Below, piece after piece: positions 1-64,000 of a stretch of 64,000 nt of DNA. The notes beneath the pieces are model-generated. The model saw only the letters and a program-made list of their open reading frames with translations, did no database searches and had not been told where the DNA came from. A program made the translations under genes and the position numbers. Location of the stretch: assembly GCA_004769085.1 (NCBI GenBank), contig DUDS01000015.1, positions 1-64,000 on the forward strand, given 5' to 3'. The DNA is from Candidatus Melainabacteria bacterium SSGW_16. Its GTDB lineage: Bacteria > Cyanobacteriota > Vampirovibrionia > 2-02-FULL-35-15. The stretch's first letter is position 1. Each line of letters starts with the position of its first letter.

Positions 1-2
1 CA

Positions 3-842
3 AGACATGGAGACGATTCCCTGGTTACAGCCTGTGAAAATGCTGACCAATATGCTTTCATGATACAAGACGAACTGGGAAAATTTCTTGAACCTGGGAA
101 AATTATTTCTGATGCAAGAACGTTCCTTGACATAAGGAGAACAAAACTAGCAAAATTAGCTCATGCACTACAGGAAGCAGATGGAATTAATGAACATACC
201 CTAAAAACAGCATGGTGCTATTCCAGAGTAAGAGGTAACAGTGATAAAGCCTCCACAAGAGCCCTTTTAGATGAAATAGCCACACAAACTGGAGCAGAGA
301 CAGATCTTATTTCATTAATAGGTGAATTAAAAACACTGGAAAAATTCACAGGCAGAGAGTTTTCAATTGATTTATTTGACCAGGTTAAAGATGAGGTTGC
401 TGCAAGAGCAAGATTTGCTCCAAAAGAATATACCAGATTTAAAGATGTAGTCTATAAAGGTATTATCCCTAAGCAATCCTGTCAGGGATTAGGCATAACA
501 GAAGATACAGTCAGCCACATACTGGAAACTGTTATAGGAACAACTGAAAAAGATTACAGGATTTATAAAATATGCCAGGAGCTTGCTAACGGTAACAATG
601 TGATTAGAGAAGAAGATTTAATACCCAAGTTAAGAGAAGCTGGTATTGAAGTTAATAAGCTGCAACTTTCTGAAAGTCTCTCTGCTATTGAAAGAATCTT
701 CAATGAAAGATTTACCTTAAGCACTATTAATACAACTCAATCAACAGTAACAGCTAACATGCTGGATCAAAAAGCAAGAAGAGTAAGAGGAGTTCCTCTA
801 GATGGTCATTATAGAGATCCCAAAGCCAGAAAGAGAAAATAA
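3..842 (+). CDS. 3' part of an unrecognised protein (runs off left edge)
   Basis: The reading frame is open from base 3 with no stop before the first internal ATG at 60, so this is the C-terminal 279 residues of a longer gene and the ATG at 60 need not be a start. The visible protein is mostly alpha-helical and charged and ends in a very basic tail (DPKARKRK). The first residues read RHGDDSLVTACENADQYAF, which faintly recalls the RxGGDEF block of a GGDEF domain followed by its helix, but the signature is not intact and I do not assign it. No membrane segment or signal peptide is visible in this part. It ends 4 bases before a tRNA gene on the other strand. Function unknown. Confidence 0.75.
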   Translation, partial: RHGDDSLVTACENADQYAFMIQDELGKFLEPGKIISDARTFLDIRRTKLAKLAHALQEADGINEHTLKTAWCYSRVRGNSDKASTRALLDEIATQTGAETDLISLIGELKTLEKFTGREFSIDLFDQVKDEVAARARFAPKEYTRFKDVVYKGIIPKQSCQGLGITEDTVSHILETVIGTTEKDYRIYKICQELANGNNVIREEDLIPKLREAGIEVNKLQLSESLSAIERIFNERFTLSTINTTQSTVTANMLDQKARRVRGVPLDGHYRDPKARKRK

Positions 843-846
843 AAAC

Positions 847-926
847 TGTCCGAGAAGGGACTCGAACCCTTAAGGTTGCCCACACGCCCCTCAAACGTGC
901 GCGTATACCAATTCCGCCACTCGGAC
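847..926 (-). tRNA. tRNA-Leu (anticodon GAG)
   Basis: On the minus strand the sequence folds as a class II tRNA. The acceptor stem is GTCCGAG/CTCGGAC with discriminator A, and the D-arm region is GGCGGAATTGGTATACGC. The anticodon stem CACGT/GCGTG encloses loop TTGAGGG, giving anticodon GAG. A short extra arm is present, and the T-arm is AAGGG-TTCGAGT-CCCTT. The extra arm (GGG-CAA-CCT) is shorter than in E. coli tRNA-Leu. CCA is not encoded, so it must be added by the CCA-adding enzyme, a homologue of which lies at 14196-15686. Confidence 0.95.
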
Positions 927-1010
927 AAGAAGCAAATAATATTCTATCAATGATTAAAACAAACTAAATTCCTATAAAAAGTCGTCATAACGATTTATCA
1001 TATATAAACT

Positions 1011-2633
1011 ATGAGTATGGATACTCAGATTTATGACACAACATTGCGGGATGGCGCACAGATGAGAGGAATTTCTCTCTCTGTGGATGACAAATTAAAA
1101 ATATGCTATCTACTGGATGAACTTGGAATTGATTTTATTGAAGGCGGGTGGCCTGGTTCAAATCCAAAAGATGAAGAATTTTTTAAAAAAGCTGCTTCAC
1201 TAGGACTAAAACATTCAAAGCTTGTTGCATTTGGAAGTACAAGAAGAGCAAATTCAAAAGTTCAAAGCGATCCTGTATTGAATGCTGTTATTAAAGCAAA
1301 GACTGAATACATAACCATAGTCGGCAAGAGCTCAGAACTACATGTAGATATAGCACTAAATATCAGTAAAGAAGAAAATTTGAAAATGATTCAGGAAAGT
1401 ATTGAATATTTAAAATCACAAAACAAAAAAGTATTTTTTGACGCAGAGCATTTTTTCGATGGGATGAAAGCTAATCCTGAGTACACATTGGAAGTAATTA
1501 AGTGTGCAGCAGATGCAGGAGCAGATGGAATAGTACTTTGTGATACAAATGGCGGATCCATGCCAGAAGAAATAAAAGAATTTGTTTCAAAAGCTGTTCA
1601 AGCTACAGGAAATAAAACAGTTATAGGAATACATGTGCATAATGACAGCGAACTGGCTGTTAGTAATTCACTTACTGCTTTTAAAGCAGGTGCAAGACAA
1701 ATCCAGGGAACTATAAATGGTATTGGGGAAAGATGCGGGAATGCAAATCTTGTTTCAATAATTCCAAATCTTGAATTAAAGTACAACACAAAAGTTTTGC
1801 CTGAAGGTGGATTAAAAAAATTAACACATATATCCAGGCAGATTTCTGATATCTTAAACTTAAATCCTAATGAGCAACAGCCTTTCGTAGGTACATGTGC
1901 ATTCACACACAAAGCAGGGCTTCATGCAAGCGCAGTAAACAAAGACTCAAAAACTTACGAACATATAAATCCAGAGATTATAGGAAATACAAACAGAATT
2001 GTTGTGAGTGAACAGGCGGGTATATCAAATATTGTTACATTTGCTGAAAAATATATGATTGATCTAGGTCATACACCGAAAGAAACAGCGAAGGATCTGG
2101 TAAAAAAAGTAAAAGAACTGGAGTATAAAGGTTATCAGTTTGAAGGAGCAGAAGCAAGTTTTGTTCTTATTCTTCTTGAACTTTTAAACCAGAGACCAAA
2201 GTTTTTTGAATTAATTGATTACAGGGTTATTGTCAGTTCAAAACAACTGGCAGAAGCAACAGTAAGACTTAAGGTAAAAGGTGAGGTATTTCATACTGCA
2301 AGTCTTGGCGTGGGTCCAGGGAATGCAATTGATAATGCACTTAGAAAAGCACTGAACCATTATTACCCTGCAATAAAAGAATTTAAGCTGGTGGATTTTA
2401 AGGTAAGGATTCTGGATGGGCATGATGGATCTGCTGCAAAAACACGTGTACTTGTAGAAAGTTCGGATGGTAATACCACATGGAACACTGTAGGAGTCAG
2501 CGCAAATATTATAGATGCTACATGGCTTGCTATAACAGATAGTATTGAATATGGACTTTGGCTGAAATTAAATAAAGAAATAGAAAAGCAAGAGAACAAG
2601 ACAAGCGAAGGCTTTCGTGTTCAGAAAGCCTGA
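1011..2633 (+). CDS. cimA: (R)-citramalate synthase
   Basis: Condenses pyruvate with acetyl-CoA to (R)-citramalate, the threonine-independent entry to isoleucine. The 540-residue protein starts with the DRE-TIM metallolyase signature YDTTLRDGAQ (about residues 8-17). It has the metal-binding HVHND motif near residue 210 and a C-terminal LeuA-type allosteric domain from about residue 390. Length and the DGAQMRGISLSV variant fit the CimA branch (LeuA-like, about 520-540 residues) better than 2-isopropylmalate synthase; substrate specificity is inferred from family. Translation could begin at Met1 or Met3; no clear Shine-Dalgarno precedes either. The gene stands alone and converges on dprA. Its last codons contain an 8-bp inverted repeat (2609-2616/2624-2631) without a T-run. 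Acetolactate synthase at 28643 would serve the next pathway steps. Confidence 0.93.
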   Translation: MSMDTQIYDTTLRDGAQMRGISLSVDDKLKICYLLDELGIDFIEGGWPGSNPKDEEFFKKAASLGLKHSKLVAFGSTRRANSKVQSDPVLNAVIKAKTEYITIVGKSSELHVDIALNISKEENLKMIQESIEYLKSQNKKVFFDAEHFFDGMKANPEYTLEVIKCAADAGADGIVLCDTNGGSMPEEIKEFVSKAVQATGNKTVIGIHVHNDSELAVSNSLTAFKAGARQIQGTINGIGERCGNANLVSIIPNLELKYNTKVLPEGGLKKLTHISRQISDILNLNPNEQQPFVGTCAFTHKAGLHASAVNKDSKTYEHINPEIIGNTNRIVVSEQAGISNIVTFAEKYMIDLGHTPKETAKDLVKKVKELEYKGYQFEGAEASFVLILLELLNQRPKFFELIDYRVIVSSKQLAEATVRLKVKGEVFHTASLGVGPGNAIDNALRKALNHYYPAIKEFKLVDFKVRILDGHDGSAAKTRVLVESSDGNTTWNTVGVSANIIDATWLAITDSIEYGLWLKLNKEIEKQENKTSEGFRVQKA

Positions 2634-2781
2634 GCATCGTGAAGCTAGACAGCAAAATAGCAAGTCGTCATCGTAGTTCCTAAAGCAAAAAACAAAAAGA
2701 ACGAAGATGCGACGAAGCGTTTAAAAAAATGCAACACATTACAGCAATCTATTCTGGTGAAACAAAAGAAAAATAACCTGA

Positions 2782-3888
2782 CTATTTCTTTCTGACAAAT
2801 CCCCCATCAAAACTTTTTTCAATATGTCCCTGTAATTCCAGGATTGACAGATTTACACTAAGGCTACTTAAATCCATGCTTGTTTTCTGGATTAAATCTT
2901 CAACTGTAACTGATACAGATGAAAATACAGACATAAGTTCTTTTTGTTCTTTAGTTAAATTTTCGTCAATTTCATAGTTTTCAAATTTAATACTCTTCTG
3001 AACAGGTTCACCAATTTTTTCTAATATGTCATTTTCAGAGATAAGAAGTTCTGCCACCCCTGACTTGATCAGAGCATTTGGTCCATTAGATACTCTTGAA
3101 TCAACAGGTCCAGGCAATGCAAAAAGCAGTCTGTCATGTTTAATTGCAAAACGGGCAGTTATAATTGCTCCGCTATCTATATCCCCTTCTATAACTACTA
3201 CTGCATCACTTAAACCACTTATAATTCTGTTTCTCTGAGGGAAATTCCATGGCAATCCTGCTGTTCCTGGTGGATACTCAGAAACCAGCAGGCTGTTTTT
3301 ATCAAGAATATCTTCATACAATTTTTTATTTGCCAGTGGAAATATTATATCGACTCCGGTTCCAAGAACAGCAATTGTTTTTCCTGAATCAAGAGCACCT
3401 TTGTGAGCAAATGCATCTATGCCGTCTGCAAGACCACTTACCACTATTAAGCCTCTTTTAGCAAAAGAATATGCGATTCTTTTAGCAGTTACCTCTCCAT
3501 AAGAAGTAGATTTTCGTGTACCTACTATTGAAATAAATTTACTCTGGTTTAAAATATCAATATTTCCCTTACAAAAAAGTCCAACAGGAGGATCGTGGAT
3601 TTCTTTAAGTTTTTCAGGGTATCTGGAATCATTCAGATGGATAAAATTAATCTGGAGATTGTTTAATTTCTTTTTTAATTCATTAATATTAATATTGCTT
3701 ATAGCGTGTTTTAATAATTCAACTTTATCAATCTCTTGGTGTTTAAGATTGTTTTTCCATGAACTTTTATCAGCACAGAATACCTCACTTATATTAAATA
3801 AGGAGCTTATTTTTTTTATAAATGCTTTATCAACATAAATATCTGTAAGAAGAGATAAAAGCAGAAAAATATCCTCATGTGTTTTCAT
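2782..3888 (-). CDS. dprA: DNA-processing protein DprA (Smf)
   Basis: DprA binds incoming single-stranded DNA and loads RecA during natural transformation. The 368-residue protein has a helical N-terminal region, then the Rossmann-like DprA core from about residue 115. Within the core are IVGTRKSTSYG, VSGLADGIDAFAHKGAL, AVLGTGVD, PRRN-like PQRNRIISGLSDAVVVIEG, and GALITARFA-like SGAIITARFA. A C-terminal winged-helix-like segment (about 300-365) is typical of the longer DprA forms. Start is ATG at 3888. It lies 64 bp downstream of a sigma factor gene on the same strand and could be cotranscribed. Competence function is known for the family; whether this organism is transformable cannot be judged here. 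Confidence 0.95.
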   Translation of the reverse strand: MKTHEDIFLLLSLLTDIYVDKAFIKKISSLFNISEVFCADKSSWKNNLKHQEIDKVELLKHAISNININELKKKLNNLQINFIHLNDSRYPEKLKEIHDPPVGLFCKGNIDILNQSKFISIVGTRKSTSYGEVTAKRIAYSFAKRGLIVVSGLADGIDAFAHKGALDSGKTIAVLGTGVDIIFPLANKKLYEDILDKNSLLVSEYPPGTAGLPWNFPQRNRIISGLSDAVVVIEGDIDSGAIITARFAIKHDRLLFALPGPVDSRVSNGPNALIKSGVAELLISENDILEKIGEPVQKSIKFENYEIDENLTKEQKELMSVFSSVSVTVEDLIQKTSMDLSSLSVNLSILELQGHIEKSFDGGFVRKK

Positions 3889-3952
3889 ACAAACACAGAT
3901 TTTAAAACAAGTTGTTTCAAAAAACAGATACTTTAGGTTTCAATTTCTAAAA

Positions 3953-4783
3953 TTAATCTTTGAGCATTTTTGATTTAAGCAATGAAATTGCTCTTGCATG
4001 TACCTGACTTGCTCTTGACTCGGAAAAGTCCATAACTTCAGCAATTTCTTTAAAAGTTAGTTTTTTATAATGATAAAGTCCTACGACAGCTTGTTCCCTT
4101 TCAGGCAATGCTGCTATAGCCTTAGCTAATCTTTCTCTTAATTCAGTTTCTTCAAGATTATCAAGCAATGACGTTGTACCACTGGAAATACTTTCAACAA
4201 GAGGATTACTGTCTTCATATGAAGATTCACGAGGTTCATCAAGTGAAAATATTCCTATCTGTGCTTCATGTTGAATTCCCCTCAATTCTTCCGGGGAAAT
4301 TGAAAGTTCAGCAGCAAGTTCTTTATTGTCAGGGTACCTGCCGAGCTTACTTTCCAGAATATTTGTAGCCTTAATAAGGTTTTTTACCCTCTTTCTTGCT
4401 CCTCTTGTAAGCCAGTCTGAGGATCTAAGATGATCATATATTGAACCTCTTACCCTTGTGATTGCAAACGATTCAAAGCTTGTACCTTTTGAAGTATCAA
4501 ATCTGTCAACAGCTTCTATTAAACCTATAGTGCCATAACCAATCAAATCATTTTTATCAATTCCATCCATAGATGAAACCGGCATTCTGTTTACAATCCA
4601 GTTAACCAAATATGCATATTTTCTTATTAACTGATCTCTATCTTTTAATACATTAGTTTCTTTTGAATCACAGACACCGATTTTCCTGTCCGTAAATGAA
4701 GTACGGCAGACAGATTTTTTGCTGCTTCTTTCAAAGACAATTTTCCTTTTATGGGTTCCTGTTTTAAATTCATTCAGGGTCAT
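3953..4783 (-). CDS. RNA polymerase sigma factor, FliA/WhiG (sigma-28) type
   Basis: A group 3 sigma-70-family factor of 276 residues. After a basic, unconserved N-terminal 45 residues come region 2 (RKYAYLVNWIVNRMP, then DLIGYGTIGLIEAVDRFD and FESFAITRVRGSIYDHLRSSDW), region 3 (GRYPDNKELAAELSISPEEL) and region 4 (LPEREQAVVGLYHYKKLTFKEIAEVMDFSESRASQVHARAI). The DHLRSSDW and SESRASQVHARA motifs are characteristic of FliA/WhiG factors for motility or developmental genes. No flagellar gene or anti-sigma factor lies nearby, so the regulon is unknown. A GGGAG lies about 13 nt upstream of the ATG at 4783, a long spacing. dprA follows on the same strand. Confidence 0.93.
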   Translation of the reverse strand: MTLNEFKTGTHKRKIVFERSSKKSVCRTSFTDRKIGVCDSKETNVLKDRDQLIRKYAYLVNWIVNRMPVSSMDGIDKNDLIGYGTIGLIEAVDRFDTSKGTSFESFAITRVRGSIYDHLRSSDWLTRGARKRVKNLIKATNILESKLGRYPDNKELAAELSISPEELRGIQHEAQIGIFSLDEPRESSYEDSNPLVESISSGTTSLLDNLEETELRERLAKAIAALPEREQAVVGLYHYKKLTFKEIAEVMDFSESRASQVHARAISLLKSKMLKD

Positions 4784-4875
4784 GAAACTATTTTCTCCCT
4801 ACAATCATTATTCTCACCCTTATTTATTTTTAACCCATCGACTGTTTAAACGAAGCTATGACCCTTAGTGCTGGC

Positions 4876-5280
4876 CTAGTTTCTTAGATCTGGTAACCCA
4901 CTGGTGTCAGTCCTATTCAGATAGAACATGTGTACTTTATAATTGGGGTCTTTAGTAGAAAAATCCTCCTTAGGGGGTAGCATACTTGTTCTTAAAACAA
5001 GGTTTTTTATTTTCTTTAGAAAGTAGGTTCTGCGATATTCAGTGCCAATCTGATTTTTTATTTTTATCTCTGTGTCTCTGCTCTCCAGTTCATCGGATTG
5101 TTTTTTATGCTTAGTATCAAATATAGTCATAAAAAACATTACAATAAAGAGCATTAATAATGCAATCTTGAGGCAGATACTGTCCATAAAGTCAGTAAAT
5201 GATTTAGTCAGAATATACGTTGTGTCATAGGCTACAAGCAGTAGCAAAAAATCATTCTTGTTAAATGAAAAACATTTCAT
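4876..5280 (-). CDS. Hypothetical membrane protein (134 aa)
   Basis: I do not recognise this protein. Residues about 10-55 are hydrophobic and likely contain one or two membrane segments, the clearest being IALLMLFIVMFFMTIFD at about 38-54. A charged cytoplasmic-type tail with many Lys, Arg and Asp follows. The start at 5280 has no good Shine-Dalgarno site, so the exact N-terminus is uncertain. The gene sits between the sigma factor and elbB and is followed by about 310 bp without another gene. Its uninterrupted frame and coherent membrane profile favour a real gene, but support is modest. Confidence 0.45.
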   Translation of the reverse strand: MKCFSFNKNDFLLLLVAYDTTYILTKSFTDFMDSICLKIALLMLFIVMFFMTIFDTKHKKQSDELESRDTEIKIKNQIGTEYRRTYFLKKIKNLVLRTSMLPPKEDFSTKDPNYKVHMFYLNRTDTSGLPDLRN

Positions 5281-5592
5281 TTAAGTGGATTAGTTTTTAG
5301 TAATTAAAGGTAAAAGCAATTAAAGAAAGGATTATAAGATTTTTACCCGTTCTGCCTTTTATTAAAAAGAGAAACTTAATTAATTTATTTAAATCAAATT
5401 TAGTGTTGTCCTCTTTTTGTTAAAGCTTTTATTATGATAAAGGGAGTGCCCTAATAGACCTGAAAAATAATAAACAAATAATAGAAAGAGCGTTATTAGT
5501 AACACTTCATGAAACCCCTGAAGTAAACCCATATTAAAATCAACATCTGGTTAAGCAATGATAAAATGTTTTTTCACTGGGGGTATCTCACT
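5281..5592. other. Intergenic region without a recognised gene
   Basis: About 310 bp of AT-rich DNA between divergent genes (hypothetical protein leftwards, elbB rightwards). It must hold the promoters of both. I see no tRNA, strong hairpin or convincing short gene in it. An in-frame ATG at 5566 upstream of elbB is considered a non-start. Confidence 0.5.
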
Positions 5593-6291
5593 ATGCATAA
5601 AATTGGTGTTCTTTTAAGCGGTTGCGGAGTAATGGACGGATCTGAGATTCATGAATCAGTTATAACTTTAATGGCCATTGACAAGGAAAAAGCACAAGCA
5701 ATCTGCATGGCTCCGGATAAAAATCAAAATCAGGTAATAAATCATCTGACAAACAGTCCTATGAATGAGAAAAGAAACATGCTTATTGAATCAGCAAGAA
5801 TTGCACGCGGTAACATAAAAAATATAAAAGACATAAATCCATCTGAGCTTGATGCAGTAATACTGCCAGGGGGATTTGGAGCTGCATGTAATCTCAGTTC
5901 TTTTGGAAGTGATGGAGAAAAAGCCATCATACTTCCCGAGGTTGAAGATTTTTTAATTAAAATTCATAAGCTAAGAAAACCAATTGGTGCAATCTGCATA
6001 GCACCAAATATAATTGGTAAACTCTTTGGAAATGAAAAGGTAGAAATCACTATTGGCAATGATCAAGAAACTGCATCAAAGCTTGAAAAAATGGGGGCAA
6101 AACATATAAGTAAAAAAGTTGATGAAATAGTAATTGATAATAAAAACCTGGTGGTTACTACACCTGCTTATATGCTTGGCAAAGGACCAGCAGAACTTGA
6201 AGAAGGAATAACAAAACTGGTTAAGGCAATTATTGATTTAATTAAAACCACTAAGAACTCAGAAAAGTTAACAGGTTCATCCATTGGTTAA
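5593..6291 (+). CDS. elbB: ElbB-type DJ-1/PfpI superfamily glyoxalase
   Basis: The 232-residue protein starts MHKIGVLLSGCGVMDGSEIHE, almost the same as E. coli ElbB (formerly 'isoprenoid biosynthesis protein'), and keeps LPGGFGAACNL, the PIGAICIAP nucleophile-elbow Cys, and TTPAYML. ElbB has weak glyoxalase activity; its physiological role is not settled. I chose ATG at 5593 because homologues begin there and a GGGGG stretch (5579-5583) lies about 9 nt upstream. The in-frame ATG at 5566 would add nine residues that do not resemble the family. Monocistronic by appearance, followed by a hairpin at 6362. Confidence 0.93.
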   Translation: MHKIGVLLSGCGVMDGSEIHESVITLMAIDKEKAQAICMAPDKNQNQVINHLTNSPMNEKRNMLIESARIARGNIKNIKDINPSELDAVILPGGFGAACNLSSFGSDGEKAIILPEVEDFLIKIHKLRKPIGAICIAPNIIGKLFGNEKVEITIGNDQETASKLEKMGAKHISKKVDEIVIDNKNLVVTTPAYMLGKGPAELEEGITKLVKAIIDLIKTTKNSEKLTGSSIG

Positions 6292-6361
6292 TTAACTATT
6301 TTTTTTAACCTTAAATAAAATAACTATTTTTTATCCAACAAAGATAAAATGGTTAAGATTT

Positions 6362-6383
6362 TACATTAGAGAATTCTAATGTA
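6362..6383. repeat. 9-bp inverted repeat upstream of DUF1802 gene
   Basis: TACATTAGA and TCTAATGTA are perfectly complementary around a GAAT tetraloop. It lies between elbB and the DUF1802 gene. There is no T-run directly after either arm, so it is more likely an operator or a weak hairpin than an intrinsic terminator. Confidence 0.45.
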
Positions 6384-6448
6384 CGAAAGAGACAAATATA
6401 GTAATATAATCTGTAAGTTAAATTTTATTCAGGCAGGTATCTAAAAAT

Positions 6449-7051
6449 ATGAGATATGCATTAAAAGAATGGAACACTGTAATTGAAGCATTAGGGAATG
6501 GATCAGCAATAGCTGTATGGCGTAAGGGGGGGCTTGAAGATACTCCCTCTGTAACAGTTCCTTTTGAAAGATTTGAATCAAGTCATGAACAGTTCATTCT
6601 TTTCCCAACCTTTACACATCAAACCACAGATAAAATTAAAAAAGAATTCTGGGATCTATTAGCTAACAAAACCATTTCAAATAAGGACAATCAGTTAAAA
6701 ATAAAGTACTGGGCTGAACTATATGAAGAATTTGAAATCAATAATCTTGAAGAATTGATTTATGTCTCAAATCAGCTTGTAAATTCAAACGATCACCTGG
6801 TTTCATCATGGAATCTGTATCCGAATCATAAAGGTAAAATACTTTTATTAAGAGTTTATACTTTGACTGATCCGATACTAATTACAAATTCCCCTGAATA
6901 TGGTGGATGTAAATCCTGGGCAGAATTAAAAATTGATATTCCAAAGATAGGAAGCAATCCTGTTCTTTCATTTAAAGAGTTCAATAAAAAAGCAAGATTT
7001 ATCAAAAAACTGCTTTTGGATACAAAGGTTATAGAAAAAATTACTTCATAA
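6449..7051 (+). CDS. DUF1802 family protein
   Basis: A 200-residue protein with the DUF1802 hallmarks: ALKEWNTVIEALGNGSAIAVWRKGG at the N-terminus, then EQFILFPTFTHQ near residue 50, and W/Y-rich central and C-terminal segments (SWNLYP, LLRVYTL). The family is common in cyanobacteria and some Firmicutes and has no established function. The ATG at 6449 is preceded by AGGCAGGTAT, an acceptable ribosome site. It converges on the kelch-protein gene with only 13 bp between stops. No signal peptide or membrane segment, so probably cytoplasmic. Confidence 0.85.
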   Translation: MRYALKEWNTVIEALGNGSAIAVWRKGGLEDTPSVTVPFERFESSHEQFILFPTFTHQTTDKIKKEFWDLLANKTISNKDNQLKIKYWAELYEEFEINNLEELIYVSNQLVNSNDHLVSSWNLYPNHKGKILLLRVYTLTDPILITNSPEYGGCKSWAELKIDIPKIGSNPVLSFKEFNKKARFIKKLLLDTKVIEKITS

Positions 7052-7064
7052 AAACATTCTGACT

Positions 7065-10000
7065 TTAAGGTGAAATTCTTATAACAGAAAGATCGTTTTT
7101 TTCACCGCTTACCAGTAAAAACGGTTTTGAATCAGCTAGAAATTTTGCATTAAGAGGTTTCGAAATAATATCTTCTTTTCCACTGGATTTTACTACTTTC
7201 AGGTTTATTTTTTTAATTTGTACCACTTGTGCAGAGTTATTATCACCAAAATCAATAAGACCCCCGACATTCAGTCCGACAACACCACTTGTTCCAAGTG
7301 CAAGATAAACTACTCCATCAATAATAATTAAATCTTCAATCTCATTTTTTATTTTTAAATCTTCATTTACAGGAATACTTGTAAGATTATTTAGATCAAA
7401 AAGTAAAATCCCCCTTTGTGTTGATGCAACAAGCACATCAACAGGTTTGCCATTTACTTTATATCTGCCAGCATATGCTATTTTTGTAATTTTCTCACTA
7501 TTTACATTTATTACTTTTATCTGAGAGTCAACATCAAGCAAATTAACTATTGATAAAGTGCCAACACCATCATAAGCAACAAGAAACGGACCAGTTACCT
7601 TATCAAGTGTTTCAACCACTGCAATATTTTTTGTATTTCCTGTAAGTTTAAAATTTACTACTCTGGGTTCAGTACTTAAAAGAGGAAAAATAAGATCAAC
7701 ACCTGAAGAGCCAACAGAGACAACTGATGCAGGCTGATTATCAACCGTTACAAGTTCCTGTTCAAAACCATTACCTGAAAGATTTACAGATATATCTTCC
7801 TGTCCATCATCAGCATTAATAACAGTAACTTTTGAACCTCTTAAGAGGGATACTTTTGTAAATTTTGTACTACCCCCGATTTCAAGAAGATCCAAATCGC
7901 TGATATCTGAAAGATTACTAATCATGTTAAACTGTCCGGTAAGTTTTTCACTGACAGAACTTTCATAATTCAGTGTTCTAATTCCATCACTAGATGCAAT
8001 AACAGCAACTGGTTTTTTAAAAGAATCCGCAGAAACAAACCCGCCAATATGAGGAATATCTGTACCGATTAATTCCCTAAAATCCGTCCCCATTGCATTT
8101 AAGAGAGTTCGTGGCTGCGCAGTTGCTAAATCAAGTCCATAGATAGATCTGATAGTAAAAATACCAGTGATTGATGAGTTATCAACAGAGCTTTGAAAAT
8201 TTACAGGAACATAGAAAGGAAATAAAGGTGATGCTACAGAAATGTTTACATCATCAAATGATATTAAGGTTGGATCAATTTTCCCTACAGAATTAATTTC
8301 AATACCGCTATCCTGAAGTGTACTTAAAACATCTAAATCAATGGGGTTGTCTGAAAATGATGGTGTACCAGCAACTTCAAGCGGAAGTGAAACAGATAAA
8401 ACATCCGGGAAATTAATAGTAAAATCAAGACTTGTCTTACCAGGTTTTATGGCATTTACACTAAACTGTGTAGAAAGTGTGCCGGTAACCGATGAAATCC
8501 CAGTACCACCAAGATTAGCAACCTCTGAATCACCAATCATTGCTGTAACCTGTGTAGATTTTGAAATGGTGGTTATTTCTTGCTTTCCATCCTGGGAAAG
8601 AACCTTAAGCTGAATTTTCTGAGTACTACTTCCATCCTGAGTACTAAGAGAAACACCGTGTTGAGGTACAGTAGACAAAAAAGGTTTTGAGCTTTCAGAG
8701 ATATTTACTTTTACTTTTGCTTCAATAAAGTCTTTTGAGCTATCTGCAGTCAGGATTGAGATTTCAAATTCACCCTGAACAGAACTGTCCTTGCGGCTTA
8801 TATTTATCACCTCACCACTCTGGAAAAGTGCTGGGCTTACAACAACAGAGCCATTAGGATCTGAACTTTCTGTTTTAAGTAGCACTAACTCATTATTTGA
8901 AGATGTTACCTTAATATCAGCCATAAAATTATTTGAAACTGACAGATTAACTGTCTGTGGTTCAACTTGTACAGATGGAACCTGGGAAAATTTATCCACC
9001 TGTAACAATAACTGCCCTAAAAATCCACCTCGAATTAATGCTTCGGGGGTAAGTTTCATTCTCCTGCCCTCAACTGTGCTGTTTGAATCTATTTGAATTA
9101 ATTCAGAAATTTTTGTAGGGAGTTTTCCAAAACCATTTGAAAAGCCTCCTGTTATATACAAAGCACTGTTTACAAAATTAGCAGAATCATCAGACGCCAG
9201 AAATCCACGGGTCTTATCTTTCGGGGTAATTAATGCAACAGATGGCTGAATCCTGCCCACAGAAGATTCTATGTTTAGTTCTTTATCTGCCCTAAGATTA
9301 TTTCCTGAAAAATTTATTATGTTTGGTTCAATAACTTCTATAGAAGAAACCGGGGTGCTTATAAGATTTGCTGAATTTGTAGCAGCTTTAATATTTAACC
9401 CGCCAACTACCGCAACGCTTCCATTTGGAAGCAGAACAGAACTATGAAGAAATCTTGAAGACTGAAGCTCCAGATTCCCGCCTAAGTTTGTCTGAACCAG
9501 ATTAAAAGTTTCATTATCAGGATTATAGAACTGAAACGTCCCTTTGGTAATACCTTCAGCTTTGTCTCCTGATCCACTTGCAAAGAAATCTGCTGCACCA
9601 CCTGTTATTAAAACAAGTCCATTTGTAAGTAAAGTAGCAGAATGTCCTCCGATTCCTTCATCATCAAAAAATGAACCGACTTTTTTAATTGATAAATCAG
9701 ATACATTTATAAGTTCTGCTATTTCAGTTGCAGGACCAGATCCAAAATCATCACTTTTTTCATTTGTAAAACCACCCGCAATAAGAATATTTCCATTTTG
9801 AAGTAATGTTGCAGTATGCAGAAGCCTGGAGGTATTTAAAGTAATCGATGATGGTGAAACTGATCTTGTGACAGGATCAAAGATTTCAATACTGTTTAAT
9901 GCTCCAAGGTTGGCCTGGTTTATCCGCCCTTGTCCTCCGATTATTAAAACCTTTCCATCAGGAAGAAGGCTTGCAGTGTGAAATATTCTTGCTTTTTTAA

Positions 10001-10751
10001 GAGTAGCTTTTTTACCACTGAGCAACGTGCTTATTCCCTCATTAGTTCCGGTTTTTATTTCAACAATTTCTATTGTTTTTTTTAAGGCACCTTTTTCTGA
10101 AAAGCCTCCTATTACAAGAATCTGCTCAACCGGACCTGTAATCATACCTACTGGTACATCACTTATTCCAAGATATGTTGCAGTATGCTGGCTTCGTGGA
10201 GTTTTTAATTTTGAATCTTTAAGTCCGTCTGCAGTCTTCAAACGTGATGTCCTTCCTGATTCAGGATCAAATATTTCAACTGTGTTTAGAGGATCTCTGG
10301 CTAAAGACTTACTCCCGCCTATAAGCACAATTCTCCCGTCTGAAATCTTTGTAACAGAATTACCACCTCTTCCGCTTACAAGTGACGGAAGAACAGATAA
10401 TTTCAGATTTCCCTGCAGTGAGGGTCTGTAACTTACTGTCTTTGTTATTACTGAACTACCGGAACTTAACTGTATTGTTCTCTCAGAATTTGAGGCAGCA
10501 GGTGGAAACAAAACAAGTGACTTTGTGTTATCCCCCCTGTACGGTCTTGGCTGATTTGTAAACTCCCCGACAGAGACATCAATACTTGACGTGGTATTTA
10601 AAGACGAAATGTCAATTACTACAGGCTCACCACTTGAATTCGGAACAATAAAGTCTGCAGCAAAAGATTTACTTAAAAAAGAAACTAAAAATAAATGGCA
10701 ACAAAAAAGAACAATTATTTTTGTGCTTATAAATAGCTTAAATTTTTTCAT
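7065..10751 (-). CDS. Large secreted kelch-repeat (beta-propeller) protein
   Basis: I place the start at the ATG at 10751, giving 1228 residues beginning MKKFKLFISTKIIVLFCCHLF, a signal peptide ending near SFAAD. The frame is open upstream to 10853, but that extension would put a second hydrophobic segment in front. Kelch-type repeats run over about residues 110-460, with units such as RIFHTASLLPDGKVLIIGG, RLLHTATLLQNGNILIAGG, GGHSATLLTNGLVLITGG and RFLHSSVLLPNGSVAVVGG, each followed by an IEIFDP-like strand; these should form a beta-propeller. The rest is beta-rich, with Ig-like segments in the middle and another WD/YVTN-like propeller (IAYAGRYKVNGKPVDVLVAS) towards the C-terminus. No catalytic motif is evident. 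It is likely extracellular or surface-attached, with binding or adhesion inferred from architecture only. Confidence 0.85.
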   Translation of the reverse strand: MKKFKLFISTKIIVLFCCHLFLVSFLSKSFAADFIVPNSSGEPVVIDISSLNTTSSIDVSVGEFTNQPRPYRGDNTKSLVLFPPAASNSERTIQLSSGSSVITKTVSYRPSLQGNLKLSVLPSLVSGRGGNSVTKISDGRIVLIGGSKSLARDPLNTVEIFDPESGRTSRLKTADGLKDSKLKTPRSQHTATYLGISDVPVGMITGPVEQILVIGGFSEKGALKKTIEIVEIKTGTNEGISTLLSGKKATLKKARIFHTASLLPDGKVLIIGGQGRINQANLGALNSIEIFDPVTRSVSPSSITLNTSRLLHTATLLQNGNILIAGGFTNEKSDDFGSGPATEIAELINVSDLSIKKVGSFFDDEGIGGHSATLLTNGLVLITGGAADFFASGSGDKAEGITKGTFQFYNPDNETFNLVQTNLGGNLELQSSRFLHSSVLLPNGSVAVVGGLNIKAATNSANLISTPVSSIEVIEPNIINFSGNNLRADKELNIESSVGRIQPSVALITPKDKTRGFLASDDSANFVNSALYITGGFSNGFGKLPTKISELIQIDSNSTVEGRRMKLTPEALIRGGFLGQLLLQVDKFSQVPSVQVEPQTVNLSVSNNFMADIKVTSSNNELVLLKTESSDPNGSVVVSPALFQSGEVINISRKDSSVQGEFEISILTADSSKDFIEAKVKVNISESSKPFLSTVPQHGVSLSTQDGSSTQKIQLKVLSQDGKQEITTISKSTQVTAMIGDSEVANLGGTGISSVTGTLSTQFSVNAIKPGKTSLDFTINFPDVLSVSLPLEVAGTPSFSDNPIDLDVLSTLQDSGIEINSVGKIDPTLISFDDVNISVASPLFPFYVPVNFQSSVDNSSITGIFTIRSIYGLDLATAQPRTLLNAMGTDFRELIGTDIPHIGGFVSADSFKKPVAVIASSDGIRTLNYESSVSEKLTGQFNMISNLSDISDLDLLEIGGSTKFTKVSLLRGSKVTVINADDGQEDISVNLSGNGFEQELVTVDNQPASVVSVGSSGVDLIFPLLSTEPRVVNFKLTGNTKNIAVVETLDKVTGPFLVAYDGVGTLSIVNLLDVDSQIKVINVNSEKITKIAYAGRYKVNGKPVDVLVASTQRGILLFDLNNLTSIPVNEDLKIKNEIEDLIIIDGVVYLALGTSGVVGLNVGGLIDFGDNNSAQVVQIKKINLKVVKSSGKEDIISKPLNAKFLADSKPFLLVSGEKNDLSVIRISP

Positions 10752-10903
10752 ACACAGAACATTTTTATCATCTTTCTCAAGCAAATAAAATAAACATAAC
10801 ACCAAAACTAGCAGATTTATGACAACCAGACAAAAGCCTGAATACTTAAGCATTTATTAGAAACCTTGGTACTTACTGTTTGCAGGGCTTATAATACTCA
10901 TCT

Positions 10904-11965
10904 ATGGAAAATAATGAACACCAAACCATTATAAAAAGAGCTTTATCAGGGCTTTCAGAAGCTGAGTTTACTAGTCTTACTAAACACGTTGGATGGCCTT
11001 CTTTTAAGGGAAACCAAATATACAGCTGGATTTATAAGAAATGGGTTAGTAGTTTTGATGAAATGACAGACCTTAATTTAAAAGAAAGACAATATCTGAA
11101 AGAAAACTATATCTTAAGCCCTTTGACCCTGTCAGAAAAGCAGTTAAGCAAAGATAAAACAATAAAATATCTCTGGAGAATGAATGATGGCAACTTAATA
11201 GAATCAGTAAGAATGTTTATGGAGGGCCATGACTCTTACAGCGCATGTATAAGCTCCCAGGCTGGGTGCGCAATAGGCTGTCCCTTCTGTGCAACAGGAA
11301 CAGTTGGTTTTAAAAAGAATTTAAATGCAAATGAAATTGTGGATCAAATTCTGGGGATGCAGAGAGATACTAAAGAAAGAATCAGCAATGTGGTTTTTAT
11401 GGGACAAGGCGAACCATTGTTAAATTACAATGAGGTTTTAAAAGCAATTCATTTGGTAAAAGATTCTGTAGGAATAGGTGCCAGACACATTACACTTTCA
11501 ACAAGTGGAATACCACCACAGATTAAAAAGCTTGCAGATGAAAAACTTCAGATTACACTTGCTGTTTCACTCCACGCCCCGGATCAAAAAACCAGAGAGA
11601 TTCTTGTACCAGTTGCCAGAAAATATAAAATGGATGAGTTAATGGGAAGTCTACATTATTACTACAACGCTACAAAAAGAAGAATAACAATTGAGTATGT
11701 AATGCTTGAGGGAATAAATGATCAGATTGATAAGGCAAAACAGCTTGCAGACCTAATCAGAGATCTTCACTGCCATATTAATTTAATTCCTTATAATCCC
11801 ATCGATTCATTATCGGGTGTTGAACTTTCAAGATCCCCAATGAACAAAATTAACAAATTTAAAGAAGTTCTTGAAAAAACAAGTCGTAAAAAAGTAACCA
11901 TAAGGCATGAAAGAGGAATAGACATCAATGCAGCATGCGGCCAACTTGCAAATAAAGTTCGGTAG
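10904..11965 (+). CDS. rlmN: Dual-specificity 23S rRNA A2503 / tRNA A37 methyltransferase RlmN
   Basis: A radical-SAM enzyme that makes 2-methyladenosine at 23S rRNA A2503 and tRNA A37. The 353-residue protein has the RlmN cluster motif SSQAGCAIGCPFCATG (CxxxCxxC, about residues 113-128), the GQGEPLLNY SAM-binding motif, SLHAPDQKTRE, and ERGIDINAACGQL at the C-terminus carrying the resolving Cys. The other catalytic Cys lies in the CATG block. The N-terminal LPSFKGNQIYSWIYKK-like region (WPSFKGNQIYSWIYKK) is the accessory RNA-binding domain. Start is ATG at 10904 with no strong Shine-Dalgarno site. Divergent from the kelch gene. Confidence 0.96.
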   Translation: MENNEHQTIIKRALSGLSEAEFTSLTKHVGWPSFKGNQIYSWIYKKWVSSFDEMTDLNLKERQYLKENYILSPLTLSEKQLSKDKTIKYLWRMNDGNLIESVRMFMEGHDSYSACISSQAGCAIGCPFCATGTVGFKKNLNANEIVDQILGMQRDTKERISNVVFMGQGEPLLNYNEVLKAIHLVKDSVGIGARHITLSTSGIPPQIKKLADEKLQITLAVSLHAPDQKTREILVPVARKYKMDELMGSLHYYYNATKRRITIEYVMLEGINDQIDKAKQLADLIRDLHCHINLIPYNPIDSLSGVELSRSPMNKINKFKEVLEKTSRKKVTIRHERGIDINAACGQLANKVR

Positions 11966-12069
11966 CTGATTTTAACAGATGTAAGGGAAGTCATACTAAT
12001 AAATTACATAGGCGAAATACAAGTTAGATATAATCTACTTTCAAGGATAGAAATTAAAGTACAAGCGAT

Positions 12070-12570
12070 ATGAAAATTGTTTACATATCTGGCCCTGTTG
12101 TTGGTAATGCAACACAGACAAACATTAAAGCAACAGTTGAAAAAAATATAACCGAAGCAAAGAAATATGCTGAAACGTTAGCTAATAATGGCATTGGTTT
12201 CTGCTGTCCACATGTTCATAATGTTGAACTACAAAATAAATCTGTAACAGATATTCAAAGATATTATTATGATCTGGATTCAGAATTTCTAATCAGAGTT
12301 GCAGATGCATTAATTGCAATACCAGGATGGGAAACATCAAACGGGGCCAAGCATGAAATTGAAATTGCAGAAACTCTTAAACTCCCAATATTTTATCCAA
12401 AGTTCCCTGAGGATCTTCATGAAGTAATAAAGTGGTGCAAAGAAAATGAAACTGATTCATCAACCGAAAGAGAAGAGAGAGAAAACAGGGAAGGAAACAT
12501 TGACTGGAGCAAAGTAGTTGAGCTTAAGAGAGCCTTAAGCAAATATAGGTTTATAAGCAATGTTGCATGA
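12070..12570 (+). CDS. DUF4406 / nucleoside 2-deoxyribosyltransferase-like protein
   Basis: The 166-residue protein has the NDT-like Rossmann fold pattern: KIVYISGPVVGN at the N-terminus, FCCPHVHN near residue 45, DALIAIPGWETSNGAKHEIEIAETLKLPIF in the middle. The SxGTxxE-like SNGAKHEIE carries the Glu that acts as nucleophile in nucleoside deoxyribosyltransferases. DUF4406 proteins are often phage- or plasmid-associated, but no phage genes are near. The enzyme activity is inferred and unproven; a nucleotide hydrolase is an alternative. A terminator-like hairpin follows immediately. Confidence 0.8.
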   Translation: MKIVYISGPVVGNATQTNIKATVEKNITEAKKYAETLANNGIGFCCPHVHNVELQNKSVTDIQRYYYDLDSEFLIRVADALIAIPGWETSNGAKHEIEIAETLKLPIFYPKFPEDLHEVIKWCKENETDSSTEREERENREGNIDWSKVVELKRALSKYRFISNVA

Positions 12571-12576
12571 TAATGG

Positions 12577-12606
12577 CTTGAAAAACCCTTATTCAGGGGC
12601 TTTTTG
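12577..12606 (+). terminator. Probable intrinsic terminator after DUF4406 gene
   Basis: AAACCCTTATTCAGGGGCTTTTT begins seven bases after the stop codon. CCCT pairs with AGGG, and an outer A-run faces the closing T-run with one mismatch. The stem is short but the position and TTTTT tail are right. Confidence 0.6.
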
Positions 12607-12797
12607 ACTGTATATGCTCTAGAAATATCTTCTTTTAAGCATATTATTTTTACCTTTTAATAACCTTTATTTATTACCCTTATCTTTAAGGGTATATTCC
12701 TAAAGAAAGAGTCAAGATTACAGAATTTGTTAGTATTTAATGTACAAATAGTATATAAACAAAACGGATTTTGGAAATTTGGGGAAATTATATATAA

Positions 12798-14183
12798 ATG
12801 AAAATGAGTCAGGAAACAAAAACACTAATTAAAGCAAATATTTTTGCACTTGTAATTTTTTCTCTAATTATACTTTCAGGAAGTGTATTCAAAGAATCAA
12901 ATACAGTAATTGGAGCAGACTCACTTGTAGCATCTGCAGTTAAAGCTGATGAAGACAACATTAGCCCTGAAAAACTTTATAGCAGAGTCTGGGAATTAAT
13001 TAAAAAAGATTATGTAGATCAAACTTTTAACGGTCAAGACTGGAATATCTGGAGAGACAGGTACAGAGGAAAACTTAAAACGTTAGATGATGCACACAAA
13101 GGTATTGAGACCATGCTTGTAAGTCTTGGTGATAGATATACAAGATTTCTAAGCAAAAAAGATTTTGATGATGAAAAGCAGGCAATTAATGCAAAGCTTA
13201 CAGGGATTGGGATTCAGATTGGGCTGGATAAAAGCCAGAGACTAATTGTAATTGCCCCGATTGACGGAACACCTGCCCATAAAGCAGGACTTATTCCTGG
13301 TGATGAAATTACAGAAATAAATGGTGAACCTACAAAAGGAATCTCTGTTGAAGAAGCTGCCACACAAATTAAAGGTCCAATCGGTACAGAAGTAACACTT
13401 ACAATAGGACGGGGAAAAGACTCACTTAAAAAAATAATAACAAGAGCAGAAATTCCAATTAAAGCAATTGCAAAAGGACATGCAAGATTTCTGAAGAAGA
13501 ATCTTGGATATATAAGACTAAATAGTTTTATTTCCCAGGAAGCATCAAAGGAAATGAAAGATGCCCTAAGTCAGTTATCAAAAGCTGACGGACTTTTAAT
13601 TGACCTGAGAGACAATCCAGGAGGACTCCTGACTAATGCAATAGAAATATCAGACATGTTCCTGGAACAGGGTGTAATTGTCAGTACTGTCGACAAAGAC
13701 GGATACATACAGTCACTAACTGCAGATGATAAAATTATTACAATCAAACCAATAGTAGTTCTTGTAAATGAAAATAGTGCAAGTGCAAGTGAAATTTTCA
13801 GCGGTGCGCTTAAGGACAATCAAAGAGCAAAAGTAGTAGGCAGTAAAACCTTTGGTAAAGGACTTGTACAGGGCATAAATAAGCTTGATGATGGATCCGG
13901 GGTAAATGTCACAATTGCAAAATATCTGACGCCAGCAAAAGTAGATATTAACCAGCTTGGAATAAAACCAGATTATGATGTAAAACTTACTATAGAAGAT
14001 TACAAAGCAAGCAAAGGTCCGTGGTTTTCAGATCCAAACAATCTCCCGTCTAAAAGAAAACCAGACGACGGAAAAGACCTACAGCTTGTAAAAGGTATTG
14101 AAGTTTTAAAAGAAATGATTAGGGTTATAAATACAAACGAAATTAGCCGAAGAGCTGCTGACAGGGCAAAAGCTTCTTTATAA
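12798..14183 (+). CDS. C-terminal processing peptidase (S41 family, CtpA-like)
   Basis: A periplasmic or secreted serine protease that trims C-termini of exported proteins. The 461-residue protein has an N-terminal membrane anchor or signal (about 12-32), a helical region, a PDZ domain (about 130-215, GIGIQIGL...AGLIPGDEITEINGE) and the S41 catalytic core. Nucleophile Ser329 lies in NENSASASEIFSG and the general base Lys354 in TFGKGLVQ, the usual 25-residue spacing. Length and order match bacterial CtpA. Start ATG 12798; an ATG two codons on is also possible, and GGGGAAAT upstream could serve as the ribosome site. It converges on the CCA-adding enzyme gene. Confidence 0.95.
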   Translation: MKMSQETKTLIKANIFALVIFSLIILSGSVFKESNTVIGADSLVASAVKADEDNISPEKLYSRVWELIKKDYVDQTFNGQDWNIWRDRYRGKLKTLDDAHKGIETMLVSLGDRYTRFLSKKDFDDEKQAINAKLTGIGIQIGLDKSQRLIVIAPIDGTPAHKAGLIPGDEITEINGEPTKGISVEEAATQIKGPIGTEVTLTIGRGKDSLKKIITRAEIPIKAIAKGHARFLKKNLGYIRLNSFISQEASKEMKDALSQLSKADGLLIDLRDNPGGLLTNAIEISDMFLEQGVIVSTVDKDGYIQSLTADDKIITIKPIVVLVNENSASASEIFSGALKDNQRAKVVGSKTFGKGLVQGINKLDDGSGVNVTIAKYLTPAKVDINQLGIKPDYDVKLTIEDYKASKGPWFSDPNNLPSKRKPDDGKDLQLVKGIEVLKEMIRVINTNEISRRAADRAKASL

Positions 14184-14195
14184 TAATAAAAATAA

Positions 14196-15686
14196 TTATC
14201 TGCCTATCTTTTCTTTCAGCCAATGGACTGCTTGTTCTTTTGTTTTAATTTCCCCTACTGCAATTGCTTCATCCAGATCTTTTAAAATAAGACCTATTTC
14301 AGGTGAGGGTTTTAATCCTGTAATTTTCATTATTTCATTACCATCAAGAAGTTTAGGCTTACTGGCAGTTTCTTCAGTTTCTGTTCTATATTTTCTGTAC
14401 TCTTCAAAAAGATATAATATTAGTTTCTCACCTGTTTTTAAGTCACTGTCAGTTACTTTAGGTCCTACTGTTGCATATAAATCAGCCATAGCTAGCATAA
14501 GAAGCATTGTAGTATCACTGTCAGTATCCCTAAAAAATCTGTATAATGCACGTTCTGTAATTGGTGCATTATTCTGACTCAGCTGAAAAGGTCTAAGATG
14601 ATATCTTACAAGTTTCTTTGCTGAGTCTCTGATTGAATTACTCAGTTTCAGTCTTTCACAAATTTTGGCTGTAATTTCTTCTCCCAGTTTGTCATGCCCG
14701 TAAAAAGTGTGCTTCTCTTCGCCATTTATTTTTTTAATCTCCCAAGTTCCTGGCTTTCCTAAATCATGTAACATACAGGCAAATTTAACAATTCCGATTT
14801 TTCTTGGTGATTCAGCACTGCTGAACTGTTCAAGTAACTCATTTGCCACCCAGTCAGGAACAGAAACAAATTTCTCCTCACATGTTTTTACAAGCTCAAG
14901 TGAATGATCATAAAGCCATAAGTGATGATAAATATTTGGGGGTACTTTTCTCATGGGCGAAAGCTCAGGAAATATTTTCTCAAGCAAACCTGAATCTGAA
15001 ATTTTAATAATGGTTTTAAAAGATAAATCATAGTCAAATATTTTCCACAATTCAGAAGCAATTCTTTCTGAAGCAATTTCCTGATTAAAGTAAGTTAAAT
15101 TATTTTTTATAAAATCATATGTTTTACTCTCAATTGCGCCATTTAAAATTGCTGAAAACCTGAATGCTCTTAAAAATCTAATGGGATCATCAAGCAAATT
15201 CTTCAGATCCACAGCTCTGATAAGAATTTTTTCTTTTAAATCATCAAAAGCAGAAAACCTGTCTTCAACAAAATCAGGATTTTTAAGATTAATGGCAAAA
15301 GTATTAACTGTAAAATCCCTTCTGGCAAAATCATTTTCAAGCAAAGCATCAGAAACAGGGGTAAAATCAAAAGTATATTTAAGAGAGTTTTCATCCTTAA
15401 GTACAAGTCTGGTAGTTTTGGTTTCATCATCCAGCACAAACCAGCTTCCATTCAGCTGGGAAGCCAGATTGCTGGTAAGTTCAAAGGAATCTTTGTTAAC
15501 AACTATGAAGTCAAGATCATACGATTTTCTTTTAAGTAACAAGTCTCTCACAAACCCTCCAACAATGTAAACATCATTCTTTTCAAGCTTAAGGGTTTTA
15601 ATCAACCCTTTAACGGCTTCAGGAAGAGTAATGGTATCCAAAGTGGGTAAATTCAAATTAGATAAGTTGATTTTTCTTAAGGACAT
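14196..15686 (-). CDS. cca: CCA tRNA nucleotidyltransferase / poly(A) polymerase family, with HD domain
   Basis: Adds or repairs the 3' CCA of tRNA, needed here because the visible tRNA genes do not encode CCA. The 496-residue protein has the class II head motifs VGGFVRDLLL (about residues 42-51) and YDLDFIV with the metal-binding DxD, the FTPVSDALLENDFARRDFTVN basic block, the DDPIRFLRAFRF neck, and a C-terminal HD domain (MLHDLGKPGTW, GHDKLG). The HD arrangement resembles cyanobacterial and E. coli-type enzymes. Some cyanobacteria-related lineages split A- and CC-adding activities between two such genes, so exact specificity is not certain. GGAG lies 8 nt before the ATG at 15686. Divergent from the acylase gene with 33 bp between. 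Confidence 0.9.
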   Translation of the reverse strand: MSLRKINLSNLNLPTLDTITLPEAVKGLIKTLKLEKNDVYIVGGFVRDLLLKRKSYDLDFIVVNKDSFELTSNLASQLNGSWFVLDDETKTTRLVLKDENSLKYTFDFTPVSDALLENDFARRDFTVNTFAINLKNPDFVEDRFSAFDDLKEKILIRAVDLKNLLDDPIRFLRAFRFSAILNGAIESKTYDFIKNNLTYFNQEIASERIASELWKIFDYDLSFKTIIKISDSGLLEKIFPELSPMRKVPPNIYHHLWLYDHSLELVKTCEEKFVSVPDWVANELLEQFSSAESPRKIGIVKFACMLHDLGKPGTWEIKKINGEEKHTFYGHDKLGEEITAKICERLKLSNSIRDSAKKLVRYHLRPFQLSQNNAPITERALYRFFRDTDSDTTMLLMLAMADLYATVGPKVTDSDLKTGEKLILYLFEEYRKYRTETEETASKPKLLDGNEIMKITGLKPSPEIGLILKDLDEAIAVGEIKTKEQAVHWLKEKIGR

Positions 15687-15719
15687 AGATTTCTCCAGAA
15701 TAACATCTTAAACGAAAAA

Positions 15720-18209
15720 ATGAAATTGCAAGCAAAGAAGCTAATATTTCCAGGCCTGGTAATCAGTTTAGCTGTTTTTATTGTTTTAACTTTTACATAT
15801 GTACTTTACAGCCAGCCAAAAAGAAGCGGGGAAATAAAGTTAACCGGTCTTAAGGATAAGGTAACCGTATATTTTGACAAACACGGCAGGCCTCATGTTT
15901 ATGCAAACAATTTAAGAGATCTTGTTTTTACACAAGGTTACTTAATTGCACAGGACAGGCTGTTTCAGCTTGATATAACCAGACGAGCTGCAAAAGGAGA
16001 ACTTGCTGAAATCTTTGGAAAAAAAGGATTAATCAGAGATAAGTTTACACGGGATATAGGTCTTCTAAGAATTGCTCAAAATGAATTTATAAAGTCAGGC
16101 AAAGAAACCAGGGAGATACTTGATTCATACAGCAAAGGAATAAACTCATATATTGAAAAAAATAACCATGAGCTTCCAATAGAATTTAGAGCCTTAAATT
16201 ACAAACCAAAACCATGGGAACCAGTTGATACTTTGCTCATTGTAAAACAAATTGCTGAGGTAACAGATACAAGCTGGCAGCTTGATTTAATCAGACAGGA
16301 AATATTTCAAAAAATTCCAATTGAAAGAGCAGAAGAATTATTTGAACAAAACTTTCCAGGTAACCCGATAATAAACTACGATGCAAAAAAATATCTGGTA
16401 TTTGATGAATATACTCTCAAAAAACCAAACTTATTACAGAAATGGAAAAACACAGGTCAGAAAATTGCAATAAAAGAAATTTTACAGGCACCTTACTTTA
16501 AAATCAGAAAGGCAATAATAGAAGCTGCAGATTTTTTAAGAAACGGATCAGACAGATGGGAAGGGTTTAACTGGGGATCTAACTGTTGGGTTATAGGAAA
16601 TCAAAAGAATAAATTACCAATACTTGCAAATGATCCTCATATGGAACTTGCAAATCCTACTTTCTGGTACCCGGTACACCTAGTTGACAAATCAACAAAA
16701 ACTGATTTCCTTGGTTTAAGCATCCCTGGAATTCCAGGGATTTTAATCGGACATAACGGTAAAATTGCCTGGGGAATTACAAGCCTGTCTGCAGATGTTC
16801 AGGATTTGTTTGTTGGTGAATTTAAAAATAAAAATTCTATGTACTATAAAATTAACAACAAATGGGAAAAAGCAAAAGTAATGAAATCAAAAATAAAAGT
16901 AAAAAACCAGCTAAAGCCTTATACCCATACCACTGTTCTTACAAGCTGTGGACCAGTTCTGGACAGAGAAGGAAATAAAGCAGTTGCGTTAAAGTGGAGT
17001 ATAAATGATATAACAAACCATGATTCAGTCAGTGCAATATGGAATTTAGGTAAAGCAAAATCATGGAACGATTTCAGAGACACACTCAGAAAATATAATG
17101 GTTCAACCTTAAGTTTTCATTACATTGATAATAAAGGAAATATCGGTTATCAGGCTGCAGGTATTATTCCGCACAGAGCAGCTGATATAGGAAATACTCC
17201 AATAGCAGGTTTCAGTTGTAGTGAGCACTGGAAAGGAAATATTCCTTTTGAAAAACTCCCACATGCATATAATCCAAACGTAGGCTATATAGTCAGTGCA
17301 AACAATAAAATAGTCAGTCATGATTTCACTCACAATCTGGGAAATAACTTTTTATCACCATTTCGCGCAGTAAGAATCAGCACGTTGTTATCACGAAGCA
17401 GTGATAATTTAGATCTTGCAGCAAATAAAGAGATGCAGAAAGATTCATATAGTTGGATTGCAAATTATATTACTATTCAGATACTTGAAGCATATTACAA
17501 ATCAAAAATGACAAATCTTGATCTACTGCCAGTTATACAACTTCTTAATAAGTGGGATTTTAAGCTTGATTCATCAAGTCCTCAGGCACTGATTTTTGAA
17601 AAAACTTATGAGAATCTGTTAAAAAACATACTTATCGGTAAACTTGGTCCAGAACTTGCAAAAAGCTATATGAAGGAATGGCGGGCTAACAGTCTGGGTC
17701 TTTTAAAGATCCTCATAAATGAAAACAAATTCTGGCTACCGGCAGGAATAAGAAATTACGAAACTTTACTGCTTATTTCACTTGAGGACGCAGTAAGAGA
17801 AATAAAACAAATTACAAAAACAGATGATCCATCAAAATGGATATGGGGCAATTATCACGTTCTTACTATTGAGCATCCATTTAGCAAAGCTCTTCCATTT
17901 TTAAGTCCTCTCACAAATGTAGGTCCGCTTAAAGTAGGTGGAGACAGGGACACAATAAGTGCATTTGGTACAAACAACAATTTAAAAGTTGTCTGGGGAC
18001 CCTCTGCCAGGGTTGTAATAGACTTAAATGATCCTGATAGCGCACATTTTCAGCTGCCGTTAGGTACATCAGCACAGTTTGGAAGCCCCTATTATAAAGA
18101 CCAGACAAAAGACTGGCTGGAAAATAAAGGTGATCCTTTTTCATTTAAAGAAGAAATAATAATAATAAACAAAAAAGATATACTGGTTTTAAATCCTGAA
18201 AAGAAATAA
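15720..18209 (+). CDS. Penicillin acylase family (Ntn) amidohydrolase
   Basis: Members hydrolyse amide bonds of penicillins, acyl-homoserine lactones or related acyl-amides after autocatalytic cleavage. The 829-residue protein has an N-terminal signal or anchor (about 8-30), the alpha-subunit signature GRPHVYANNLRDLVFTQGY and AQDRLFQLD, a linker, and the beta-subunit start NWGSNCWVIG with the expected N-terminal nucleophile at Ser287 and LANDPHMEL just after. Late conserved parts (GGDRDTISAFG and SAHFQLPLGTSAQ) are present. Periplasmic or secreted location is likely. The substrate cannot be deduced; quorum-signal or antibiotic degradation are family precedents only. Most homologues read GSNNW where this has GSNCW. 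Confidence 0.92.
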   Translation: MKLQAKKLIFPGLVISLAVFIVLTFTYVLYSQPKRSGEIKLTGLKDKVTVYFDKHGRPHVYANNLRDLVFTQGYLIAQDRLFQLDITRRAAKGELAEIFGKKGLIRDKFTRDIGLLRIAQNEFIKSGKETREILDSYSKGINSYIEKNNHELPIEFRALNYKPKPWEPVDTLLIVKQIAEVTDTSWQLDLIRQEIFQKIPIERAEELFEQNFPGNPIINYDAKKYLVFDEYTLKKPNLLQKWKNTGQKIAIKEILQAPYFKIRKAIIEAADFLRNGSDRWEGFNWGSNCWVIGNQKNKLPILANDPHMELANPTFWYPVHLVDKSTKTDFLGLSIPGIPGILIGHNGKIAWGITSLSADVQDLFVGEFKNKNSMYYKINNKWEKAKVMKSKIKVKNQLKPYTHTTVLTSCGPVLDREGNKAVALKWSINDITNHDSVSAIWNLGKAKSWNDFRDTLRKYNGSTLSFHYIDNKGNIGYQAAGIIPHRAADIGNTPIAGFSCSEHWKGNIPFEKLPHAYNPNVGYIVSANNKIVSHDFTHNLGNNFLSPFRAVRISTLLSRSSDNLDLAANKEMQKDSYSWIANYITIQILEAYYKSKMTNLDLLPVIQLLNKWDFKLDSSSPQALIFEKTYENLLKNILIGKLGPELAKSYMKEWRANSLGLLKILINENKFWLPAGIRNYETLLLISLEDAVREIKQITKTDDPSKWIWGNYHVLTIEHPFSKALPFLSPLTNVGPLKVGGDRDTISAFGTNNNLKVVWGPSARVVIDLNDPDSAHFQLPLGTSAQFGSPYYKDQTKDWLENKGDPFSFKEEIIIINKKDILVLNPEKK

Positions 18210-18321
18210 TTATCAACTAATAAATTTATGAAACCCTAGGTTACGTATTTGATTAAGCTAGCTTTATGTGATTAAAATGGTTTTGTTCTAGGCTAGAAAT
18301 AAATATATTGTGAGGAATTAT

Positions 18322-18822
18322 ATGGTCAACTCTTTAATACCTTCAGAAAAGGTTGAAAGAAAAATATTTTTAATACGGGGTAAAAAAATAATGTTAGATA
18401 GGGATCTTGCTGATCTTTATAATGTCAAACCTATTGCATTGAGACAGCAAGTTAAAAGAAATAAGGACCACTTTCCACCGGACTTTATATTCAAGCTGAC
18501 TAAAAAAGAAGTGGAAGAGATGGTATCACAAAATGTGATACCATCGAAACAAAGTTTAGGAGGCTATTTACCATATGCTTTTACTGAACAGGGTGTTGCT
18601 ATGCTTTCAAGTGTTTTAAGAAGCAAAAGAGCTGTTTATGTAAATATTCAAATCATGCGCACTTTTACTAAACTGCGAGAAATGATTGAGACTAATAAAG
18701 ATCTGAAAAAGAAAATAGAAGACCTTGAGAAAAAATATGATAATCAGTTTCAGATTGTTTTTGATGCTATTAAAAAATTAATTGAGCCTGAAGTAAAACC
18801 TAAAAGAAGAGTTGGGTTTTAA
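18322..18822 (+). CDS. ORF6N domain protein
   Basis: Residues about 10-100 form an ORF6N DNA-binding-type domain: IFLIRGKKIMLDRDLADLYNVKPIALRQQVKRN, FPPDFIFKLTKKEVE, and GGYLPYAFTEQGVAMLSSVLRSKRAV. The C-terminal 60 residues are a predicted coiled coil (LKKKIEDLEKKYDNQF) and a basic tail. I place the start at ATG 18322, since TGAGGAA sits 5 nt upstream; a GTG at 18310 is also in frame but lacks a site. These proteins are common in phages and also as chromosomal singletons of unknown role. No phage or toxin-antitoxin partner is visible here. Confidence 0.88.
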   Translation: MVNSLIPSEKVERKIFLIRGKKIMLDRDLADLYNVKPIALRQQVKRNKDHFPPDFIFKLTKKEVEEMVSQNVIPSKQSLGGYLPYAFTEQGVAMLSSVLRSKRAVYVNIQIMRTFTKLREMIETNKDLKKKIEDLEKKYDNQFQIVFDAIKKLIEPEVKPKRRVGF

Positions 18823-19040
18823 ATGATCTGTAACGAAATACGAGTTGAGTGTGCGCACAAAACAAAGGTTTAAAAGAGTGAAGGGACCGTGATTCCTGCT
18901 GGGAAGTTTGTATATGCTTCTTAACACCACCAACGGTAATTAAAGCTTCGAAATTATAAATCCATTATTATTCTAAATAACCACCCCTACATCATCTTTT
19001 ATAACTTCATCTTGTGTAATTATAAGATAAAATAAATACC

Positions 19041-19538
19041 ATGGCACAGGACTTTAGTTTTGACATAGTAAGTAAAGTTGATCTGCAGACCCTTGATAAT
19101 GCAGTAAACAATGCTATGAAAGAAATTAAAAACAGATATGATTTAAAAAATACAAGTAGTTCCATAGAAATTGAAAAAAACACACAGGAAATAACCATGA
19201 TTTCAGATTCAGATATGCAAATGGATCAGGTTGCACAGGTTCTCTATCAGAAAATGATAAAACTCGGGCTTAATATGAAATCAATTAAATCAAAAGGAAG
19301 AGAGAAAGCTGGTGGTGATAAAGTTCGCGAAGCTTTCACTACAGTAAATGGGATTGAACAGGAAACAGCAAAAAAAATTGTAAAAGACATTAAAGATCTA
19401 AAACTTAAAGTTCAGGCATCAATACAAGGCGACCAAATAAGGATATCAGGCAAAACCAAAGACGATTTACAGTCAGCAATAACACTGTGCAGGCAAAACG
19501 ATTATGGTATTCCTCTTCAGTTTGTGAATTATAGGTAG
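19041..19538 (+). CDS. YajQ family nucleotide-binding protein
   Basis: The 165-residue protein is full length for YajQ (DUF520): MAQDFSFDIVSKVDLQTLDNAVNN at the start, then NRYDLKNTSSSIE, SKGREKAGGDKVRE and LKLKVQASIQGDQIRISGKTKDDLQ. YajQ has two ferredoxin-like halves and binds nucleotides and tRNA; a Xanthomonas member is a cyclic-di-GMP-binding regulator. The role in this organism is unknown. Start ATG 19041. The preceding 218 bp hold no recognised element. Its stop is 7 bp from the stop of the DedA-like gene on the other strand. Confidence 0.95.
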   Translation: MAQDFSFDIVSKVDLQTLDNAVNNAMKEIKNRYDLKNTSSSIEIEKNTQEITMISDSDMQMDQVAQVLYQKMIKLGLNMKSIKSKGREKAGGDKVREAFTTVNGIEQETAKKIVKDIKDLKLKVQASIQGDQIRISGKTKDDLQSAITLCRQNDYGIPLQFVNYR

Positions 19539-19545
19539 CCCGTGG

Positions 19546-20109
19546 CTATGCTTTAGCAAATTTTTTCTTGCATTGAATAACTAAAAATATTAAAACTGCT
19601 ACACCAAGAACAATTAACAAGAATGTCCTTTCAAATTCACTTCGCAGCTGTTCTCCGATAAAGCTCGCTGTATTTGCTACAAGTATATATCTGATACTTC
19701 TTACAGGAAAACTTACAGCAGCAAATAATATAGGATTAAACTTCATTAAACCACTTCCAAGGGTAAGAGCTTTATATGGAATAGGAGTAAATGCATCAAT
19801 TACAATTGCCCACACACCGTATTTTCTAAACATCCCTTCTACTTTAATAATAAACTTACTGTTAGGAAAAATTTTATCTACAATGGTTCTCCCGCCAAAT
19901 CTTCCCACGCAATAACCAATACAACCACCAATAACCGATCCCAGGCTACATATCATCGCCAGTGTTGTAGGATTTGCTACTTTTTGTATTGATAATCCTG
20001 ATAATAAAAAATCTGGAGGTAAAGGTAAAATAAAACCATCAAAGAAAGCATTAAAAAACAATCCAGTGCTACCATATTGTTTAAAGAATTCTTTTATACC
20101 TTCAAGCAT
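19546..20109 (-). CDS. DedA/VTT-domain membrane protein
   Basis: A 187-residue polytopic membrane protein with the VTT signature: NAFFDGFILPLPPDFLL, the GCIGYCVGRFGGR motif, and FTPIPYKALTLGSG followed by a final hydrophobic helix (LLIVLGVAVLIFLVI). DedA-family members act in membrane lipid or undecaprenyl-phosphate transport and membrane homeostasis. I start it at ATG 20109 (MLEGIKEFF); a TTG at 20121 would add four residues. The start lies only 6 bp from the start of hisC on the opposite strand, and neither has a visible Shine-Dalgarno site. Confidence 0.9.
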   Translation of the reverse strand: MLEGIKEFFKQYGSTGLFFNAFFDGFILPLPPDFLLSGLSIQKVANPTTLAMICSLGSVIGGCIGYCVGRFGGRTIVDKIFPNSKFIIKVEGMFRKYGVWAIVIDAFTPIPYKALTLGSGLMKFNPILFAAVSFPVRSIRYILVANTASFIGEQLRSEFERTFLLIVLGVAVLIFLVIQCKKKFAKA

Positions 20110-20115
20110 AAAACA

Positions 20116-21246
20116 ATGCAAAAAAAACCTGTGGCAAAAATAAACGCAAAAAAGAACTTACGCCCTCTTATACTCGACCTGCACCAGTATACAGCAGGAA
20201 GGTCTATTGAAGAAATAGCACATAAATATCATATTGATCCTTCAAGGATTTTAAAACTGGGCAGCAATGAAAATGTTCTGGGCTCCTCACTAAAAGCAAA
20301 AATTGCAGCAACCTTTGCACTTGATAAGGTAAATATTTATCCTGAAGTTACATCCGACAAATTAGCAAATAAAATTAAAAAAATAAATAGACTTAAAAAC
20401 GTTGAGGTTGTTGTTGGAAATGGCATGGACCACATATTTGAGATGCTTGCAAGGTTATTTCTGAACAATGGTGATGAAACTATCATTTCTGTACCCACCT
20501 TTACACCTTATGAACTTGTAACTCTATGGGCAGGTGCAAAACCAAGACTTATACCGCTTCTGAAAAACAGTTATCAGATGAACATAAAAAAAATTCTTGA
20601 TTCAGTAAATAAAAAAACAAAAATTATTTTTATATGTTCTCCAAACAATCCCACAGGGAATCTAATGAATTCAGATGACATAAAACACATACTTGAATCC
20701 ACGGATAAAATTGTTTTTCTGGATGAAGCATATACAGAATTTCCGGGTAATTCGCTTATAAAATGGATTGAAAAATATCCACATCTTATAATAGGAAGAA
20801 CTTTCTCAAAAATATTCGGACTGGCAGGATACAGGGTTGGATATGCCTTTATACATAAAAGCCTTGTCACTTATTATCTAAATTCAATTACTCCATTTAC
20901 AGTCTCAAGACCAGCGCAGTCAGCAGCATTAGCTGCCCTGGATGATCATGACTTTTTTAATAAAAGTGTTCAAATGGTAAAAGAAGCAAAAGAGTATTAT
21001 TCCAGGGAGTTAAGCAAATCCGGAATTAAATACATTCCAACAGATGCAAATTTCATTACAATTGACACAAAACCAAATAAAGCAAAACTAATTGCAACAA
21101 AACTACTTGAAAAAGGGATCATAGTCAGGGATTGTTCATCATTTGGTTACGGAGCAGAATATTTTCTAAGAATTACATTTGGAACAAAAGAACAAAATAA
21201 AAGAGTTATTGATGCATTAAGGACAAATATCCATTTGTGTCAATAG
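20116..21246 (+). CDS. hisC: Histidinol-phosphate aminotransferase
   Basis: PLP-dependent class II-like aminotransferase that converts imidazole-acetol phosphate to L-histidinol phosphate. Family features are LGSNENVLGSS near the N-terminus, GNGMDHIFEMLARLF, PTFTPYELV, CSPNNPTGNL, DEAYTEF, and GRTFSKIFGLAGYRVGY with the PLP-binding Lys. The C-terminus has FLRITFGTKEQN with the phosphate-binding Arg. I use ATG 20116 (377 aa); a TTG at 20077 is in frame but lies inside the divergent DedA gene. No other his gene is present. A lone HisC may also act on aromatic amino acids or cobalamin precursors. Its stop codon lies in a short tandem repeat. Confidence 0.92.
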   Translation: MQKKPVAKINAKKNLRPLILDLHQYTAGRSIEEIAHKYHIDPSRILKLGSNENVLGSSLKAKIAATFALDKVNIYPEVTSDKLANKIKKINRLKNVEVVVGNGMDHIFEMLARLFLNNGDETIISVPTFTPYELVTLWAGAKPRLIPLLKNSYQMNIKKILDSVNKKTKIIFICSPNNPTGNLMNSDDIKHILESTDKIVFLDEAYTEFPGNSLIKWIEKYPHLIIGRTFSKIFGLAGYRVGYAFIHKSLVTYYLNSITPFTVSRPAQSAALAALDDHDFFNKSVQMVKEAKEYYSRELSKSGIKYIPTDANFITIDTKPNKAKLIATKLLEKGIIVRDCSSFGYGAEYFLRITFGTKEQNKRVIDALRTNIHLCQ

Positions 21247-21270
21247 GTGTGTCAATAGGTGTGTCAATAG
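21237..21270. repeat. 12-bp tandem repeat across two convergent stop codons
   Basis: GTGTCAATAG occurs three times, at 21237, 21249 and 21261, separated by GT. The first copy contains the TAG stop of hisC; the third contains the TCA that is the TGA stop of the glycosyltransferase on the minus strand. Each unit holds a potential stop for both convergent frames. Confidence 0.9.
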
Positions 21271-22568
21271 GACTGTATCCTCTCTGAATAATCTCTGATA
21301 ACCCTTACTGCTTCTTCCTCTGCAATATAACTTCTTGCAAGCTTGGTTATGTCTTTTGCACTTGCAGCATATGCAGGTTCATTCAGCATATGCTGAACCT
21401 GATCAAATAAAGCACCATTATTTAACTCTTTATATGATAGTTTTGTTGCAATACCAAGCTCACAAAGTCTCTTTGCATTTGATTCCTGCTCCACCTGATA
21501 AGTATCAGGAACAACAAGCATTGGCAGTCCTAAAGTTATAAGCTCCATGGCTGTACTGTGCCCAGCCTGGTTAATTACCAGATCTGCATTCAGATAGTAG
21601 CCTGCAGGATTATCTACAAAACCAACAAGAAACAGATTTGGGAGATTAACATCAGAGGTAAAATTACCAAGCACTATAAATAAAACTTCAGGCATTCGTT
21701 TAGCCAGATTTAAAACAGCATCAAATAAAGGTCTTCTGTATTTATGTCCTCCTAATGTACAAACAATACGTTTTTTAAAATTATGGTATTGCACAGGGAG
21801 AAACTTCCTATAATCACTGTCAACAATTAATTTCCAGCTCCAGGGTAAGAGCGGTCCTATAAACCGTTGTTTCTTTTTTACAAAATTTTCATTGTAATAA
21901 AGTGGAAGTCCAACTGAATACGGTGGTGGTAAATCAGGAATAAAAATTTCATCTGTAGCTTTAAGCCAATCTTTAACTACTTTCAATACAAAAGGTTCTG
22001 CAGCATTGGTAATAACAGCCTTAGTTCCTGCTCTAAGCCATTCTCTGAACGGTTTTTCTATAAGACTTCCCTCAAGATCATTAATTTCAACATCAAAAAA
22101 CGGTGCAAATGTAGTCTGATTTGTAAGGAGTATGCACGGCAACCCAAGTTTATTTGCAGCAAAAACAGGTGCAGTTCTGGAATCAGAAACAACACAGGTA
22201 ATCCCATAATTCTGCATTATTTTTTTCTCTTCCCTGATTATCTGGTTAATTGCAACAGGCCATGAACTGTTTTTTATAATCGTTAACCCAATATCAAAAT
22301 TACCATCCTTGCCTACAAAGCTTACTTCAGGACTTATTTCAACAGTTGTATATGGAGTATTTTTCAGTCTGTTAAATACATAACCATAGCTGCCTAGAAC
22401 CACTTCACCTCTGCCAAGCTGCTTTGCAATTGCAAGACATCTGCTTGAATGACCGTATCCTTCTCCATTAATTGAAAAATAAATTTTATGTTTTAGTTCT
22501 TTACAGGGAAAGTTACTACTTGTAACCTGTATGTTTTTAATATCCTGTTGTAAGACTCTATCATCCAT
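21264..22568 (-). CDS. MurG/UGT-like (GT-B) glycosyltransferase
   Basis: A 434-residue GT-B protein. The N-terminal domain has KIYFSINGEGYGHSSRCLAIAKQL (glycine-rich loop with the GH motif) and VVSDSRTAPVFAANKLGLPCILLTNQ. The C-terminal donor domain has RIVCTLGGHKYRRPLFDAVL and NADLVINQAGHSTAMELITLGLPMLVVP...QESNAKRLCELG, matching the GT28/UGT sugar-nucleotide pocket. The closest recognisable group is the 'glycosyltransferase family protein' set near MJ1255, not true MurG. Donor and acceptor are unknown; cell-surface glycan or lipid glycosylation is inferred. Start ATG 22568. It is divergent from the pstB-like gene. Confidence 0.85.
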   Translation of the reverse strand: MDDRVLQQDIKNIQVTSSNFPCKELKHKIYFSINGEGYGHSSRCLAIAKQLGRGEVVLGSYGYVFNRLKNTPYTTVEISPEVSFVGKDGNFDIGLTIIKNSSWPVAINQIIREEKKIMQNYGITCVVSDSRTAPVFAANKLGLPCILLTNQTTFAPFFDVEINDLEGSLIEKPFREWLRAGTKAVITNAAEPFVLKVVKDWLKATDEIFIPDLPPPYSVGLPLYYNENFVKKKQRFIGPLLPWSWKLIVDSDYRKFLPVQYHNFKKRIVCTLGGHKYRRPLFDAVLNLAKRMPEVLFIVLGNFTSDVNLPNLFLVGFVDNPAGYYLNADLVINQAGHSTAMELITLGLPMLVVPDTYQVEQESNAKRLCELGIATKLSYKELNNGALFDQVQHMLNEPAYAASAKDITKLARSYIAEEEAVRVIRDYSERIQSY

Positions 22569-22718
22569 AATACTAGTTTGAGTTCTGGCTTATATATTAT
22601 AAGCCAATATAAATTTTAAAGGATTTTAGTTAATTTCTTACTTAAAACAGTCTATTCAGTTTCAGGGATAATACACAAGTCCTTATGTTAAAATCCTCTG
22701 TGTTTGCTGGTTTCTAAC

Positions 22719-23507
22719 ATGATAAAAGATACACAAAAAAATACAGTAATCAAATTAAAGAGTGTTAACTGCTATTACAATAATTTTCTTGCTGTTAAGG
22801 ATGTCTCCCTTGAAATAGAAGCAAATAAAATATCTGCATTCATAGGACCATCAGGCTGTGGAAAATCAACGGTTTTAAGAACACTAAACAGAATGAATGA
22901 TACTGTACCAGGAGCAAAAATTACCGGCTCAGTATTAATCCAGAACGATGACATCTATAAAAATGGAATAGATCTTATAGAGCTGAGAAGAAAAGTAGGA
23001 ATGGTTTTTCAAAGACCATACCCCTTTCCTATGAGTATTTATGACAACGTTGCATACGGACCAAGAATGCACGGGATAAAGGAAAAAAACATACTGGATG
23101 AAATTATTGAAAGTAGTCTCAAACAATCTGCACTCTGGGATGAAGTACATGACAAACTCCATGACCATGCATATGAACTTTCCGGAGGTCAACAACAAAG
23201 ACTCTGTATAGCAAGAGCTCTTGCAGTAGAACCTGAGATACTTTTGCTTGATGAACCTTGCTCAGCACTTGATCCTATTGCAACTTTAAAAATAGAAGAT
23301 TTGTTAAATGAGTTAAAAAAAGAATTGACCATCGTAATAGTCACTCATAATATGCAGCAGGCAAGCAGAATTTCAGACAATACTGCTTTCTTCTGGACTA
23401 CAGAAGAAAGAACCGGATTTCTTGTTGAGTACAGCGCAACAGCAGAAATTTTCAGTAGTCCGCAGGATAAAAGAACAGAAGATTACATTACCGGAAGATT
23501 TGGTTAA
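22719..23507 (+). CDS. pstB: Phosphate ABC transporter ATP-binding protein (PstB-like)
   Basis: The ATPase has Walker [10 protein letters not shown], the PstB-specific continuation [11 protein letters not shown]-loop [21 protein letters not shown], signature [16 protein letters not shown], Walker [14 protein letters not shown], and the switch His in [13 protein letters not shown]. The [12 protein letters not shown] and THNMQQA features are diagnostic for PstB. I prefer ATG 22719 to the in-frame TTG 22704; neither has a clear ribosome site. PstS, PstC, PstA and PhoU are absent from this window, so the gene appears detached from its operon. The next gene starts 1 nt after its stop, so they are likely cotranscribed. 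Confidence 0.93.
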
Positions 23508-23508
23508 T

Positions 23509-23985
23509 ATGGCTGAAATAGTCACATTAGATCAATTACCTCACAAAATTGAATTTATCCGTTCAAGGAATAAAAATTTAAAGTTTGTAGCCACAAACGG
23601 CTGCTTTGATATTTTACACGTTGGTCATATAAGATATCTTCAAAAAGCAAAACAACTTGGCGATGTTCTTATTGTTGGCATAAACAGTGACTCATCAGTA
23701 AAAAAAATTAAAGGGTTGAACAGGCCTCTTAATTTACAGAATGAAAGAGCAGAAGTGCTTGCTTCACTTTCATGTGTAGATATTGTGAGTATATTTAACG
23801 AAGAAACTGCTGAAAAATTTCTAACGATGGTAAAACCTGATATTTATGTTAAAGGCGGAGATTATGATCCAGATAATCTTCCCGAAGCACCTTTGGTTAA
23901 AAGTATCGGTGCAAAAGTAGTAATTATCCCTTTTGTACCTGGATACTCTACTACCAGCACTATTGAAAGGCTTAAAAAAAATTAA
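23509..23985 (+). CDS. rfaE2: RfaE2/HldE C-terminal-type adenylyltransferase (D-glycero-beta-D-manno-heptose 1-phosphate)
   Basis: A 158-residue cytidylyltransferase-fold protein equal to the C-terminal domain of HldE. It has TNGCFDILHVGHIRYLQKAK with the HxGH nucleotide-binding motif, IVGINSDSSVKKIKG, RAEVLASLSCVD, YVKGGDYDPDNLPE, and PGYSTTSTIERL (the ISTTSRIE-like end). Heptose activation feeds lipopolysaccharide core or S-layer glycan synthesis, suggesting an envelope with heptose-containing glycan. Start ATG 23509 is 1 nt after the pstB stop; GGAAG lies 12 nt upstream. A longer in-frame start inside pstB is unlikely. The kinase partner (RfaE1 part) is not in the window. Confidence 0.92.
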   Translation: MAEIVTLDQLPHKIEFIRSRNKNLKFVATNGCFDILHVGHIRYLQKAKQLGDVLIVGINSDSSVKKIKGLNRPLNLQNERAEVLASLSCVDIVSIFNEETAEKFLTMVKPDIYVKGGDYDPDNLPEAPLVKSIGAKVVIIPFVPGYSTTSTIERLKKN

Positions 23986-24088
23986 GCTCTGGGACTATCT
24001 TTTTTAAAACCTGATTTGCTATTATAAAATTAAGAGAACATTAAGGAACCTAATTCCTAATAAAACAACATTATTTAAGGAGATATAT

Positions 24089-24325
24089 ATGGAAAACCAC
24101 CAATACTCTAAAGAGCAGGTACCGCATGTGCTTAACTGGCAAATTGCCTATGCAGCCAGAGAACTAAGGCATAAAAAGAAGGTAACCCTAAGCTGCCTTA
24201 AAGGGGATGCAGGTTTAATTCTTGAACAAATATGTTCTTTCAGTAACTCAAGCCCGGTAAGAACAAAAACCTTTCCAAAGTCAAATTCCACAGAAGTCTT
24301 AATGGAAATATTCCAAACAGCATAA
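24089..24325 (+). CDS. Small hypothetical protein (78 aa)
   Basis: I do not recognise this 78-residue protein. It is soluble and basic in the middle, with two Cys (SCLKGDAG, EQICSFS). A textbook AAGGAG stands 8 nt before the ATG, and a strong intrinsic terminator follows within 10 bp, so it is very probably a real, well-translated single-gene unit. No motif allows a functional guess. Confidence 0.8.
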   Translation: MENHQYSKEQVPHVLNWQIAYAARELRHKKKVTLSCLKGDAGLILEQICSFSNSSPVRTKTFPKSNSTEVLMEIFQTA

Positions 24326-24334
24326 TAAAGAACA

Positions 24335-24361
24335 AAAAAGGCGCCTTATGGGCGCCTTTTT
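24335..24361. terminator. Strong bidirectional intrinsic terminator
   Basis: AAAAAGGCGCC and GGCGCCTTTTT form a perfect 11-bp stem around a TTATG loop. The A and T runs on either side let it end transcripts from both the 78-aa gene (plus) and the 66-aa gene (minus). Confidence 0.95.
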
Positions 24362-24380
24362 AATTATATTGGTTAATCCC

Positions 24381-24581
24381 TTATATTCCGCCTGCTTCTT
24401 CGGGAATATCCAGCTCATCACCTAATTTTTCCTCAAGGTTATCTACAAACTCAAGCATTAAACCAAGCTTTCTTAGTTTGTCTTCCTTAAAGATGATCTC
24501 TTTAGCTATGTCTTTTCTTCTATGATACAGTTCGCTAAGATCTTTTGCCAAAGTTCTAAATTCATCAGTTAATGTAGCCAT
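24381..24581 (-). CDS. Small coiled-coil hypothetical protein (66 aa)
   Basis: A 66-residue, almost entirely helical protein rich in Lys, Glu and Leu (LAKDLSELYHRRKDIAKEI, LEFVDNLEEKLGDEL), probably a coiled coil. AAAGGGGC lies a few bases before the ATG at 24581, supporting translation. It is the last gene before the shared terminator, with the 560-aa gene 170 bp upstream on the same strand. Function unknown. Confidence 0.75.
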   Translation of the reverse strand: MATLTDEFRTLAKDLSELYHRRKDIAKEIIFKEDKLRKLGLMLEFVDNLEEKLGDELDIPEEAGGI

Positions 24582-24751
24582 AATGCCCCTTTTGTTTTTA
24601 AAAGCTGACCAAGATTAAACTTCGGCACCTTTTAACTTTTAAATAGTGAGGCTAACCCAAAACCAGGGGTATCCTGTAAAGATTTTCAATACAAATATTG
24701 CTGACTGTTATCTGAAAAAAAATTGAAACTTAATTATATAGGATAAAAATA

Positions 24752-26434
24752 CTAGGTAGTGCCAGGCTGAACACCTTTATTGAACCTGTTTCCGACAAAG
24801 CCTCTTATGGCTCCCAAAACTGATTTAAAGTTTTGTATAAGACCACTAATGCCTAATTTAATATCAAGTTTTGGAAACAAATGAATCATTTTTGCATTTA
24901 ATACGCTTAAAATTTCTTTTCTGAAATTACCTAAATGATCCACTAATAAATCATTCACTGGAGGATTTGCAATCCTTAAGAATCTAATAAGTCCACCAAG
25001 GAAACCTCTCTTAAATACATGAGCAAGTATTGGAATAAACAAATTCTGTATTGAATAAATTAGCCCGAATGTGCTTGTTACTCTTTTAATGGTATCTTCA
25101 CTTATTGAACGAACTCCTTTTACAATACCTAAAATTATTCTTGAAACAACACTTCCTCCAGGGAGATCCTTAAATACTTCGTCTATGTTTGACTTCTCTC
25201 CTTTTTTCAGATAATCACAAAGCTTCTTAATAAAAGTTGGATTCTCAACATACTGAGCTGCAAATTTCTGATAGTTTTTATTTTTACTGGAGAAAAGCCA
25301 TAACATTCCATTTAAAAGCAGGGATGATAATGTAGTATTTTTCCCAAACAATCTTTCAAACGCATCATTTACATCTTTTACTATTCTCTGTAGTCCATAT
25401 TCCTCATGGTTGTAATCGGTAAGTTTAACTTCATCCACTACTACACCCTCAGGGTTCTGAACAACTCCATGTACAGCAGGATTCTTTCTCTCAGTATTAT
25501 TATTTACGAACAAATTGCCTGAAACTGATCTTATACTTCTGACCTCTTTCATTAAATTCCCCAGAAGTTCAGTAAAATAATCACCAATCCATGGATTTAA
25601 AATCACCATCATATTTGCAAATTTTGAAAATAACCCCTTCTGAGAATCTTCCTTTTCATTAATAAACCATGGCATTAAAATATTCTGCGCAGTAAATACT
25701 ACAGGGAATATACTCACAATCCAGTCTGGCAAGCCGCTACTTATACCTATAATTTTTGAAGAAAGTTTAGCAATTTCTTTTTTCTGTCCAGCATTATCAT
25801 CTTCCTGAAATGCAGTGTGAAGATATGATTCTGCTTTTCCCCTGTCAGTTCTCTTAAGCCTAAGATACTCAGTGAATACTTTTACAAAAGCAGGATCCTT
25901 CAGCATTTTATCTATTTTCTGCGGGATGGATTCTTTCCCATCATCTTCTATCCCAAGCCTCTGCAAATACATTAATAGCATCCATGCAGAAGAACTTGTT
26001 CTTCTATCGTATACACGGCTAAGCATGTCAGAAATATTCCTAAGCAGGTCATGAACTTTCTGTTCATCATTTGAAAAGCCTAAAAATCTATCTGTTGCTT
26101 CTATAACATATGCAGTATTTGGATTTAAATCTTTTCCCTGTTTTTGATCACTTAAATCAATGCTTTTCCCCTGTAAATTTTCAGGAGTCATTAAACCATC
26201 GGTAAATTCTTTCCCTTTGGTACTGCCGAATTGAAGAATATATCTCCCGGGACTAATAGCCGAAGGAGTAAATCTTACCTCATCAGGTTGTAATTCCCCC
26301 TTTGTGTCAACTTTTACTGCTTCAATTTTATCTACTTTCTCAGCCTCTCCAACAGGCACAAAAAGCCTTAGCCTGGTGCGAACCTGATCACTCCCGCTTC
26401 TTAAAACTGAAACTGATTTTAATGCCTGTACCAT
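24752..26434 (-). CDS. Hypothetical protein with an internal duplication (560 aa)
   Basis: I do not recognise the family. An N-terminal beta-rich part (about 1-115) precedes two similar alpha-helical units at roughly residues 140-315 and 370-545. Matching blocks include AQNILMPWF versus IQNLFIPIL, then ILNPWIGDYFTELLGNLMKEVRSI versus IANPPVNDLLVDHLGNFRKEILSV, and FVKVFTEYL versus FIKKLCDYL upstream of them. The helices are amphipathic with hydrophobic faces; no signal peptide is apparent. ATG at 26434, with a long inverted repeat in the leader 16 bp upstream. Possibly membrane-associated structural protein; function unknown. Confidence 0.8.
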   Translation of the reverse strand: MVQALKSVSVLRSGSDQVRTRLRLFVPVGEAEKVDKIEAVKVDTKGELQPDEVRFTPSAISPGRYILQFGSTKGKEFTDGLMTPENLQGKSIDLSDQKQGKDLNPNTAYVIEATDRFLGFSNDEQKVHDLLRNISDMLSRVYDRRTSSSAWMLLMYLQRLGIEDDGKESIPQKIDKMLKDPAFVKVFTEYLRLKRTDRGKAESYLHTAFQEDDNAGQKKEIAKLSSKIIGISSGLPDWIVSIFPVVFTAQNILMPWFINEKEDSQKGLFSKFANMMVILNPWIGDYFTELLGNLMKEVRSIRSVSGNLFVNNNTERKNPAVHGVVQNPEGVVVDEVKLTDYNHEEYGLQRIVKDVNDAFERLFGKNTTLSSLLLNGMLWLFSSKNKNYQKFAAQYVENPTFIKKLCDYLKKGEKSNIDEVFKDLPGGSVVSRIILGIVKGVRSISEDTIKRVTSTFGLIYSIQNLFIPILAHVFKRGFLGGLIRFLRIANPPVNDLLVDHLGNFRKEILSVLNAKMIHLFPKLDIKLGISGLIQNFKSVLGAIRGFVGNRFNKGVQPGTT

Positions 26435-26449
26435 TTAATAAATAACCAT

Positions 26450-26511
26450 GGCCAAAAGCATCAATACCTGATCTAATAACATTTAGATAGTATGCTTAAA
26501 TACTTTTGGCC
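26450..26511 (-). promoter_or_regulatory. Nested inverted repeat in the leader of the 560-aa gene
   Basis: Outer arms GGCCAAAAG (26450-26458) and CTTTTGGCC (26503-26511) are perfectly complementary. Between them ATCTAA and TTAGAT form a second 6-bp pair around TAACAT. The element ends 16 bp before the start codon of the minus-strand gene, so a transcript starting upstream would carry a structured leader. The rest of the 320-bp divergent gap to 26756 is AT-rich with a short direct repeat, AACCTAAAAAG, and presumably the promoters of both genes. Confidence 0.5.
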
Positions 26512-26756
26512 TTTATAAGAATCAAGCTTTCAAGCCGATTTTATCAATCCTTAACCAGTAAAAGGAACTTTTTCTTAACCTAAAAAGATTAATTAAAAAT
26601 TATTAGTTTCAAAACCACTATTTTTACCCCTCCAAAAGTTAAAGAATTCACCCAAATAACCTAAAAAGCTTAATTCTTTTAACCATTTTACGGGTATAAA
26701 AACTAGAGTCGCTTGTTTATCAAGTTAGATTTCTATTTTTTTGAAAGGGTGGATCT

Positions 26757-27989
26757 ATGAGTAAGGTAGTTGTAATTGGAGGTTGTGGACGAACAGGGTT
26801 TAGATTTTCATTGATTGCTGCTAACAAAGGACATAATGTAGTAAGTATTGATCTTGATGAAGAAAAAATACATGAGATAAAACAGGGTAACCTTCCTTTT
26901 GTAGAGAAGGATGGAGAAATATATTTAGAGCAGGCATTAAAGAAAAAACTTCTTGCAGTTACTTCAGACTATAAATCAATTGAGAAATCAGAAGTAGTTG
27001 TTATTGCAGTAAGTACACCTGTGGATTCGAATTTAAATCCAAGTCTTGAACCAGTTGCAGGAGTGGTTTTCGATATCGCACCATATCTGAAAGAAAATCA
27101 GCTCATAATTTTCAGGAGCATATTATCACCTGTTGTAATTGAAAGAATAAAGACTCTTATAGAAGATAAAACAGGGTTTAAAATCGGCAAGAATTTAAAT
27201 CTTGCTTTTGCACCAGAAATGTATGATGAAAATTCAAACATTCATTCACTTGCAAATTCAAATCAGCCAGTAGGAGCATATGATGAAGAAAGTTTCGTAG
27301 CTGCTGAAGGATTCTTTAAAACAATTACAAAAGGAAAAATAAGCTGGCTCACACCTGAAGAAGCAATGCTTTCAAAATTAATGAAAAATATGCATTTTTA
27401 TATACAAAATGCAACTGCAAATGAATTTTATCTAATAGCTGAAAGCTACAAAGCTAACATTCATAAAATTCTTGATGCAATCCAGTGGAAATTACCTAAC
27501 CCAAATCCAAACAGCTCAGGACCAGGAACACATAAAGAAGGATGGTTCCTTGTTGATCGAATTCCTTTTGGAGAGCTCATAACAACAGCATTTAAGATAA
27601 ACGAATCAATGCCCACTCTTATTGTTCAGAAGCTTGAAAATTATAAAATAAACAAAGTAGCAATTCTGGGCATGTCAAACTGGGCAGACTCTGATGATTA
27701 CAGGTCGTCCTTAAGCTACAAACTAAGAAAACTACTCTACTATAAAAACTATACTGTGGGTTGTTATGATCCATATTTGCCTGAATATTCTGATTCATCG
27801 GTTATTCACAAATCAGATGCAGTCATACTCATGACTCCTCACAAAGAATTCGAAAACTTAAACCGGATAAAAGAAATGGTAAAAAATCCAAACTGTGTTT
27901 ATATAGATCTTAAAGGTTTCTGGAAAGAAACAAGTGAAAAGGGTGTAAACGGGATATGGCAGGCAAAGGAAGGAAAAGTAAAAAAGTAA
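26757..27989 (+). CDS. Nucleotide-sugar dehydrogenase homologue (UDP-Glc/GDP-Man DH family), catalytic Cys not seen
   Basis: The 410-residue protein has the family layout: N-terminal Rossmann domain (VVVIGGCGRTGFRFSLIAANKGHNVVSID), VVVIAVSTPVD, a central helical domain (SKLMKNMHFYIQNATANEF, keeping the Lys/Asn pair), and a C-terminal domain (KVAILGMSNWADSDDYRSSLS). In active enzymes the central segment reads GxGGxCxPxD. Here the corresponding segment reads GPGTHKEGWFLVD (residues 255-267), with Trp263 about where the catalytic Cys belongs. The usual PExxxxG substrate motif reads APEMYDENS. Four-electron oxidation through a Cys thioester therefore looks unlikely, and it may have another activity. 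GGTGG precedes ATG 26757. The secreted 86-aa gene follows by 14 bp. Confidence 0.8.
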   Translation: MSKVVVIGGCGRTGFRFSLIAANKGHNVVSIDLDEEKIHEIKQGNLPFVEKDGEIYLEQALKKKLLAVTSDYKSIEKSEVVVIAVSTPVDSNLNPSLEPVAGVVFDIAPYLKENQLIIFRSILSPVVIERIKTLIEDKTGFKIGKNLNLAFAPEMYDENSNIHSLANSNQPVGAYDEESFVAAEGFFKTITKGKISWLTPEEAMLSKLMKNMHFYIQNATANEFYLIAESYKANIHKILDAIQWKLPNPNPNSSGPGTHKEGWFLVDRIPFGELITTAFKINESMPTLIVQKLENYKINKVAILGMSNWADSDDYRSSLSYKLRKLLYYKNYTVGCYDPYLPEYSDSSVIHKSDAVILMTPHKEFENLNRIKEMVKNPNCVYIDLKGFWKETSEKGVNGIWQAKEGKVKK

Positions 27990-28003
27990 TCTAAAGGAGA
28001 CTT

Positions 28004-28264
28004 ATGAAAAACGTTCTTTCTTATATAGCTTTTGCTTATTGTCTATTATTAATCCTATATCCTAGCAAAGTACACTCCCAACAAAATATACAATGGGCAT
28101 GCGATACTAAACATATCTGTTTTTATGATGTAGGAATTAACGGATACAATGGTGTTTGCTTTGAAGTAAGAGAAGGTGATGAAAGATTAAACGATACAGA
28201 TCGCTATAAAATAGTTGGCGATCATTGTGATGATAGTAACTGTGACTCTACTTGTAAACAATAA
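28004..28264 (+). CDS. Small Cys-rich secreted protein (86 aa)
   Basis: A signal peptide of about 25 residues (MKNVLSYIAFAYCLLLILYP, cleavage near VHSQ) is followed by a 60-residue acidic mature part with six cysteines (ACDTKHIC, GVC, HCDDSNCDSTC) that could form disulfides. AAAGGAG lies 6 nt before the ATG, indicating real translation. It is probably cotranscribed with the dehydrogenase homologue. I do not recognise a family. Confidence 0.8.
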   Translation: MKNVLSYIAFAYCLLLILYPSKVHSQQNIQWACDTKHICFYDVGINGYNGVCFEVREGDERLNDTDRYKIVGDHCDDSNCDSTCKQ

Positions 28265-28270
28265 TAGAAT

Positions 28271-28540
28271 TTAAATTATTCTTTTCCTACAAACTGCACA
28301 AAATACCTTTAGGTTTTCTTTTTTATAAAATCTAAAATCTGAATAATTTCTGTTTTTTGCTGAGTGAAGTTTCCCATCTGCAAGGCCACGGACAAAAATA
28401 TGAACTTTATCTTTATGACAGAACTGAAAACTTGATGGGATTTGGAATTCTTCATGAGGCAATCTTTCAGGATCAATTTCTTTACCACTTCGCTTTAAGA
28501 GCTTTGCCCAGGTTAATATTGCTTTTAAGTAATTGTGCAT
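28271..28540 (-). CDS. Small hypothetical protein, possible metal site (89 aa)
   Basis: An 89-residue soluble protein. The C-terminal half contains CHKDKVH and then FCAVCRKR, a possible Cys/His metal-binding arrangement. The ATG at 28540 has only a weak distant AGAAGA upstream. A plus-strand frame of similar length overlaps it but lacks such a pattern, so I favour this strand. Low confidence that it is expressed. Confidence 0.4.
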   Translation of the reverse strand: MHNYLKAILTWAKLLKRSGKEIDPERLPHEEFQIPSSFQFCHKDKVHIFVRGLADGKLHSAKNRNYSDFRFYKKENLKVFCAVCRKRII

Positions 28541-28577
28541 TTTCTAATATTTTATCTTCTTTTAAGATTTAATAACA

Positions 28578-28602
28578 CTTAACGTCATTGCGAGGAGTCC
28601 GC
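28578..28602. repeat. Fragment resembling the dispersed GTCATTGCGAGGAG repeat
   Basis: AACGTCATTGCGAGGAGTCC upstream of acetolactate synthase resembles one end of the GTCATTGCGAGgAg...-type palindromic repeats scattered in many bacterial genomes. The complementary half is not visible, so it is a remnant at best. Confidence 0.3.
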
Positions 28603-28642
28603 CTATCTTTATTTCATTGATATAATTAGTTTTTATTACACT

Positions 28643-30436
28643 ATGACAGAAGATAAAAAACAAACAACAAAATTAAAAGGTTCACAAGCATTATTAAAAT
28701 GCCTCGTAAATGAAGGTGTAAAAACAATCTTTGGTTACCCTGGTGGCGCAGTGCTTGGGCTCTATGATGATTTATATATGCAGAAAGATTTAAATCATAT
28801 TCTTGTCAGGCATGAACAGTGTGCAGGATTTATGGCTGATGGCTATGCAAGAGTCAGTGGAAAACCAGGAATTGTTTTAGCTACAAGCGGTCCTGGAGCA
28901 ACAAATATTGTTACAAGCCTTTGTAATTCACACATGGATTCAGTACCAATAATTGCTCTTACTGGTCAGGTTCCTACCTACGGCATTGGAAAGGACTTCT
29001 TTCAGGAAGCTGATATTACTGGAATAACCATGCCAGTAGTAAAGCATAGTTACCTGGTGCTTGAACCAACACAGGTTCCAAAAACAGTCAGAAAAGCTTT
29101 TTTAATTTCAACTACAGGAAGACCAGGTCCGGTTTTAATTGACCTGCCAAAAGATGTGCTTGCAAAAACATTTGATTACTCTGAAGGAATGGAAACAAAA
29201 TTTACACTCCCTGGCTACAAACCCACTGTAAAAGGAAACTCCAGACAAATACATACAGCATCAAAAGCAATTCTTGAAGCTAAAAAGCCTATTCTATATA
29301 TTGGTGGCGGTGTTATATCCAGCGGTGCTTCTGAAGAAGTGTTAAAGCTTGCTGAAACATGCTCACTTCCTGTCACATATACAGTTATGGGAAAAGGGGC
29401 TTTTCCGGATAATCACTTTTTAAATTACGGAATGCTTGGAATGCATGGAACTGCATATGCAAATTATGCAATTCATGAATGTGATTTGCTTATAGCAGTC
29501 GGGGTAAGATTTGATGACAGGGTAACAGGAAAAATTGAAACATTTGCACCCGATGCAAAAGTAATTCACATAGATATAGATCCAGCAGAGATTGGTAAGA
29601 ACAGAACAATGAGGGATGTAGTAGATATCCCTATTGTAGGTGATGCAAAATATGTTTTAATTGAACTCAATGAAAAAATAAATGGCAAAAAAGGAAACAC
29701 TTCTGAATGGATAAAACAGCTTGAAGACTGGAAGAAACAATATCCTCTGGATATGCCAAAAGACAAAACTCAGGTTTCTCCTCAGCAAATTTTACTTGCA
29801 CTAAACAAATATTTTAAAGATGCGATTTTTACAGTAGACGTTGGTCAACATCAGATGTGGTCTGCCCAGTATCTTGAAATAAACAAACCACGTAGTTGGT
29901 GCAGTTCAAGCGGGCTAGGAGCTATGGGATATGGTTTTCCTGCTGCACTTGGGGCAAAAGCAGCTATGAAAGATATGGGAATTGATAAACCAGTTGTAGC
30001 TATTACAGGAGATGGTGGTTTCCAGATGAACTTTCAGGAATTAGCTACTATGGTTGCAAGTGATCTGCCTGTAACTATCATCCTTATAAATAACAATAAT
30101 TTAGGCATGGTTCGTCAGTGGCAGGAGCTTTTTTATAACAAACACTATAGTTACATAGACTGGGGCAGCGGTAATCCGGATTATATAAAACTCGCTGAAG
30201 CTTTTGGAGTAAAGGGAAGAAAAATTGAAACCCCTGAAGATGTAGAAAGTGCAATTCAGGAAGCAGCAAAATCTAAAAAGTCAATTCTGCTTGAATTTGT
30301 TATCCACTATGAAGCAAATGTCTGGCCCATTGTCCCGCCAGGTGGAAGTAGTCATGAAATGATGGGAATAGATTCAGATACGCTTCCAAAAAAGCCTGTT
30401 AACAAAGATGAGTTAAAAAAAATCATTAAGAGCTAA
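28643..30436 (+). CDS. ilvB: Acetolactate synthase large (catalytic) subunit
   Basis: ThDP-dependent synthesis of acetolactate and acetohydroxybutyrate for valine, leucine and isoleucine. The 597-residue protein has IFGYPGGAVLGLYDDLY, the catalytic Glu in LVRHEQCAGFMADGYAR, the FAD-binding middle domain (GVRFDDRVTGK), and the ThDP motif GDGGFQMNFQELAT...NNNNLGMVRQWQELFY. The C-terminal VPPGGSSHEMM is typical of biosynthetic AHAS rather than catabolic AlsS. The regulatory subunit gene ilvN does not follow, which is unusual since it generally lies directly downstream. Together with cimA (1011) it supports branched-chain amino-acid synthesis. Start ATG 28643, no strong Shine-Dalgarno. Confidence 0.96.
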   Translation: MTEDKKQTTKLKGSQALLKCLVNEGVKTIFGYPGGAVLGLYDDLYMQKDLNHILVRHEQCAGFMADGYARVSGKPGIVLATSGPGATNIVTSLCNSHMDSVPIIALTGQVPTYGIGKDFFQEADITGITMPVVKHSYLVLEPTQVPKTVRKAFLISTTGRPGPVLIDLPKDVLAKTFDYSEGMETKFTLPGYKPTVKGNSRQIHTASKAILEAKKPILYIGGGVISSGASEEVLKLAETCSLPVTYTVMGKGAFPDNHFLNYGMLGMHGTAYANYAIHECDLLIAVGVRFDDRVTGKIETFAPDAKVIHIDIDPAEIGKNRTMRDVVDIPIVGDAKYVLIELNEKINGKKGNTSEWIKQLEDWKKQYPLDMPKDKTQVSPQQILLALNKYFKDAIFTVDVGQHQMWSAQYLEINKPRSWCSSSGLGAMGYGFPAALGAKAAMKDMGIDKPVVAITGDGGFQMNFQELATMVASDLPVTIILINNNNLGMVRQWQELFYNKHYSYIDWGSGNPDYIKLAEAFGVKGRKIETPEDVESAIQEAAKSKKSILLEFVIHYEANVWPIVPPGGSSHEMMGIDSDTLPKKPVNKDELKKIIKS

Positions 30437-30544
30437 AAAGTCAAAAGTTAAGAGTAAAAATCCTTCAAGGTTAAGAAACAAATCTATCTTTAAGAAACAA
30501 GATAAATAATTTGTAAATATTTAAATAAAATTACTGATACCTAG

Positions 30545-30560
30545 TTATAAGTACTTATAA
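30545..30560. promoter_or_regulatory. Perfect 16-bp palindrome upstream of paralogue pair
   Basis: TTATAAGTACTTATAA is a perfect palindrome in the 190-bp gap before the gene at 30627. It also overlaps a possible -10 sequence (TATAATAT just after). It could be a dimeric repressor site, though AT-rich palindromes also arise by chance. Confidence 0.4.
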
Positions 30561-30626
30561 TATAAAAACACATATTTAAGGACTTTAAATTCTTTAAAAT
30601 TAGTTTTTAATAATGGATATTTAAGA

Positions 30627-31682
30627 ATGCCACCTATTTCCAATGTCCCAAGCATCACTGCTTCTGCAGGCTCACAGTCTCGCAGAACTAATCTGTCTGG
30701 TTCACGAGATCAATATATCCGGCAATACCCAGTAGCCTCCCCGGATGAAGAAGAAATCAAATCAAAAAAACTTTTAAATTATGTTACTAATGGCGGTGCA
30801 GCATTATTAAACCTTCTTCACTTCATAAACAGCAACTGGAATTTTTCAGATTTTCTAAAAGATAAATTGGGATTTGCAAGCAGCCTTATGACCAGAGCAG
30901 CTGTTATAAGTCAAGGAATTATTCTTACCAATGAAACATGGAATGCAAAGAATTTAATACCATTTATTGGTTCTGTAAGTGAAATTCCTATTGCTCTTCT
31001 TAGCAGTGATGACAATATCTGGTTTAATCGCGGCTGGTCACAAGGACTAGGGCAATTTTACTCAATGATTGCTAAGCGGCATATAAAACAAAACGGAGAA
31101 TCTATTTTTGACACTGAAGGAAAACCCATCTGCATGAATCCTGACTTTAGTAAGCAAAATTTACATGGACTTATAGAAAGTACCAAAGTTACACTTAGAG
31201 AGTCAGGAAAAATAGTTTCAGAATTAATCAAAGAGCCAAGAAATCTTCTTAATTACTCACATTCAATTTTTGTTGCTTCAGCAGGGCAAATTACCGGTAC
31301 ATTACTAGGTGTATTCGGACTAACAAATACCGGAGCCATAATAAGGGATATCTTTGGAACTTTTGTTGATTTTGCACTTACCAGAGACGATGAAAATAAA
31401 AAGCAAGTTGTTGGTTCAGAACCTCAAAGAGTAAAACATAAACTTTTCAATTTAGATTTTTCATCAACCTTTGTCTGGAGCGGATTAACCTGGGTGCTGG
31501 CTGCAGTTGTTGATGCCTATAAACGCATACCATTCTTATCAGATACTCAAGAAGCACTTACAAATCTGTCTCTCACATCAGACCGCTTTGCATCAATGCT
31601 TTATACAGAAGCAAATCTAAATATTAAACAAGAAAAAGTAAGGAAAGAAAAGGAAAGACTTGCTTTAGGAGTAGCTGCATAA
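30627..31682 (+). CDS. Hypothetical protein, first of a tandem paralogue pair (351 aa)
   Basis: I do not recognise the family. The protein has a Ser-rich polar N-terminal 50 residues and then several moderately hydrophobic helices (NGGAALLNLLHFI, LIPFIGSVSEIPIALLSS, SIFVASAGQITGTLLGVFG, FVWSGLTWVLAAVVDAYKRIPFLSD). It ends in a charged helix (EKVRKEKERLALG). The same order of blocks occurs in the next gene: EIPIAL, GLGQFYSMIAKRHIKQ, GAIIRDIFGTFVDFALT, WVLAAVVDAYK and DRFA. Start ATG 30627. It may be membrane-associated. The second copy begins 11 bp after the stop. Confidence 0.8.
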   Translation: MPPISNVPSITASAGSQSRRTNLSGSRDQYIRQYPVASPDEEEIKSKKLLNYVTNGGAALLNLLHFINSNWNFSDFLKDKLGFASSLMTRAAVISQGIILTNETWNAKNLIPFIGSVSEIPIALLSSDDNIWFNRGWSQGLGQFYSMIAKRHIKQNGESIFDTEGKPICMNPDFSKQNLHGLIESTKVTLRESGKIVSELIKEPRNLLNYSHSIFVASAGQITGTLLGVFGLTNTGAIIRDIFGTFVDFALTRDDENKKQVVGSEPQRVKHKLFNLDFSSTFVWSGLTWVLAAVVDAYKRIPFLSDTQEALTNLSLTSDRFASMLYTEANLNIKQEKVRKEKERLALGVAA

Positions 31683-31693
31683 AGTTGAGCACT

Positions 31694-32623
31694 ATGGCAA
31701 TTACAGGAGTGGCTCCTTATGGCGGACAAAGCCCTGCCGGTCAAAGCTTCTTAAGTGATAGATTTAAAACTAATGTAAATCTTACTTTTAACGGAATAGC
31801 ATCTGCTGCAAATTTACTTACAACACTTAATGGCAATTTGTTCGCTGGAAATAGTCTTCAGGAAGGGCTGGAAACAACAAGCGCTTTTTGTTCAAAAACT
31901 GCAACTGCAGTGCAGGGACTTTTAAATGGAATTATAGCGTTTGAGAAAAAAAACCTACTTGCAATGATTGGAGGCCTTTTAGAATTACCAATAGCTTTTT
32001 CTGTAAAAGGTTTTAACTTATTTCTAGCAAGAGGAATCTCTGCTGGTCTAAATCAGTTTGACAGTATAATTAGTAGAACAATAAAGCAAGGCAAAGATGG
32101 GAAATTTATAGAAATTGCAGGTAAAAAACAACATTACGATAGCTTTAAAAAAGAAGGATGGATTGAAGGACTTAAAATTATTGGCAAGAATTTCCCCAGA
32201 TTAATTAAAGAACTTTATCCAAACCCTTTTAAAAGTTCCGAATTATTCCCTAGGACATTTTTACTGTGTTCAATATTCATGATACTTGGACCTATAATTT
32301 CACTGGCAGGGAATTTCGTACCTGGACTTTATAAGCTCGGTGCAACAGTCAGGCATGTATTTGGTGGTCTTGCAGCAGTATCACTTACAACAGACAAGAA
32401 AACAAACACAAATATAAAACAACAAAAAGAAGGCAAAGCAAAAGGCATATCAAAATATGCTGCCTCGGGAATATTTTGGGTACTTGCAGCAATCCCGGAT
32501 GTACTAAAGCACTATGACTTTTTCTCAGACAGAATAAAAAACGGTACAGAACTAGCATTATGTTTTGATCGTTTAGGTGGATTCTTCTTTATTCGTGGTA
32601 ATCAAAGAGCAGGAGAAAAGTAA
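31694..32623 (+). CDS. Hypothetical protein, second of a tandem paralogue pair (309 aa)
   Basis: Paralogue of the preceding gene, with aligned blocks ELPIAF, GLNQFDSIISRTIKQ, GATVRHVFGGLAAVSLT, WVLAAIPDVLKHYDFFSD and CFDRLGGFFF. It lacks the long polar N-terminus of copy one. I start at ATG 31694; a TTG at 31685 is in frame. Helices around residues 185-215 (FLLCSIFMILGPIISLAGNFVPG) look membrane-spanning or hairpin-like. The pair probably forms one transcript and possibly one complex. Function unknown. Confidence 0.8.
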   Translation: MAITGVAPYGGQSPAGQSFLSDRFKTNVNLTFNGIASAANLLTTLNGNLFAGNSLQEGLETTSAFCSKTATAVQGLLNGIIAFEKKNLLAMIGGLLELPIAFSVKGFNLFLARGISAGLNQFDSIISRTIKQGKDGKFIEIAGKKQHYDSFKKEGWIEGLKIIGKNFPRLIKELYPNPFKSSELFPRTFLLCSIFMILGPIISLAGNFVPGLYKLGATVRHVFGGLAAVSLTTDKKTNTNIKQQKEGKAKGISKYAASGIFWVLAAIPDVLKHYDFFSDRIKNGTELALCFDRLGGFFFIRGNQRAGEK

Positions 32624-32705
32624 AACATTTGGATAATATAACATAATTAGTGGTTTCTATAGAAATATTTAGATCTGTTAACAAATTAAGACTTTGAAAA
32701 AGACC

Positions 32706-35249
32706 TTAGGTTATAAGTCCAACAATTTGATCCCACCCTGCATCTATAAAAATACTTTTTACAAACTCTGTATGCGCAACACCTCTATTTTTAACTATAT
32801 TTCTAAATGCTGTTCCTCCTATTGATAAAAGTAGTTTATTTACTCGATTGCTTCTTATTGAAGCATTAATTCTACTTAGCTCTTGAGCTAATTCTCTTAT
32901 TTTTTGCCTTAGTATAACCTCTTCTTCTTTTAGAGCTAAATTTTCTACAGTTAAAGCTTCTAAACTTGCTCCTAATTTTATGTTAGCCTGATACAAAGCT
33001 CCAATTCTATCTAAAAGAGGTCCTATGGCATCTCTATATTTATCTTTCTTTCTAATTAACTGTTCTACCTTTGCTCTTGATGGATGCTCTTCTAACTCCA
33101 AAAGCAACTTTGCATCTTCTAGTCCAGATACAGTTACTAATCTATTTAGTGATTCATTTATTGTTTGCAACTCATTTGTTGAAGCAACTTCTGGGTCTCT
33201 ATTCACAGCACAGAGATGTTCTATTTGATCTGACTTTTCTTTAGGAATCAAGTCAAAATTTCTATTAGTTATTACAGCTAATCCATAAGTAGCATTATTC
33301 CTTGCTAATTTATTTAAATCATTACTTGCAATATGTAGAAGAGATTGAACATCACTACCTTGAACTTCTAAAACTGGCTCCAAAGAAATTACCAAACCAA
33401 ATATTTTACTAGCACCAGCTCTAATGTGTTCATTTTCATCATGCAAATTATTTCTTGCTATTTGCTTTAATTCTGGATCGTTTATTTTTTCTCTTTCAAG
33501 ACAAAAACTAAGTGAACCTAATGCATTACTCCTATTTTGCCATACCGAATCGTGTGCAACTTCCTTTAACAGCGACAGCAACCTAGGATTCCTAATTAAT
33601 CCTCTTTTTAACCTATGGTAAACAGCATATATCCCTCCTTGATCTTTATTTTCCAAGCCTTTAACTAAAATGTCATCTAGAGAAGGATCATCAATCTGGT
33701 GCTGTAATAAATACTTTCCTATTGTACTAAACGCTCTTGTCCTAATTTGAGGATCATGTTCTTGAGAACATTCAACTAATATTTTTTCTATCTCAACATC
33801 TTTTCCTTTGTATGTTATGAAGCTTTCATCTTTATCTTTAGCAAAAAGAAATCGAGGATCTGCCGATATGATGGAAAGGGTAACTTTTCTTTTTCTTTCA
33901 GGAACAGTTTGAATACCTAACGTTCGAACAATACCCCATACCGCATCTGAATCATTTCTCCATTTATGTTTTCTTGCACTATATACCGCTTTTACTCCTT
34001 CATTACGAACTTCATCTAATGGAGCAGTTAATAGTTTCCTGATAATTTCAGCCTCATCTGGTAATGAATTGCCTATCTTCTCAACAATAATTCTTAAAGC
34101 TATTGCAGAATTTACTGCTGCATTTCTACAAATAGCTCTATTAGTACCAAACCAGTCAAACCATATTGATATTTCTTTAACAGGATCACAAGTTGACCAC
34201 TCCATTAATTTGGATTGAGAATATGGTTTAGAAAGTTTACCGGGAGTTATTTTTTGAACAATTCCACAAATTATCTCCGTCTTATAATCACGAAGAGCAT
34301 AATAATCATCTAGATTCAATATAAAAACTATGTCATTAAAATCTGCTCTACCTTCATTAAGCTTTTTTGCCCTATCATTAAGGTATCCCTTAACATTCAT
34401 ATAGCCTGCTATTTCAGAAGAAGCAGCATTAGCCTGAAATCCTATACCATTAGTTACTTCTTTTAGACTTAACATTTTTTCAATGGAAGATGGATTTTGA
34501 TTGGTTCCAGCCACTCCTGAAAATCTTGCTAATTCAAAATGAATTTCTCTAGGCACAGCAAAAAATGGTTCAAATACAGGTTCATGAGCACCACCAGACA
34601 TAATAAAAACATTTGGTTGTTGATTCTTGTCTAAGATTCCAGTCAACCTTTTCCTACTTTGAATATTGGATTCATTGATTAGTGTCTGTCTGACTTTTGC
34701 CAATAAATTTATTTCTCTGCTAAGCACAAATCCATTATGCCAAGACAACCTTGAGAATTCTCTTCTAACATTATTTACTCTCATATCAAATTGTTCTGCC
34801 ACAGATTCCGTACATTGCCTGATTAACTCATCAAGCTCTTTTCCATTAGGTAATCTTTCAGCATCTTCCAAAAATGGCACAAGATAATCTAGTACTAGAA
34901 CTGAAGTAGCAGCTATTTCTCTATCTATAGAAGTTTTGTCAGATATAGATGGTGTAAAAGGATTTACTATTGGATCTTCAGTTTTTATTCCATTCTCATC
35001 AGTAAAAATTTGAAGAGATTGATTTTCAAAAGGAGAAAAGGGGATTCTATGTCTTTTATTACTTCCTTCTATTAAAAATAACCAATCATAAGGATTTAAA
35101 TTCGCTTGAACATTTTCAGTTTCTCTTTGAACAGTAGTAAAATTTTCTGGCAAGGTATGTCTTTTTAGTAAAACAGACTTAATACTATTTCGGCCAGCCC
35201 AAATACCTCTTAAGGGTTCACTTATAACTTTTGGAGTTTTCAAGGTCAT
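32706..35249 (-). CDS. HEAT-like repeat protein with coiled-coil tail (847 aa)
   Basis: No clear family. Residues about 50-340 contain YDWLFLIEG and, after a helical stretch starting with LSREINLL, the strand-turn NVFIMSGGAHEPVF. The pair faintly recalls the EG and GxxH motifs of TraB/ChaN-like proteins, but the other conserved His residues are not visible and I do not assign it. Residues about 360-690 are alpha-helical with HEAT-like pairs (VGGEAVKAVYSARKH-type, DPQIRTRAFSTIGKYLL, SVWQNRSNALGSLSF, NEHIRAGASKIFGLV, NKLARNNATYGLAVI). Residues about 740-800 form a coiled coil (ENLALKEEEVILRQKIRELAQEL). No signal peptide. No Shine-Dalgarno before ATG 35249. Possibly a scaffold protein. Confidence 0.75.
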   Translation of the reverse strand: MTLKTPKVISEPLRGIWAGRNSIKSVLLKRHTLPENFTTVQRETENVQANLNPYDWLFLIEGSNKRHRIPFSPFENQSLQIFTDENGIKTEDPIVNPFTPSISDKTSIDREIAATSVLVLDYLVPFLEDAERLPNGKELDELIRQCTESVAEQFDMRVNNVRREFSRLSWHNGFVLSREINLLAKVRQTLINESNIQSRKRLTGILDKNQQPNVFIMSGGAHEPVFEPFFAVPREIHFELARFSGVAGTNQNPSSIEKMLSLKEVTNGIGFQANAASSEIAGYMNVKGYLNDRAKKLNEGRADFNDIVFILNLDDYYALRDYKTEIICGIVQKITPGKLSKPYSQSKLMEWSTCDPVKEISIWFDWFGTNRAICRNAAVNSAIALRIIVEKIGNSLPDEAEIIRKLLTAPLDEVRNEGVKAVYSARKHKWRNDSDAVWGIVRTLGIQTVPERKRKVTLSIISADPRFLFAKDKDESFITYKGKDVEIEKILVECSQEHDPQIRTRAFSTIGKYLLQHQIDDPSLDDILVKGLENKDQGGIYAVYHRLKRGLIRNPRLLSLLKEVAHDSVWQNRSNALGSLSFCLEREKINDPELKQIARNNLHDENEHIRAGASKIFGLVISLEPVLEVQGSDVQSLLHIASNDLNKLARNNATYGLAVITNRNFDLIPKEKSDQIEHLCAVNRDPEVASTNELQTINESLNRLVTVSGLEDAKLLLELEEHPSRAKVEQLIRKKDKYRDAIGPLLDRIGALYQANIKLGASLEALTVENLALKEEEVILRQKIRELAQELSRINASIRSNRVNKLLLSIGGTAFRNIVKNRGVAHTEFVKSIFIDAGWDQIVGLIT

Positions 35250-35380
35250 TAGATAAAAATACTACACTCTAATCAACTTAACTAACAATCGGGCAAAGTA
35301 GGTAATTTAAGCCACAAGTTTAAGAAAATAGTGGTAAAAATTAATGTAAAATATATGTGAAATAATTATATTCTCCATCA

Positions 35381-38242
35381 TTGGCTGAACAACAAAACAA
35401 CACAATAATTTTAATTGATGCACCTAATCTTGCATTCAGAATGTTTTTTGCTATGGAGCGCACAAATATGCGCACTCTGGGAGGAATCCCTACCTGGGCT
35501 ACATATGGTTTTTTTAAAGCAATTTTTGATCTTCTCGACAGAACAAAACCAATAGCAATTGCAGCAGCATATGACTGTAAAGAACCTACTTTCAGACATA
35601 AAGCATATGAAGAATATAAAGCAAACAGACCAGAAGAAATGCCGGAGGAACTTTCAGTTCAGTGGCCTTACATAAGAGAAGGACTTGAAAGTCTGGAAAT
35701 CCCTATTTATGAACTTCCTGGGTATGAAGCAGATGATGTAATTGGAACGCTTGCAAAAAAAGCAGCAAAGGAAGGACACAACGTTTTGATTCTTACTGGT
35801 GACAGGGATGCATTTCAATTAATCAATGACAAAATAAAAGTACTGGTGCCATCAAAAGGTGAACTAAAAGAATATGGAAGGGATCAGGTATTTGAGTATT
35901 GGGGAATATGGCCTGAACAGGTAGTTGATTTTAAAAGTTTGTCCGGAGATTCATCGGATAATATCCCTGGTATTAAAGGTATTGGTGAAAAAACAGCTAC
36001 AAAATTACTTACTGAATATGAAACTTTAGACAATATTTTTAAGAATGCAAAGAAAATACAACAAAAATCACTTCAGGAGAAAATCCTGACTGGTGAAAAA
36101 ATTGCATACCTGTCAAGAAAATTAGCTGAGATTGACACTAATGTACCAATTGATATAAACCTTAAAGATACTCACCTGAATATGCCTGATGTAAATAAAG
36201 TCATCGCTTTCCTGCAAAAATTTGAATTTAACAGTTTTATAAAACGGCTTCCAAAAGTTCTTGCATCCTTTAACGAGGGTAAACCAGTAGAAATAAAGGA
36301 TACACAGAAGCTTCTAGCAGGGCGTCAGGAGCAGATGAAGCTTGATATTGGAGGATTAAATGGTAATAAAGATTCTGATGATCTGTTAAGCCATCTTAAA
36401 ATACCAGATCTTGAAGCAGATGTAATTGACACTGAAAAAGAACTTGAAAAGCTAATATCAAATCTTAAAAAGAAAAAAATTATTTGCGTAGACCTTGAAA
36501 CCACTTCTACAGATACAATGACATGTAATATTGTAGGCATAGGTCTTTCATGGTTTGAAAACGAAAATTTAAATATTGAAACCTCTACAGAAATAAAAAC
36601 ATGTTATATCCCTGTAGGACACAATAAAGGAAAACAGTTAAAGGAAGAACAGGTTTTAAAATCACTAAAACCAATACTTGAAAAGGATGATGTTGAAAAA
36701 ATTGCCCAAAACTGTAAGTTTGAGTACAAAATTTTAAAAAGACATAATATAGATCTTGGTGAAAATATTTATGACACAATGCTTGCAAGCTATGTATCAA
36801 ACCCTGATGAAAAACATGGATTAAAGGATCAGACAGCAAGAATTCTTGGTTACAGAATGACAAAAATAGATGAGCTTATAGGTTCAGGGAAAAAACAAAT
36901 TTCAATGGCAGAAGTTGATATTGAAAAGGTTGCACCATATTCAGCCAGCGATACTACTTACACAATGGAGCTCGCACTGCATTATAAGAAAAATATCGAT
37001 AAATCATTAAAGTTTGTACTTGAACAAATTGAAAATCCTCTGGTCTCAGTTCTTACAAATATGGAATTAAACGGAGTAAGAATAGACACAAAGGTACTTA
37101 AGAAATTATCAACTGAAATAGGAGAAAAAGTTCGGGAACTTGAAGAACAAATTTTTAAGACTGCAAAAGAACCTTTTAACATTAATTCATCACAACAGCT
37201 TGGAAAAGTTTTATTTGAAAAGCTTGGTTTAAAGCATGAAGGAAAAATTACAAAGACTGGTCAGTATTCTACTGATGCAAGAACACTTGAAACACTTTCA
37301 CATCATGATAAGACAGGAATCATTCAAAACATTCTCGAATATCGCACCTTAAGTAAAATAATTTCCACATATACTGATTCGCTTCCAGAGGAAATAAATA
37401 AAGATACAGGGAATATCCACTGCGATTTTAACCAGACTATTACATCTACAGGCAGGCTAAGTTCAAGTAATCCAAATCTACAAAACATTCCTATCAGATC
37501 TGAACTTGGCAGGAAAATTAGAAAAGCTTTTGTTTCCAGCTTTGATGAAGGGATATTATTAAGTGCAGATTACTCACAGATTGAACTTAGGGTACTGGCA
37601 CATATGTCAGAAGATCCTGTATTAGTGAAAGCTTTTAAAGAAGATGAAGATATCCATAAAATAACAGCCATGGAAATCTATGGTGTGCCAGAGGACAAAG
37701 TGACTTCTGATATGCGATCCCATGGCAAAACTTTAAATTTTGCTCTTATATACCAGCAGGGACCATTTGCAACAGCCAGACAACTAAACATAAGCCAGAA
37801 AGAAGCACAGGATTTTATCGACAGATATTTTGAATCCTTTAAAAAGGTAAAACCTTTCTTTGAAAATCTTTTGAATGAAGCAAAAGAAAAAGGTTATGCA
37901 GAAACAATTTATGGAAGAAGAAGATATTTTAAAAATCTAACCATAAGGAATAAGGCTCTTCAAAGAGAAGATGAAAGAGCTGCATGTAATGCCCCTCTTC
38001 AGGGAACTGCAGCAGACATAATGAAACTTGCAATGATAAAAGTTTATAAAGAATTAAAAGAAAAAGAATACAAATCAAAGTTAATACTACAGGTGCATGA
38101 CGAACTTGTTCTGGATGTTCATCCTAAAGAAAAAAAAACAATAGAAAAATTAATAAAAGAATCAATGGAGCTTGATCAACCATTAAAAGTTCCACTAGTA
38201 GTAAATCTTTCATGGGGAAAAAGCTGGTATGAGTGTGGCTAA
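35381..38242 (+). CDS. polA: DNA polymerase I
   Basis: Full-length PolA of 953 residues, starting with TTG (no in-frame ATG fits before the conserved IILIDAPNLAFR). The 5'-nuclease domain (about 5-300) has YEADDVIGTLA and SGDSSDNIPGIKGIGEKTA. The 3'-5' exonuclease has Exo I VDLETTSTD (Asp371, Glu373) and Exo III YSASD, but the Exo II Asp is replaced by Glu448 in NCKFEYKIL. The polymerase domain has motif A SADYSQIELR (Asp730), O-helix Arg779/Lys783/Phe787/Tyr791, and motif C QVHDELVLD (Asp907/Glu908). The O-helix reads NFALIYQQG where most PolA have NFGxIYGMS. thiL overlaps its stop codon. Confidence 0.96.
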   Translation: MAEQQNNTIILIDAPNLAFRMFFAMERTNMRTLGGIPTWATYGFFKAIFDLLDRTKPIAIAAAYDCKEPTFRHKAYEEYKANRPEEMPEELSVQWPYIREGLESLEIPIYELPGYEADDVIGTLAKKAAKEGHNVLILTGDRDAFQLINDKIKVLVPSKGELKEYGRDQVFEYWGIWPEQVVDFKSLSGDSSDNIPGIKGIGEKTATKLLTEYETLDNIFKNAKKIQQKSLQEKILTGEKIAYLSRKLAEIDTNVPIDINLKDTHLNMPDVNKVIAFLQKFEFNSFIKRLPKVLASFNEGKPVEIKDTQKLLAGRQEQMKLDIGGLNGNKDSDDLLSHLKIPDLEADVIDTEKELEKLISNLKKKKIICVDLETTSTDTMTCNIVGIGLSWFENENLNIETSTEIKTCYIPVGHNKGKQLKEEQVLKSLKPILEKDDVEKIAQNCKFEYKILKRHNIDLGENIYDTMLASYVSNPDEKHGLKDQTARILGYRMTKIDELIGSGKKQISMAEVDIEKVAPYSASDTTYTMELALHYKKNIDKSLKFVLEQIENPLVSVLTNMELNGVRIDTKVLKKLSTEIGEKVRELEEQIFKTAKEPFNINSSQQLGKVLFEKLGLKHEGKITKTGQYSTDARTLETLSHHDKTGIIQNILEYRTLSKIISTYTDSLPEEINKDTGNIHCDFNQTITSTGRLSSSNPNLQNIPIRSELGRKIRKAFVSSFDEGILLSADYSQIELRVLAHMSEDPVLVKAFKEDEDIHKITAMEIYGVPEDKVTSDMRSHGKTLNFALIYQQGPFATARQLNISQKEAQDFIDRYFESFKKVKPFFENLLNEAKEKGYAETIYGRRRYFKNLTIRNKALQREDERAACNAPLQGTAADIMKLAMIKVYKELKEKEYKSKLILQVHDELVLDVHPKEKKTIEKLIKESMELDQPLKVPLVVNLSWGKSWYECG

Positions 38243-39183
38243 TGGTTACAGAACAACAAATACTAAGTCTAATAAGGCAATTAACTCCTAACTCAAAAAA
38301 ATATCTTCATGATGATGCTGCAGTTATTGAAAAGAACCTCGTTATTACTACTGACACACTTGTAGAAAATACTCATTTCACCTTAAAAAATTACAAGCCT
38401 GAAGAAGTAGGCTGGAAGGCACTTGCAGTAAACCTGAGTGATATTGCAAGCATGGGTGCAAAACCACTATATGCACTAGTTTCACTATCATTGTCAAAAT
38501 CCTTATCAGAGAAATGGATAAAAGGGTTTTATAAAGGTCTTCTTGCTTGTGCTAAAAAATTTAAAACCCAAGTTATAGGTGGTAATCTTACAAGATCAAA
38601 AGAAATAAACATTACAATAACTTTAATCGGAAAGACAGTTGTAAGGGCAGGTCTTACACCTGCCACAGGAAAACGATCAAATGCAAAAGCTGAAGACCTG
38701 GTTTTCACATGCGGCAATTTTGGTGAAAGTGCTCTGGGATTAAATATTCTAAAAAGAAAGATTAATAACTTTAATACCCTGATAAAGATTCACAAAATGC
38801 CTGTTCCACAGATTTCACAAGGTCAACATATAGCAAAAAAAACAAAAAGAGCATCAATTATGGATGCAAGTGACGGTCTTGCAGACTGCATTATACAGAT
38901 TGCAGAAGAAAGTAATGTAAAAATAATCATTGAAGAAGATAAAATTCCAGTTTCTTATGAGTCAAAAAAGGCTGCTGAAAAGCTTCATATTTCACTTTTA
39001 AATTTAGTCTTATATGGTGGGGAGGATTATAAATTAGTAGGGACAGCATCAAAATATGACTGTAAAAAACTTAAAAACATAAAAATCATAGGAAAAGTAG
39101 TAAAAGGCAAAGGTGCATTTTTAAAACAAAAAAACGGTATGGTTGTTAAACTTGATATGAACAAATCTTTTAAACACTTTTAA
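38242..39183 (+). CDS. thiL: Thiamine-monophosphate kinase
   Basis: ATP-dependent phosphorylation of thiamine monophosphate to thiamine diphosphate, the cofactor needed by acetolactate synthase among others. The 313-residue protein has HDDAAVI near residue 20, TTDTLVENTHF, GWKALAVNLSDIASMGAKP, GGNLTRS, MDASDGLADC and LYGGEDYKLV, all ThiL motifs. The start ATG overlaps the polA stop (TAATG), so the two are translationally coupled; a GTG nine bases earlier is less likely. ppx/gppA begins 2 nt after its stop. Confidence 0.93.
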   Translation: MVTEQQILSLIRQLTPNSKKYLHDDAAVIEKNLVITTDTLVENTHFTLKNYKPEEVGWKALAVNLSDIASMGAKPLYALVSLSLSKSLSEKWIKGFYKGLLACAKKFKTQVIGGNLTRSKEINITITLIGKTVVRAGLTPATGKRSNAKAEDLVFTCGNFGESALGLNILKRKINNFNTLIKIHKMPVPQISQGQHIAKKTKRASIMDASDGLADCIIQIAEESNVKIIIEEDKIPVSYESKKAAEKLHISLLNLVLYGGEDYKLVGTASKYDCKKLKNIKIIGKVVKGKGAFLKQKNGMVVKLDMNKSFKHF

Positions 39184-39185
39184 TA

Positions 39186-40778
39186 ATGAATACTTCAAAT
39201 GAACGAATTGCAGCAATAGACATTGGATCAAATTCTTTCCATATTATTATAGCTGAAATAAATCCTGAGACACAATCATTTAAAGTCATGGACAGACTAC
39301 GAGAAACTGTTAGACTTGGGACATTTCATGAACCTAATAATGAGCTTAGTGAAAAGGATATGAAAAGAGGGTTTGAGACTTTAAAGAGATTCAAGAAACT
39401 TGCTGAAGGACACCATGTATCAGAAATATCTGCCAGCGCAACTAGTGCTGTTAGAGAAGCAACAAATGGAAAAGACTGGCTTTTAAAGGTAAGGAATGAA
39501 CTAGGTATTGATGCACATATTATTGCAGGAGTGGAAGAAGCCAGACTTATATATTTAGGTGTACTTTCAGCTATGGAGTTACAAGGAAGAAAAATAGGAA
39601 TCGTTGATATTGGCGGGGGGAGCACTGAGCTTATAGCAGGTGATGAACAGTTTATTTCCCATCTTTCCAGTACAAAAGTAGGTGCAGTAAGGCTTACAGA
39701 AAAGGATCTAAAAGATGAGAGCAATCTGCCTGAAAAAATAGAGTATATGATAAACCATATAGAAGGTTTAATCTTTACTAAAATCCAGCAAATCCATGAA
39801 GCAGGTGGATTTGAGGTCCTGGTAGGCACCTCAGGAACTGTGCAGACACTTGCAAATATTGACTATAGAATGCATAACTTTGTTGATTCTGAAAGAACCC
39901 CGAATTTAAACCAGTACAAAATTACATATGATTCACTTTGTTCTATTACTGAAAAAATGGCTGCCACTCCAAAGGAAAAACGTGCAGATGCTTTTGACAT
40001 AAGCAAAAACCGTTCTGAAATTATTCTTGCAGGTTTAGTAATCCTGAAAGTAATCATGAAAGATCTTAAAGCAAATGAAATAATTTATTGTGACAGGGCT
40101 TTAAGAGAAGGATTAATTGTCGATAGGCTTTTACAGAAAGGGATAATTAAAGACAGACTCCAGTATCAAAAAACAATCAGGGAAAGAAGTGTGCTTGAGC
40201 TGGCTAATAAATATAAGTTTTTAAAAGATCATGCATTCCAGGTAAAAATGCTTGGTTCAAAGATTTTTGACCAGACAAAAGGATTATTACACAATTACAC
40301 TAATAAAGAAAAAGAACTTCTTGAAGCTGCTGCAATACTTCATGACATTGGTTCTTTAATTACCCATAATGATCATCATAAACATTCTTATTATCTGATA
40401 AGACACAGCGGACTGTTAGGCTTTAATGATGAAGAAGTAGAACTAATAGCAAATATAGCCAGATATCATAGACAGAGTAATCCTAAAGATAGTCACACAA
40501 ATTTCCAGAATCTGCCCAGGGAACATAAAAAGATAGTTAAAGAGCTAAGCTCTATACTAAGAATTGCAGAGGGTTTGGATAAAGGACATAAATGTGCTAT
40601 AAAAGATATTGAGATAGCCCCCAATTCCAGTAAAAAGAAGTTAAAATGTAAGATAAAAAGTAATATAACCGGATATGATTGTGAGCTTGAGAAATGGTCA
40701 GCAGAAGGAAAAAGCAAGGATTTTAAGAAAGAATTTGGTGTGGACATTGATTTTATTATGCAAAAGCAGGGTAAATAA
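39186..40778 (+). CDS. Ppx/GppA exopolyphosphatase family protein with HD domain
   Basis: Hydrolyses polyphosphate or pppGpp. Residues 1-310 form the ASKHA-fold domain: AAIDIGSNSFHIIIAE, SATSAVREATNG, GVEEARLIYLGV, GIVDIGGGSTEL, GTSGTVQTLANI. The C-terminal half (about 330-530) contains an HD-type helical domain with ILHDIGSLITHNDHHKHSYYL. Length (530) matches the long Ppx/GppA form. Which substrate is preferred cannot be read from the sequence. Third gene of the polA-thiL cluster. It is followed by tRNA-Leu after 140 bp. Confidence 0.92.
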   Translation: MNTSNERIAAIDIGSNSFHIIIAEINPETQSFKVMDRLRETVRLGTFHEPNNELSEKDMKRGFETLKRFKKLAEGHHVSEISASATSAVREATNGKDWLLKVRNELGIDAHIIAGVEEARLIYLGVLSAMELQGRKIGIVDIGGGSTELIAGDEQFISHLSSTKVGAVRLTEKDLKDESNLPEKIEYMINHIEGLIFTKIQQIHEAGGFEVLVGTSGTVQTLANIDYRMHNFVDSERTPNLNQYKITYDSLCSITEKMAATPKEKRADAFDISKNRSEIILAGLVILKVIMKDLKANEIIYCDRALREGLIVDRLLQKGIIKDRLQYQKTIRERSVLELANKYKFLKDHAFQVKMLGSKIFDQTKGLLHNYTNKEKELLEAAAILHDIGSLITHNDHHKHSYYLIRHSGLLGFNDEEVELIANIARYHRQSNPKDSHTNFQNLPREHKKIVKELSSILRIAEGLDKGHKCAIKDIEIAPNSSKKKLKCKIKSNITGYDCELEKWSAEGKSKDFKKEFGVDIDFIMQKQGK

Positions 40779-40920
40779 AGAATAAGTATTCAATGGCAAT
40801 TTTAAAAGTTTTAAAAAAATTAAATAGTTAATGATGGTAGGATTACAAAAATTGCTACTATCGTTATTTTCTGAGCCCACAAGCCCAAGAACCTATGAGC
40901 CAATTATATTCACTTGTGAT

Positions 40921-41004
40921 GCCGAAGTGGTGAAACTGGCAAACACACTACGTTCAGGGCGTAGCGGGCGCAAGCCCTTGCGGGTTCAACTCCCGCCTTC
41001 GGCA
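40921..41004 (+). tRNA. tRNA-Leu (anticodon CAG)
   Basis: Class II tRNA: acceptor GCCGAAG/CTTCGGC with discriminator A, D-arm GGTGAAACTGGC, anticodon stem CTACG/CGTAG with loop TTCAGGG, long extra arm (GCGGGCGCAAGCCCTT), T-arm GCGGG-TTCAACT-CCCGC. CCA is not encoded. It lies 35 bp upstream of infC and could share its transcript. Confidence 0.96.
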
Positions 41005-41039
41005 TTTGGTAGTAAATAAATCGAAAGGAGAAAAAATAC

Positions 41040-41600
41040 TTGGCTAGATTTGAAAGATTTGAAAGAAGACCTTACAGGGAAATTCCAAACATTAATGAGA
41101 GGATACGTGCAAAAGAAGTCAGATTAATTTCTGAAGCAGGAGAAATGATGGGTGTTATGCCTACTTATCAGGCTGTTCAGATAGCAAAGGAAAGAGGCTA
41201 TGACCTTGTTCTTGTAAGCGCACAGGATCAACCAACACCTGTTGCAAAAATAATGGATTATGGCAAATTTAAATTTGAGACAGAAAAAAAAGCAAGAGAA
41301 GCAAAGAAAAAACAACACGTGGTTGATGTAAAAGAAATTAAAATGAGTTATAAAATTGAGAAGCATGATTATCTTGTAAATGTAAGAAAGGCAGAAAGAT
41401 TTTTAACTCACGGTGACAAAGTAAAAGTCACAGTGGCTCTACGAGGGCGTGAAATGGAACATAAAAATCTTGCTATGGACTTACTAGGAAGATTTGTCCA
41501 GGACACAGCACAATGGGGAGTACCTGAAAAGCCGCCAAAGATGGAAGGGAAAATAGCACTCCTGATACTTAATCCGATTCCACATACACATAAGAAGTAG
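41040..41600 (+). CDS. infC: Translation initiation factor IF-3
   Basis: Binds the 30S subunit, checks the start codon and prevents 70S re-association. The 186-residue protein has the N-domain (NERIRAKEVRLISEAGEMMGVMPTYQAVQIAKE), the linker and YGKFKFETEKKAREAKKKQ, and the C-domain (KEIKMSYKIEKHDYLVNVRKAERFL, GDKVKVTVALRGREMEHKNLA). The start is TTG at 41040, with AAAGGAG 10 nt upstream. Non-canonical starts are typical of infC because IF-3 represses its own translation from them, so autoregulation is likely. First gene of infC-rpmI-rplT. Confidence 0.96.
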   Translation: MARFERFERRPYREIPNINERIRAKEVRLISEAGEMMGVMPTYQAVQIAKERGYDLVLVSAQDQPTPVAKIMDYGKFKFETEKKAREAKKKQHVVDVKEIKMSYKIEKHDYLVNVRKAERFLTHGDKVKVTVALRGREMEHKNLAMDLLGRFVQDTAQWGVPEKPPKMEGKIALLILNPIPHTHKK

Positions 41601-41607
41601 AGATGTA

Positions 41608-41698
41608 TTATGTCATTCCGGGCTTGACCCGGAATCCAGACAAGGCTTCTAACGTTTGGTTCTTTTTCTGGATTCCTGCTTTCACGGGAATGACATAA
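41608..41698. repeat. Palindromic dispersed-type repeat between infC and rpmI
   Basis: TTATGTCATTCC at the left end and GGAATGACATAA at the right end are inverted, and GGAATCCAG/CTGGATTCC form an inner inverted pair. The left half itself forms a hairpin (ATTCCGGG...CCCGGAAT). The sequence resembles the TGTCATTCCCG...GGAATCCAG repeats found scattered in many genomes. A degenerate partial copy lies at 42864. Confidence 0.8.
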
Positions 41699-41725
41699 AA
41701 TGCATTGTATAATAAATGGTCTGCT

Positions 41726-41938
41726 ATGCCGAAGCTACATACAAACCATGCAGCTAAAAAGCGCTTTAAAATAACCGCTAATGGAAAGGTATTGGCCAAA
41801 GGTTGCGGAAAGCAGCATCTTAATGAGCACATGTCTTCAAAGAAAAAAAGAAAAATAAGAACTCCAAAAACACAAATACATGAAACACTGGTTGATCATG
41901 TAATGAGACAGCTGCCATATGCCAGATATACGAGGTAA
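41726..41938 (+). CDS. rpmI: 50S ribosomal protein L35
   Basis: Seventy residues starting [21 protein letters not shown], the canonical L35 N-terminus, with [18 protein letters not shown] in the middle. ATG 41726 is chosen because homologues start there; an upstream in-frame start would add MYNKWSA. No clear Shine-Dalgarno. rplT follows after 2 nt. Confidence 0.95.
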
Positions 41939-41940
41939 TC

Positions 41941-42288
41941 ATGAGAGTTAAACGTGGAAGTGCCACAAGAAGAAAACACAAGAAAGTTTTAAAAGCAGCT
42001 AAAGGTTATGTAGGCTCCAAGAGTAAGCTATTTAGATCAGCCCGTCAGGCTGTAATGAAAGCCTGGAGATATGCTTACAAACACAGAAAAGAGAAAAAAA
42101 GAGAATTTAGATCTTTATGGATAACCAGAATAAACGCTGCATGCAGAGAGCATGGAATTTCTTACAGCAGATTTATGAATGCACTAAACAAAGCAAACAT
42201 CAAATTAAACAGAAAAGCTCTGGCAGAAATTGCAGTATCTGATAAGGATGCTTTTAAACAATTATTATCACAGGTAAAAGCTGCCTGA
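41941..42288 (+). CDS. rplT: 50S ribosomal protein L20
   Basis: A 115-residue basic protein beginning [20 protein letters not shown], with [22 protein letters not shown] and the globular end [18 protein letters not shown]20 binds 23S rRNA early in assembly. In other bacteria it represses the infC-rpmI-rplT operon through an mRNA structure; the repeat between infC and rpmI may affect this here. Last gene of the operon, ending 12 bp from the stop of a convergent gene. Confidence 0.97.
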
Positions 42289-42300
42289 TTTTTTAAAATA

Positions 42301-42822
42301 TCAACCCTTTATACAATCACAACCTATACCAACTTTAGTTGTTGTTTTACCAGTAACTGAAGTACCATTTATTGGATTACAGGTACCATAGCCCTTTACA
42401 GTCCTACAATTACCTCTAGGGCAAGGATGGAGCTCCAGTGAGCAAATACTTTCTACCCCTCTTCTAACAAAATTTCTGGTTATGACTTGTCCTCCAACTC
42501 TATATCTATACCTACAGGTAGCTGTAACTTGTTTGGATTTTGAAGCACAGCAACTAGCATTTGCAAAAGCTGGTGAAAAGATTAAGCCATAAGATATTGC
42601 ACCATCATTTGCATCACAAGATGGTAACAACTCTTCAACTGAAAAGCCATTTTCATCATCAGGATCAACCTCTATACCTTCAAAGGGATCTGTTTCGAAA
42701 TCCTGCAATTCTTCATCACCTTCTTCCTGAGCATTACTCAAATTAAATGTGATTGCATTAAAGCTAAAAACTAATATAATTGTTAGTAGTATATAGAACA
42801 AATCTTTTCTATTATTTCTCAT
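42301..42822 (-). CDS. Cys-rich secreted hypothetical protein (173 aa)
   Basis: I start at ATG 42822, which has TTGGAG 6 nt upstream; the TTG at 42837 is part of that site. The signal peptide MRNNRKDLFYILLTIILVFS ends near LSNAQ. An acidic stretch (EEGDEELQDFETDPFEG) follows, then a C-terminal domain with about ten Cys (LLPSCDAN, ASCCAS, ATCRYRY, SICSLELHPCPRGNCRT, GTCNP, GCDCIKG), probably disulfide-bonded. No family recognised; pilin-like or toxin-like small exoproteins cannot be separated by eye. Confidence 0.75.
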   Translation of the reverse strand: MRNNRKDLFYILLTIILVFSFNAITFNLSNAQEEGDEELQDFETDPFEGIEVDPDDENGFSVEELLPSCDANDGAISYGLIFSPAFANASCCASKSKQVTATCRYRYRVGGQVITRNFVRRGVESICSLELHPCPRGNCRTVKGYGTCNPINGTSVTGKTTTKVGIGCDCIKG

Positions 42823-42863
42823 AATATTAATCTCCAAAGATTTTGAATCCCCAATAATAAAAG

Positions 42864-42898
42864 CTGGATTCCTTTATAAATATACCCAGGGAATGACA
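42864..42898. repeat. Degenerate second copy of the CTGGATTCC...GGGAATGACA repeat
   Basis: CTGGATTCC and GGGAATGACA match the right half of the repeat at 41669-41696, with a longer AT-rich spacer. It lies in the 250-bp gap (42838-43084) upstream of the secreted protein, in which I see no other element. Confidence 0.55.
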
Positions 42899-43084
42899 GT
42901 TTAATATTAAATTCCTCTTAATTACGAATACAAGATTTAGCATTTATTATGCATAAATTCACTGGTTATAAATCTTCAAGTACACCATTTAGATGAGTCC
43001 TTATAAACCAACCAGGTAAAGGCTATTTAACGCTTTTCCTTTTTCTCAAACCTTTGTAGATCAAAAGTAAACTTGAAAATTGGC

Positions 43085-43216
43085 TTATTTAGAATCAGAT
43101 TTTTTATTTAGCTTTTCTAATCTATCTGGTCTCCACATATACATAAGTATAAATGGACCAAGTGCAAAGGCAAAACATGCTATAGCAAAAACAATTAATT
43201 TATTTTGATCTTCCAT
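43085..43216 (-). CDS. Small membrane protein (43 aa)
   Basis: A short gene beginning MEDQNKLIVFAIACFAF, with one hydrophobic helix (LIVFAIACFAFALGPFILMYM) and a basic-charged tail (WRPDRLEKLNKKSDSK). AAAAGG lies 5-6 nt before the ATG, inside the end of the preceding gene, whose stop is 1 nt away, so the two are coupled. The topology is typical of small regulatory or assembly subunits of membrane complexes. I do not recognise a family. Confidence 0.65.
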   Translation of the reverse strand: MEDQNKLIVFAIACFAFALGPFILMYMWRPDRLEKLNKKSDSK

Positions 43217-43217
43217 A

Positions 43218-43442
43218 TTACCTTTTTCTATAAAGTATATCACGTCCAATTTCTATAAAGCAAAATCCAAGAAAAAATAAAAAGAAACAAAACAATGAAT
43301 AAAAGATAAATCTCCATAACCCTAGCTGACTAAATAAAGTAGCTGGGTCCATAATCAAATGTCCAAGTGGTGTCATCAATGCAAACCCACCGAAATTAAA
43401 TGTTCTTGATCTATATTCTCTTTCTTTTTCAAGGTTGTCCAT
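43218..43442 (-). CDS. Small membrane protein (74 aa)
   Basis: Charged N-terminus (MDNLEKEREYRSRTFNFGG), then one or two hydrophobic segments (GFALMTPLGHLIM and FIFYSLFCFFLFFLGFCFIEIG), ending in IGRDILYRKR. Upstream of and coupled to the 43-aa gene. The pair could be accessory subunits of a membrane enzyme; no catalytic partner is adjacent. ATG 43442 lacks a clear ribosome site. Confidence 0.65.
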   Translation of the reverse strand: MDNLEKEREYRSRTFNFGGFALMTPLGHLIMDPATLFSQLGLWRFIFYSLFCFFLFFLGFCFIEIGRDILYRKR

Positions 43443-43534
43443 AGCAAGAACAAATTACCATGAACCACATAAAAAACCCGTAACCTAAGGTTACATAAAT
43501 AAAATTAACAATAATTTAATGCACCAAAAACTAT

Positions 43535-44654
43535 CTAACCTACACCCTCTAACTGCGATTGTTTTAAATACTCCTGTATAAAATCATCCAGATCTCCATC
43601 CAGAACCCTCTGTACATCACGGGTTTCATATTTAGTTCTGGCATCTTTTACCCTGCCTTCATCGAGGACATACGATCTTATTGCATTTCCAAAAGTAGCT
43701 GAAATTGTTTCACCTTTTATTTTTTGAAGCTTTGCTTCATGCTCTTCTTCCATTTTTGCAAAAAGTTTACTACGTAAAATTTCCATTGCTCTTTCTTTAT
43801 TTTGCAGCTGGCTGCGTTCTTGATCGCATCGAACTACAATACCACTTGGTATGTGTCTAACTCTTACTGCAGTTTCTACTTTGTTTACATTTTGACCGCC
43901 AGCTCCTCCTGATCTCATGGTACCTATTTCAAGTTCTTCAGGTTTTATTTCTACCTTCTTATCAAGCTCTGGAATTACAGGTGTAATTTCTAAGCCTCCA
44001 AAACTTGTTTGACGGCTATCTTTTCCAGCTTTATACGGAGACTTTCTAACTAATCTATGTACCCCTTTTTCAGATCTTAAATAACCAAATGCAAATGGAC
44101 CTGAGATTTTAAAAGTGGCACTTTTAATACCTGCCTGCTCTCCATCTGACTTTTCAAGCATTTCAAACTTATAGCCATGAAACATCTCTGCCCATCTCTG
44201 GTACATGCGAAGTAACATCTCTGCCCAGTCTTGTGCATCTGTCCCACCAGCACCTGCATTAATTGAAACTATTGCATCACAATTATCATATTCGCCGGAT
44301 AAAAGCTGTTCTGTTTTAGCTGTATTTAATTCTTTTTCAAGACCAACAATTTCATTTGATATTTCTTTTAAAATATTAATGTCATTTTCCCTCACAGCAA
44401 GTTCAAAAAGATCGTTTAAATCTGTAACTCGTTTAGATCTATTCAGATACTTCTCTTTTTTATCTTTTAAAAAACTAAATTCCGAACTTATTTTTCCTGC
44501 TTCTTTAGGATCATTCCAGACATCAGGTTTTGCCAGTTTCTCTTCAAGTATTTTTATATCAGACTCAAGTTTATTTAAATCAAAGCAACCCCCTTAAGGA
44601 TTGCCATAGATCATTTAAATTTCTAAGTTTTATTTGTAATTCAGAGGTATCCAT
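43535..44654 (-). CDS. prfB: Peptide chain release factor 2, made by programmed +1 frameshift
   Basis: Recognises UGA and UAA stops. The gene starts at ATG 44654 ([20 protein letters not shown]...), reads 24 codons to CTT at 44585-44583, meets in-frame TGA (44582-44580), and continues after a +1 shift as GAT from 44581 to the stop at 43535. The product has 372 residues, normal for RF2. Domain 1 is coiled coil. The codon-recognition motif is SPY (about 205-207) instead of SPF. The peptidyl-hydrolysis GGQ is at about 252-254 in [17 protein letters not shown]. The [12 protein letters not shown] stretch resembles cyanobacterial and plastid RF2. The 97-aa gene lies 19 bp upstream. Confidence 0.96.
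44580..44594 (-). promoter_or_regulatory. RF2 autoregulatory +1 frameshift site
   Basis: Minus strand reads AGG GGG TTG CTT TGA: an internal Shine-Dalgarno-like AGGGGG three bases before the slippery CTT, then the UGA stop followed by T. This is the same layout as in E. coli prfB (AGG GGG TAT CTT TGA). Low RF2 leads to more frameshifting and more RF2. Confidence 0.96.
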
Positions 44655-44673
44655 TTGCTAAAAATATATCACA

Positions 44674-44967
44674 TTAACTTTCCAATTGGCTTTCCGCCCA
44701 GTAAAGCAATTGTTCAAGGATTCCTCTGCTTACAATTTCTCTTTCTGTTGGTGAAAGTCTAGCTGCTCTTAGCTGTCTCAACCTGGGATCTGAAATCTGG
44801 ACTAATCTAGCTCTTTGAGGATTTGAAAAATCTGCATAACATCGGGCTTCTTGACTATGCAAATTGTGTTGTTCATTACCAGGTGGCAAAAATGGCCTAG
44901 GAAATTTTTGCCCAGAGATATTTGCTCTATTGTCTTCAGCAGATATATATCTAATTATGTTTGCCAT
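44674..44967 (-). CDS. Small hypothetical protein upstream of prfB (97 aa)
   Basis: A 97-residue soluble protein rich in Arg, Gln and Leu (RAANISGQKFPRPFLPPG-like middle; C-terminal helix LSPTEREIVSRGILEQLLYW). No family recognised. The start ATG 44967 has no good ribosome site. It would be cotranscribed with prfB. The 177 bp upstream, to the divergent methyltransferase, hold no recognised element. Confidence 0.55.
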   Translation of the reverse strand: MANIIRYISAEDNRANISGQKFPRPFLPPGNEQHNLHSQEARCYADFSNPQRARLVQISDPRLRQLRAARLSPTEREIVSRGILEQLLYWAESQLES

Positions 44968-45144
44968 TTATAGGAATAATTAATATCTGATCTGTAATTC
45001 ATATTCAATATAAAGCTAAGTAATATTAATAAAATTAAAGAAATTTAATTGGTTAACAAAATAAATAACTGGTTTCTTAAACAAATCAGCTACTTTACCT
45101 GATTATATTCTGAAAAATATTTCATTACTATTAATCCAACTATT

Positions 45145-46083
45145 ATGCCCTTAACACTTGAAAAACTAGACAGAATATCAACTGGCTACAGAGAAAAACT
45201 TGTAATTGAAAAAGATCGTATTAGATTACCCTCTCCAGCACCTGCCAGGACATCATCTCATTCACCAACAAGCCTATGGACTGTTCAATATCCTGCCCTA
45301 CAGAGAAACTATGACAACAGTACTCTTTTTGAACAGTTTGCAAAAACAAGGGGCTGGATATCACCATATTACATTGCCGCTTTAATTTCAAAAGGAGCTC
45401 TAAAAGAAAAGGATCTCGATATTCTTGATGTTGGCTGCCATCATGCAAATTTATTAACAGCCATGGAGGAAGTTAGCAGTAACAGACTTAAAATTAGAAA
45501 TTATACAGGGTTGGATTTCTCCGCCTCAGCAGTTACAACTGCCCAGTCCAGGTACCCATATCACCGTTTCATAACAGGTGATGCTTTAAACCCGAACAGT
45601 TATATCCATATTCCAGATTACAGTAAAAATGCAATCGTCTGTTCCGGGGTTTGTGATTATTTAACCCCTTCCAAAATAAAACAATTATTAGAGAATATCG
45701 AAGAAAAACTTTCCTGGGATGATGATTCAAGGATATACATGACATACCGAACAACAAGACCAAAATACAGCCTAGATAATGCACAGGAAAGAAAATTACC
45801 ACATGTTACAGGAAGAATATTTACAGAAAATGGAATAAAATTTTATGGTTTTCCTGATCCTCACATGAAAGATCTGATGCTATTTAACTATAATCCGGAT
45901 GATATTGAAAAAATAGCCGAAGAGTCTGGTTTAGAAATAGTAAAAGAAAACTCTCTTAGCTGTCCATCAGTAAATAATGTTCTGGGAAGTGATTATGATT
46001 ATATTTCCCTGAAAAGAAAAAAATCACCCTTACCTGAGTTTAAACCCTATTGGGATGTAAGGGCAAGAATATTAGCCAATTAA
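45145..46083 (+). CDS. Class I SAM-dependent methyltransferase
   Basis: A 312-residue protein with motif I DILDVGCHHANLLTAMEE (about 93-110), motif II YTGLDFSASAVTTAQ, and motif III ITGDALNPNSYIHI, then motif IV-like NAIVCSGVCDYL. The C-terminal part carries SYDYISLKRKK-like residues. The GxGxG loop is GCHHAN, an unusual but acceptable variant. Substrate unknown. Its 3' end overlaps the 3' end of mnmG on the other strand by 12 bp. Confidence 0.85.
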   Translation: MPLTLEKLDRISTGYREKLVIEKDRIRLPSPAPARTSSHSPTSLWTVQYPALQRNYDNSTLFEQFAKTRGWISPYYIAALISKGALKEKDLDILDVGCHHANLLTAMEEVSSNRLKIRNYTGLDFSASAVTTAQSRYPYHRFITGDALNPNSYIHIPDYSKNAIVCSGVCDYLTPSKIKQLLENIEEKLSWDDDSRIYMTYRTTRPKYSLDNAQERKLPHVTGRIFTENGIKFYGFPDPHMKDLMLFNYNPDDIEKIAEESGLEIVKENSLSCPSVNNVLGSDYDYISLKRKKSPLPEFKPYWDVRARILAN

Positions 46084-47964
46084 TACTTTTTCTGACTGCT
46101 TTTTATTTCTACTATTTAGAGAAGAAAGTAGTACCGCAATATCTGCAGGAGATACACCACCGATTCTTGAAGCCTGACCTATAGTAATGGGTCTTATTTT
46201 CGAAAGCTTTTCCCTGGCTTCATTTGACAGGTGTACAAACTGGTTAAAGTCAAGTCCAGCAGGGATTTTTATTTTTTCAAATTTATCCTGCTGAGAGATT
46301 TGCTGAAGCTGTCTGTTTATATAACCCTCATATTTAATTTCTGTTTCAATTTCAAATTCAGGAATATCGCTGATCACACAATTTGATAATTCTTTTATAC
46401 ATTCATAAGTAACCTCAGGTCTTTTTAAAAGTTCAAGCAAGGTAATTGGCTCCTCAATTTCCTGATTATATTTTTTTAAAATTTTATGTATCTCAGATGC
46501 AGGTTGTATCTTTGTTTTTTCTAATCTTGATTTTTCACTTTTAATTTTTTCCATTTTTTTATTGAAGTGTTCCCACCTGAAATCATCCACAAACCCGATT
46601 TCCCTGCCTAATGGTGTAAGTCTTTGATCTGCATTGTCCTGTCTGAGCAAAAGTCTGTATTCAGAGCGGGACGTAAGCATCCTATATGGTTCATTCATTT
46701 CCTTTGAAACCAGATCATCTACTAAAGTACCAATATAACTTGAGTTTCGTTCGAAGATTATAGGTTCAAGATCTCTCACATACTTTAAAGCATTAATTCC
46801 TGCTACTATTCCCTGAGCTGCAGCTTCTTCATACCCAGAGGTACCAAGCACTTGCCCTGCAATAAACAAACCATTAATCCCTTTAGACATAAGTGATCTG
46901 GTAAACTGTGTCCCCGGGAAATAGTCATATTCAACTGCATATGCAGGTCTTATAATAATTGCACTTTCAAGCCCAGGAAGCGATCTTACAATCTGCCACT
47001 GGATTTCTATTGGAAGGCTTGTTGAACAACCCTGTAGATAAATTTCATTTGTATGTCTGCCTTCTGGTTCAAGAAATAAATGATGAGATGGTTTGTCTTT
47101 AAAACGAACAACCTTATCCTCTATTGAGGGACAGTATCTTGGTCCCACACACTCAATAATCCCTGCATATATTGGTGATTTATCAAGGTTATTCAGAATA
47201 ACTTCATGTGTTTTTTCATTGGTCCGTGTCAGATGACATGGGTACTGTTGTCTTTGAGGTCTGTCAGGTAAAAATGAAAAGAATGATGGTTTATCATCCC
47301 CATAATGTTTTTCAAGAATTGAAAAGTTTATTGTTCTTCCATCAAGCCTCGGCGGAGTACCGGTTTTTAGTCTTTTTGTTTCAAAGCCATAAGATACAAG
47401 TGAATCTGTCAGCCCAAATGATGCAAACTCTCCTGCTCTTCCTGCAGTACTCGATTTCAAGCCTACATGTACTTTCCCTGCTAAAAATGTGCCGGTTGTG
47501 ATAATAACCGCCTTTGAATGTATGATTTCTCCCAGGTGTGTCTCAATTCCTGTAACCCTTGGTATTTGTGAAGATTCATCAACAATAAGCCTGGTAACCA
47601 TACACTGGTATATATCAAGATTGGGTATATTTTCAAGGTGGCTTTTAACCCACATTGAATACTCTTTTTTGTCAGACTGAGCTCTTAGCGATCTTACAGC
47701 AGGGCCCTTGCTGCTATTTAAGGTTTTTAACTGAAGATAAGTAGCATCTGCTGCAACACCCATAAGTCCGCCAAGAGCATCTATTTCTTTGACAAGATGA
47801 GATTTTGCAGGACCACCAACTGCAGGATTACAGGGCATGTATGCAATGGTGTCTAAATTTAAGGCTAAAAGTAAAGTCTTTGCACCAAGTTTACTGGAGG
47901 CATGTGCAGCTTCACAGCCTGCATGTCCTGCACCAACAACTACAACATCGTAAAATCTTTCCAT
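46072..47964 (-). CDS. mnmG: tRNA uridine-34 carboxymethylaminomethyl modification enzyme MnmG (GidA)
   Basis: FAD-dependent partner of MnmE, modifying U34 of several tRNAs. The protein starts MERFYDVVVVGAGHAGCEAAHASSKLG with the FAD GxGxxG motif, then MPCNPAVGGPAKSHLVKEIDALGG, RAQSDKKEY, PPRLDGRTIN, the MnmG signature YCPSIEDKVVRFKDK, GQVLGTSGYEEAAAQG and the C-terminal helical domain (PPRIGGVSPADIAVLL-like GQASRIGGVSPADIAVLL). 630 residues, full length. ATG 47964 is more likely than TTG 47970. mnmE is not in the window. Confidence 0.96.
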   Translation of the reverse strand: MERFYDVVVVGAGHAGCEAAHASSKLGAKTLLLALNLDTIAYMPCNPAVGGPAKSHLVKEIDALGGLMGVAADATYLQLKTLNSSKGPAVRSLRAQSDKKEYSMWVKSHLENIPNLDIYQCMVTRLIVDESSQIPRVTGIETHLGEIIHSKAVIITTGTFLAGKVHVGLKSSTAGRAGEFASFGLTDSLVSYGFETKRLKTGTPPRLDGRTINFSILEKHYGDDKPSFFSFLPDRPQRQQYPCHLTRTNEKTHEVILNNLDKSPIYAGIIECVGPRYCPSIEDKVVRFKDKPSHHLFLEPEGRHTNEIYLQGCSTSLPIEIQWQIVRSLPGLESAIIIRPAYAVEYDYFPGTQFTRSLMSKGINGLFIAGQVLGTSGYEEAAAQGIVAGINALKYVRDLEPIIFERNSSYIGTLVDDLVSKEMNEPYRMLTSRSEYRLLLRQDNADQRLTPLGREIGFVDDFRWEHFNKKMEKIKSEKSRLEKTKIQPASEIHKILKKYNQEIEEPITLLELLKRPEVTYECIKELSNCVISDIPEFEIETEIKYEGYINRQLQQISQQDKFEKIKIPAGLDFNQFVHLSNEAREKLSKIRPITIGQASRIGGVSPADIAVLLSSLNSRNKKQSEKVLIG

Positions 47965-48020
47965 GATCAACCAGTTTCTCCAAAAGAATATAAAATTATT
48001 TTACGGCATAAGGCAACTAA

Positions 48021-49673
48021 ATGGATAAAAAGACTCAACAAACTGAGAAAAAAAGCCCTAAAGATGGAAAAATTAATTCATCTGACAATATAAACATTGT
48101 AAAAAGAAATGGAAAGACAGATAACAAGAGGAATTTAATCCCTAGTATAAAACCTACAAATGTTGAAGGACATTATCCTCGTTTTCTAGTACATGGCGCA
48201 GTAAATCTTCTGGAAGAAGATATTCGAGAACTAAGTGTTATCCTTGAAAGTTTTCTCCCTCACCTGGATAAAATTGGTATTCAGATTTTAAAAACAAGTC
48301 CATTAATAAAGGAAACAATAACCGGGACTGAAATCTTCAGAAGGCTGAAAGGAATAAGTCAGGTAGAGCTGATGCCATTTGCATTTAAGCAGGTTCCATG
48401 GTTTACAAGATATACACACTCATGTCTCACTTATGTATTTGGCGAACATATAATTAATAAACTCCGACCAAAACTTAAATTCAACAATACTCAACTTGAA
48501 GCTGCAAAACTTTGTTTTTTAATTCATGACCTGGGACATGGACCATTCAGTCACCTTACTGAAAGAGCATTTAAAAAACCAAGGGGACGCGGAGGAAAAA
48601 TTCCAAAGGAATACGATCATGAATACTGGACAAAAATACTTTTAAATGAACTGAGAGAACAATTATTTGATACAAATAACAACCCTTACATAAACAAGGT
48701 ATTAAGTAAAGAGGAGAAACTAAACCTCGATATATTTTCAAGTGCAACAGAAATTATATCTAAAGAAAAGAAAAATATACTTTCACAGCTTCTTTCAAGT
48801 CAGATTGATTTAGACAGACTGTCAAACTACCTTGGTGACAGGATTGTAGTAAATGCTGTTCTGGATGAGAAGGATATTCAAAACGAAGACATGCTTAAAC
48901 ACCTTAGTTCAATAAATGAAGTTGTAGAAAATATAAAGAGAATTATGAATAATTTTATAGTATTTGAGAAAGACGAAAACGATAACAAATGCGAACCATT
49001 CATTGCAGTTCATGAAGATGCTGTAAACCCACTAATCAGATATCTTTTAGACAGACACATAATAAGATATTATCTCCTGAAGCATTCCAGACGGGAAGCA
49101 GCAAACAATCTTCTTGAAAAAATACTTCTTAGGTCACAGTATCTGGTAAGAAATAACGAAATAGCTTCACTTGGTAAAACAGATTTGCTCGTACAGACCT
49201 GGCTATTCGGAAATCATACTGAAGCAGAGTTTGTAGGAATGAATGATCAGATGGTTTTTAATCAGATCCGAAAATGGAGTAAATTTACAAATGACACAAT
49301 CTTAAGGGATCTGACTTTAAGATTTACAGCACATAATTTCTTCTGCAGCTACACCTGTGAAAAAGATGGCAAACCATCTCCACCAGATACCAAACTCATA
49401 GAAAAAATAAAAAGTAAGGTTAACGACCAGATTAATCTTGATATTTCACTATATCCTCAGGAATTAATAACCCAGTACTATTTCACATATGATGAAACCA
49501 CATCAAAGCCTTATCATACTGATAAAGATGAGGCCTTTATTTATACTTCTGATAAAAAAATTAAAAAACTATCGAACTATATAAATGAAACAAAAAATGA
49601 ATATGGAAAATTGCTTTTAAATTCAGAATTTGAGAGGTATTTGCTTATAATGCCACCAGAAGTAGAATTATAG
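48021..49673 (+). CDS. HD superfamily phosphohydrolase (dGTPase-like)
   Basis: A 550-residue protein. After a polar N-terminal 45 residues comes the YdhJ/dNTPase pattern: EIFRRLKGISQVELMPFAFKQVPWFTRYTHSCLTYVFGEHI, then the HD pair LCFLIHDLGHGPFSHLTERAF, and SSQIDLDRLSNYLGDR with the distal metal-binding Asp. Members hydrolyse dNTPs or related nucleotides. AAGG sits about 8 nt before ATG 48021. Divergent from mnmG by 56 bp. The substrate is unknown. Confidence 0.88.
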   Translation: MDKKTQQTEKKSPKDGKINSSDNINIVKRNGKTDNKRNLIPSIKPTNVEGHYPRFLVHGAVNLLEEDIRELSVILESFLPHLDKIGIQILKTSPLIKETITGTEIFRRLKGISQVELMPFAFKQVPWFTRYTHSCLTYVFGEHIINKLRPKLKFNNTQLEAAKLCFLIHDLGHGPFSHLTERAFKKPRGRGGKIPKEYDHEYWTKILLNELREQLFDTNNNPYINKVLSKEEKLNLDIFSSATEIISKEKKNILSQLLSSQIDLDRLSNYLGDRIVVNAVLDEKDIQNEDMLKHLSSINEVVENIKRIMNNFIVFEKDENDNKCEPFIAVHEDAVNPLIRYLLDRHIIRYYLLKHSRREAANNLLEKILLRSQYLVRNNEIASLGKTDLLVQTWLFGNHTEAEFVGMNDQMVFNQIRKWSKFTNDTILRDLTLRFTAHNFFCSYTCEKDGKPSPPDTKLIEKIKSKVNDQINLDISLYPQELITQYYFTYDETTSKPYHTDKDEAFIYTSDKKIKKLSNYINETKNEYGKLLLNSEFERYLLIMPPEVEL

Positions 49674-49734
49674 GTTTTATTCTTGAGTATTGACAATTCC
49701 TGTGATTAATGTAAAATATTACTTACATTCAAAA

Positions 49735-50175
49735 ATGACAAGAATTAATACTGAACATCCATCTGTCAGCTATCCTGCTTTATTCCCCACTATCGGAACT
49801 ACAATGGGTTATTCATCAGCAGGACATGCACTTTCGCTTGCAGAATCAAAAGGAATAGGAATTAAAGGTACAGGCATTGAGAGGGTTTTAAGCATGTTCG
49901 ATGCTAACAAGTCCTTAGAGTTTTCAAACGGTGATGGAAGAGTTAGAAAAGTTAAATCACTTGGTTTTGTTATGCTTGGTAACAGAGGTGAAGAAACTTT
50001 ATATCTTGGGATTTCATCTGGCGGAAGTAAGATAGATGACGAAATTCCTATTGCAACACAAAGATCAAACAGAACAATTACTCTCTTAGAAAATGGCAGT
50101 TCAATTGAAATAACTGATCAAAACGGGCATGGACCCGTCCACTACACTATACAGTCAGAAAAAGTTAGTACCTAA
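49735..50175 (+). CDS. Hypothetical protein (146 aa)
   Basis: No family recognised. The protein is beta-rich and soluble (SLGFVMLGNRGEETLYLGISSGG, RTITLLENGSSIEITDQNG). The frame begins with TTG 49690, but ATG 49735 gives a cleaner N-terminus (MTRINTEHPSV). No Shine-Dalgarno before either. It follows the HD gene by 61 bp and overlaps the 3' end of cysE by 4 bp. Confidence 0.6.
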   Translation: MTRINTEHPSVSYPALFPTIGTTMGYSSAGHALSLAESKGIGIKGTGIERVLSMFDANKSLEFSNGDGRVRKVKSLGFVMLGNRGEETLYLGISSGGSKIDDEIPIATQRSNRTITLLENGSSIEITDQNGHGPVHYTIQSEKVST

Positions 50176-50945
50176 ATTCCAAGCCCATGCATATAATCAT
50201 CAATATTTTCAATAGTATCTTTTTTAGACTGTGCCCCATTATCATCCAGGAATTTCGGCAAAGGATATTTATCTAGCACCTTCTCAACCTCTTTTGAATT
50301 TGTTTCCTTAGAAAGGATTTTAATTGCTTCTTCAAGTTCTTTTATTTTAGTAACCAGGCATCTTATAGCATCTGCTTCCGGATCCGGCAAAAGATTATGA
50401 TTTAAAGGATCTCTTTCATGTACTTTTCTTCCCTGATGGATGACAATTCTTGCTGGTATGCCTACAACAGTTGAATTTGGAGGTACATCTTTAATGACAA
50501 CAGAATTAGCACCAATCTGACTACCATCTCCTATTTTTACATTCCCAAGGATTTTAGCCCCACACCCGACAACAATATTATCACCGAGTGTCGGATGTCG
50601 TTTTACTTTTTTTGTACTTGTACCTCCTAAAGTAACACCCTGATAAATGACCACATCATTTCCAATTTCAGAAGTTTCTCCTATTACAACTCCTTTACCG
50701 TGATCTATAAAAACTCTTTTGCCAAATTTTGCACCAGGATGAATTTCAATTCCTGTAACCCAGCGCGATATATGTGAGATGAGTCTGGGAATTATAGGAA
50801 TTTTTATTTTGTATAAAAAATTGGCGATTCCGTGAAATATCATTGCATGCAGTCCTGGATAGCAAATTAAAACTTCAAGCCAGGAACCTGCTGCAGGATC
50901 CTTTTTCTGTATGTTTCTTATTTCATTAAAAAGCCAGGTTAACAT
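50172..50945 (-). CDS. cysE: Serine O-acetyltransferase
   Basis: Makes O-acetylserine from serine and acetyl-CoA, the acceptor for sulfide in cysteine synthesis. The 257-residue protein has an N-terminal helical part (about 1-50), then the left-handed beta-helix: RWVTGIEIHPGAKFGKRVFIDHGKGVVIGE, IYQGVTLGGTSTKKVKRHPTLGDNIVVGCGAKILG and SVVIKDVPPNSTVVGIPARI. Catalytic-type His residues in IHPGA and DHGKG are present. Starts 6 bp after cysK, with which it forms a two-gene operon. Confidence 0.96.
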   Translation of the reverse strand: MLTWLFNEIRNIQKKDPAAGSWLEVLICYPGLHAMIFHGIANFLYKIKIPIIPRLISHISRWVTGIEIHPGAKFGKRVFIDHGKGVVIGETSEIGNDVVIYQGVTLGGTSTKKVKRHPTLGDNIVVGCGAKILGNVKIGDGSQIGANSVVIKDVPPNSTVVGIPARIVIHQGRKVHERDPLNHNLLPDPEADAIRCLVTKIKELEEAIKILSKETNSKEVEKVLDKYPLPKFLDDNGAQSKKDTIENIDDYMHGLGI

Positions 50946-50951
50946 TTGTTT

Positions 50952-51923
50952 CTAAACTGACGCCTTTGCAAACTGTTGTTCAAATAAATCAGCAAACAGT
51001 ATAGTTGATAGGTACCTTTCTCCTGTACTTGGCAAGATAGTAACAATTAGTTTCCCTTTATTTTCAGGTCTTTTACCAACTTCAAGAGCTGCATATACAG
51101 CAGCACCAGAACTTATCCCGCAAAGAATACCTTCCTGCTTTGCAAGTTTTCTTCCATACTCAACAGCTTGCTCACTTGAAACATGAAATATTTCATCCAC
51201 AACAGATTTATCCAGAATATCAGGTACAAAACCAGCACCAATCCCCTGAATTTTATGAGGTCCAGGCTGTCCACCTGTTAAAACAGGTGATTCCGTTGGT
51301 TCTATAGCAATAAGCTTTAATGAGGACTTTCTGGGTTTTAAAACCTGTCCACAGCCTGTTATAGTACCACCGGTTCCTATACCACTAATAATAATATCAA
51401 CTTTCCCATCGGTATCTTTCCATATTTCTTCTGCTGTTGTTTGTTTGTGAATTAAAGGATTGGCTGGATTTTTAAACTGCTGAAGCATAAATGCATTAGG
51501 GGTTTCCTTTACAATTTCTTCTGCCTTTATAACTGCCCCTTTCATGCCAAGAGCACCTGGTGTTAAAACAAGCTCTGCGCCAAATACTTTTAAAAGAGCC
51601 CTTCTTTCCATACTCATTGTGTCAGGCATTGTAAGAATCAGCTTATAACCTCTTGCTGCAGCAACAAATGCAAGTGCAATCCCGGTGTTACCACTAGTTG
51701 GCTCAATTAAAACCGTCTGACCTGGTTTTATTTTTCCTTCTTTTTCTGCTTCACGGATCATACTTACACCTATTCTGTCTTTTACAGAACCAAGCGGGTT
51801 CTGACTTTCAAGCTTGCATGCAATAACGGTAGAAGGATCAAGACCATGTTGTTTATTTAATTTATTTAATCTGACTAACGGTGTACTTCCTATTAGTTCA
51901 GTAATGTCATTAGCAATTTTCAT
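50952..51923 (-). CDS. cysK: Cysteine synthase A (O-acetylserine sulfhydrylase)
   Basis: PLP enzyme joining O-acetylserine and sulfide to cysteine. The 323-residue protein has [29 protein letters not shown] (PLP Lys), [34 protein letters not shown] and [25 protein letters not shown] precedes ATG 51923, a clear ribosome site. The leader contains a 32-nt hairpin also present upstream of the histidine-phosphatase gene. Operon with cysE. Confidence 0.96.
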
Positions 51924-51945
51924 AATTTATCTCCGTTTCTTATAC

Positions 51946-51996
51946 AGCCTGCTCGCTCATAATGAGACTCGCAGGCTTTGCAGAGTGCTTATAATA
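51946..51996 (-). promoter_or_regulatory. Structured leader element upstream of cysK (copy A)
   Basis: On the minus strand: -10-like TATTAT (51996-51991), then CACTCTGCAA, then hairpin 51977-51946 made of AGCCTGC, GAGTCTCATTATGAGCGA, GCAGGCT. The 7-bp outer stem is perfect; CTC/GAG can pair inside. The hairpin lies 22 bp before the cysK start. No -35 hexamer is apparent. Copy B (54535-54587) has the same interior and flanks but a different, also perfect, outer stem. Confidence 0.7.
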
Positions 51997-52018
51997 GAAT
52001 TATACCCCACTTAACGGT

Positions 52019-52588
52019 TTAGTTTTTAAACAACTGCTGGAGCTTTTTAAACTCTTCACTCCCAGCCTCATAAGCCATTTCAAATAAAACTGTTTCGACA
52101 GAACTAATTACTCCTCCAGCACTTTTAATTTTCTCAACAGCAACAGGTTTGTTATGAGCCAATCTGGAGGTAACAGCATCAGTAACAAGATGTATTTGAA
52201 AACCATTATGAATAAGATCTAGCGATGTCTGAAGAACACAAACGTGGGCTTCTATTCCACATACTGCAATTTGTTTTATGTCTTTTGATTTAAGGTCACT
52301 AACAAATTTAGATTCTCCGCAACAGCTCATTGCCTTTTTTGAAAAGAACTGGACACCCGGGAGCATATCTTTTAGTTCTTTTATGGTTGGTCCAAGCTTT
52401 TCAGGAACCTGCTCTGAAACATAAATTGGCACATTGTAAATTTTTGAACCAGAAAGCAAAAGTTTTATGTTTTTTACAGTTTGTTCATTATCCCGAAGAA
52501 CAGGCACGAACCTCTCCTGATAATCAACAAGCAAAACAGCAGAATTGTATCTTGAAAAAAGATTAGGATGTCTTTTATTACCACTCAT
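52019..52588 (-). CDS. Isochorismatase-family cysteine hydrolase
   Basis: A 189-residue hydrolase of the nicotinamidase/isochorismatase fold. Catalytic triad candidates are Asp in LLVDYQERFV, Lys in FFSKKAMSCCGE and Cys in CGIEAHVCVLQTSLDL (with the cis-peptide before Val). The tail ITDAV-like LVTDAVTSRLAHNK is usual. The short length and YQERFVPVL start fit the YcaC-like or general isochorismatase group rather than PncA, as the nicotinamidase metal-binding DxHxxxH motif is absent. Overlaps the 113-aa gene by 11 bp, so it is in the gatA operon. Confidence 0.9.
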   Translation of the reverse strand: MSGNKRHPNLFSRYNSAVLLVDYQERFVPVLRDNEQTVKNIKLLLSGSKIYNVPIYVSEQVPEKLGPTIKELKDMLPGVQFFSKKAMSCCGESKFVSDLKSKDIKQIAVCGIEAHVCVLQTSLDLIHNGFQIHLVTDAVTSRLAHNKPVAVEKIKSAGGVISSVETVLFEMAYEAGSEEFKKLQQLFKN

Positions 52589-52919
52589 AACTTTGATCTT
52601 CTTCTTTCTTCTTTTGGGTTTGTTCTTTTAGCAACTTTAACTGATTTTCACCAATTTCTTTTTTTATATTTCCTTTTGTTATTAAATCCTGCCTGTTACG
52701 TTTTTCACCTTTTTTTATAAGTTCTTTACCCTCTGTAATGAGCTTATGTGCTTCCTCCTGTCTTTTTCGAAGCATTTTGTCAGTCTTATCCAGAACCTGG
52801 ATCTCATCATTCTTTCTCATCTGGTTTGCCTGATTTTGAGTTCCAAGTTGAGCATTTACTGAAAGTAAAAATCCAGAAATAAAAATTAAAATAAAAATTC
52901 TAAAAAGAGATTTCTTCAT
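52578..52919 (-). CDS. Secreted coiled-coil protein (113 aa)
   Basis: Signal peptide MKKSLFRIFILIFISGFLLS with cleavage near VNAQ, then a highly charged helical region (EEAHKLITEGKELIKKGEKR, LLKEQTQKKKEED), probably a periplasmic coiled coil. The ATG overlaps the gatA stop (TAATG), implying translational coupling. Function unknown. Confidence 0.75.
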   Translation of the reverse strand: MKKSLFRIFILIFISGFLLSVNAQLGTQNQANQMRKNDEIQVLDKTDKMLRKRQEEAHKLITEGKELIKKGEKRNRQDLITKGNIKKEIGENQLKLLKEQTQKKKEEDQSYEW

Positions 52920-54400
52920 TAGACAACTCCGACAGCATGTTTATCTTTTAATTTCTCAGAAAGGTTGCACACGCTTTCGAATGCATAAGCTGCATCCAGA
53001 AGAAGTTCTTCACTTAAAGAAGGTGCAGTTAACTGAAGTCCTATTGGCATATTTTTAGAATCAAATCCACACGGAACTGACACTGAGGGTAATCCAGCAA
53101 GGCTTGCAGGAATTGTTGCAATATCTGATAAATACATTGAAAGTGGATCATCTACTTTTGCACCAAGTTCAAATGCAGTTGTCGGACAGGTTGGGGTAAG
53201 AAGTAAATCAACTTTTTCAAAAGTATTCAGAAAATCCTGGGTAACAAGTTTTCTTACCTGCTGTGCCTTTTTATAGTAAGCATCATAATAACCAGAACTA
53301 AGAGCATAAGTCCCAAGCATAATTCTTCTTTTTACCTCAGGACCAAACCCGCTTTGACGGGTTTTTGTATACATTGGCAGTACTTCTTTTGCACCATCAG
53401 CCCTAAGCCCATACTTAACACCGTCATAACGGGCCAGATTAGAACTGGCTTCAGCAGTAGCAATAATATAATAAACAGGCAATGAATATTTTATGTTTGG
53501 TAGTGAAACTTCTACTACTTCAGCACCAAGATCCTTAAAAAGCCTTACTGATACTTCTATAGCTTTTTTTACTTCAGCATCAATGCCTTCCCCCATAAGT
53601 TCTTTTATTAATCCAATTTTCTTCCCTTTAACAGTATTAACATTCAGTCTGCTGATATAGTCCGGGACTTCCACATTTAAGGAAGTTGTGTCTTTAGGAT
53701 CATAACCACTGATAACCTGAAGTGTTAGCGCAGCATCATAAACATTTCTTGCAAAGGGACCTATTTGATCAAGGCTGCTTGCAAATGCAATTAAACCAAA
53801 TCTTGATACTCTGCCATATGTAGGCTTTAAACCAACCACCCCACAAAAACTAGCAGGTTGCCTTACAGATCCTCCTGTATCAGTACCCAGACTAATAGGT
53901 GTTTCCATAGAAGCCACACTCGCTGCCGATCCTCCGGAACTGCCACCTGGAACGGTATTTAGATTCCATGGATTTTTTGTTTTTTTAAATGCAGAATTTT
54001 CAGTCGAGCTGCCCATTGCAAACTCATCCATATTTGATTTAGCAAGGCATATTGCACCAGCATCCCATAATTTACCAGTGGCAGTCGCTTCATAAGGAGC
54101 AATGAAATTTTCAAGTATCTTCGAACCGCATGTAGCTGAAAATCCTTTTACACAAATCACATCTTTTATAACTATAGGAACCCCTGCAATAGGTCCCAGC
54201 TTTTCTCCCTTACTGATTCTTTTATCAAGTTCTTCAGCTTGTCTGTATGCCAGCTCCTTGGTCAGGGAAGTTAAAGCCTGAATTTTTGGTTCTATAAGTT
54301 CAATTTGTTTATAGAATGAATCAATAATTTCTTTTGCAGAAATCTCTTTATTTATAAAAAGTTTATTTATTTCTTTGGCTGATTTATTAATAATTGTCAT
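52919..54400 (-). CDS. gatA: Glutamyl-tRNA(Gln) amidotransferase subunit A
   Basis: The amidase subunit that supplies ammonia to convert Glu-tRNA(Gln) or Asp-tRNA(Asn). The 493-residue protein has the Ser-cis-Ser-Lys triad: Lys in GVPIVIKDVICVKG, cis-Ser in PGGSSGGSAASVA, nucleophile Ser in GTDTGGSVRQPASFCG. It also has KPTYGRVSRFGLIAFASSLDQIG, diagnostic for GatA. gatB and gatC are elsewhere. AAAGGACAA lies about 13 nt before the ATG. First gene of a three-gene unit with the 113-aa protein and the hydrolase. Confidence 0.96.
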   Translation of the reverse strand: MTIINKSAKEINKLFINKEISAKEIIDSFYKQIELIEPKIQALTSLTKELAYRQAEELDKRISKGEKLGPIAGVPIVIKDVICVKGFSATCGSKILENFIAPYEATATGKLWDAGAICLAKSNMDEFAMGSSTENSAFKKTKNPWNLNTVPGGSSGGSAASVASMETPISLGTDTGGSVRQPASFCGVVGLKPTYGRVSRFGLIAFASSLDQIGPFARNVYDAALTLQVISGYDPKDTTSLNVEVPDYISRLNVNTVKGKKIGLIKELMGEGIDAEVKKAIEVSVRLFKDLGAEVVEVSLPNIKYSLPVYYIIATAEASSNLARYDGVKYGLRADGAKEVLPMYTKTRQSGFGPEVKRRIMLGTYALSSGYYDAYYKKAQQVRKLVTQDFLNTFEKVDLLLTPTCPTTAFELGAKVDDPLSMYLSDIATIPASLAGLPSVSVPCGFDSKNMPIGLQLTAPSLSEELLLDAAYAFESVCNLSEKLKDKHAVGVV

Positions 54401-54482
54401 TTACTAATTGTCCTTTTAGTTAATTTATCTTAGATATATTCTAATGGTCAAGGAATAAATAGGTCCAACTATTTTTCAACAA

Positions 54483-54514
54483 AGGTTTTGTTCCACCTTT
54501 GGTGAACAAAACCT
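54483..54514. repeat. Strong hairpin between gatA and the histidine phosphatase gene
   Basis: AGGTTTTGTTCCACC and GGTGAACAAAACCT pair over 14 bp with one bulged C and a TTT loop. No T-run follows on either side, so it is not a standard terminator. It lies 20 bp upstream of the -10-like box of copy B of the shared leader. Confidence 0.75.
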
Positions 54515-54534
54515 GGAAACCATTAAAATTAGTA

Positions 54535-54587
54535 TACTATAAGTGCACTATGCAAAGGTGGCGAGTCTCATTATGAGCGAGCCACCT
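54535..54587 (+). promoter_or_regulatory. Structured leader element upstream of histidine phosphatase gene (copy B)
   Basis: -10-like TACTAT (54535-54540), then GCACTATGCAA, then hairpin 54556-54587 made of AGGTGGC, GAGTCTCATTATGAGCGA, GCCACCT. It ends 13 bp before the ATG. The interior is identical to the cysK copy, while three of the seven outer-stem pairs differ with full compensation (C-G to G-C, C-G to U-A, U-A to G-C), which supports a selected RNA or DNA hairpin. Confidence 0.7.
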
Positions 54588-54600
54588 GTGTAATAAAAAC

Positions 54601-55239
54601 ATGGATATTTTTCTTATAAGGCATGCTCAAAGTAAAGGAAATGAATTAAACATTGTCCAGGGTAAATCTGATAACGGATTATCTGATTTGGGAAAGGAGC
54701 AGGCAGAAAAATTAAGCAATCATTTTAACATAGGGGACCTTCATGCAATTTATTCAAGTGATTTAAGCAGAGCATTTTACACAGCAGAACCAACTGCAAA
54801 AAAACTTGGAATAGAAATCAAAAAAGATCCTGACCTACGTGAAGCAGATTTTGGTATATGGGAAGAACTTACATATGATGGGGTAAAAGAACAATACCCT
54901 AATGAACATTCAGCCTGGTTTTCAGATTATTATGCAAGACCTGAATGGTTTGAAAGCTTCGAGTCCCATTTTAAAAGAATAAAAAATGCTATGGGAAAAA
55001 TACTTAAAAACCATAGCATAGATGAAAAAGTTGCAGTTTTTACACATGGCGGCAGCATTAAAACACAAATAGGCTATTTTAACAATCTTACAGGATCAGA
55101 GTTGGCTCAGTTTGCAACAGTTAACTGCAGTCTTACTTTAATAAGATTTAATCCCACCCAGCATTATGAAAAAGGGAAACTAATTTATTATAATAAGATT
55201 GTAATTGATCCAATAACTCATAGGATGTTACAGCAATGA
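54601..55239 (+). CDS. Histidine phosphatase family protein (phosphoglycerate-mutase-like)
   Basis: A 212-residue branch 1 histidine phosphatase: FLIRHAQSKGNELNIVQGKSDNGLSDLGKEQAEKL with the phospho-accepting His9, IYSSDLSRAFYTAEPTAKKL, the acid Glu in LREADFGIWEEL, and FTHGGSIKTQIGYF with the second His. Members include phosphoglycerate mutases, alpha-ribazole phosphatases and broad phosphatases; the substrate is not determined. No Shine-Dalgarno is visible between the leader hairpin and the ATG, so initiation may depend on the structured leader. Confidence 0.92.
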   Translation: MDIFLIRHAQSKGNELNIVQGKSDNGLSDLGKEQAEKLSNHFNIGDLHAIYSSDLSRAFYTAEPTAKKLGIEIKKDPDLREADFGIWEELTYDGVKEQYPNEHSAWFSDYYARPEWFESFESHFKRIKNAMGKILKNHSIDEKVAVFTHGGSIKTQIGYFNNLTGSELAQFATVNCSLTLIRFNPTQHYEKGKLIYYNKIVIDPITHRMLQQ

Positions 55240-55302
55240 ATCGGATACAATCTTACTTTATAAGTAGTTTACTCGGCAGTGTTGTCCTAGGTAGGCAGTA
55301 AC

Positions 55303-55524
55303 ATGAACGAATTAAATCTAGATGCAGAAAGTATAACCAGGAATAAAAGTTATGATGCACTGGATCATCTGCACCACCTTTTAAAAGTAGGCTGGCCACC
55401 TGAAAGCAATCTGATTAAAAAATTTCTTACAGGAAACAATCTCACAACCACTGATTTAAATAATGTCTTATCAAAAATAACCGAATCAAACAGTAAAGAG
55501 TGCTGTACAGAAAGGCATAGCTGA
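55303..55524 (+). CDS. Small hypothetical protein (73 aa)
   Basis: A 73-residue soluble protein (SYDALDHLHHLLKVGWPPES, FLTGNNLTTTDLNNVLSK) with a terminal CC pair. AGGTAGGCAG precedes the ATG at a usable distance. No family recognised. Confidence 0.6.
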   Translation: MNELNLDAESITRNKSYDALDHLHHLLKVGWPPESNLIKKFLTGNNLTTTDLNNVLSKITESNSKECCTERHS

Positions 55525-55634
55525 CTGAGATTCGAGAGTAAATATAGTGTGAAATACGCTTTATGTCAGGGTTTTGCATTATATTTTTGTTTTTTATATA
55601 ATTAAATGGTTTAAAGTAGAACAGGACTAAACCA

Positions 55635-55814
55635 ATGGCTAAAAAGAAAGATCGTGTAATAGTTACTTTGGAGTGTACAGAAGCTAAAAAAGAAGGTAAA
55701 CCACCTTCCAGGTATACAACTTCAAAAAACAAAAGAAACCAGACCGAAAGAATAGAACTTAAAAAATATAATCCATATCTTAGAAGGTATACACTCCATA
55801 AAGAAATTAAATAA
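55635..55814 (+). CDS. rpmG: 50S ribosomal protein L33
   Basis: Fifty-nine residues: [53 protein letters not shown]. This is the normal L33 pattern. Only one Cys remains, so the two CxxC zinc motifs are missing; it is the zinc-independent (C-) form. The next gene begins 15 bp on. Confidence 0.95.
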
Positions 55815-55829
55815 AAAGGAGTAAAACCT

Positions 55830-57746
55830 GTGGCATTTAAAGAGTGGATTTACTCCTTTAAAAGAACTGCAAGGGTAATTATTGATGCTTCCCTTTTTGG
55901 CATATCACTTGCAATCTCATACAAATTAAGACTTGAACATGATATCTCTCTCACCACACAAAGTTGGTACTGGTCTTATCAGTTACCCTTTGTAATTAGC
56001 TTTGTGGTTTTTCTCAGAACAGCTTCACTATTTTTATTCCAGATTTATAGCAAAATGTGGAGATATACAGAAATTGGAGAAATTGCAGAACTTACAAAAC
56101 CAATTGTTTTTTCATCCATAATTCTTTCAATACCAAGAATACTTGGCTTATCAGCCCAAGATCATATTTTTGTAGTTCCTGTAAGTGTAATTATTATTGA
56201 TTCCTCATTAAGCCTGATTTTCCTATCAATAGCAAGGCTACTCAGGAAATGGCAGATTACATACAGGACATACAGAAAAAGACAAAAAACAAGCAAAACA
56301 AAAACAAAGAAAAGAACACTTCTGATAGGTGCCGGACAGGCAGCTCTTGAGCTTGCAAGAAAGGTTATACAACACCCTGAGTTAGATATTGAAATAGTTT
56401 GTGCCTTAGATGATGCACAAAGAAAACAAAATATTAAAATCATCAATGATCTAAGAGTAGTAGGACTAATCAGTGAAATAAAAAACAAAGTAAAAGAACA
56501 TGATATTGAACAAATTATAATAGCAATTCCTTCTTTGCCTCCAAAAGAACTAAGAGAAATTATTGAGCTTTGTCATTCCACAAATCTTGAAACAAAAATT
56601 ATTCCTGGCGTTGATCAGCTGGCTGATGGAAAAGTAACGGTAGAACAGTTAAGGAAAGTAAGCCTTGAAGATCTTCTTGGAAGGGAACCAGTAGATTTAT
56701 CAATTCCTGAAGTTGCAAATTTTATAAACAATAAAACTGTTCTTATAACAGGCGCAGGAGGATCAATTGGAAGTGAGCTTACAAAACAGCTAGTGAAAAG
56801 CTTTTCACCAAAGAATGTCTACATTCTAGGCAGGGGTGAAAACAGCATATTTCAACTAATACAAGAACTCAAATGCATTACAGGAGTTAAATTTACTCCA
56901 ATAATTTGTGATATAAGAAATTACAAATCACTATATCAGCAGATACTGAAAGCCTCTCCAGATGTGGTTTTTCACGCTGCAGCACATAAACATGTTCCTC
57001 TTATGGAAGATCATCCCGTTGAAGCATATGAAAACAATGTAATAGGCACAAAAAATATTGCTGAAATTGCAGGTATTTTAAACATCCAGACATTTGTAAA
57101 CATTTCAACAGATAAAGCAGTTAATCCCCAAAGCATTCTTGGCTTTACGAAAAGGCTTGCTGAACTAGTAGTAAATTCACTTGCAGTCAAATATTCTAAG
57201 ACCAGATATATCTCAGTAAGATTTGGAAATGTAATTGGTTCTAGAGGAAGCGTTATTCCCATATGGGAAATGCAGCTAAAAAATAATTTACCCGTGACGG
57301 TCACCGACAAAAATGCTTATAGATATTTTATGACACTTACTGAGTCTGCACAGCTTGTTATTAAAGCCGGCGCTACTGGAAAATCATCAGAAATAATGGT
57401 TCTTGATATGGGAAGTGAAGTAAACATTCATGAGCTTGCAAAAGACTTTATAAGGCTAGCAGGTTACGACCTAGATCAAATAAAAATTAACTTTACCGGG
57501 CTTAGACCGGGTGAAAAGCTAAGGGAAGAACTTGTAGGCTACTATGAAGGAACAAATACTACAAAATATAAAAAGATTCTTGTAATTAATTCAAATAACC
57601 CTGCTTCAGAGCTTATTACCAAAGCTATTGAAAGGCTGGATAAGACACTTAATGATATAGATGATGAATCCTTCAGGAAATTACTGTCTGAAGAAGTAAA
57701 AAAACTAAATAACATAGAAAAATTAGCACCTGCACAGGTTCTTTAA
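55830..57746 (+). CDS. Membrane-bound nucleoside-diphosphate-sugar epimerase/dehydratase (CapD/PglF/WbpM type)
   Basis: A 638-residue protein. N-terminal membrane helices (about 15-35, 48-75, 85-115) precede a first Rossmann-like CoA-binding domain (LLIGAGQAALELARKVIQ), then the SDR domain (VLITGAGGSIGSELTKQL, HAAAHKHVPLMEDHPVEAYENNVIGT, STDKAVNPQSILGFTKRLAE, LRPGEKLREEL). Members convert UDP-GlcNAc to 4-keto-6-deoxy sugars for surface glycans. The site normally MGxTK reads LGFTK. It starts with GTG 55830; AAAGGAG lies 8 nt upstream. Confidence 0.93.
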   Translation: MAFKEWIYSFKRTARVIIDASLFGISLAISYKLRLEHDISLTTQSWYWSYQLPFVISFVVFLRTASLFLFQIYSKMWRYTEIGEIAELTKPIVFSSIILSIPRILGLSAQDHIFVVPVSVIIIDSSLSLIFLSIARLLRKWQITYRTYRKRQKTSKTKTKKRTLLIGAGQAALELARKVIQHPELDIEIVCALDDAQRKQNIKIINDLRVVGLISEIKNKVKEHDIEQIIIAIPSLPPKELREIIELCHSTNLETKIIPGVDQLADGKVTVEQLRKVSLEDLLGREPVDLSIPEVANFINNKTVLITGAGGSIGSELTKQLVKSFSPKNVYILGRGENSIFQLIQELKCITGVKFTPIICDIRNYKSLYQQILKASPDVVFHAAAHKHVPLMEDHPVEAYENNVIGTKNIAEIAGILNIQTFVNISTDKAVNPQSILGFTKRLAELVVNSLAVKYSKTRYISVRFGNVIGSRGSVIPIWEMQLKNNLPVTVTDKNAYRYFMTLTESAQLVIKAGATGKSSEIMVLDMGSEVNIHELAKDFIRLAGYDLDQIKINFTGLRPGEKLREELVGYYEGTNTTKYKKILVINSNNPASELITKAIERLDKTLNDIDDESFRKLLSEEVKKLNNIEKLAPAQVL

Positions 57747-57758
57747 AAACCATAGAGA

Positions 57759-57872
57759 TTATGCACTTTTTGCAAGTACTTTAACTTTAAGCCTGGCTAG
57801 CTTATTTTTCTTCTGTTTCCTTTTAAGAACCTTCTGTGATCTCTTCATTCCTTTTTGTTGTTTATTTCTCAT
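57759..57872 (-). CDS. Very small basic protein (37 aa)
   Basis: A 37-residue frame starting MRNKQQKGMKRSQKVLKRK, followed by KKNKLARLKVKVLAKSA. Over a third of residues are Lys or Arg, so it should bind RNA or another polyanion, like the smallest ribosomal proteins, but I cannot match it to one. It starts 5 nt after the stop of the cohesin-like gene and could be coupled; AAAGG is about 14 nt upstream. Confidence 0.55.
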   Translation of the reverse strand: MRNKQQKGMKRSQKVLKRKQKKNKLARLKVKVLAKSA

Positions 57873-57877
57873 AATGA

Positions 57878-58780
57878 TTAATCAGCCTTTACTATATCAA
57901 CCTTTGCCACGGTAATAACTTGTGGATTAATGCTTACAATCGGACCTCTTACAAGCGCAGTATGCCCTTTCTGGGGAATTGCAATAGCAAATTTTGCCTT
58001 CCCAACTGCTCTGGCAACAAGATCAACATCAACAGCAAAATCCTTTTCTGCTTCAGGAGTTAAAATAATTTCCACACCTGGACCACCTTCATGCAGAGAG
58101 CCTGAACCAAATGTTTTTACTGAAACCCCCTGTGCTACAACTGCATGACCAAATGATTCATCCAAATCAACAGCAGTCTTATCAAAGATAACAGGAATAA
58201 AAATTGTTTCTTCAACTTGTACTGGTCTTTTTATATTAATTGAAAGCTTATTGCTGCTAAGGAGCAGTTTTTTCTTGCCCTTTTCAACCTTTTGAGAAAC
58301 TTCTACCTCATCTTTATTATCAGTAAAAGTTATAGAAATATCTTTATTAATTACTGTGCCTCTTGCAAGCAATGCCGGCTCATCTGCTACTTTTACCAAA
58401 GATACTTCTGTCTGACCATCTCCAACCGGTTTTAGAAAAACTTTTAAAGTAAGGCTTGGAGGAAGTCCTTTATCATCAAATTTAAGCAACCCAATCCCTG
58501 TACCAACTTTATCTTTTGATGTAGAAGCTACAGCAAGTATATTCTGGCTGGATACATCTTCTAAAGCTACTTTATCAAAATCAAGAATCTTTGTATCAAT
58601 TTTTATAGGTACAAATAATGTCTGCTGACCAGTAGGAATATTATCAATTTTTACCTCAAGGGAATACTTCGATGATGAAATCTTGACTAATGGTTTTGAC
58701 TTATTGGGTGAATCTTCAGCAGATACAATTAAAGTCATTGAAACCATTAAAAATAAAAGAGTTAAAAGTAGTTTTTTCAT
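57878..58780 (-). CDS. Secreted protein with two cohesin-like domains (300 aa)
   Basis: I start at ATG 58780 (TGAGGA 6 nt upstream); the frame extends to 58804. Signal peptide MKKLLLTLLFLMVSMTLIVSA. Two similar beta-sandwich units follow, about 30-145 and 170-290. Unit 1 has IDNIPTGQQTLFVPIKIDTKILDFDKVAL and unit 2 has VEETIFIPVIFDKTAVDLDES, the Ca-independent strand pattern of cohesin-type folds. The first domain of the next gene (PSGTNGLAVAVTVDTSVV) is of the same type. Probably surface-exposed; partners unknown. Confidence 0.75.
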   Translation of the reverse strand: MKKLLLTLLFLMVSMTLIVSAEDSPNKSKPLVKISSSKYSLEVKIDNIPTGQQTLFVPIKIDTKILDFDKVALEDVSSQNILAVASTSKDKVGTGIGLLKFDDKGLPPSLTLKVFLKPVGDGQTEVSLVKVADEPALLARGTVINKDISITFTDNKDEVEVSQKVEKGKKKLLLSSNKLSINIKRPVQVEETIFIPVIFDKTAVDLDESFGHAVVAQGVSVKTFGSGSLHEGGPGVEIILTPEAEKDFAVDVDLVARAVGKAKFAIAIPQKGHTALVRGPIVSINPQVITVAKVDIVKAD

Positions 58781-58867
58781 AATTATCCTCACTTTAAAAA
58801 CCATTCTAGCAAAATATAAAAAGCAATTTACTATATTTCTGACTATAAATAATTAGGAATTCAAGCA

Positions 58868-58899
58868 TAAAAAAAGGCGCATCTGATGATGCGCCTTTT
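58868..58899 (-). terminator. Intrinsic terminator of the 463-aa surface-protein gene
   Basis: AAAAGGCGCATC and GATGCGCCTTTT pair over 12 bp with loop TGAT. The minus-strand reading ends in a T-run, downstream of the gene at 58943. Confidence 0.9.
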
Positions 58900-58942
58900 A
58901 AACCAGTAAAGCTAAAGGTAAAGTTATTTTACCCTTAAGATT

Positions 58943-60334
58943 TTACTCAAGCAATGGACGTGAACAGGCTCCTTTTACGGAAATTTTCGCTGCACCTGTA
59001 CCACCAGCAGTGGATACATTTACAAAACTTCCGTCTGGAATACAGTCATCAGCAGAGAATTTAACAACTACTTTGTTTTTCTTTGCTTTTAAGCCCTCTA
59101 TTATACGAGTGCTAGACTCTGGTATTACTACTGTAGTAGCACGTTTGAGGTTCTTACCCCTAATTATAAGTTTTGCTGGTACATTATTCTTTGCATTAGC
59201 TTTCCTTACTTTTGGAGTTTTACCTGAACCTGAGCCAACTGTTACTGTGCCAAGGTCAACTGTCGTTGAACCATTTACAACCAGTGACAGATCTAAGTTA
59301 CCACTTGCTGGTAAGTCAACAATTGCTATACCTACAGTTGAGCCACTATCAAAAGTAACAGGATTACCATTTAATGTAGCTGATAGGCTTCCCATTGCTC
59401 CACTTACTCCAAATGCAAATGCTGCTTTTCCAGGACCTGTAACAGAATTTGGACCAAGCAATGTAAATGTTCCTAAATCTGTTTGGGCTGAATTTGAGTT
59501 AGTTACTGTTGTTGGATCAACTGTAACTAAAACTGCTGTTGTAATGTCATTTCCACCAGATGCTTCTACTTTGCTTACGCTGATTGTAGAAGTACCTGCT
59601 TGTGTGCCAGCCTTTAGCATGCCGGTAATTACTGCTCTATTATCAGTAATAGCGCCATCCCATACAACAGTTAAGACATTAGACGCAGTGTTCACATCTG
59701 TTAGTAATTGGGTTGCACCAGTACCCATAAATGTAACTCCGGAATCTAATTGGACTACATTTGGATTGCTGAATGAAATTGTAACGTTTAATGCGTTTGT
59801 GGCTGCTAATGCATCACCGTCAATTGTTACTGTAAAGGTATCAGCACTAAGGTTTCCACCAGGACCACCAGTAGAACTGCTTGAGCTTGATGATGAGCTG
59901 GAACCAACTGTTACTGAGTTTACATCAACAGTTGCTGATGCCCCTGTAATTGGTGTACCGCCAAGCATATCCAGTACCTGACCAACAGCAACTGAGGATG
60001 TGCCTGCAGTTACTCCAGTAAATGGAACTGTAATTGTAAAGCTTGCTGGTAATTCACCACTTGTACTAATAATTCCTACGCCTTCTGACATACTCCCTAC
60101 AACTGCTAATGCACCGCTTACACTGCTTGATGCAGATGAGTTAAGTGTTACAACGGAAGTATCAACCGTCACTGCTACAGCAAGCCCATTTGTACCACTA
60201 GGTACACCACTTACTGTAATTACCGCTTCTGAAGGTGTTGCTGTTTGTGCTTTTGCAGCTGGTACTTGATTTATTAGATACAGACCAACTAAAAGCAACA
60301 TAACCACCACACCTGAAGTTGCTCTTTTTATCAT
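58943..60334 (-). CDS. Secreted cohesin-like/IPT-like surface protein (463 aa)
   Basis: Start ATG 60334, since GGTGGAGG lies just upstream. Signal peptide MIKRATSGVVVMLLLVGLY with cleavage near AKAQ. Then a cohesin-like unit (ITVSGVPSGTNGLAVAVTVD, to about 145), a Ser-rich linker (GSSSSSSSSSS), and a second cohesin-like unit (FTVTIDGDALAATNALNVTISFS). Further beta-rich parts and a basic C-terminal IPT/TIG-like unit follow (PAKLIIRGKNLKRATTVVIPE, DGSFVNVSTAGGTG). Base composition is richer in GC than the neighbouring housekeeping genes. Likely an envelope or S-layer-associated protein. Confidence 0.75.
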   Translation of the reverse strand: MIKRATSGVVVMLLLVGLYLINQVPAAKAQTATPSEAVITVSGVPSGTNGLAVAVTVDTSVVTLNSSASSSVSGALAVVGSMSEGVGIISTSGELPASFTITVPFTGVTAGTSSVAVGQVLDMLGGTPITGASATVDVNSVTVGSSSSSSSSSSTGGPGGNLSADTFTVTIDGDALAATNALNVTISFSNPNVVQLDSGVTFMGTGATQLLTDVNTASNVLTVVWDGAITDNRAVITGMLKAGTQAGTSTISVSKVEASGGNDITTAVLVTVDPTTVTNSNSAQTDLGTFTLLGPNSVTGPGKAAFAFGVSGAMGSLSATLNGNPVTFDSGSTVGIAIVDLPASGNLDLSLVVNGSTTVDLGTVTVGSGSGKTPKVRKANAKNNVPAKLIIRGKNLKRATTVVIPESSTRIIEGLKAKKNKVVVKFSADDCIPDGSFVNVSTAGGTGAAKISVKGACSRPLLE

Positions 60335-60430
60335 TTTATTTTCCTCCACCCTTTCCTAAACCACTAAACTTTTTTTGGTTAAAACTTTTTTATTACTATT
60401 TTATTTTCTATATATTATTTATTTAATCTG

Positions 60431-60458
60431 AAAAGAGGCCCCCGTTGCCGGGGGCCTC
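60431..60458 (-). terminator. Intrinsic terminator of the large surface-protein gene
   Basis: GAGGCCCCCG and CGGGGGCCTC form a perfect 10-bp GC-rich stem with a TTGC loop. The minus strand continues with TTTT. It lies 22 bp after the stop at 60480. Confidence 0.93.
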
Positions 60459-60479
60459 AAGATTTAGAGGATCTTAGCC

Positions 60480-63400
60480 TTAGCTAAGTCCGAGTGCAGA
60501 TTTAGCAGCTTTGATTACGCCGGCAAGTTTTCCACCACCAGCTGAAACAATTGCTGCCAAGCCGCCATTTGCTGATACATACGATAGGACTTCGTCTATC
60601 GTGACTATGCCATCACTGCCAGCAATTTCATTGAATACTGCATCTTCATCTGCTGCAGTTTCACCTGAACAAAGTGCTGTCTTTGTGACAGAGGTTGTCT
60701 TCGTTCCGCCGACTTGCTCAGTTACAGTAACTGTAATGCTTGTAGCAGTTGCACAGTCACCTCTAACCTTAGCTGTAAATGACCCATCATCTGAAGCCAC
60801 TACTGTAACACTGTCAAATGTAGTTGTACCACCAGTTGTTACCACTACTTGGGAATTACCATCAACAGCACCAGCTGCACCAGTAACTGTAACAGTATTG
60901 TCCGTTGTTCCTGTCGGAGTAGTTGCCTTAGCACTGGTAACTGTGATCTTTGAGCTATCAGCATTCTTTGCAGTGGTAACTACCTTTGCGAAAGGATTAA
61001 GTTGTGGTGAACCTTGTGTGGTTAACCTTGATGTCAGGAGTTGGTTTGCAAGCGAACCGGTTCCAAGCTGGACACCAGCTGCTTCAAGTTGTCCAAGTGC
61101 TTTTACTGAAGCTTGGGCATACGGTGTAAATACCGTTGGGCTTGAAGCATTGTTTCCAGATGCGGAACCTGGTGAGTTTACAACAACACCTGCATCTTGT
61201 GAGAAGAACAGTGCTGAAGATACCAGATCTGTAGTGCTACTTGTAGCAGCTGACAGCTTCAGATTCTTCACAGTGACTGTAGTTTTCTTGGTTTCAGGAC
61301 CAGCAGCTGTTGAAGCTGTATTGTCCTTAACACCAATTATGAGTGTTCCAATTGGAGCACTTGGATCAACAGATGAACCAGTCACGATAGTTGGACTGCC
61401 ATCGATAACGAGTGAGTCATCTGAGAATGAAACATCAGCTGCTACAGGTGCTGTTGAGAAGGCTGAACTATTTGCTGGAATAATCCAGATTTGTCCCCTT
61501 GTCAGTACACTTGAAAGCAGTGAGTTTTCTGGATCCAGATTTCGGGAAGATACTCTCCCTCCAATTGGAATGGATTTTTCATGATTTTCCGATATAGTAA
61601 ACGGATTTGAGTTAGTTACGCCTCCTCCAACAAGTCTTGGTGTTGGACCAACCATTGAATTAGTTGATACTTCACCTTTTGTTGAAGTTGCTGTGTCACC
61701 TTCAAATGCAAATTTAAAGGCTTCAACTGCAGTACCAAGCATTGCCGAACCCAGACTGCTTGTAACTGTTGGGCTGGTAACTTGGTTAATTGCTTTGACT
61801 GAAGCTGTAAGATCTCCTGTAACTGATATTGGACAGAAGAGGTCTTGAGCATCAAGCCTTAGCAAGACTGCGTCATTAGTTAGTGCATCTGTGCTGGTTC
61901 CTGTAGCAGTTGCCAGTCTAAAGAGAGCTTTAGCTGGTGTACTTCCGCTTGCTGGTTGCAGTACGTTAGCATTTGTTAATGCTGCATTTCCTGTACCACC
62001 AGCAGTTACTGCTGCAGTAATACCACCTGTAGTGATGACTGTAGTTCTTGCTACGTCGTTACCACCTGCATTTGATGCACCATTAGTTGATGCTGTGTTG
62101 TTGTCATCATTATCATCAATAACATCGCAACCATTTGGTAATGAAACTTCAAATACTGTTCCTTGTGTTCCACCACCTACTTGGTTTACAAGTTCGCTGA
62201 ATCCGGTTGCAGTTTGTTCTTCAACAAGTATACCTCTGGCATCACCTTGAACAGTGGGTGAACCATCAATAACTGTTGTACCAGATACTGTATTTCCAGC
62301 ACCACCTGTAAAGAATGGTCCTGCCGGAGCAACTACACCACCTGTACATGCTGCTGTTGCTGCTGCATCAACTGTACCTGAAGTAATACCTGCAAGCACT
62401 ACGCTTGAAGTACCACCACTTGAACAGTCAACTCCAAGTTGGCTTGATTCAGAAACTGCAACACCTTTTACTTTAACAAGTGAGCTGTCTCCTGTTGGAG
62501 GAGTTCCAATCAGTTTGGTTAAGTTCAGTGTTGTTGTACCAGTAAGGTTATTACCAGATATCTGAGCAATAATATTTATATCTGATGTAAATGTATTGCT
62601 GATATTGGTAACTCCAAAAAGTGGAGATATTGCAATGACATCTCTTTGAGCGTCAAATGCATTTTGAATTGGTAGAAGAGTCAACACATTGTTTGTGCAG
62701 GAAGCATATAACAGTGCATTATCAGTAATATTTGATGTTGATGCAACTGTTAAATTGTTTGATGCTGTAAACGATATTGTTGGGTTTGTACCAGCTAGGT
62801 TTGTCAGTGATTGTCTGAAGAAGTTGGTTTGACTATTGGTAAATATTAATCCACCAGCTTGTGAGTTATCAATTATCTGACTACCAGTTGCTGTTGTACC
62901 AAAAGTACCAACAGTAGTGTTACTACTGTTAATGAGTGCAAACCAACCTGCTACTGGGTTTGTACTTGCACCACACTGAAGTCTCAGTTCAACAAAGGTA
63001 CTGTTGAATGGTTCAGATACAGTCGATGCAAGTGATGGAAGACCACCAAATGCTGTACCTGATGCATCAACGGCTTCCTGAACAAAGACGTTTGCTGGAC
63101 CGCCTGAGATTGCTGCAACACCCCATAAGCCTGTTGTATTACTTATGAAGTTACTGTTACTAGTAGCATTTCCAGCTTCAAATACTGCTGCTCTTAATGC
63201 TCCCAAGAAACCATGTCTTGAGGTTGGAACTGCAGAAAGACCTGTAACTGTTGGTGTAGAACCTGCATTAGAATTAGCAATAATAATGCTTACCGCATCA
63301 AGTGTTGTTGTTGCTGCTGCATTATCATCTGCAAATGCAACTGTAATTGGCGCTACAACAGAGTTACCAAATGCAGTTGTAATATCGAGACTGCTTGCAC

Positions 63401-64000
63401 TTGGGACTTCTGCAGCTGTATCAATATCGCTGGACAGTCCACCTGTTGCAAATACCTGGTCTCTTACGGCTGTACCGGTTCCTGCTTTACCCCTGATAAG
63501 TATTGGTTCAAGGTCAACAGCAGAACCAGCAGTACCACCAACTGGAAGTGATGAGGCTGTATTTGTTGTAGTGTCAAATGCATTTACTCTTGTTACAGTA
63601 CCAATCTGACTTAAAGCCAGCAGGTTTGCACTTGCTGTTGCTTGTTTGTCATAAAGGTCTGTCGTAGAGTCTGTATCTAAAATTGCTTCCAGCTGACCCG
63701 CAGGAGATGTAAGTGTACAAATATTAATTGTTCCACTAATACCTGGAATAGCTGAAGCTACTGTTTGCGTACTGTTATTTCCTGTAGTATATGCAGTAAT
63801 ACCAGCTGGCGGAGTTGCATCAAAGGTGGCTGCTAATGTTCCACTTAATGAACCTTGACCACTTGGAGGGATTGCAACACCCAAACCATTAATTGAAATG
63901 GTTGCTGTACTACCGGATGTACCTGATTTTGGATATGTTTCTGCACCGATTGTAGCAGTTGCTGCTGCTGTGTCAGAGTCTCTTGCAATTGCAATGATGG
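60480..64000 (-). CDS. Large Thr/Ser/Gly/Ala-rich surface protein, N-terminus beyond right edge
   Basis: The frame is open to base 64000, so the TTG at 63884 is not a real start and at least 1172 residues are visible. The protein is low in Lys and charged residues and very rich in Thr, Ser, Gly, Ala, Val and Asn, with many beta-strand stretches, typical of a secreted S-layer or adhesin-like protein. Near the C-terminus is a carboxypeptidase-regulatory-like unit (VTVTGAAGAVDGNSQVVV, GSFTAKVRGDC), then an EF-hand-like helix (SDGIVTIDEVLSYVSA) and a hydrophobic end (LAGVIKAAKSALGLS). Cysteines are sparse. Function unknown. Confidence 0.75.
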   Translation of the reverse strand, partial: IIAIARDSDTAAATATIGAETYPKSGTSGSTATISINGLGVAIPPSGQGSLSGTLAATFDATPPAGITAYTTGNNSTQTVASAIPGISGTINICTLTSPAGQLEAILDTDSTTDLYDKQATASANLLALSQIGTVTRVNAFDTTTNTASSLPVGGTAGSAVDLEPILIRGKAGTGTAVRDQVFATGGLSSDIDTAAEVPSASSLDITTAFGNSVVAPITVAFADDNAAATTTLDAVSIIIANSNAGSTPTVTGLSAVPTSRHGFLGALRAAVFEAGNATSNSNFISNTTGLWGVAAISGGPANVFVQEAVDASGTAFGGLPSLASTVSEPFNSTFVELRLQCGASTNPVAGWFALINSSNTTVGTFGTTATGSQIIDNSQAGGLIFTNSQTNFFRQSLTNLAGTNPTISFTASNNLTVASTSNITDNALLYASCTNNVLTLLPIQNAFDAQRDVIAISPLFGVTNISNTFTSDINIIAQISGNNLTGTTTLNLTKLIGTPPTGDSSLVKVKGVAVSESSQLGVDCSSGGTSSVVLAGITSGTVDAAATAACTGGVVAPAGPFFTGGAGNTVSGTTVIDGSPTVQGDARGILVEEQTATGFSELVNQVGGGTQGTVFEVSLPNGCDVIDDNDDNNTASTNGASNAGGNDVARTTVITTGGITAAVTAGGTGNAALTNANVLQPASGSTPAKALFRLATATGTSTDALTNDAVLLRLDAQDLFCPISVTGDLTASVKAINQVTSPTVTSSLGSAMLGTAVEAFKFAFEGDTATSTKGEVSTNSMVGPTPRLVGGGVTNSNPFTISENHEKSIPIGGRVSSRNLDPENSLLSSVLTRGQIWIIPANSSAFSTAPVAADVSFSDDSLVIDGSPTIVTGSSVDPSAPIGTLIIGVKDNTASTAAGPETKKTTVTVKNLKLSAATSSTTDLVSSALFFSQDAGVVVNSPGSASGNNASSPTVFTPYAQASVKALGQLEAAGVQLGTGSLANQLLTSRLTTQGSPQLNPFAKVVTTAKNADSSKITVTSAKATTPTGTTDNTVTVTGAAGAVDGNSQVVVTTGGTTTFDSVTVVASDDGSFTAKVRGDCATATSITVTVTEQVGGTKTTSVTKTALCSGETAADEDAVFNEIAGSDGIVTIDEVLSYVSANGGLAAIVSAGGGKLAGVIKAAKSALGLS

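Follow-up and report, generated by a model that had tools for sequence, protein, structure and literature searches.

The closest described relatives of the protein considered here are the NDP-sugar dehydrogenases (NDP-SDHs; among them UDPGDH, UDPNAMDH and GDPMDH), which use NAD to oxidise an NDP-sugar twice, to its uronate. In their canonical reaction an Asp264-activated water starts the first oxidation while Lys204 and Asn208 stabilise the substrate. A thiohemiacetal and a thioester then form on Cys260 (PMC4794789). In the second oxidation the Cys acts as covalent catalyst, Tyr10 catalyses hydrolysis of the thioester, and in the published set of 229 NDP-SDHs the Cys is invariant (PMC4794789). 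Cys mutants of UDP-glucose 6-dehydrogenase (UGDH) are known from the laboratory; human UGDH C276A is reported to oxidise the aldehyde intermediate but to be unable to complete the reaction from UDP-glucose (PMC3184952). This mutant is the closest laboratory counterpart of the protein described below, and among open-licence PMC papers we recognised none on a Cys-less NDP-sugar dehydrogenase.

The window, by which we mean the whole 64,000-nucleotide stretch of Candidatus Melainabacteria bacterium SSGW_16 that was analysed, contains a 410-codon reading frame that is a genuine gene, with a plausible candidate ribosome-binding site, GAAAGGGTGG, read by eye upstream of its start. No terminator-like site was found around the gene, and promoter-like sites were fewer there than in shuffled sequence. 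Its product scores 221.8 bits against TIGR03026 (nucleotide sugar dehydrogenase; cut-off 189.8) over residues 5-380, while the central Pfam domain reaches 20.0 bits, below the cut-off of 25.4. Within its PF03721 domain the protein retains GGCGRTG, D32 and T87. Its anatomy, substitutions, conservation and ancestry could be observed directly, and the coordinates are collected in Table 1.

Table 1. Features of the Cys-less dehydrogenase homologue and its surroundings in the window
Feature	Positions	Strand	Remarks
CDS, Cys-less NDP-sugar-dehydrogenase homologue	26757..27989	+	410 aa, ATG start; ORF limits exact
NAD-binding domain, Pfam PF03721, residues 3-179	26763..27293	+	99.3 bits against a cut-off of 27
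C-terminal UDP-binding domain, PF03720, residues 302-390	27660..27926	+	45.9 bits against a cut-off of 30
Arg12 at the Tyr10 position	26790..26792	+	Arg in 10/10 orthologues
Ile122 at the Thr118 position	27120..27122	+	Orthologues: Thr 6, Ile 3, Ala 1 (n=10)
Lys207 and Asn211, equivalents of Lys204/Asn208	27375..27389	+	Kept in 10/10 orthologues
Active-site loop GPG-T-HKEGW, residues 255-263	27519..27545	+	From alignments with relatives and canonical sequences
Gly257 at the Cys260 position	27525-27527	+	Active-site loop
Glu261 at the Asp264 position	27537-27539	+	Active-site loop
Trp263	27543-27545	+	Active-site loop, which also contains His259 and Lys260
Trp309 (TGG) at the diphosphate-binding Lys320 position	27681..27683	+	Window copy only; Lys in 8/8 other orthologues reaching the position
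Surrounding genes			HisC-like aminotransferase; MJ1255-like glycosyltransferase (below family cut-off); pstB; HldE2-like nucleotidyltransferase; 560-aa gene; ilvB

An AlphaFold2 model built with 38 distant relatives (mean pLDDT 88.3, pTM 0.86) confirmed the NDP-SDH fold, in line with the structural check that the original prediction had proposed. The first 40 structural matches listed are NDP-sugar dehydrogenases (Z 29.3-42.5), and the next fold families begin at Z 19.2; Foldseek agrees. Therefore, by its TIGR03026 score and by the match of its model to solved NDP-SDHs, the window protein is an NDP-SDH homologue. Residue-level geometry of the active site rests on a loop of low confidence, with mean pLDDT of 61 for residues 251-260 and 71 for residues 261-270, the lowest confidence anywhere outside the C-terminal tail, so that side-chain geometry cannot be argued from it; in the model the helix that follows the loop begins at residue 258. 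The top match, the Pyrococcus horikoshii UDP-N-acetyl-mannosamine dehydrogenase (4r16; Z 42.5, rmsd 2.2 over 390 residues, 26% identity), has the same Lys/Asn pair, but it carries the catalytic Cys and Asp (GGHCLPKD) where the window protein reads SGPGTHKE. Similarly, the UDP-glucose 6-dehydrogenases of S. pyogenes and human share the fold and the first-half residues, whereas identity is 20% (1dli/1dlj) and the natural enzyme oxidises twice through its Cys.

The segment that aligns with the active site, GPGTHKEGWFLVD (residues 255-267, positions 27519-27557), had been thought to carry Trp where the Cys is expected. Three alignments built by different routes, with the closest relatives, with 38 canonical sequences, and by phmmer with the best-scoring solved structure (4r16), place Cys260 of S. 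pyogenes UGDH opposite Gly257 and Asp264 opposite Glu261, with Trp263 two residues beyond. For example, the nearest-relative alignment sets the window loop SGPGTHKEG opposite AGPCLFKDT, and the loop of a Halobaculum relative, GGPCLRKDGWF, aligns without gaps to SGPGTHKEGWF; because the Halobaculum loop has both Cys and Trp, it fixes the register. A phmmer alignment with Cap5O (3ojl) partly disagrees with the other three in that its loop is gapped and the Cys falls opposite a gap, yet Glu261 still stands opposite the catalytic Asp there, and Trp263 opposite the residue at +2. The catalytic Cys is indeed absent, as had been claimed, but the Trp belongs to a wrong register: Gly257 holds the Cys position, Trp263 is an ordinary downstream residue, and its candidacy as a Cys substitute is ruled out by the alignment. 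Cys stands at the catalytic position in 38 of 38 canonical sequences and in none of the ten orthologues of the window family.

Another Cys in the active site had been named as what would speak against the loss. The window protein has three, none of them in the Cys260 column: C10 is a residue of the NAD loop and is Ala in one of ten orthologues; C336 is present in all nine orthologues with a complete C-terminus and also in two of six Cys-bearing relatives; C380 lies in the C-terminal domain and is likewise found in 9/9 of the complete orthologues. It is unlikely that one of these replaces Cys260 in function.

Measured against the 18 invariant residues of the published NDP-SDH set (PMC4794789), the window protein keeps 12 (G7, G9, G12, T83, S117, P140, E141, K204, N208, N219, G258 and N287 in canonical numbering) and changes six (T118 to Ile, E201 to Met, G257 to Ser, C260 to Gly, D264 to Glu, K320 to Trp). 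Across the ten orthologues Cys260 is always Gly and Asp264 always its conservative replacement Glu; Glu201 is lost in all ten, to differing residues; Ser117 has become Asn in nine, while Thr118 survives in six, Gly at the canonical Gly257 position in two, and Lys320 in eight of the nine reaching that position. The changes at Asp264, Glu201, Ser117 and Thr118 carry the loss further than the original prediction had it. The retention of the NAD-binding domain and the central Lys/Asn that it had described was borne out (G9xG11xxG14, D32, T87; K207, N211); indeed G9, G11, G14 and D32, the last equivalent to Asp29, occur in 10/10 orthologues, as does Glu141 together with Lys204 and Asn208. The loop itself is equally constant, G257, H259, E261, G262 and W263 each being present in ten of ten. 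As judged from these aligned orthologues, the family has lost its covalent nucleophile, holds the NAD site and the Lys/Asn pair constant, and has fixed a new loop (HKEGW). In terms of membership, the protein is classed as a homologue of the NDP-sugar dehydrogenases and is not counted among their functional members.

The family is not confined to one genome. Orthologues at 59-69% identity to the window copy occur in nine further genomes; counting the window's own, 10 of the 11 genomes examined from the order carry the gene. The eleventh (79% complete) lacks it and also both flanking genes tested, suggesting a gap in its assembly. All four GGN codons are used for Gly257 among the ten orthologues, and this same Gly in ten genomes excludes the sequencing error that had been raised as a possible objection. 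None of the ten has an in-frame internal stop, the TAA in G006 being the natural end. Values of dN/dS (Nei-Gojobori, own script) were 0.05-0.19 in 42 of 45 orthologue pairs, with every finite dS above 1 and the remaining three pairs undefined through saturation; these rates indicate that the gene is under purifying selection. The window copy has 11 singleton changes, no outlier within the range of 1-15 among nine copies, and its specific residues are Trp309 and Ser121, Ile122 being common to two of the nine others. Its mean identity to the other loci is 65%, comparable to that of the HldE2-like gene (66%); the glycosyltransferase (71%), the HisC-like protein (75%), a VTT protein (81%), IlvB (83%) and PstB (85%) are more conserved and the 560-aa gene is less so (32%), making the dehydrogenase homologue the second least conserved of eight locus genes compared.

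In a tree of 56 proteins the ten Cys-less proteins form one clade (support 100/100) that joins the Halobaculum halophilum plasmid protein WP_179171592.1 (97/84) and then 22 'GPC' NDP-sugar dehydrogenases of the same class (f2, f5 and f7), the whole group again at 100/100. These sisters resemble the window family in the Arg at 120, the GP before the active residue and Lys260, but unlike it they retain Cys and Asp, in 23 of 23; the count and the tree exclude L182, which ends before the loop. Since all 23 nearest relatives with a readable loop have the Cys, a single loss on the family stem, in the order's ancestor, is the simplest history and the probable one. The Halobaculum sequence sits on a long branch and is unusual in composition, so its position beside the family is less secure than the single loss itself. 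A joint loss of Tyr10, canonical Gly257 and Cys260 was considered and dropped, because the Cys-bearing class relatives have also changed at the first two (His in 20 and Arg in 2 of 22 at the Tyr10 position, Ala at the canonical Gly257 position); these two changes are therefore earlier or independent and are no marker of loss of the covalent step. Specific to the family, when compared with the Cys-bearing sisters, are window Gly257, His259 and Glu261, the loss of Glu201, the change of Ser117 to Asn, and a variable Thr118.

A search for homologues with the same substitution, as had been suggested, found Gly in all ten orthologues of the window's order. The motif pattern matched in eight of the 386 genomes sampled from the phylum, each time in the window family, and loops were inspected at 43 of 50 listed relative loci (within 57 distinct proteins), the other seven all lying in family f3 (E 1e-35 to 1e-42). 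The family's own profiles found no relative in viral contigs; the best plasmid match had 31.5% identity, phage matches 21.7-25.6% (best 10 of 15), and one scan of genome contigs gave one relative at 27%. Two other departures were noticed in these comparisons. A UDP-glucose-dehydrogenase-type protein of another family of the class, L028 (G056:C166:31952-33175, minus strand), has Phe at the Cys position (loop GGIFFPKD), PQ in place of PE and Arg in place of Lys320; this separate Cys loss was seen in one genome only. A divergent group of NDP-sugar dehydrogenases, L183 (G006), L184 (G010) and L027 (G048), keeps the Cys (GGHCTPVYPY) and has Tyr at Asp264, Met at Asn208 and Arg at Lys320, a pattern nearly the reverse of that in the window family.

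With the Cys gone and the first-half machinery kept, a single oxidation, an isomerisation (or epimerisation) or a structural role are reasonable, and to this extent the options originally put forward stand, apart from the detail of the Trp. The best-supported of the readings, which we hold tentatively, is that the window protein may be an NAD(H)-dependent two-electron NDP-sugar oxidoreductase that interconverts a C6 alcohol and the aldehyde. Because C276A oxidises the aldehyde, hydride transfer is still possible at a site without the Cys. The Cys-bearing UGDH-type paralogue in all 11 genomes also counts for this reading; the sub-threshold central Pfam domain, the low-confidence loop, the absence of a recognised pathway partner beside the gene and its low rank in conservation among the locus genes count against it. 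In such an enzyme Lys207 and Asn211 would polarise the substrate oxygen, Glu261 in place of Asp264 would serve as acid/base, and NAD would accept or donate the hydride; with no Cys, neither thiohemiacetal nor thioester would form. The covalent half-reaction would then have been lost once in the order's ancestor, while the fold, the NAD site and the hydride-transfer residues would have stayed under selection. We infer that an NDP-sugar is bound, and the direction, substrate and product likewise; indeed, with Glu201 lost, Thr118 variable and Lys320 replaced by Trp in the window copy, NDP-sugar binding itself may have changed.

The main rival to a two-electron oxidoreductase is a pseudoenzyme that binds NAD(H), an NDP-sugar or both and acts as a sensor, regulator or non-catalytic partner, for example of a UGDH-type paralogue. 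Change at six of 18 invariants in the window copy, Cys260, Asp264, Glu201 and Lys320 among them, is what one might expect of such a protein, purifying selection is compatible with a binding role, and a possible partner exists in the UGDH-type paralogue of all 11 genomes. A pure binder, however, would have no need of Lys204, Asn208, Glu141 and a carboxylate at 264, which are present in 10/10, and His259 and Glu261 are newly fixed; on balance we consider the pseudoenzyme unlikely. Full four-electron oxidation without covalent catalysis, in which the aldehyde hydrate would be oxidised directly, possibly with His259/Glu261 as base, to give a uronic acid, appears improbable. Four-electron oxidation without a covalent Cys is known from histidinol dehydrogenase, which counts for this proposal. 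Human UGDH C276A supports it in oxidising the aldehyde, but speaks against it in failing, as reported, to complete the reaction from UDP-glucose (PMC3184952). Thr118 is variable, moreover, and a Cys-bearing UGDH-type paralogue is already there in each of the 11 genomes. An epimerase-like reaction, with transient oxidation and then reduction of a ring carbon and NAD retained, would draw on the NAD site and acid/base residues that are kept, and the changed loop residues may allow the sugar to sit differently; we know of no precedent for it in the NDP-SDH fold family, the low-confidence geometry of the loop cannot be judged, and we regard it as quite improbable. An ordinary NDP-sugar dehydrogenase gene that is decaying or has been mis-sequenced, to which the residues peculiar or nearly peculiar to the window copy (Trp309, Ser121, Ile122) might point, can be dismissed as having almost no likelihood, and a pseudogene is ruled out, given Gly in ten of ten genomes, intact frames, dN/dS below 0.2, 59-69% identity to the window copy, overall identity like that of the HldE2-like gene and an unexceptional number of singleton changes.

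Returning to the two-electron oxidoreductase, it is possible, though rather doubtful, that the order as a whole has natural 'half-reaction' NDP-sugar dehydrogenases, with Arg12, Gly257, His259, Glu261 and Trp263 re-fixed, that make or consume C6 aldehydes (dialdoses). If true, the family would handle an intermediate that ordinary enzymes are not known to release. A conserved natural lineage without Cys and Asp264 is a ready experiment on the residues that each half-reaction needs, and it bears as well on the aldehyde as a released product and on sugar-nucleotide chemistry possibly added beside the UGDH-type enzyme in these bacteria. Automatic annotation as 'nucleotide sugar dehydrogenase', for which the TIGR03026 threshold is passed, may imply the wrong reaction.

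The UGDH-type paralogue, with Cys in a GGSC loop, is found in every one of the order's 11 genomes (L003 in the window's own genome, and ten others), and L002 is a further Cys-bearing paralogue beside L003; these proteins are predicted to be working UDP-glucose dehydrogenases. Around the Cys-less gene we recognised no pathway partner, the neighbours being mixed in strand and suggesting no one pathway. Their arrangement is nevertheless stable, with the 560-aa gene upstream in 10/10 loci, pstB and the HldE2-like gene in 9/9 with enough flank, and ilvB downstream in 8/9. In five of five sister 'GPC' loci of the class that were examined, a gene of one cluster adjoins the dehydrogenase; two of the five were scanned, and both encode SDR-type sugar-nucleotide enzymes, below any family's cut-off. 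The neighbour of the Halobaculum dehydrogenase is annotated as a GDP-mannose 4,6-dehydratase. No SDR-type neighbour was seen at the window-family loci, and relatives of the sister-group SDR occur in nine of the 11 family genomes (E 1e-20 or better), distant at 28-34% identity.

Several neighbours deserve mention in their own right. The 560-aa protein (24752-26434, minus strand), for which Pfam gave no match at E 0.01, is the divergent upstream neighbour in all ten loci; it shares only 28-38% identity with its counterparts, so that the gene keeps its place while its sequence changes fast. Fourteen bases past the dehydrogenase-like gene lies an 86-aa Cys-rich reading frame with a signal-peptide-like start (28004-28264, plus strand); none was recognised within 500 bases of the orthologue in L034, L036, L038 and L039, and small Cys-rich, secreted-looking frames also follow it in L035, L037, L040 and L041. 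Further downstream, on the plus strand, two adjoining genes encode related proteins (30627-31682, with no Pfam match at E 0.01, and 31685-32623) that belong to a cluster with 16 members in the compared loci.
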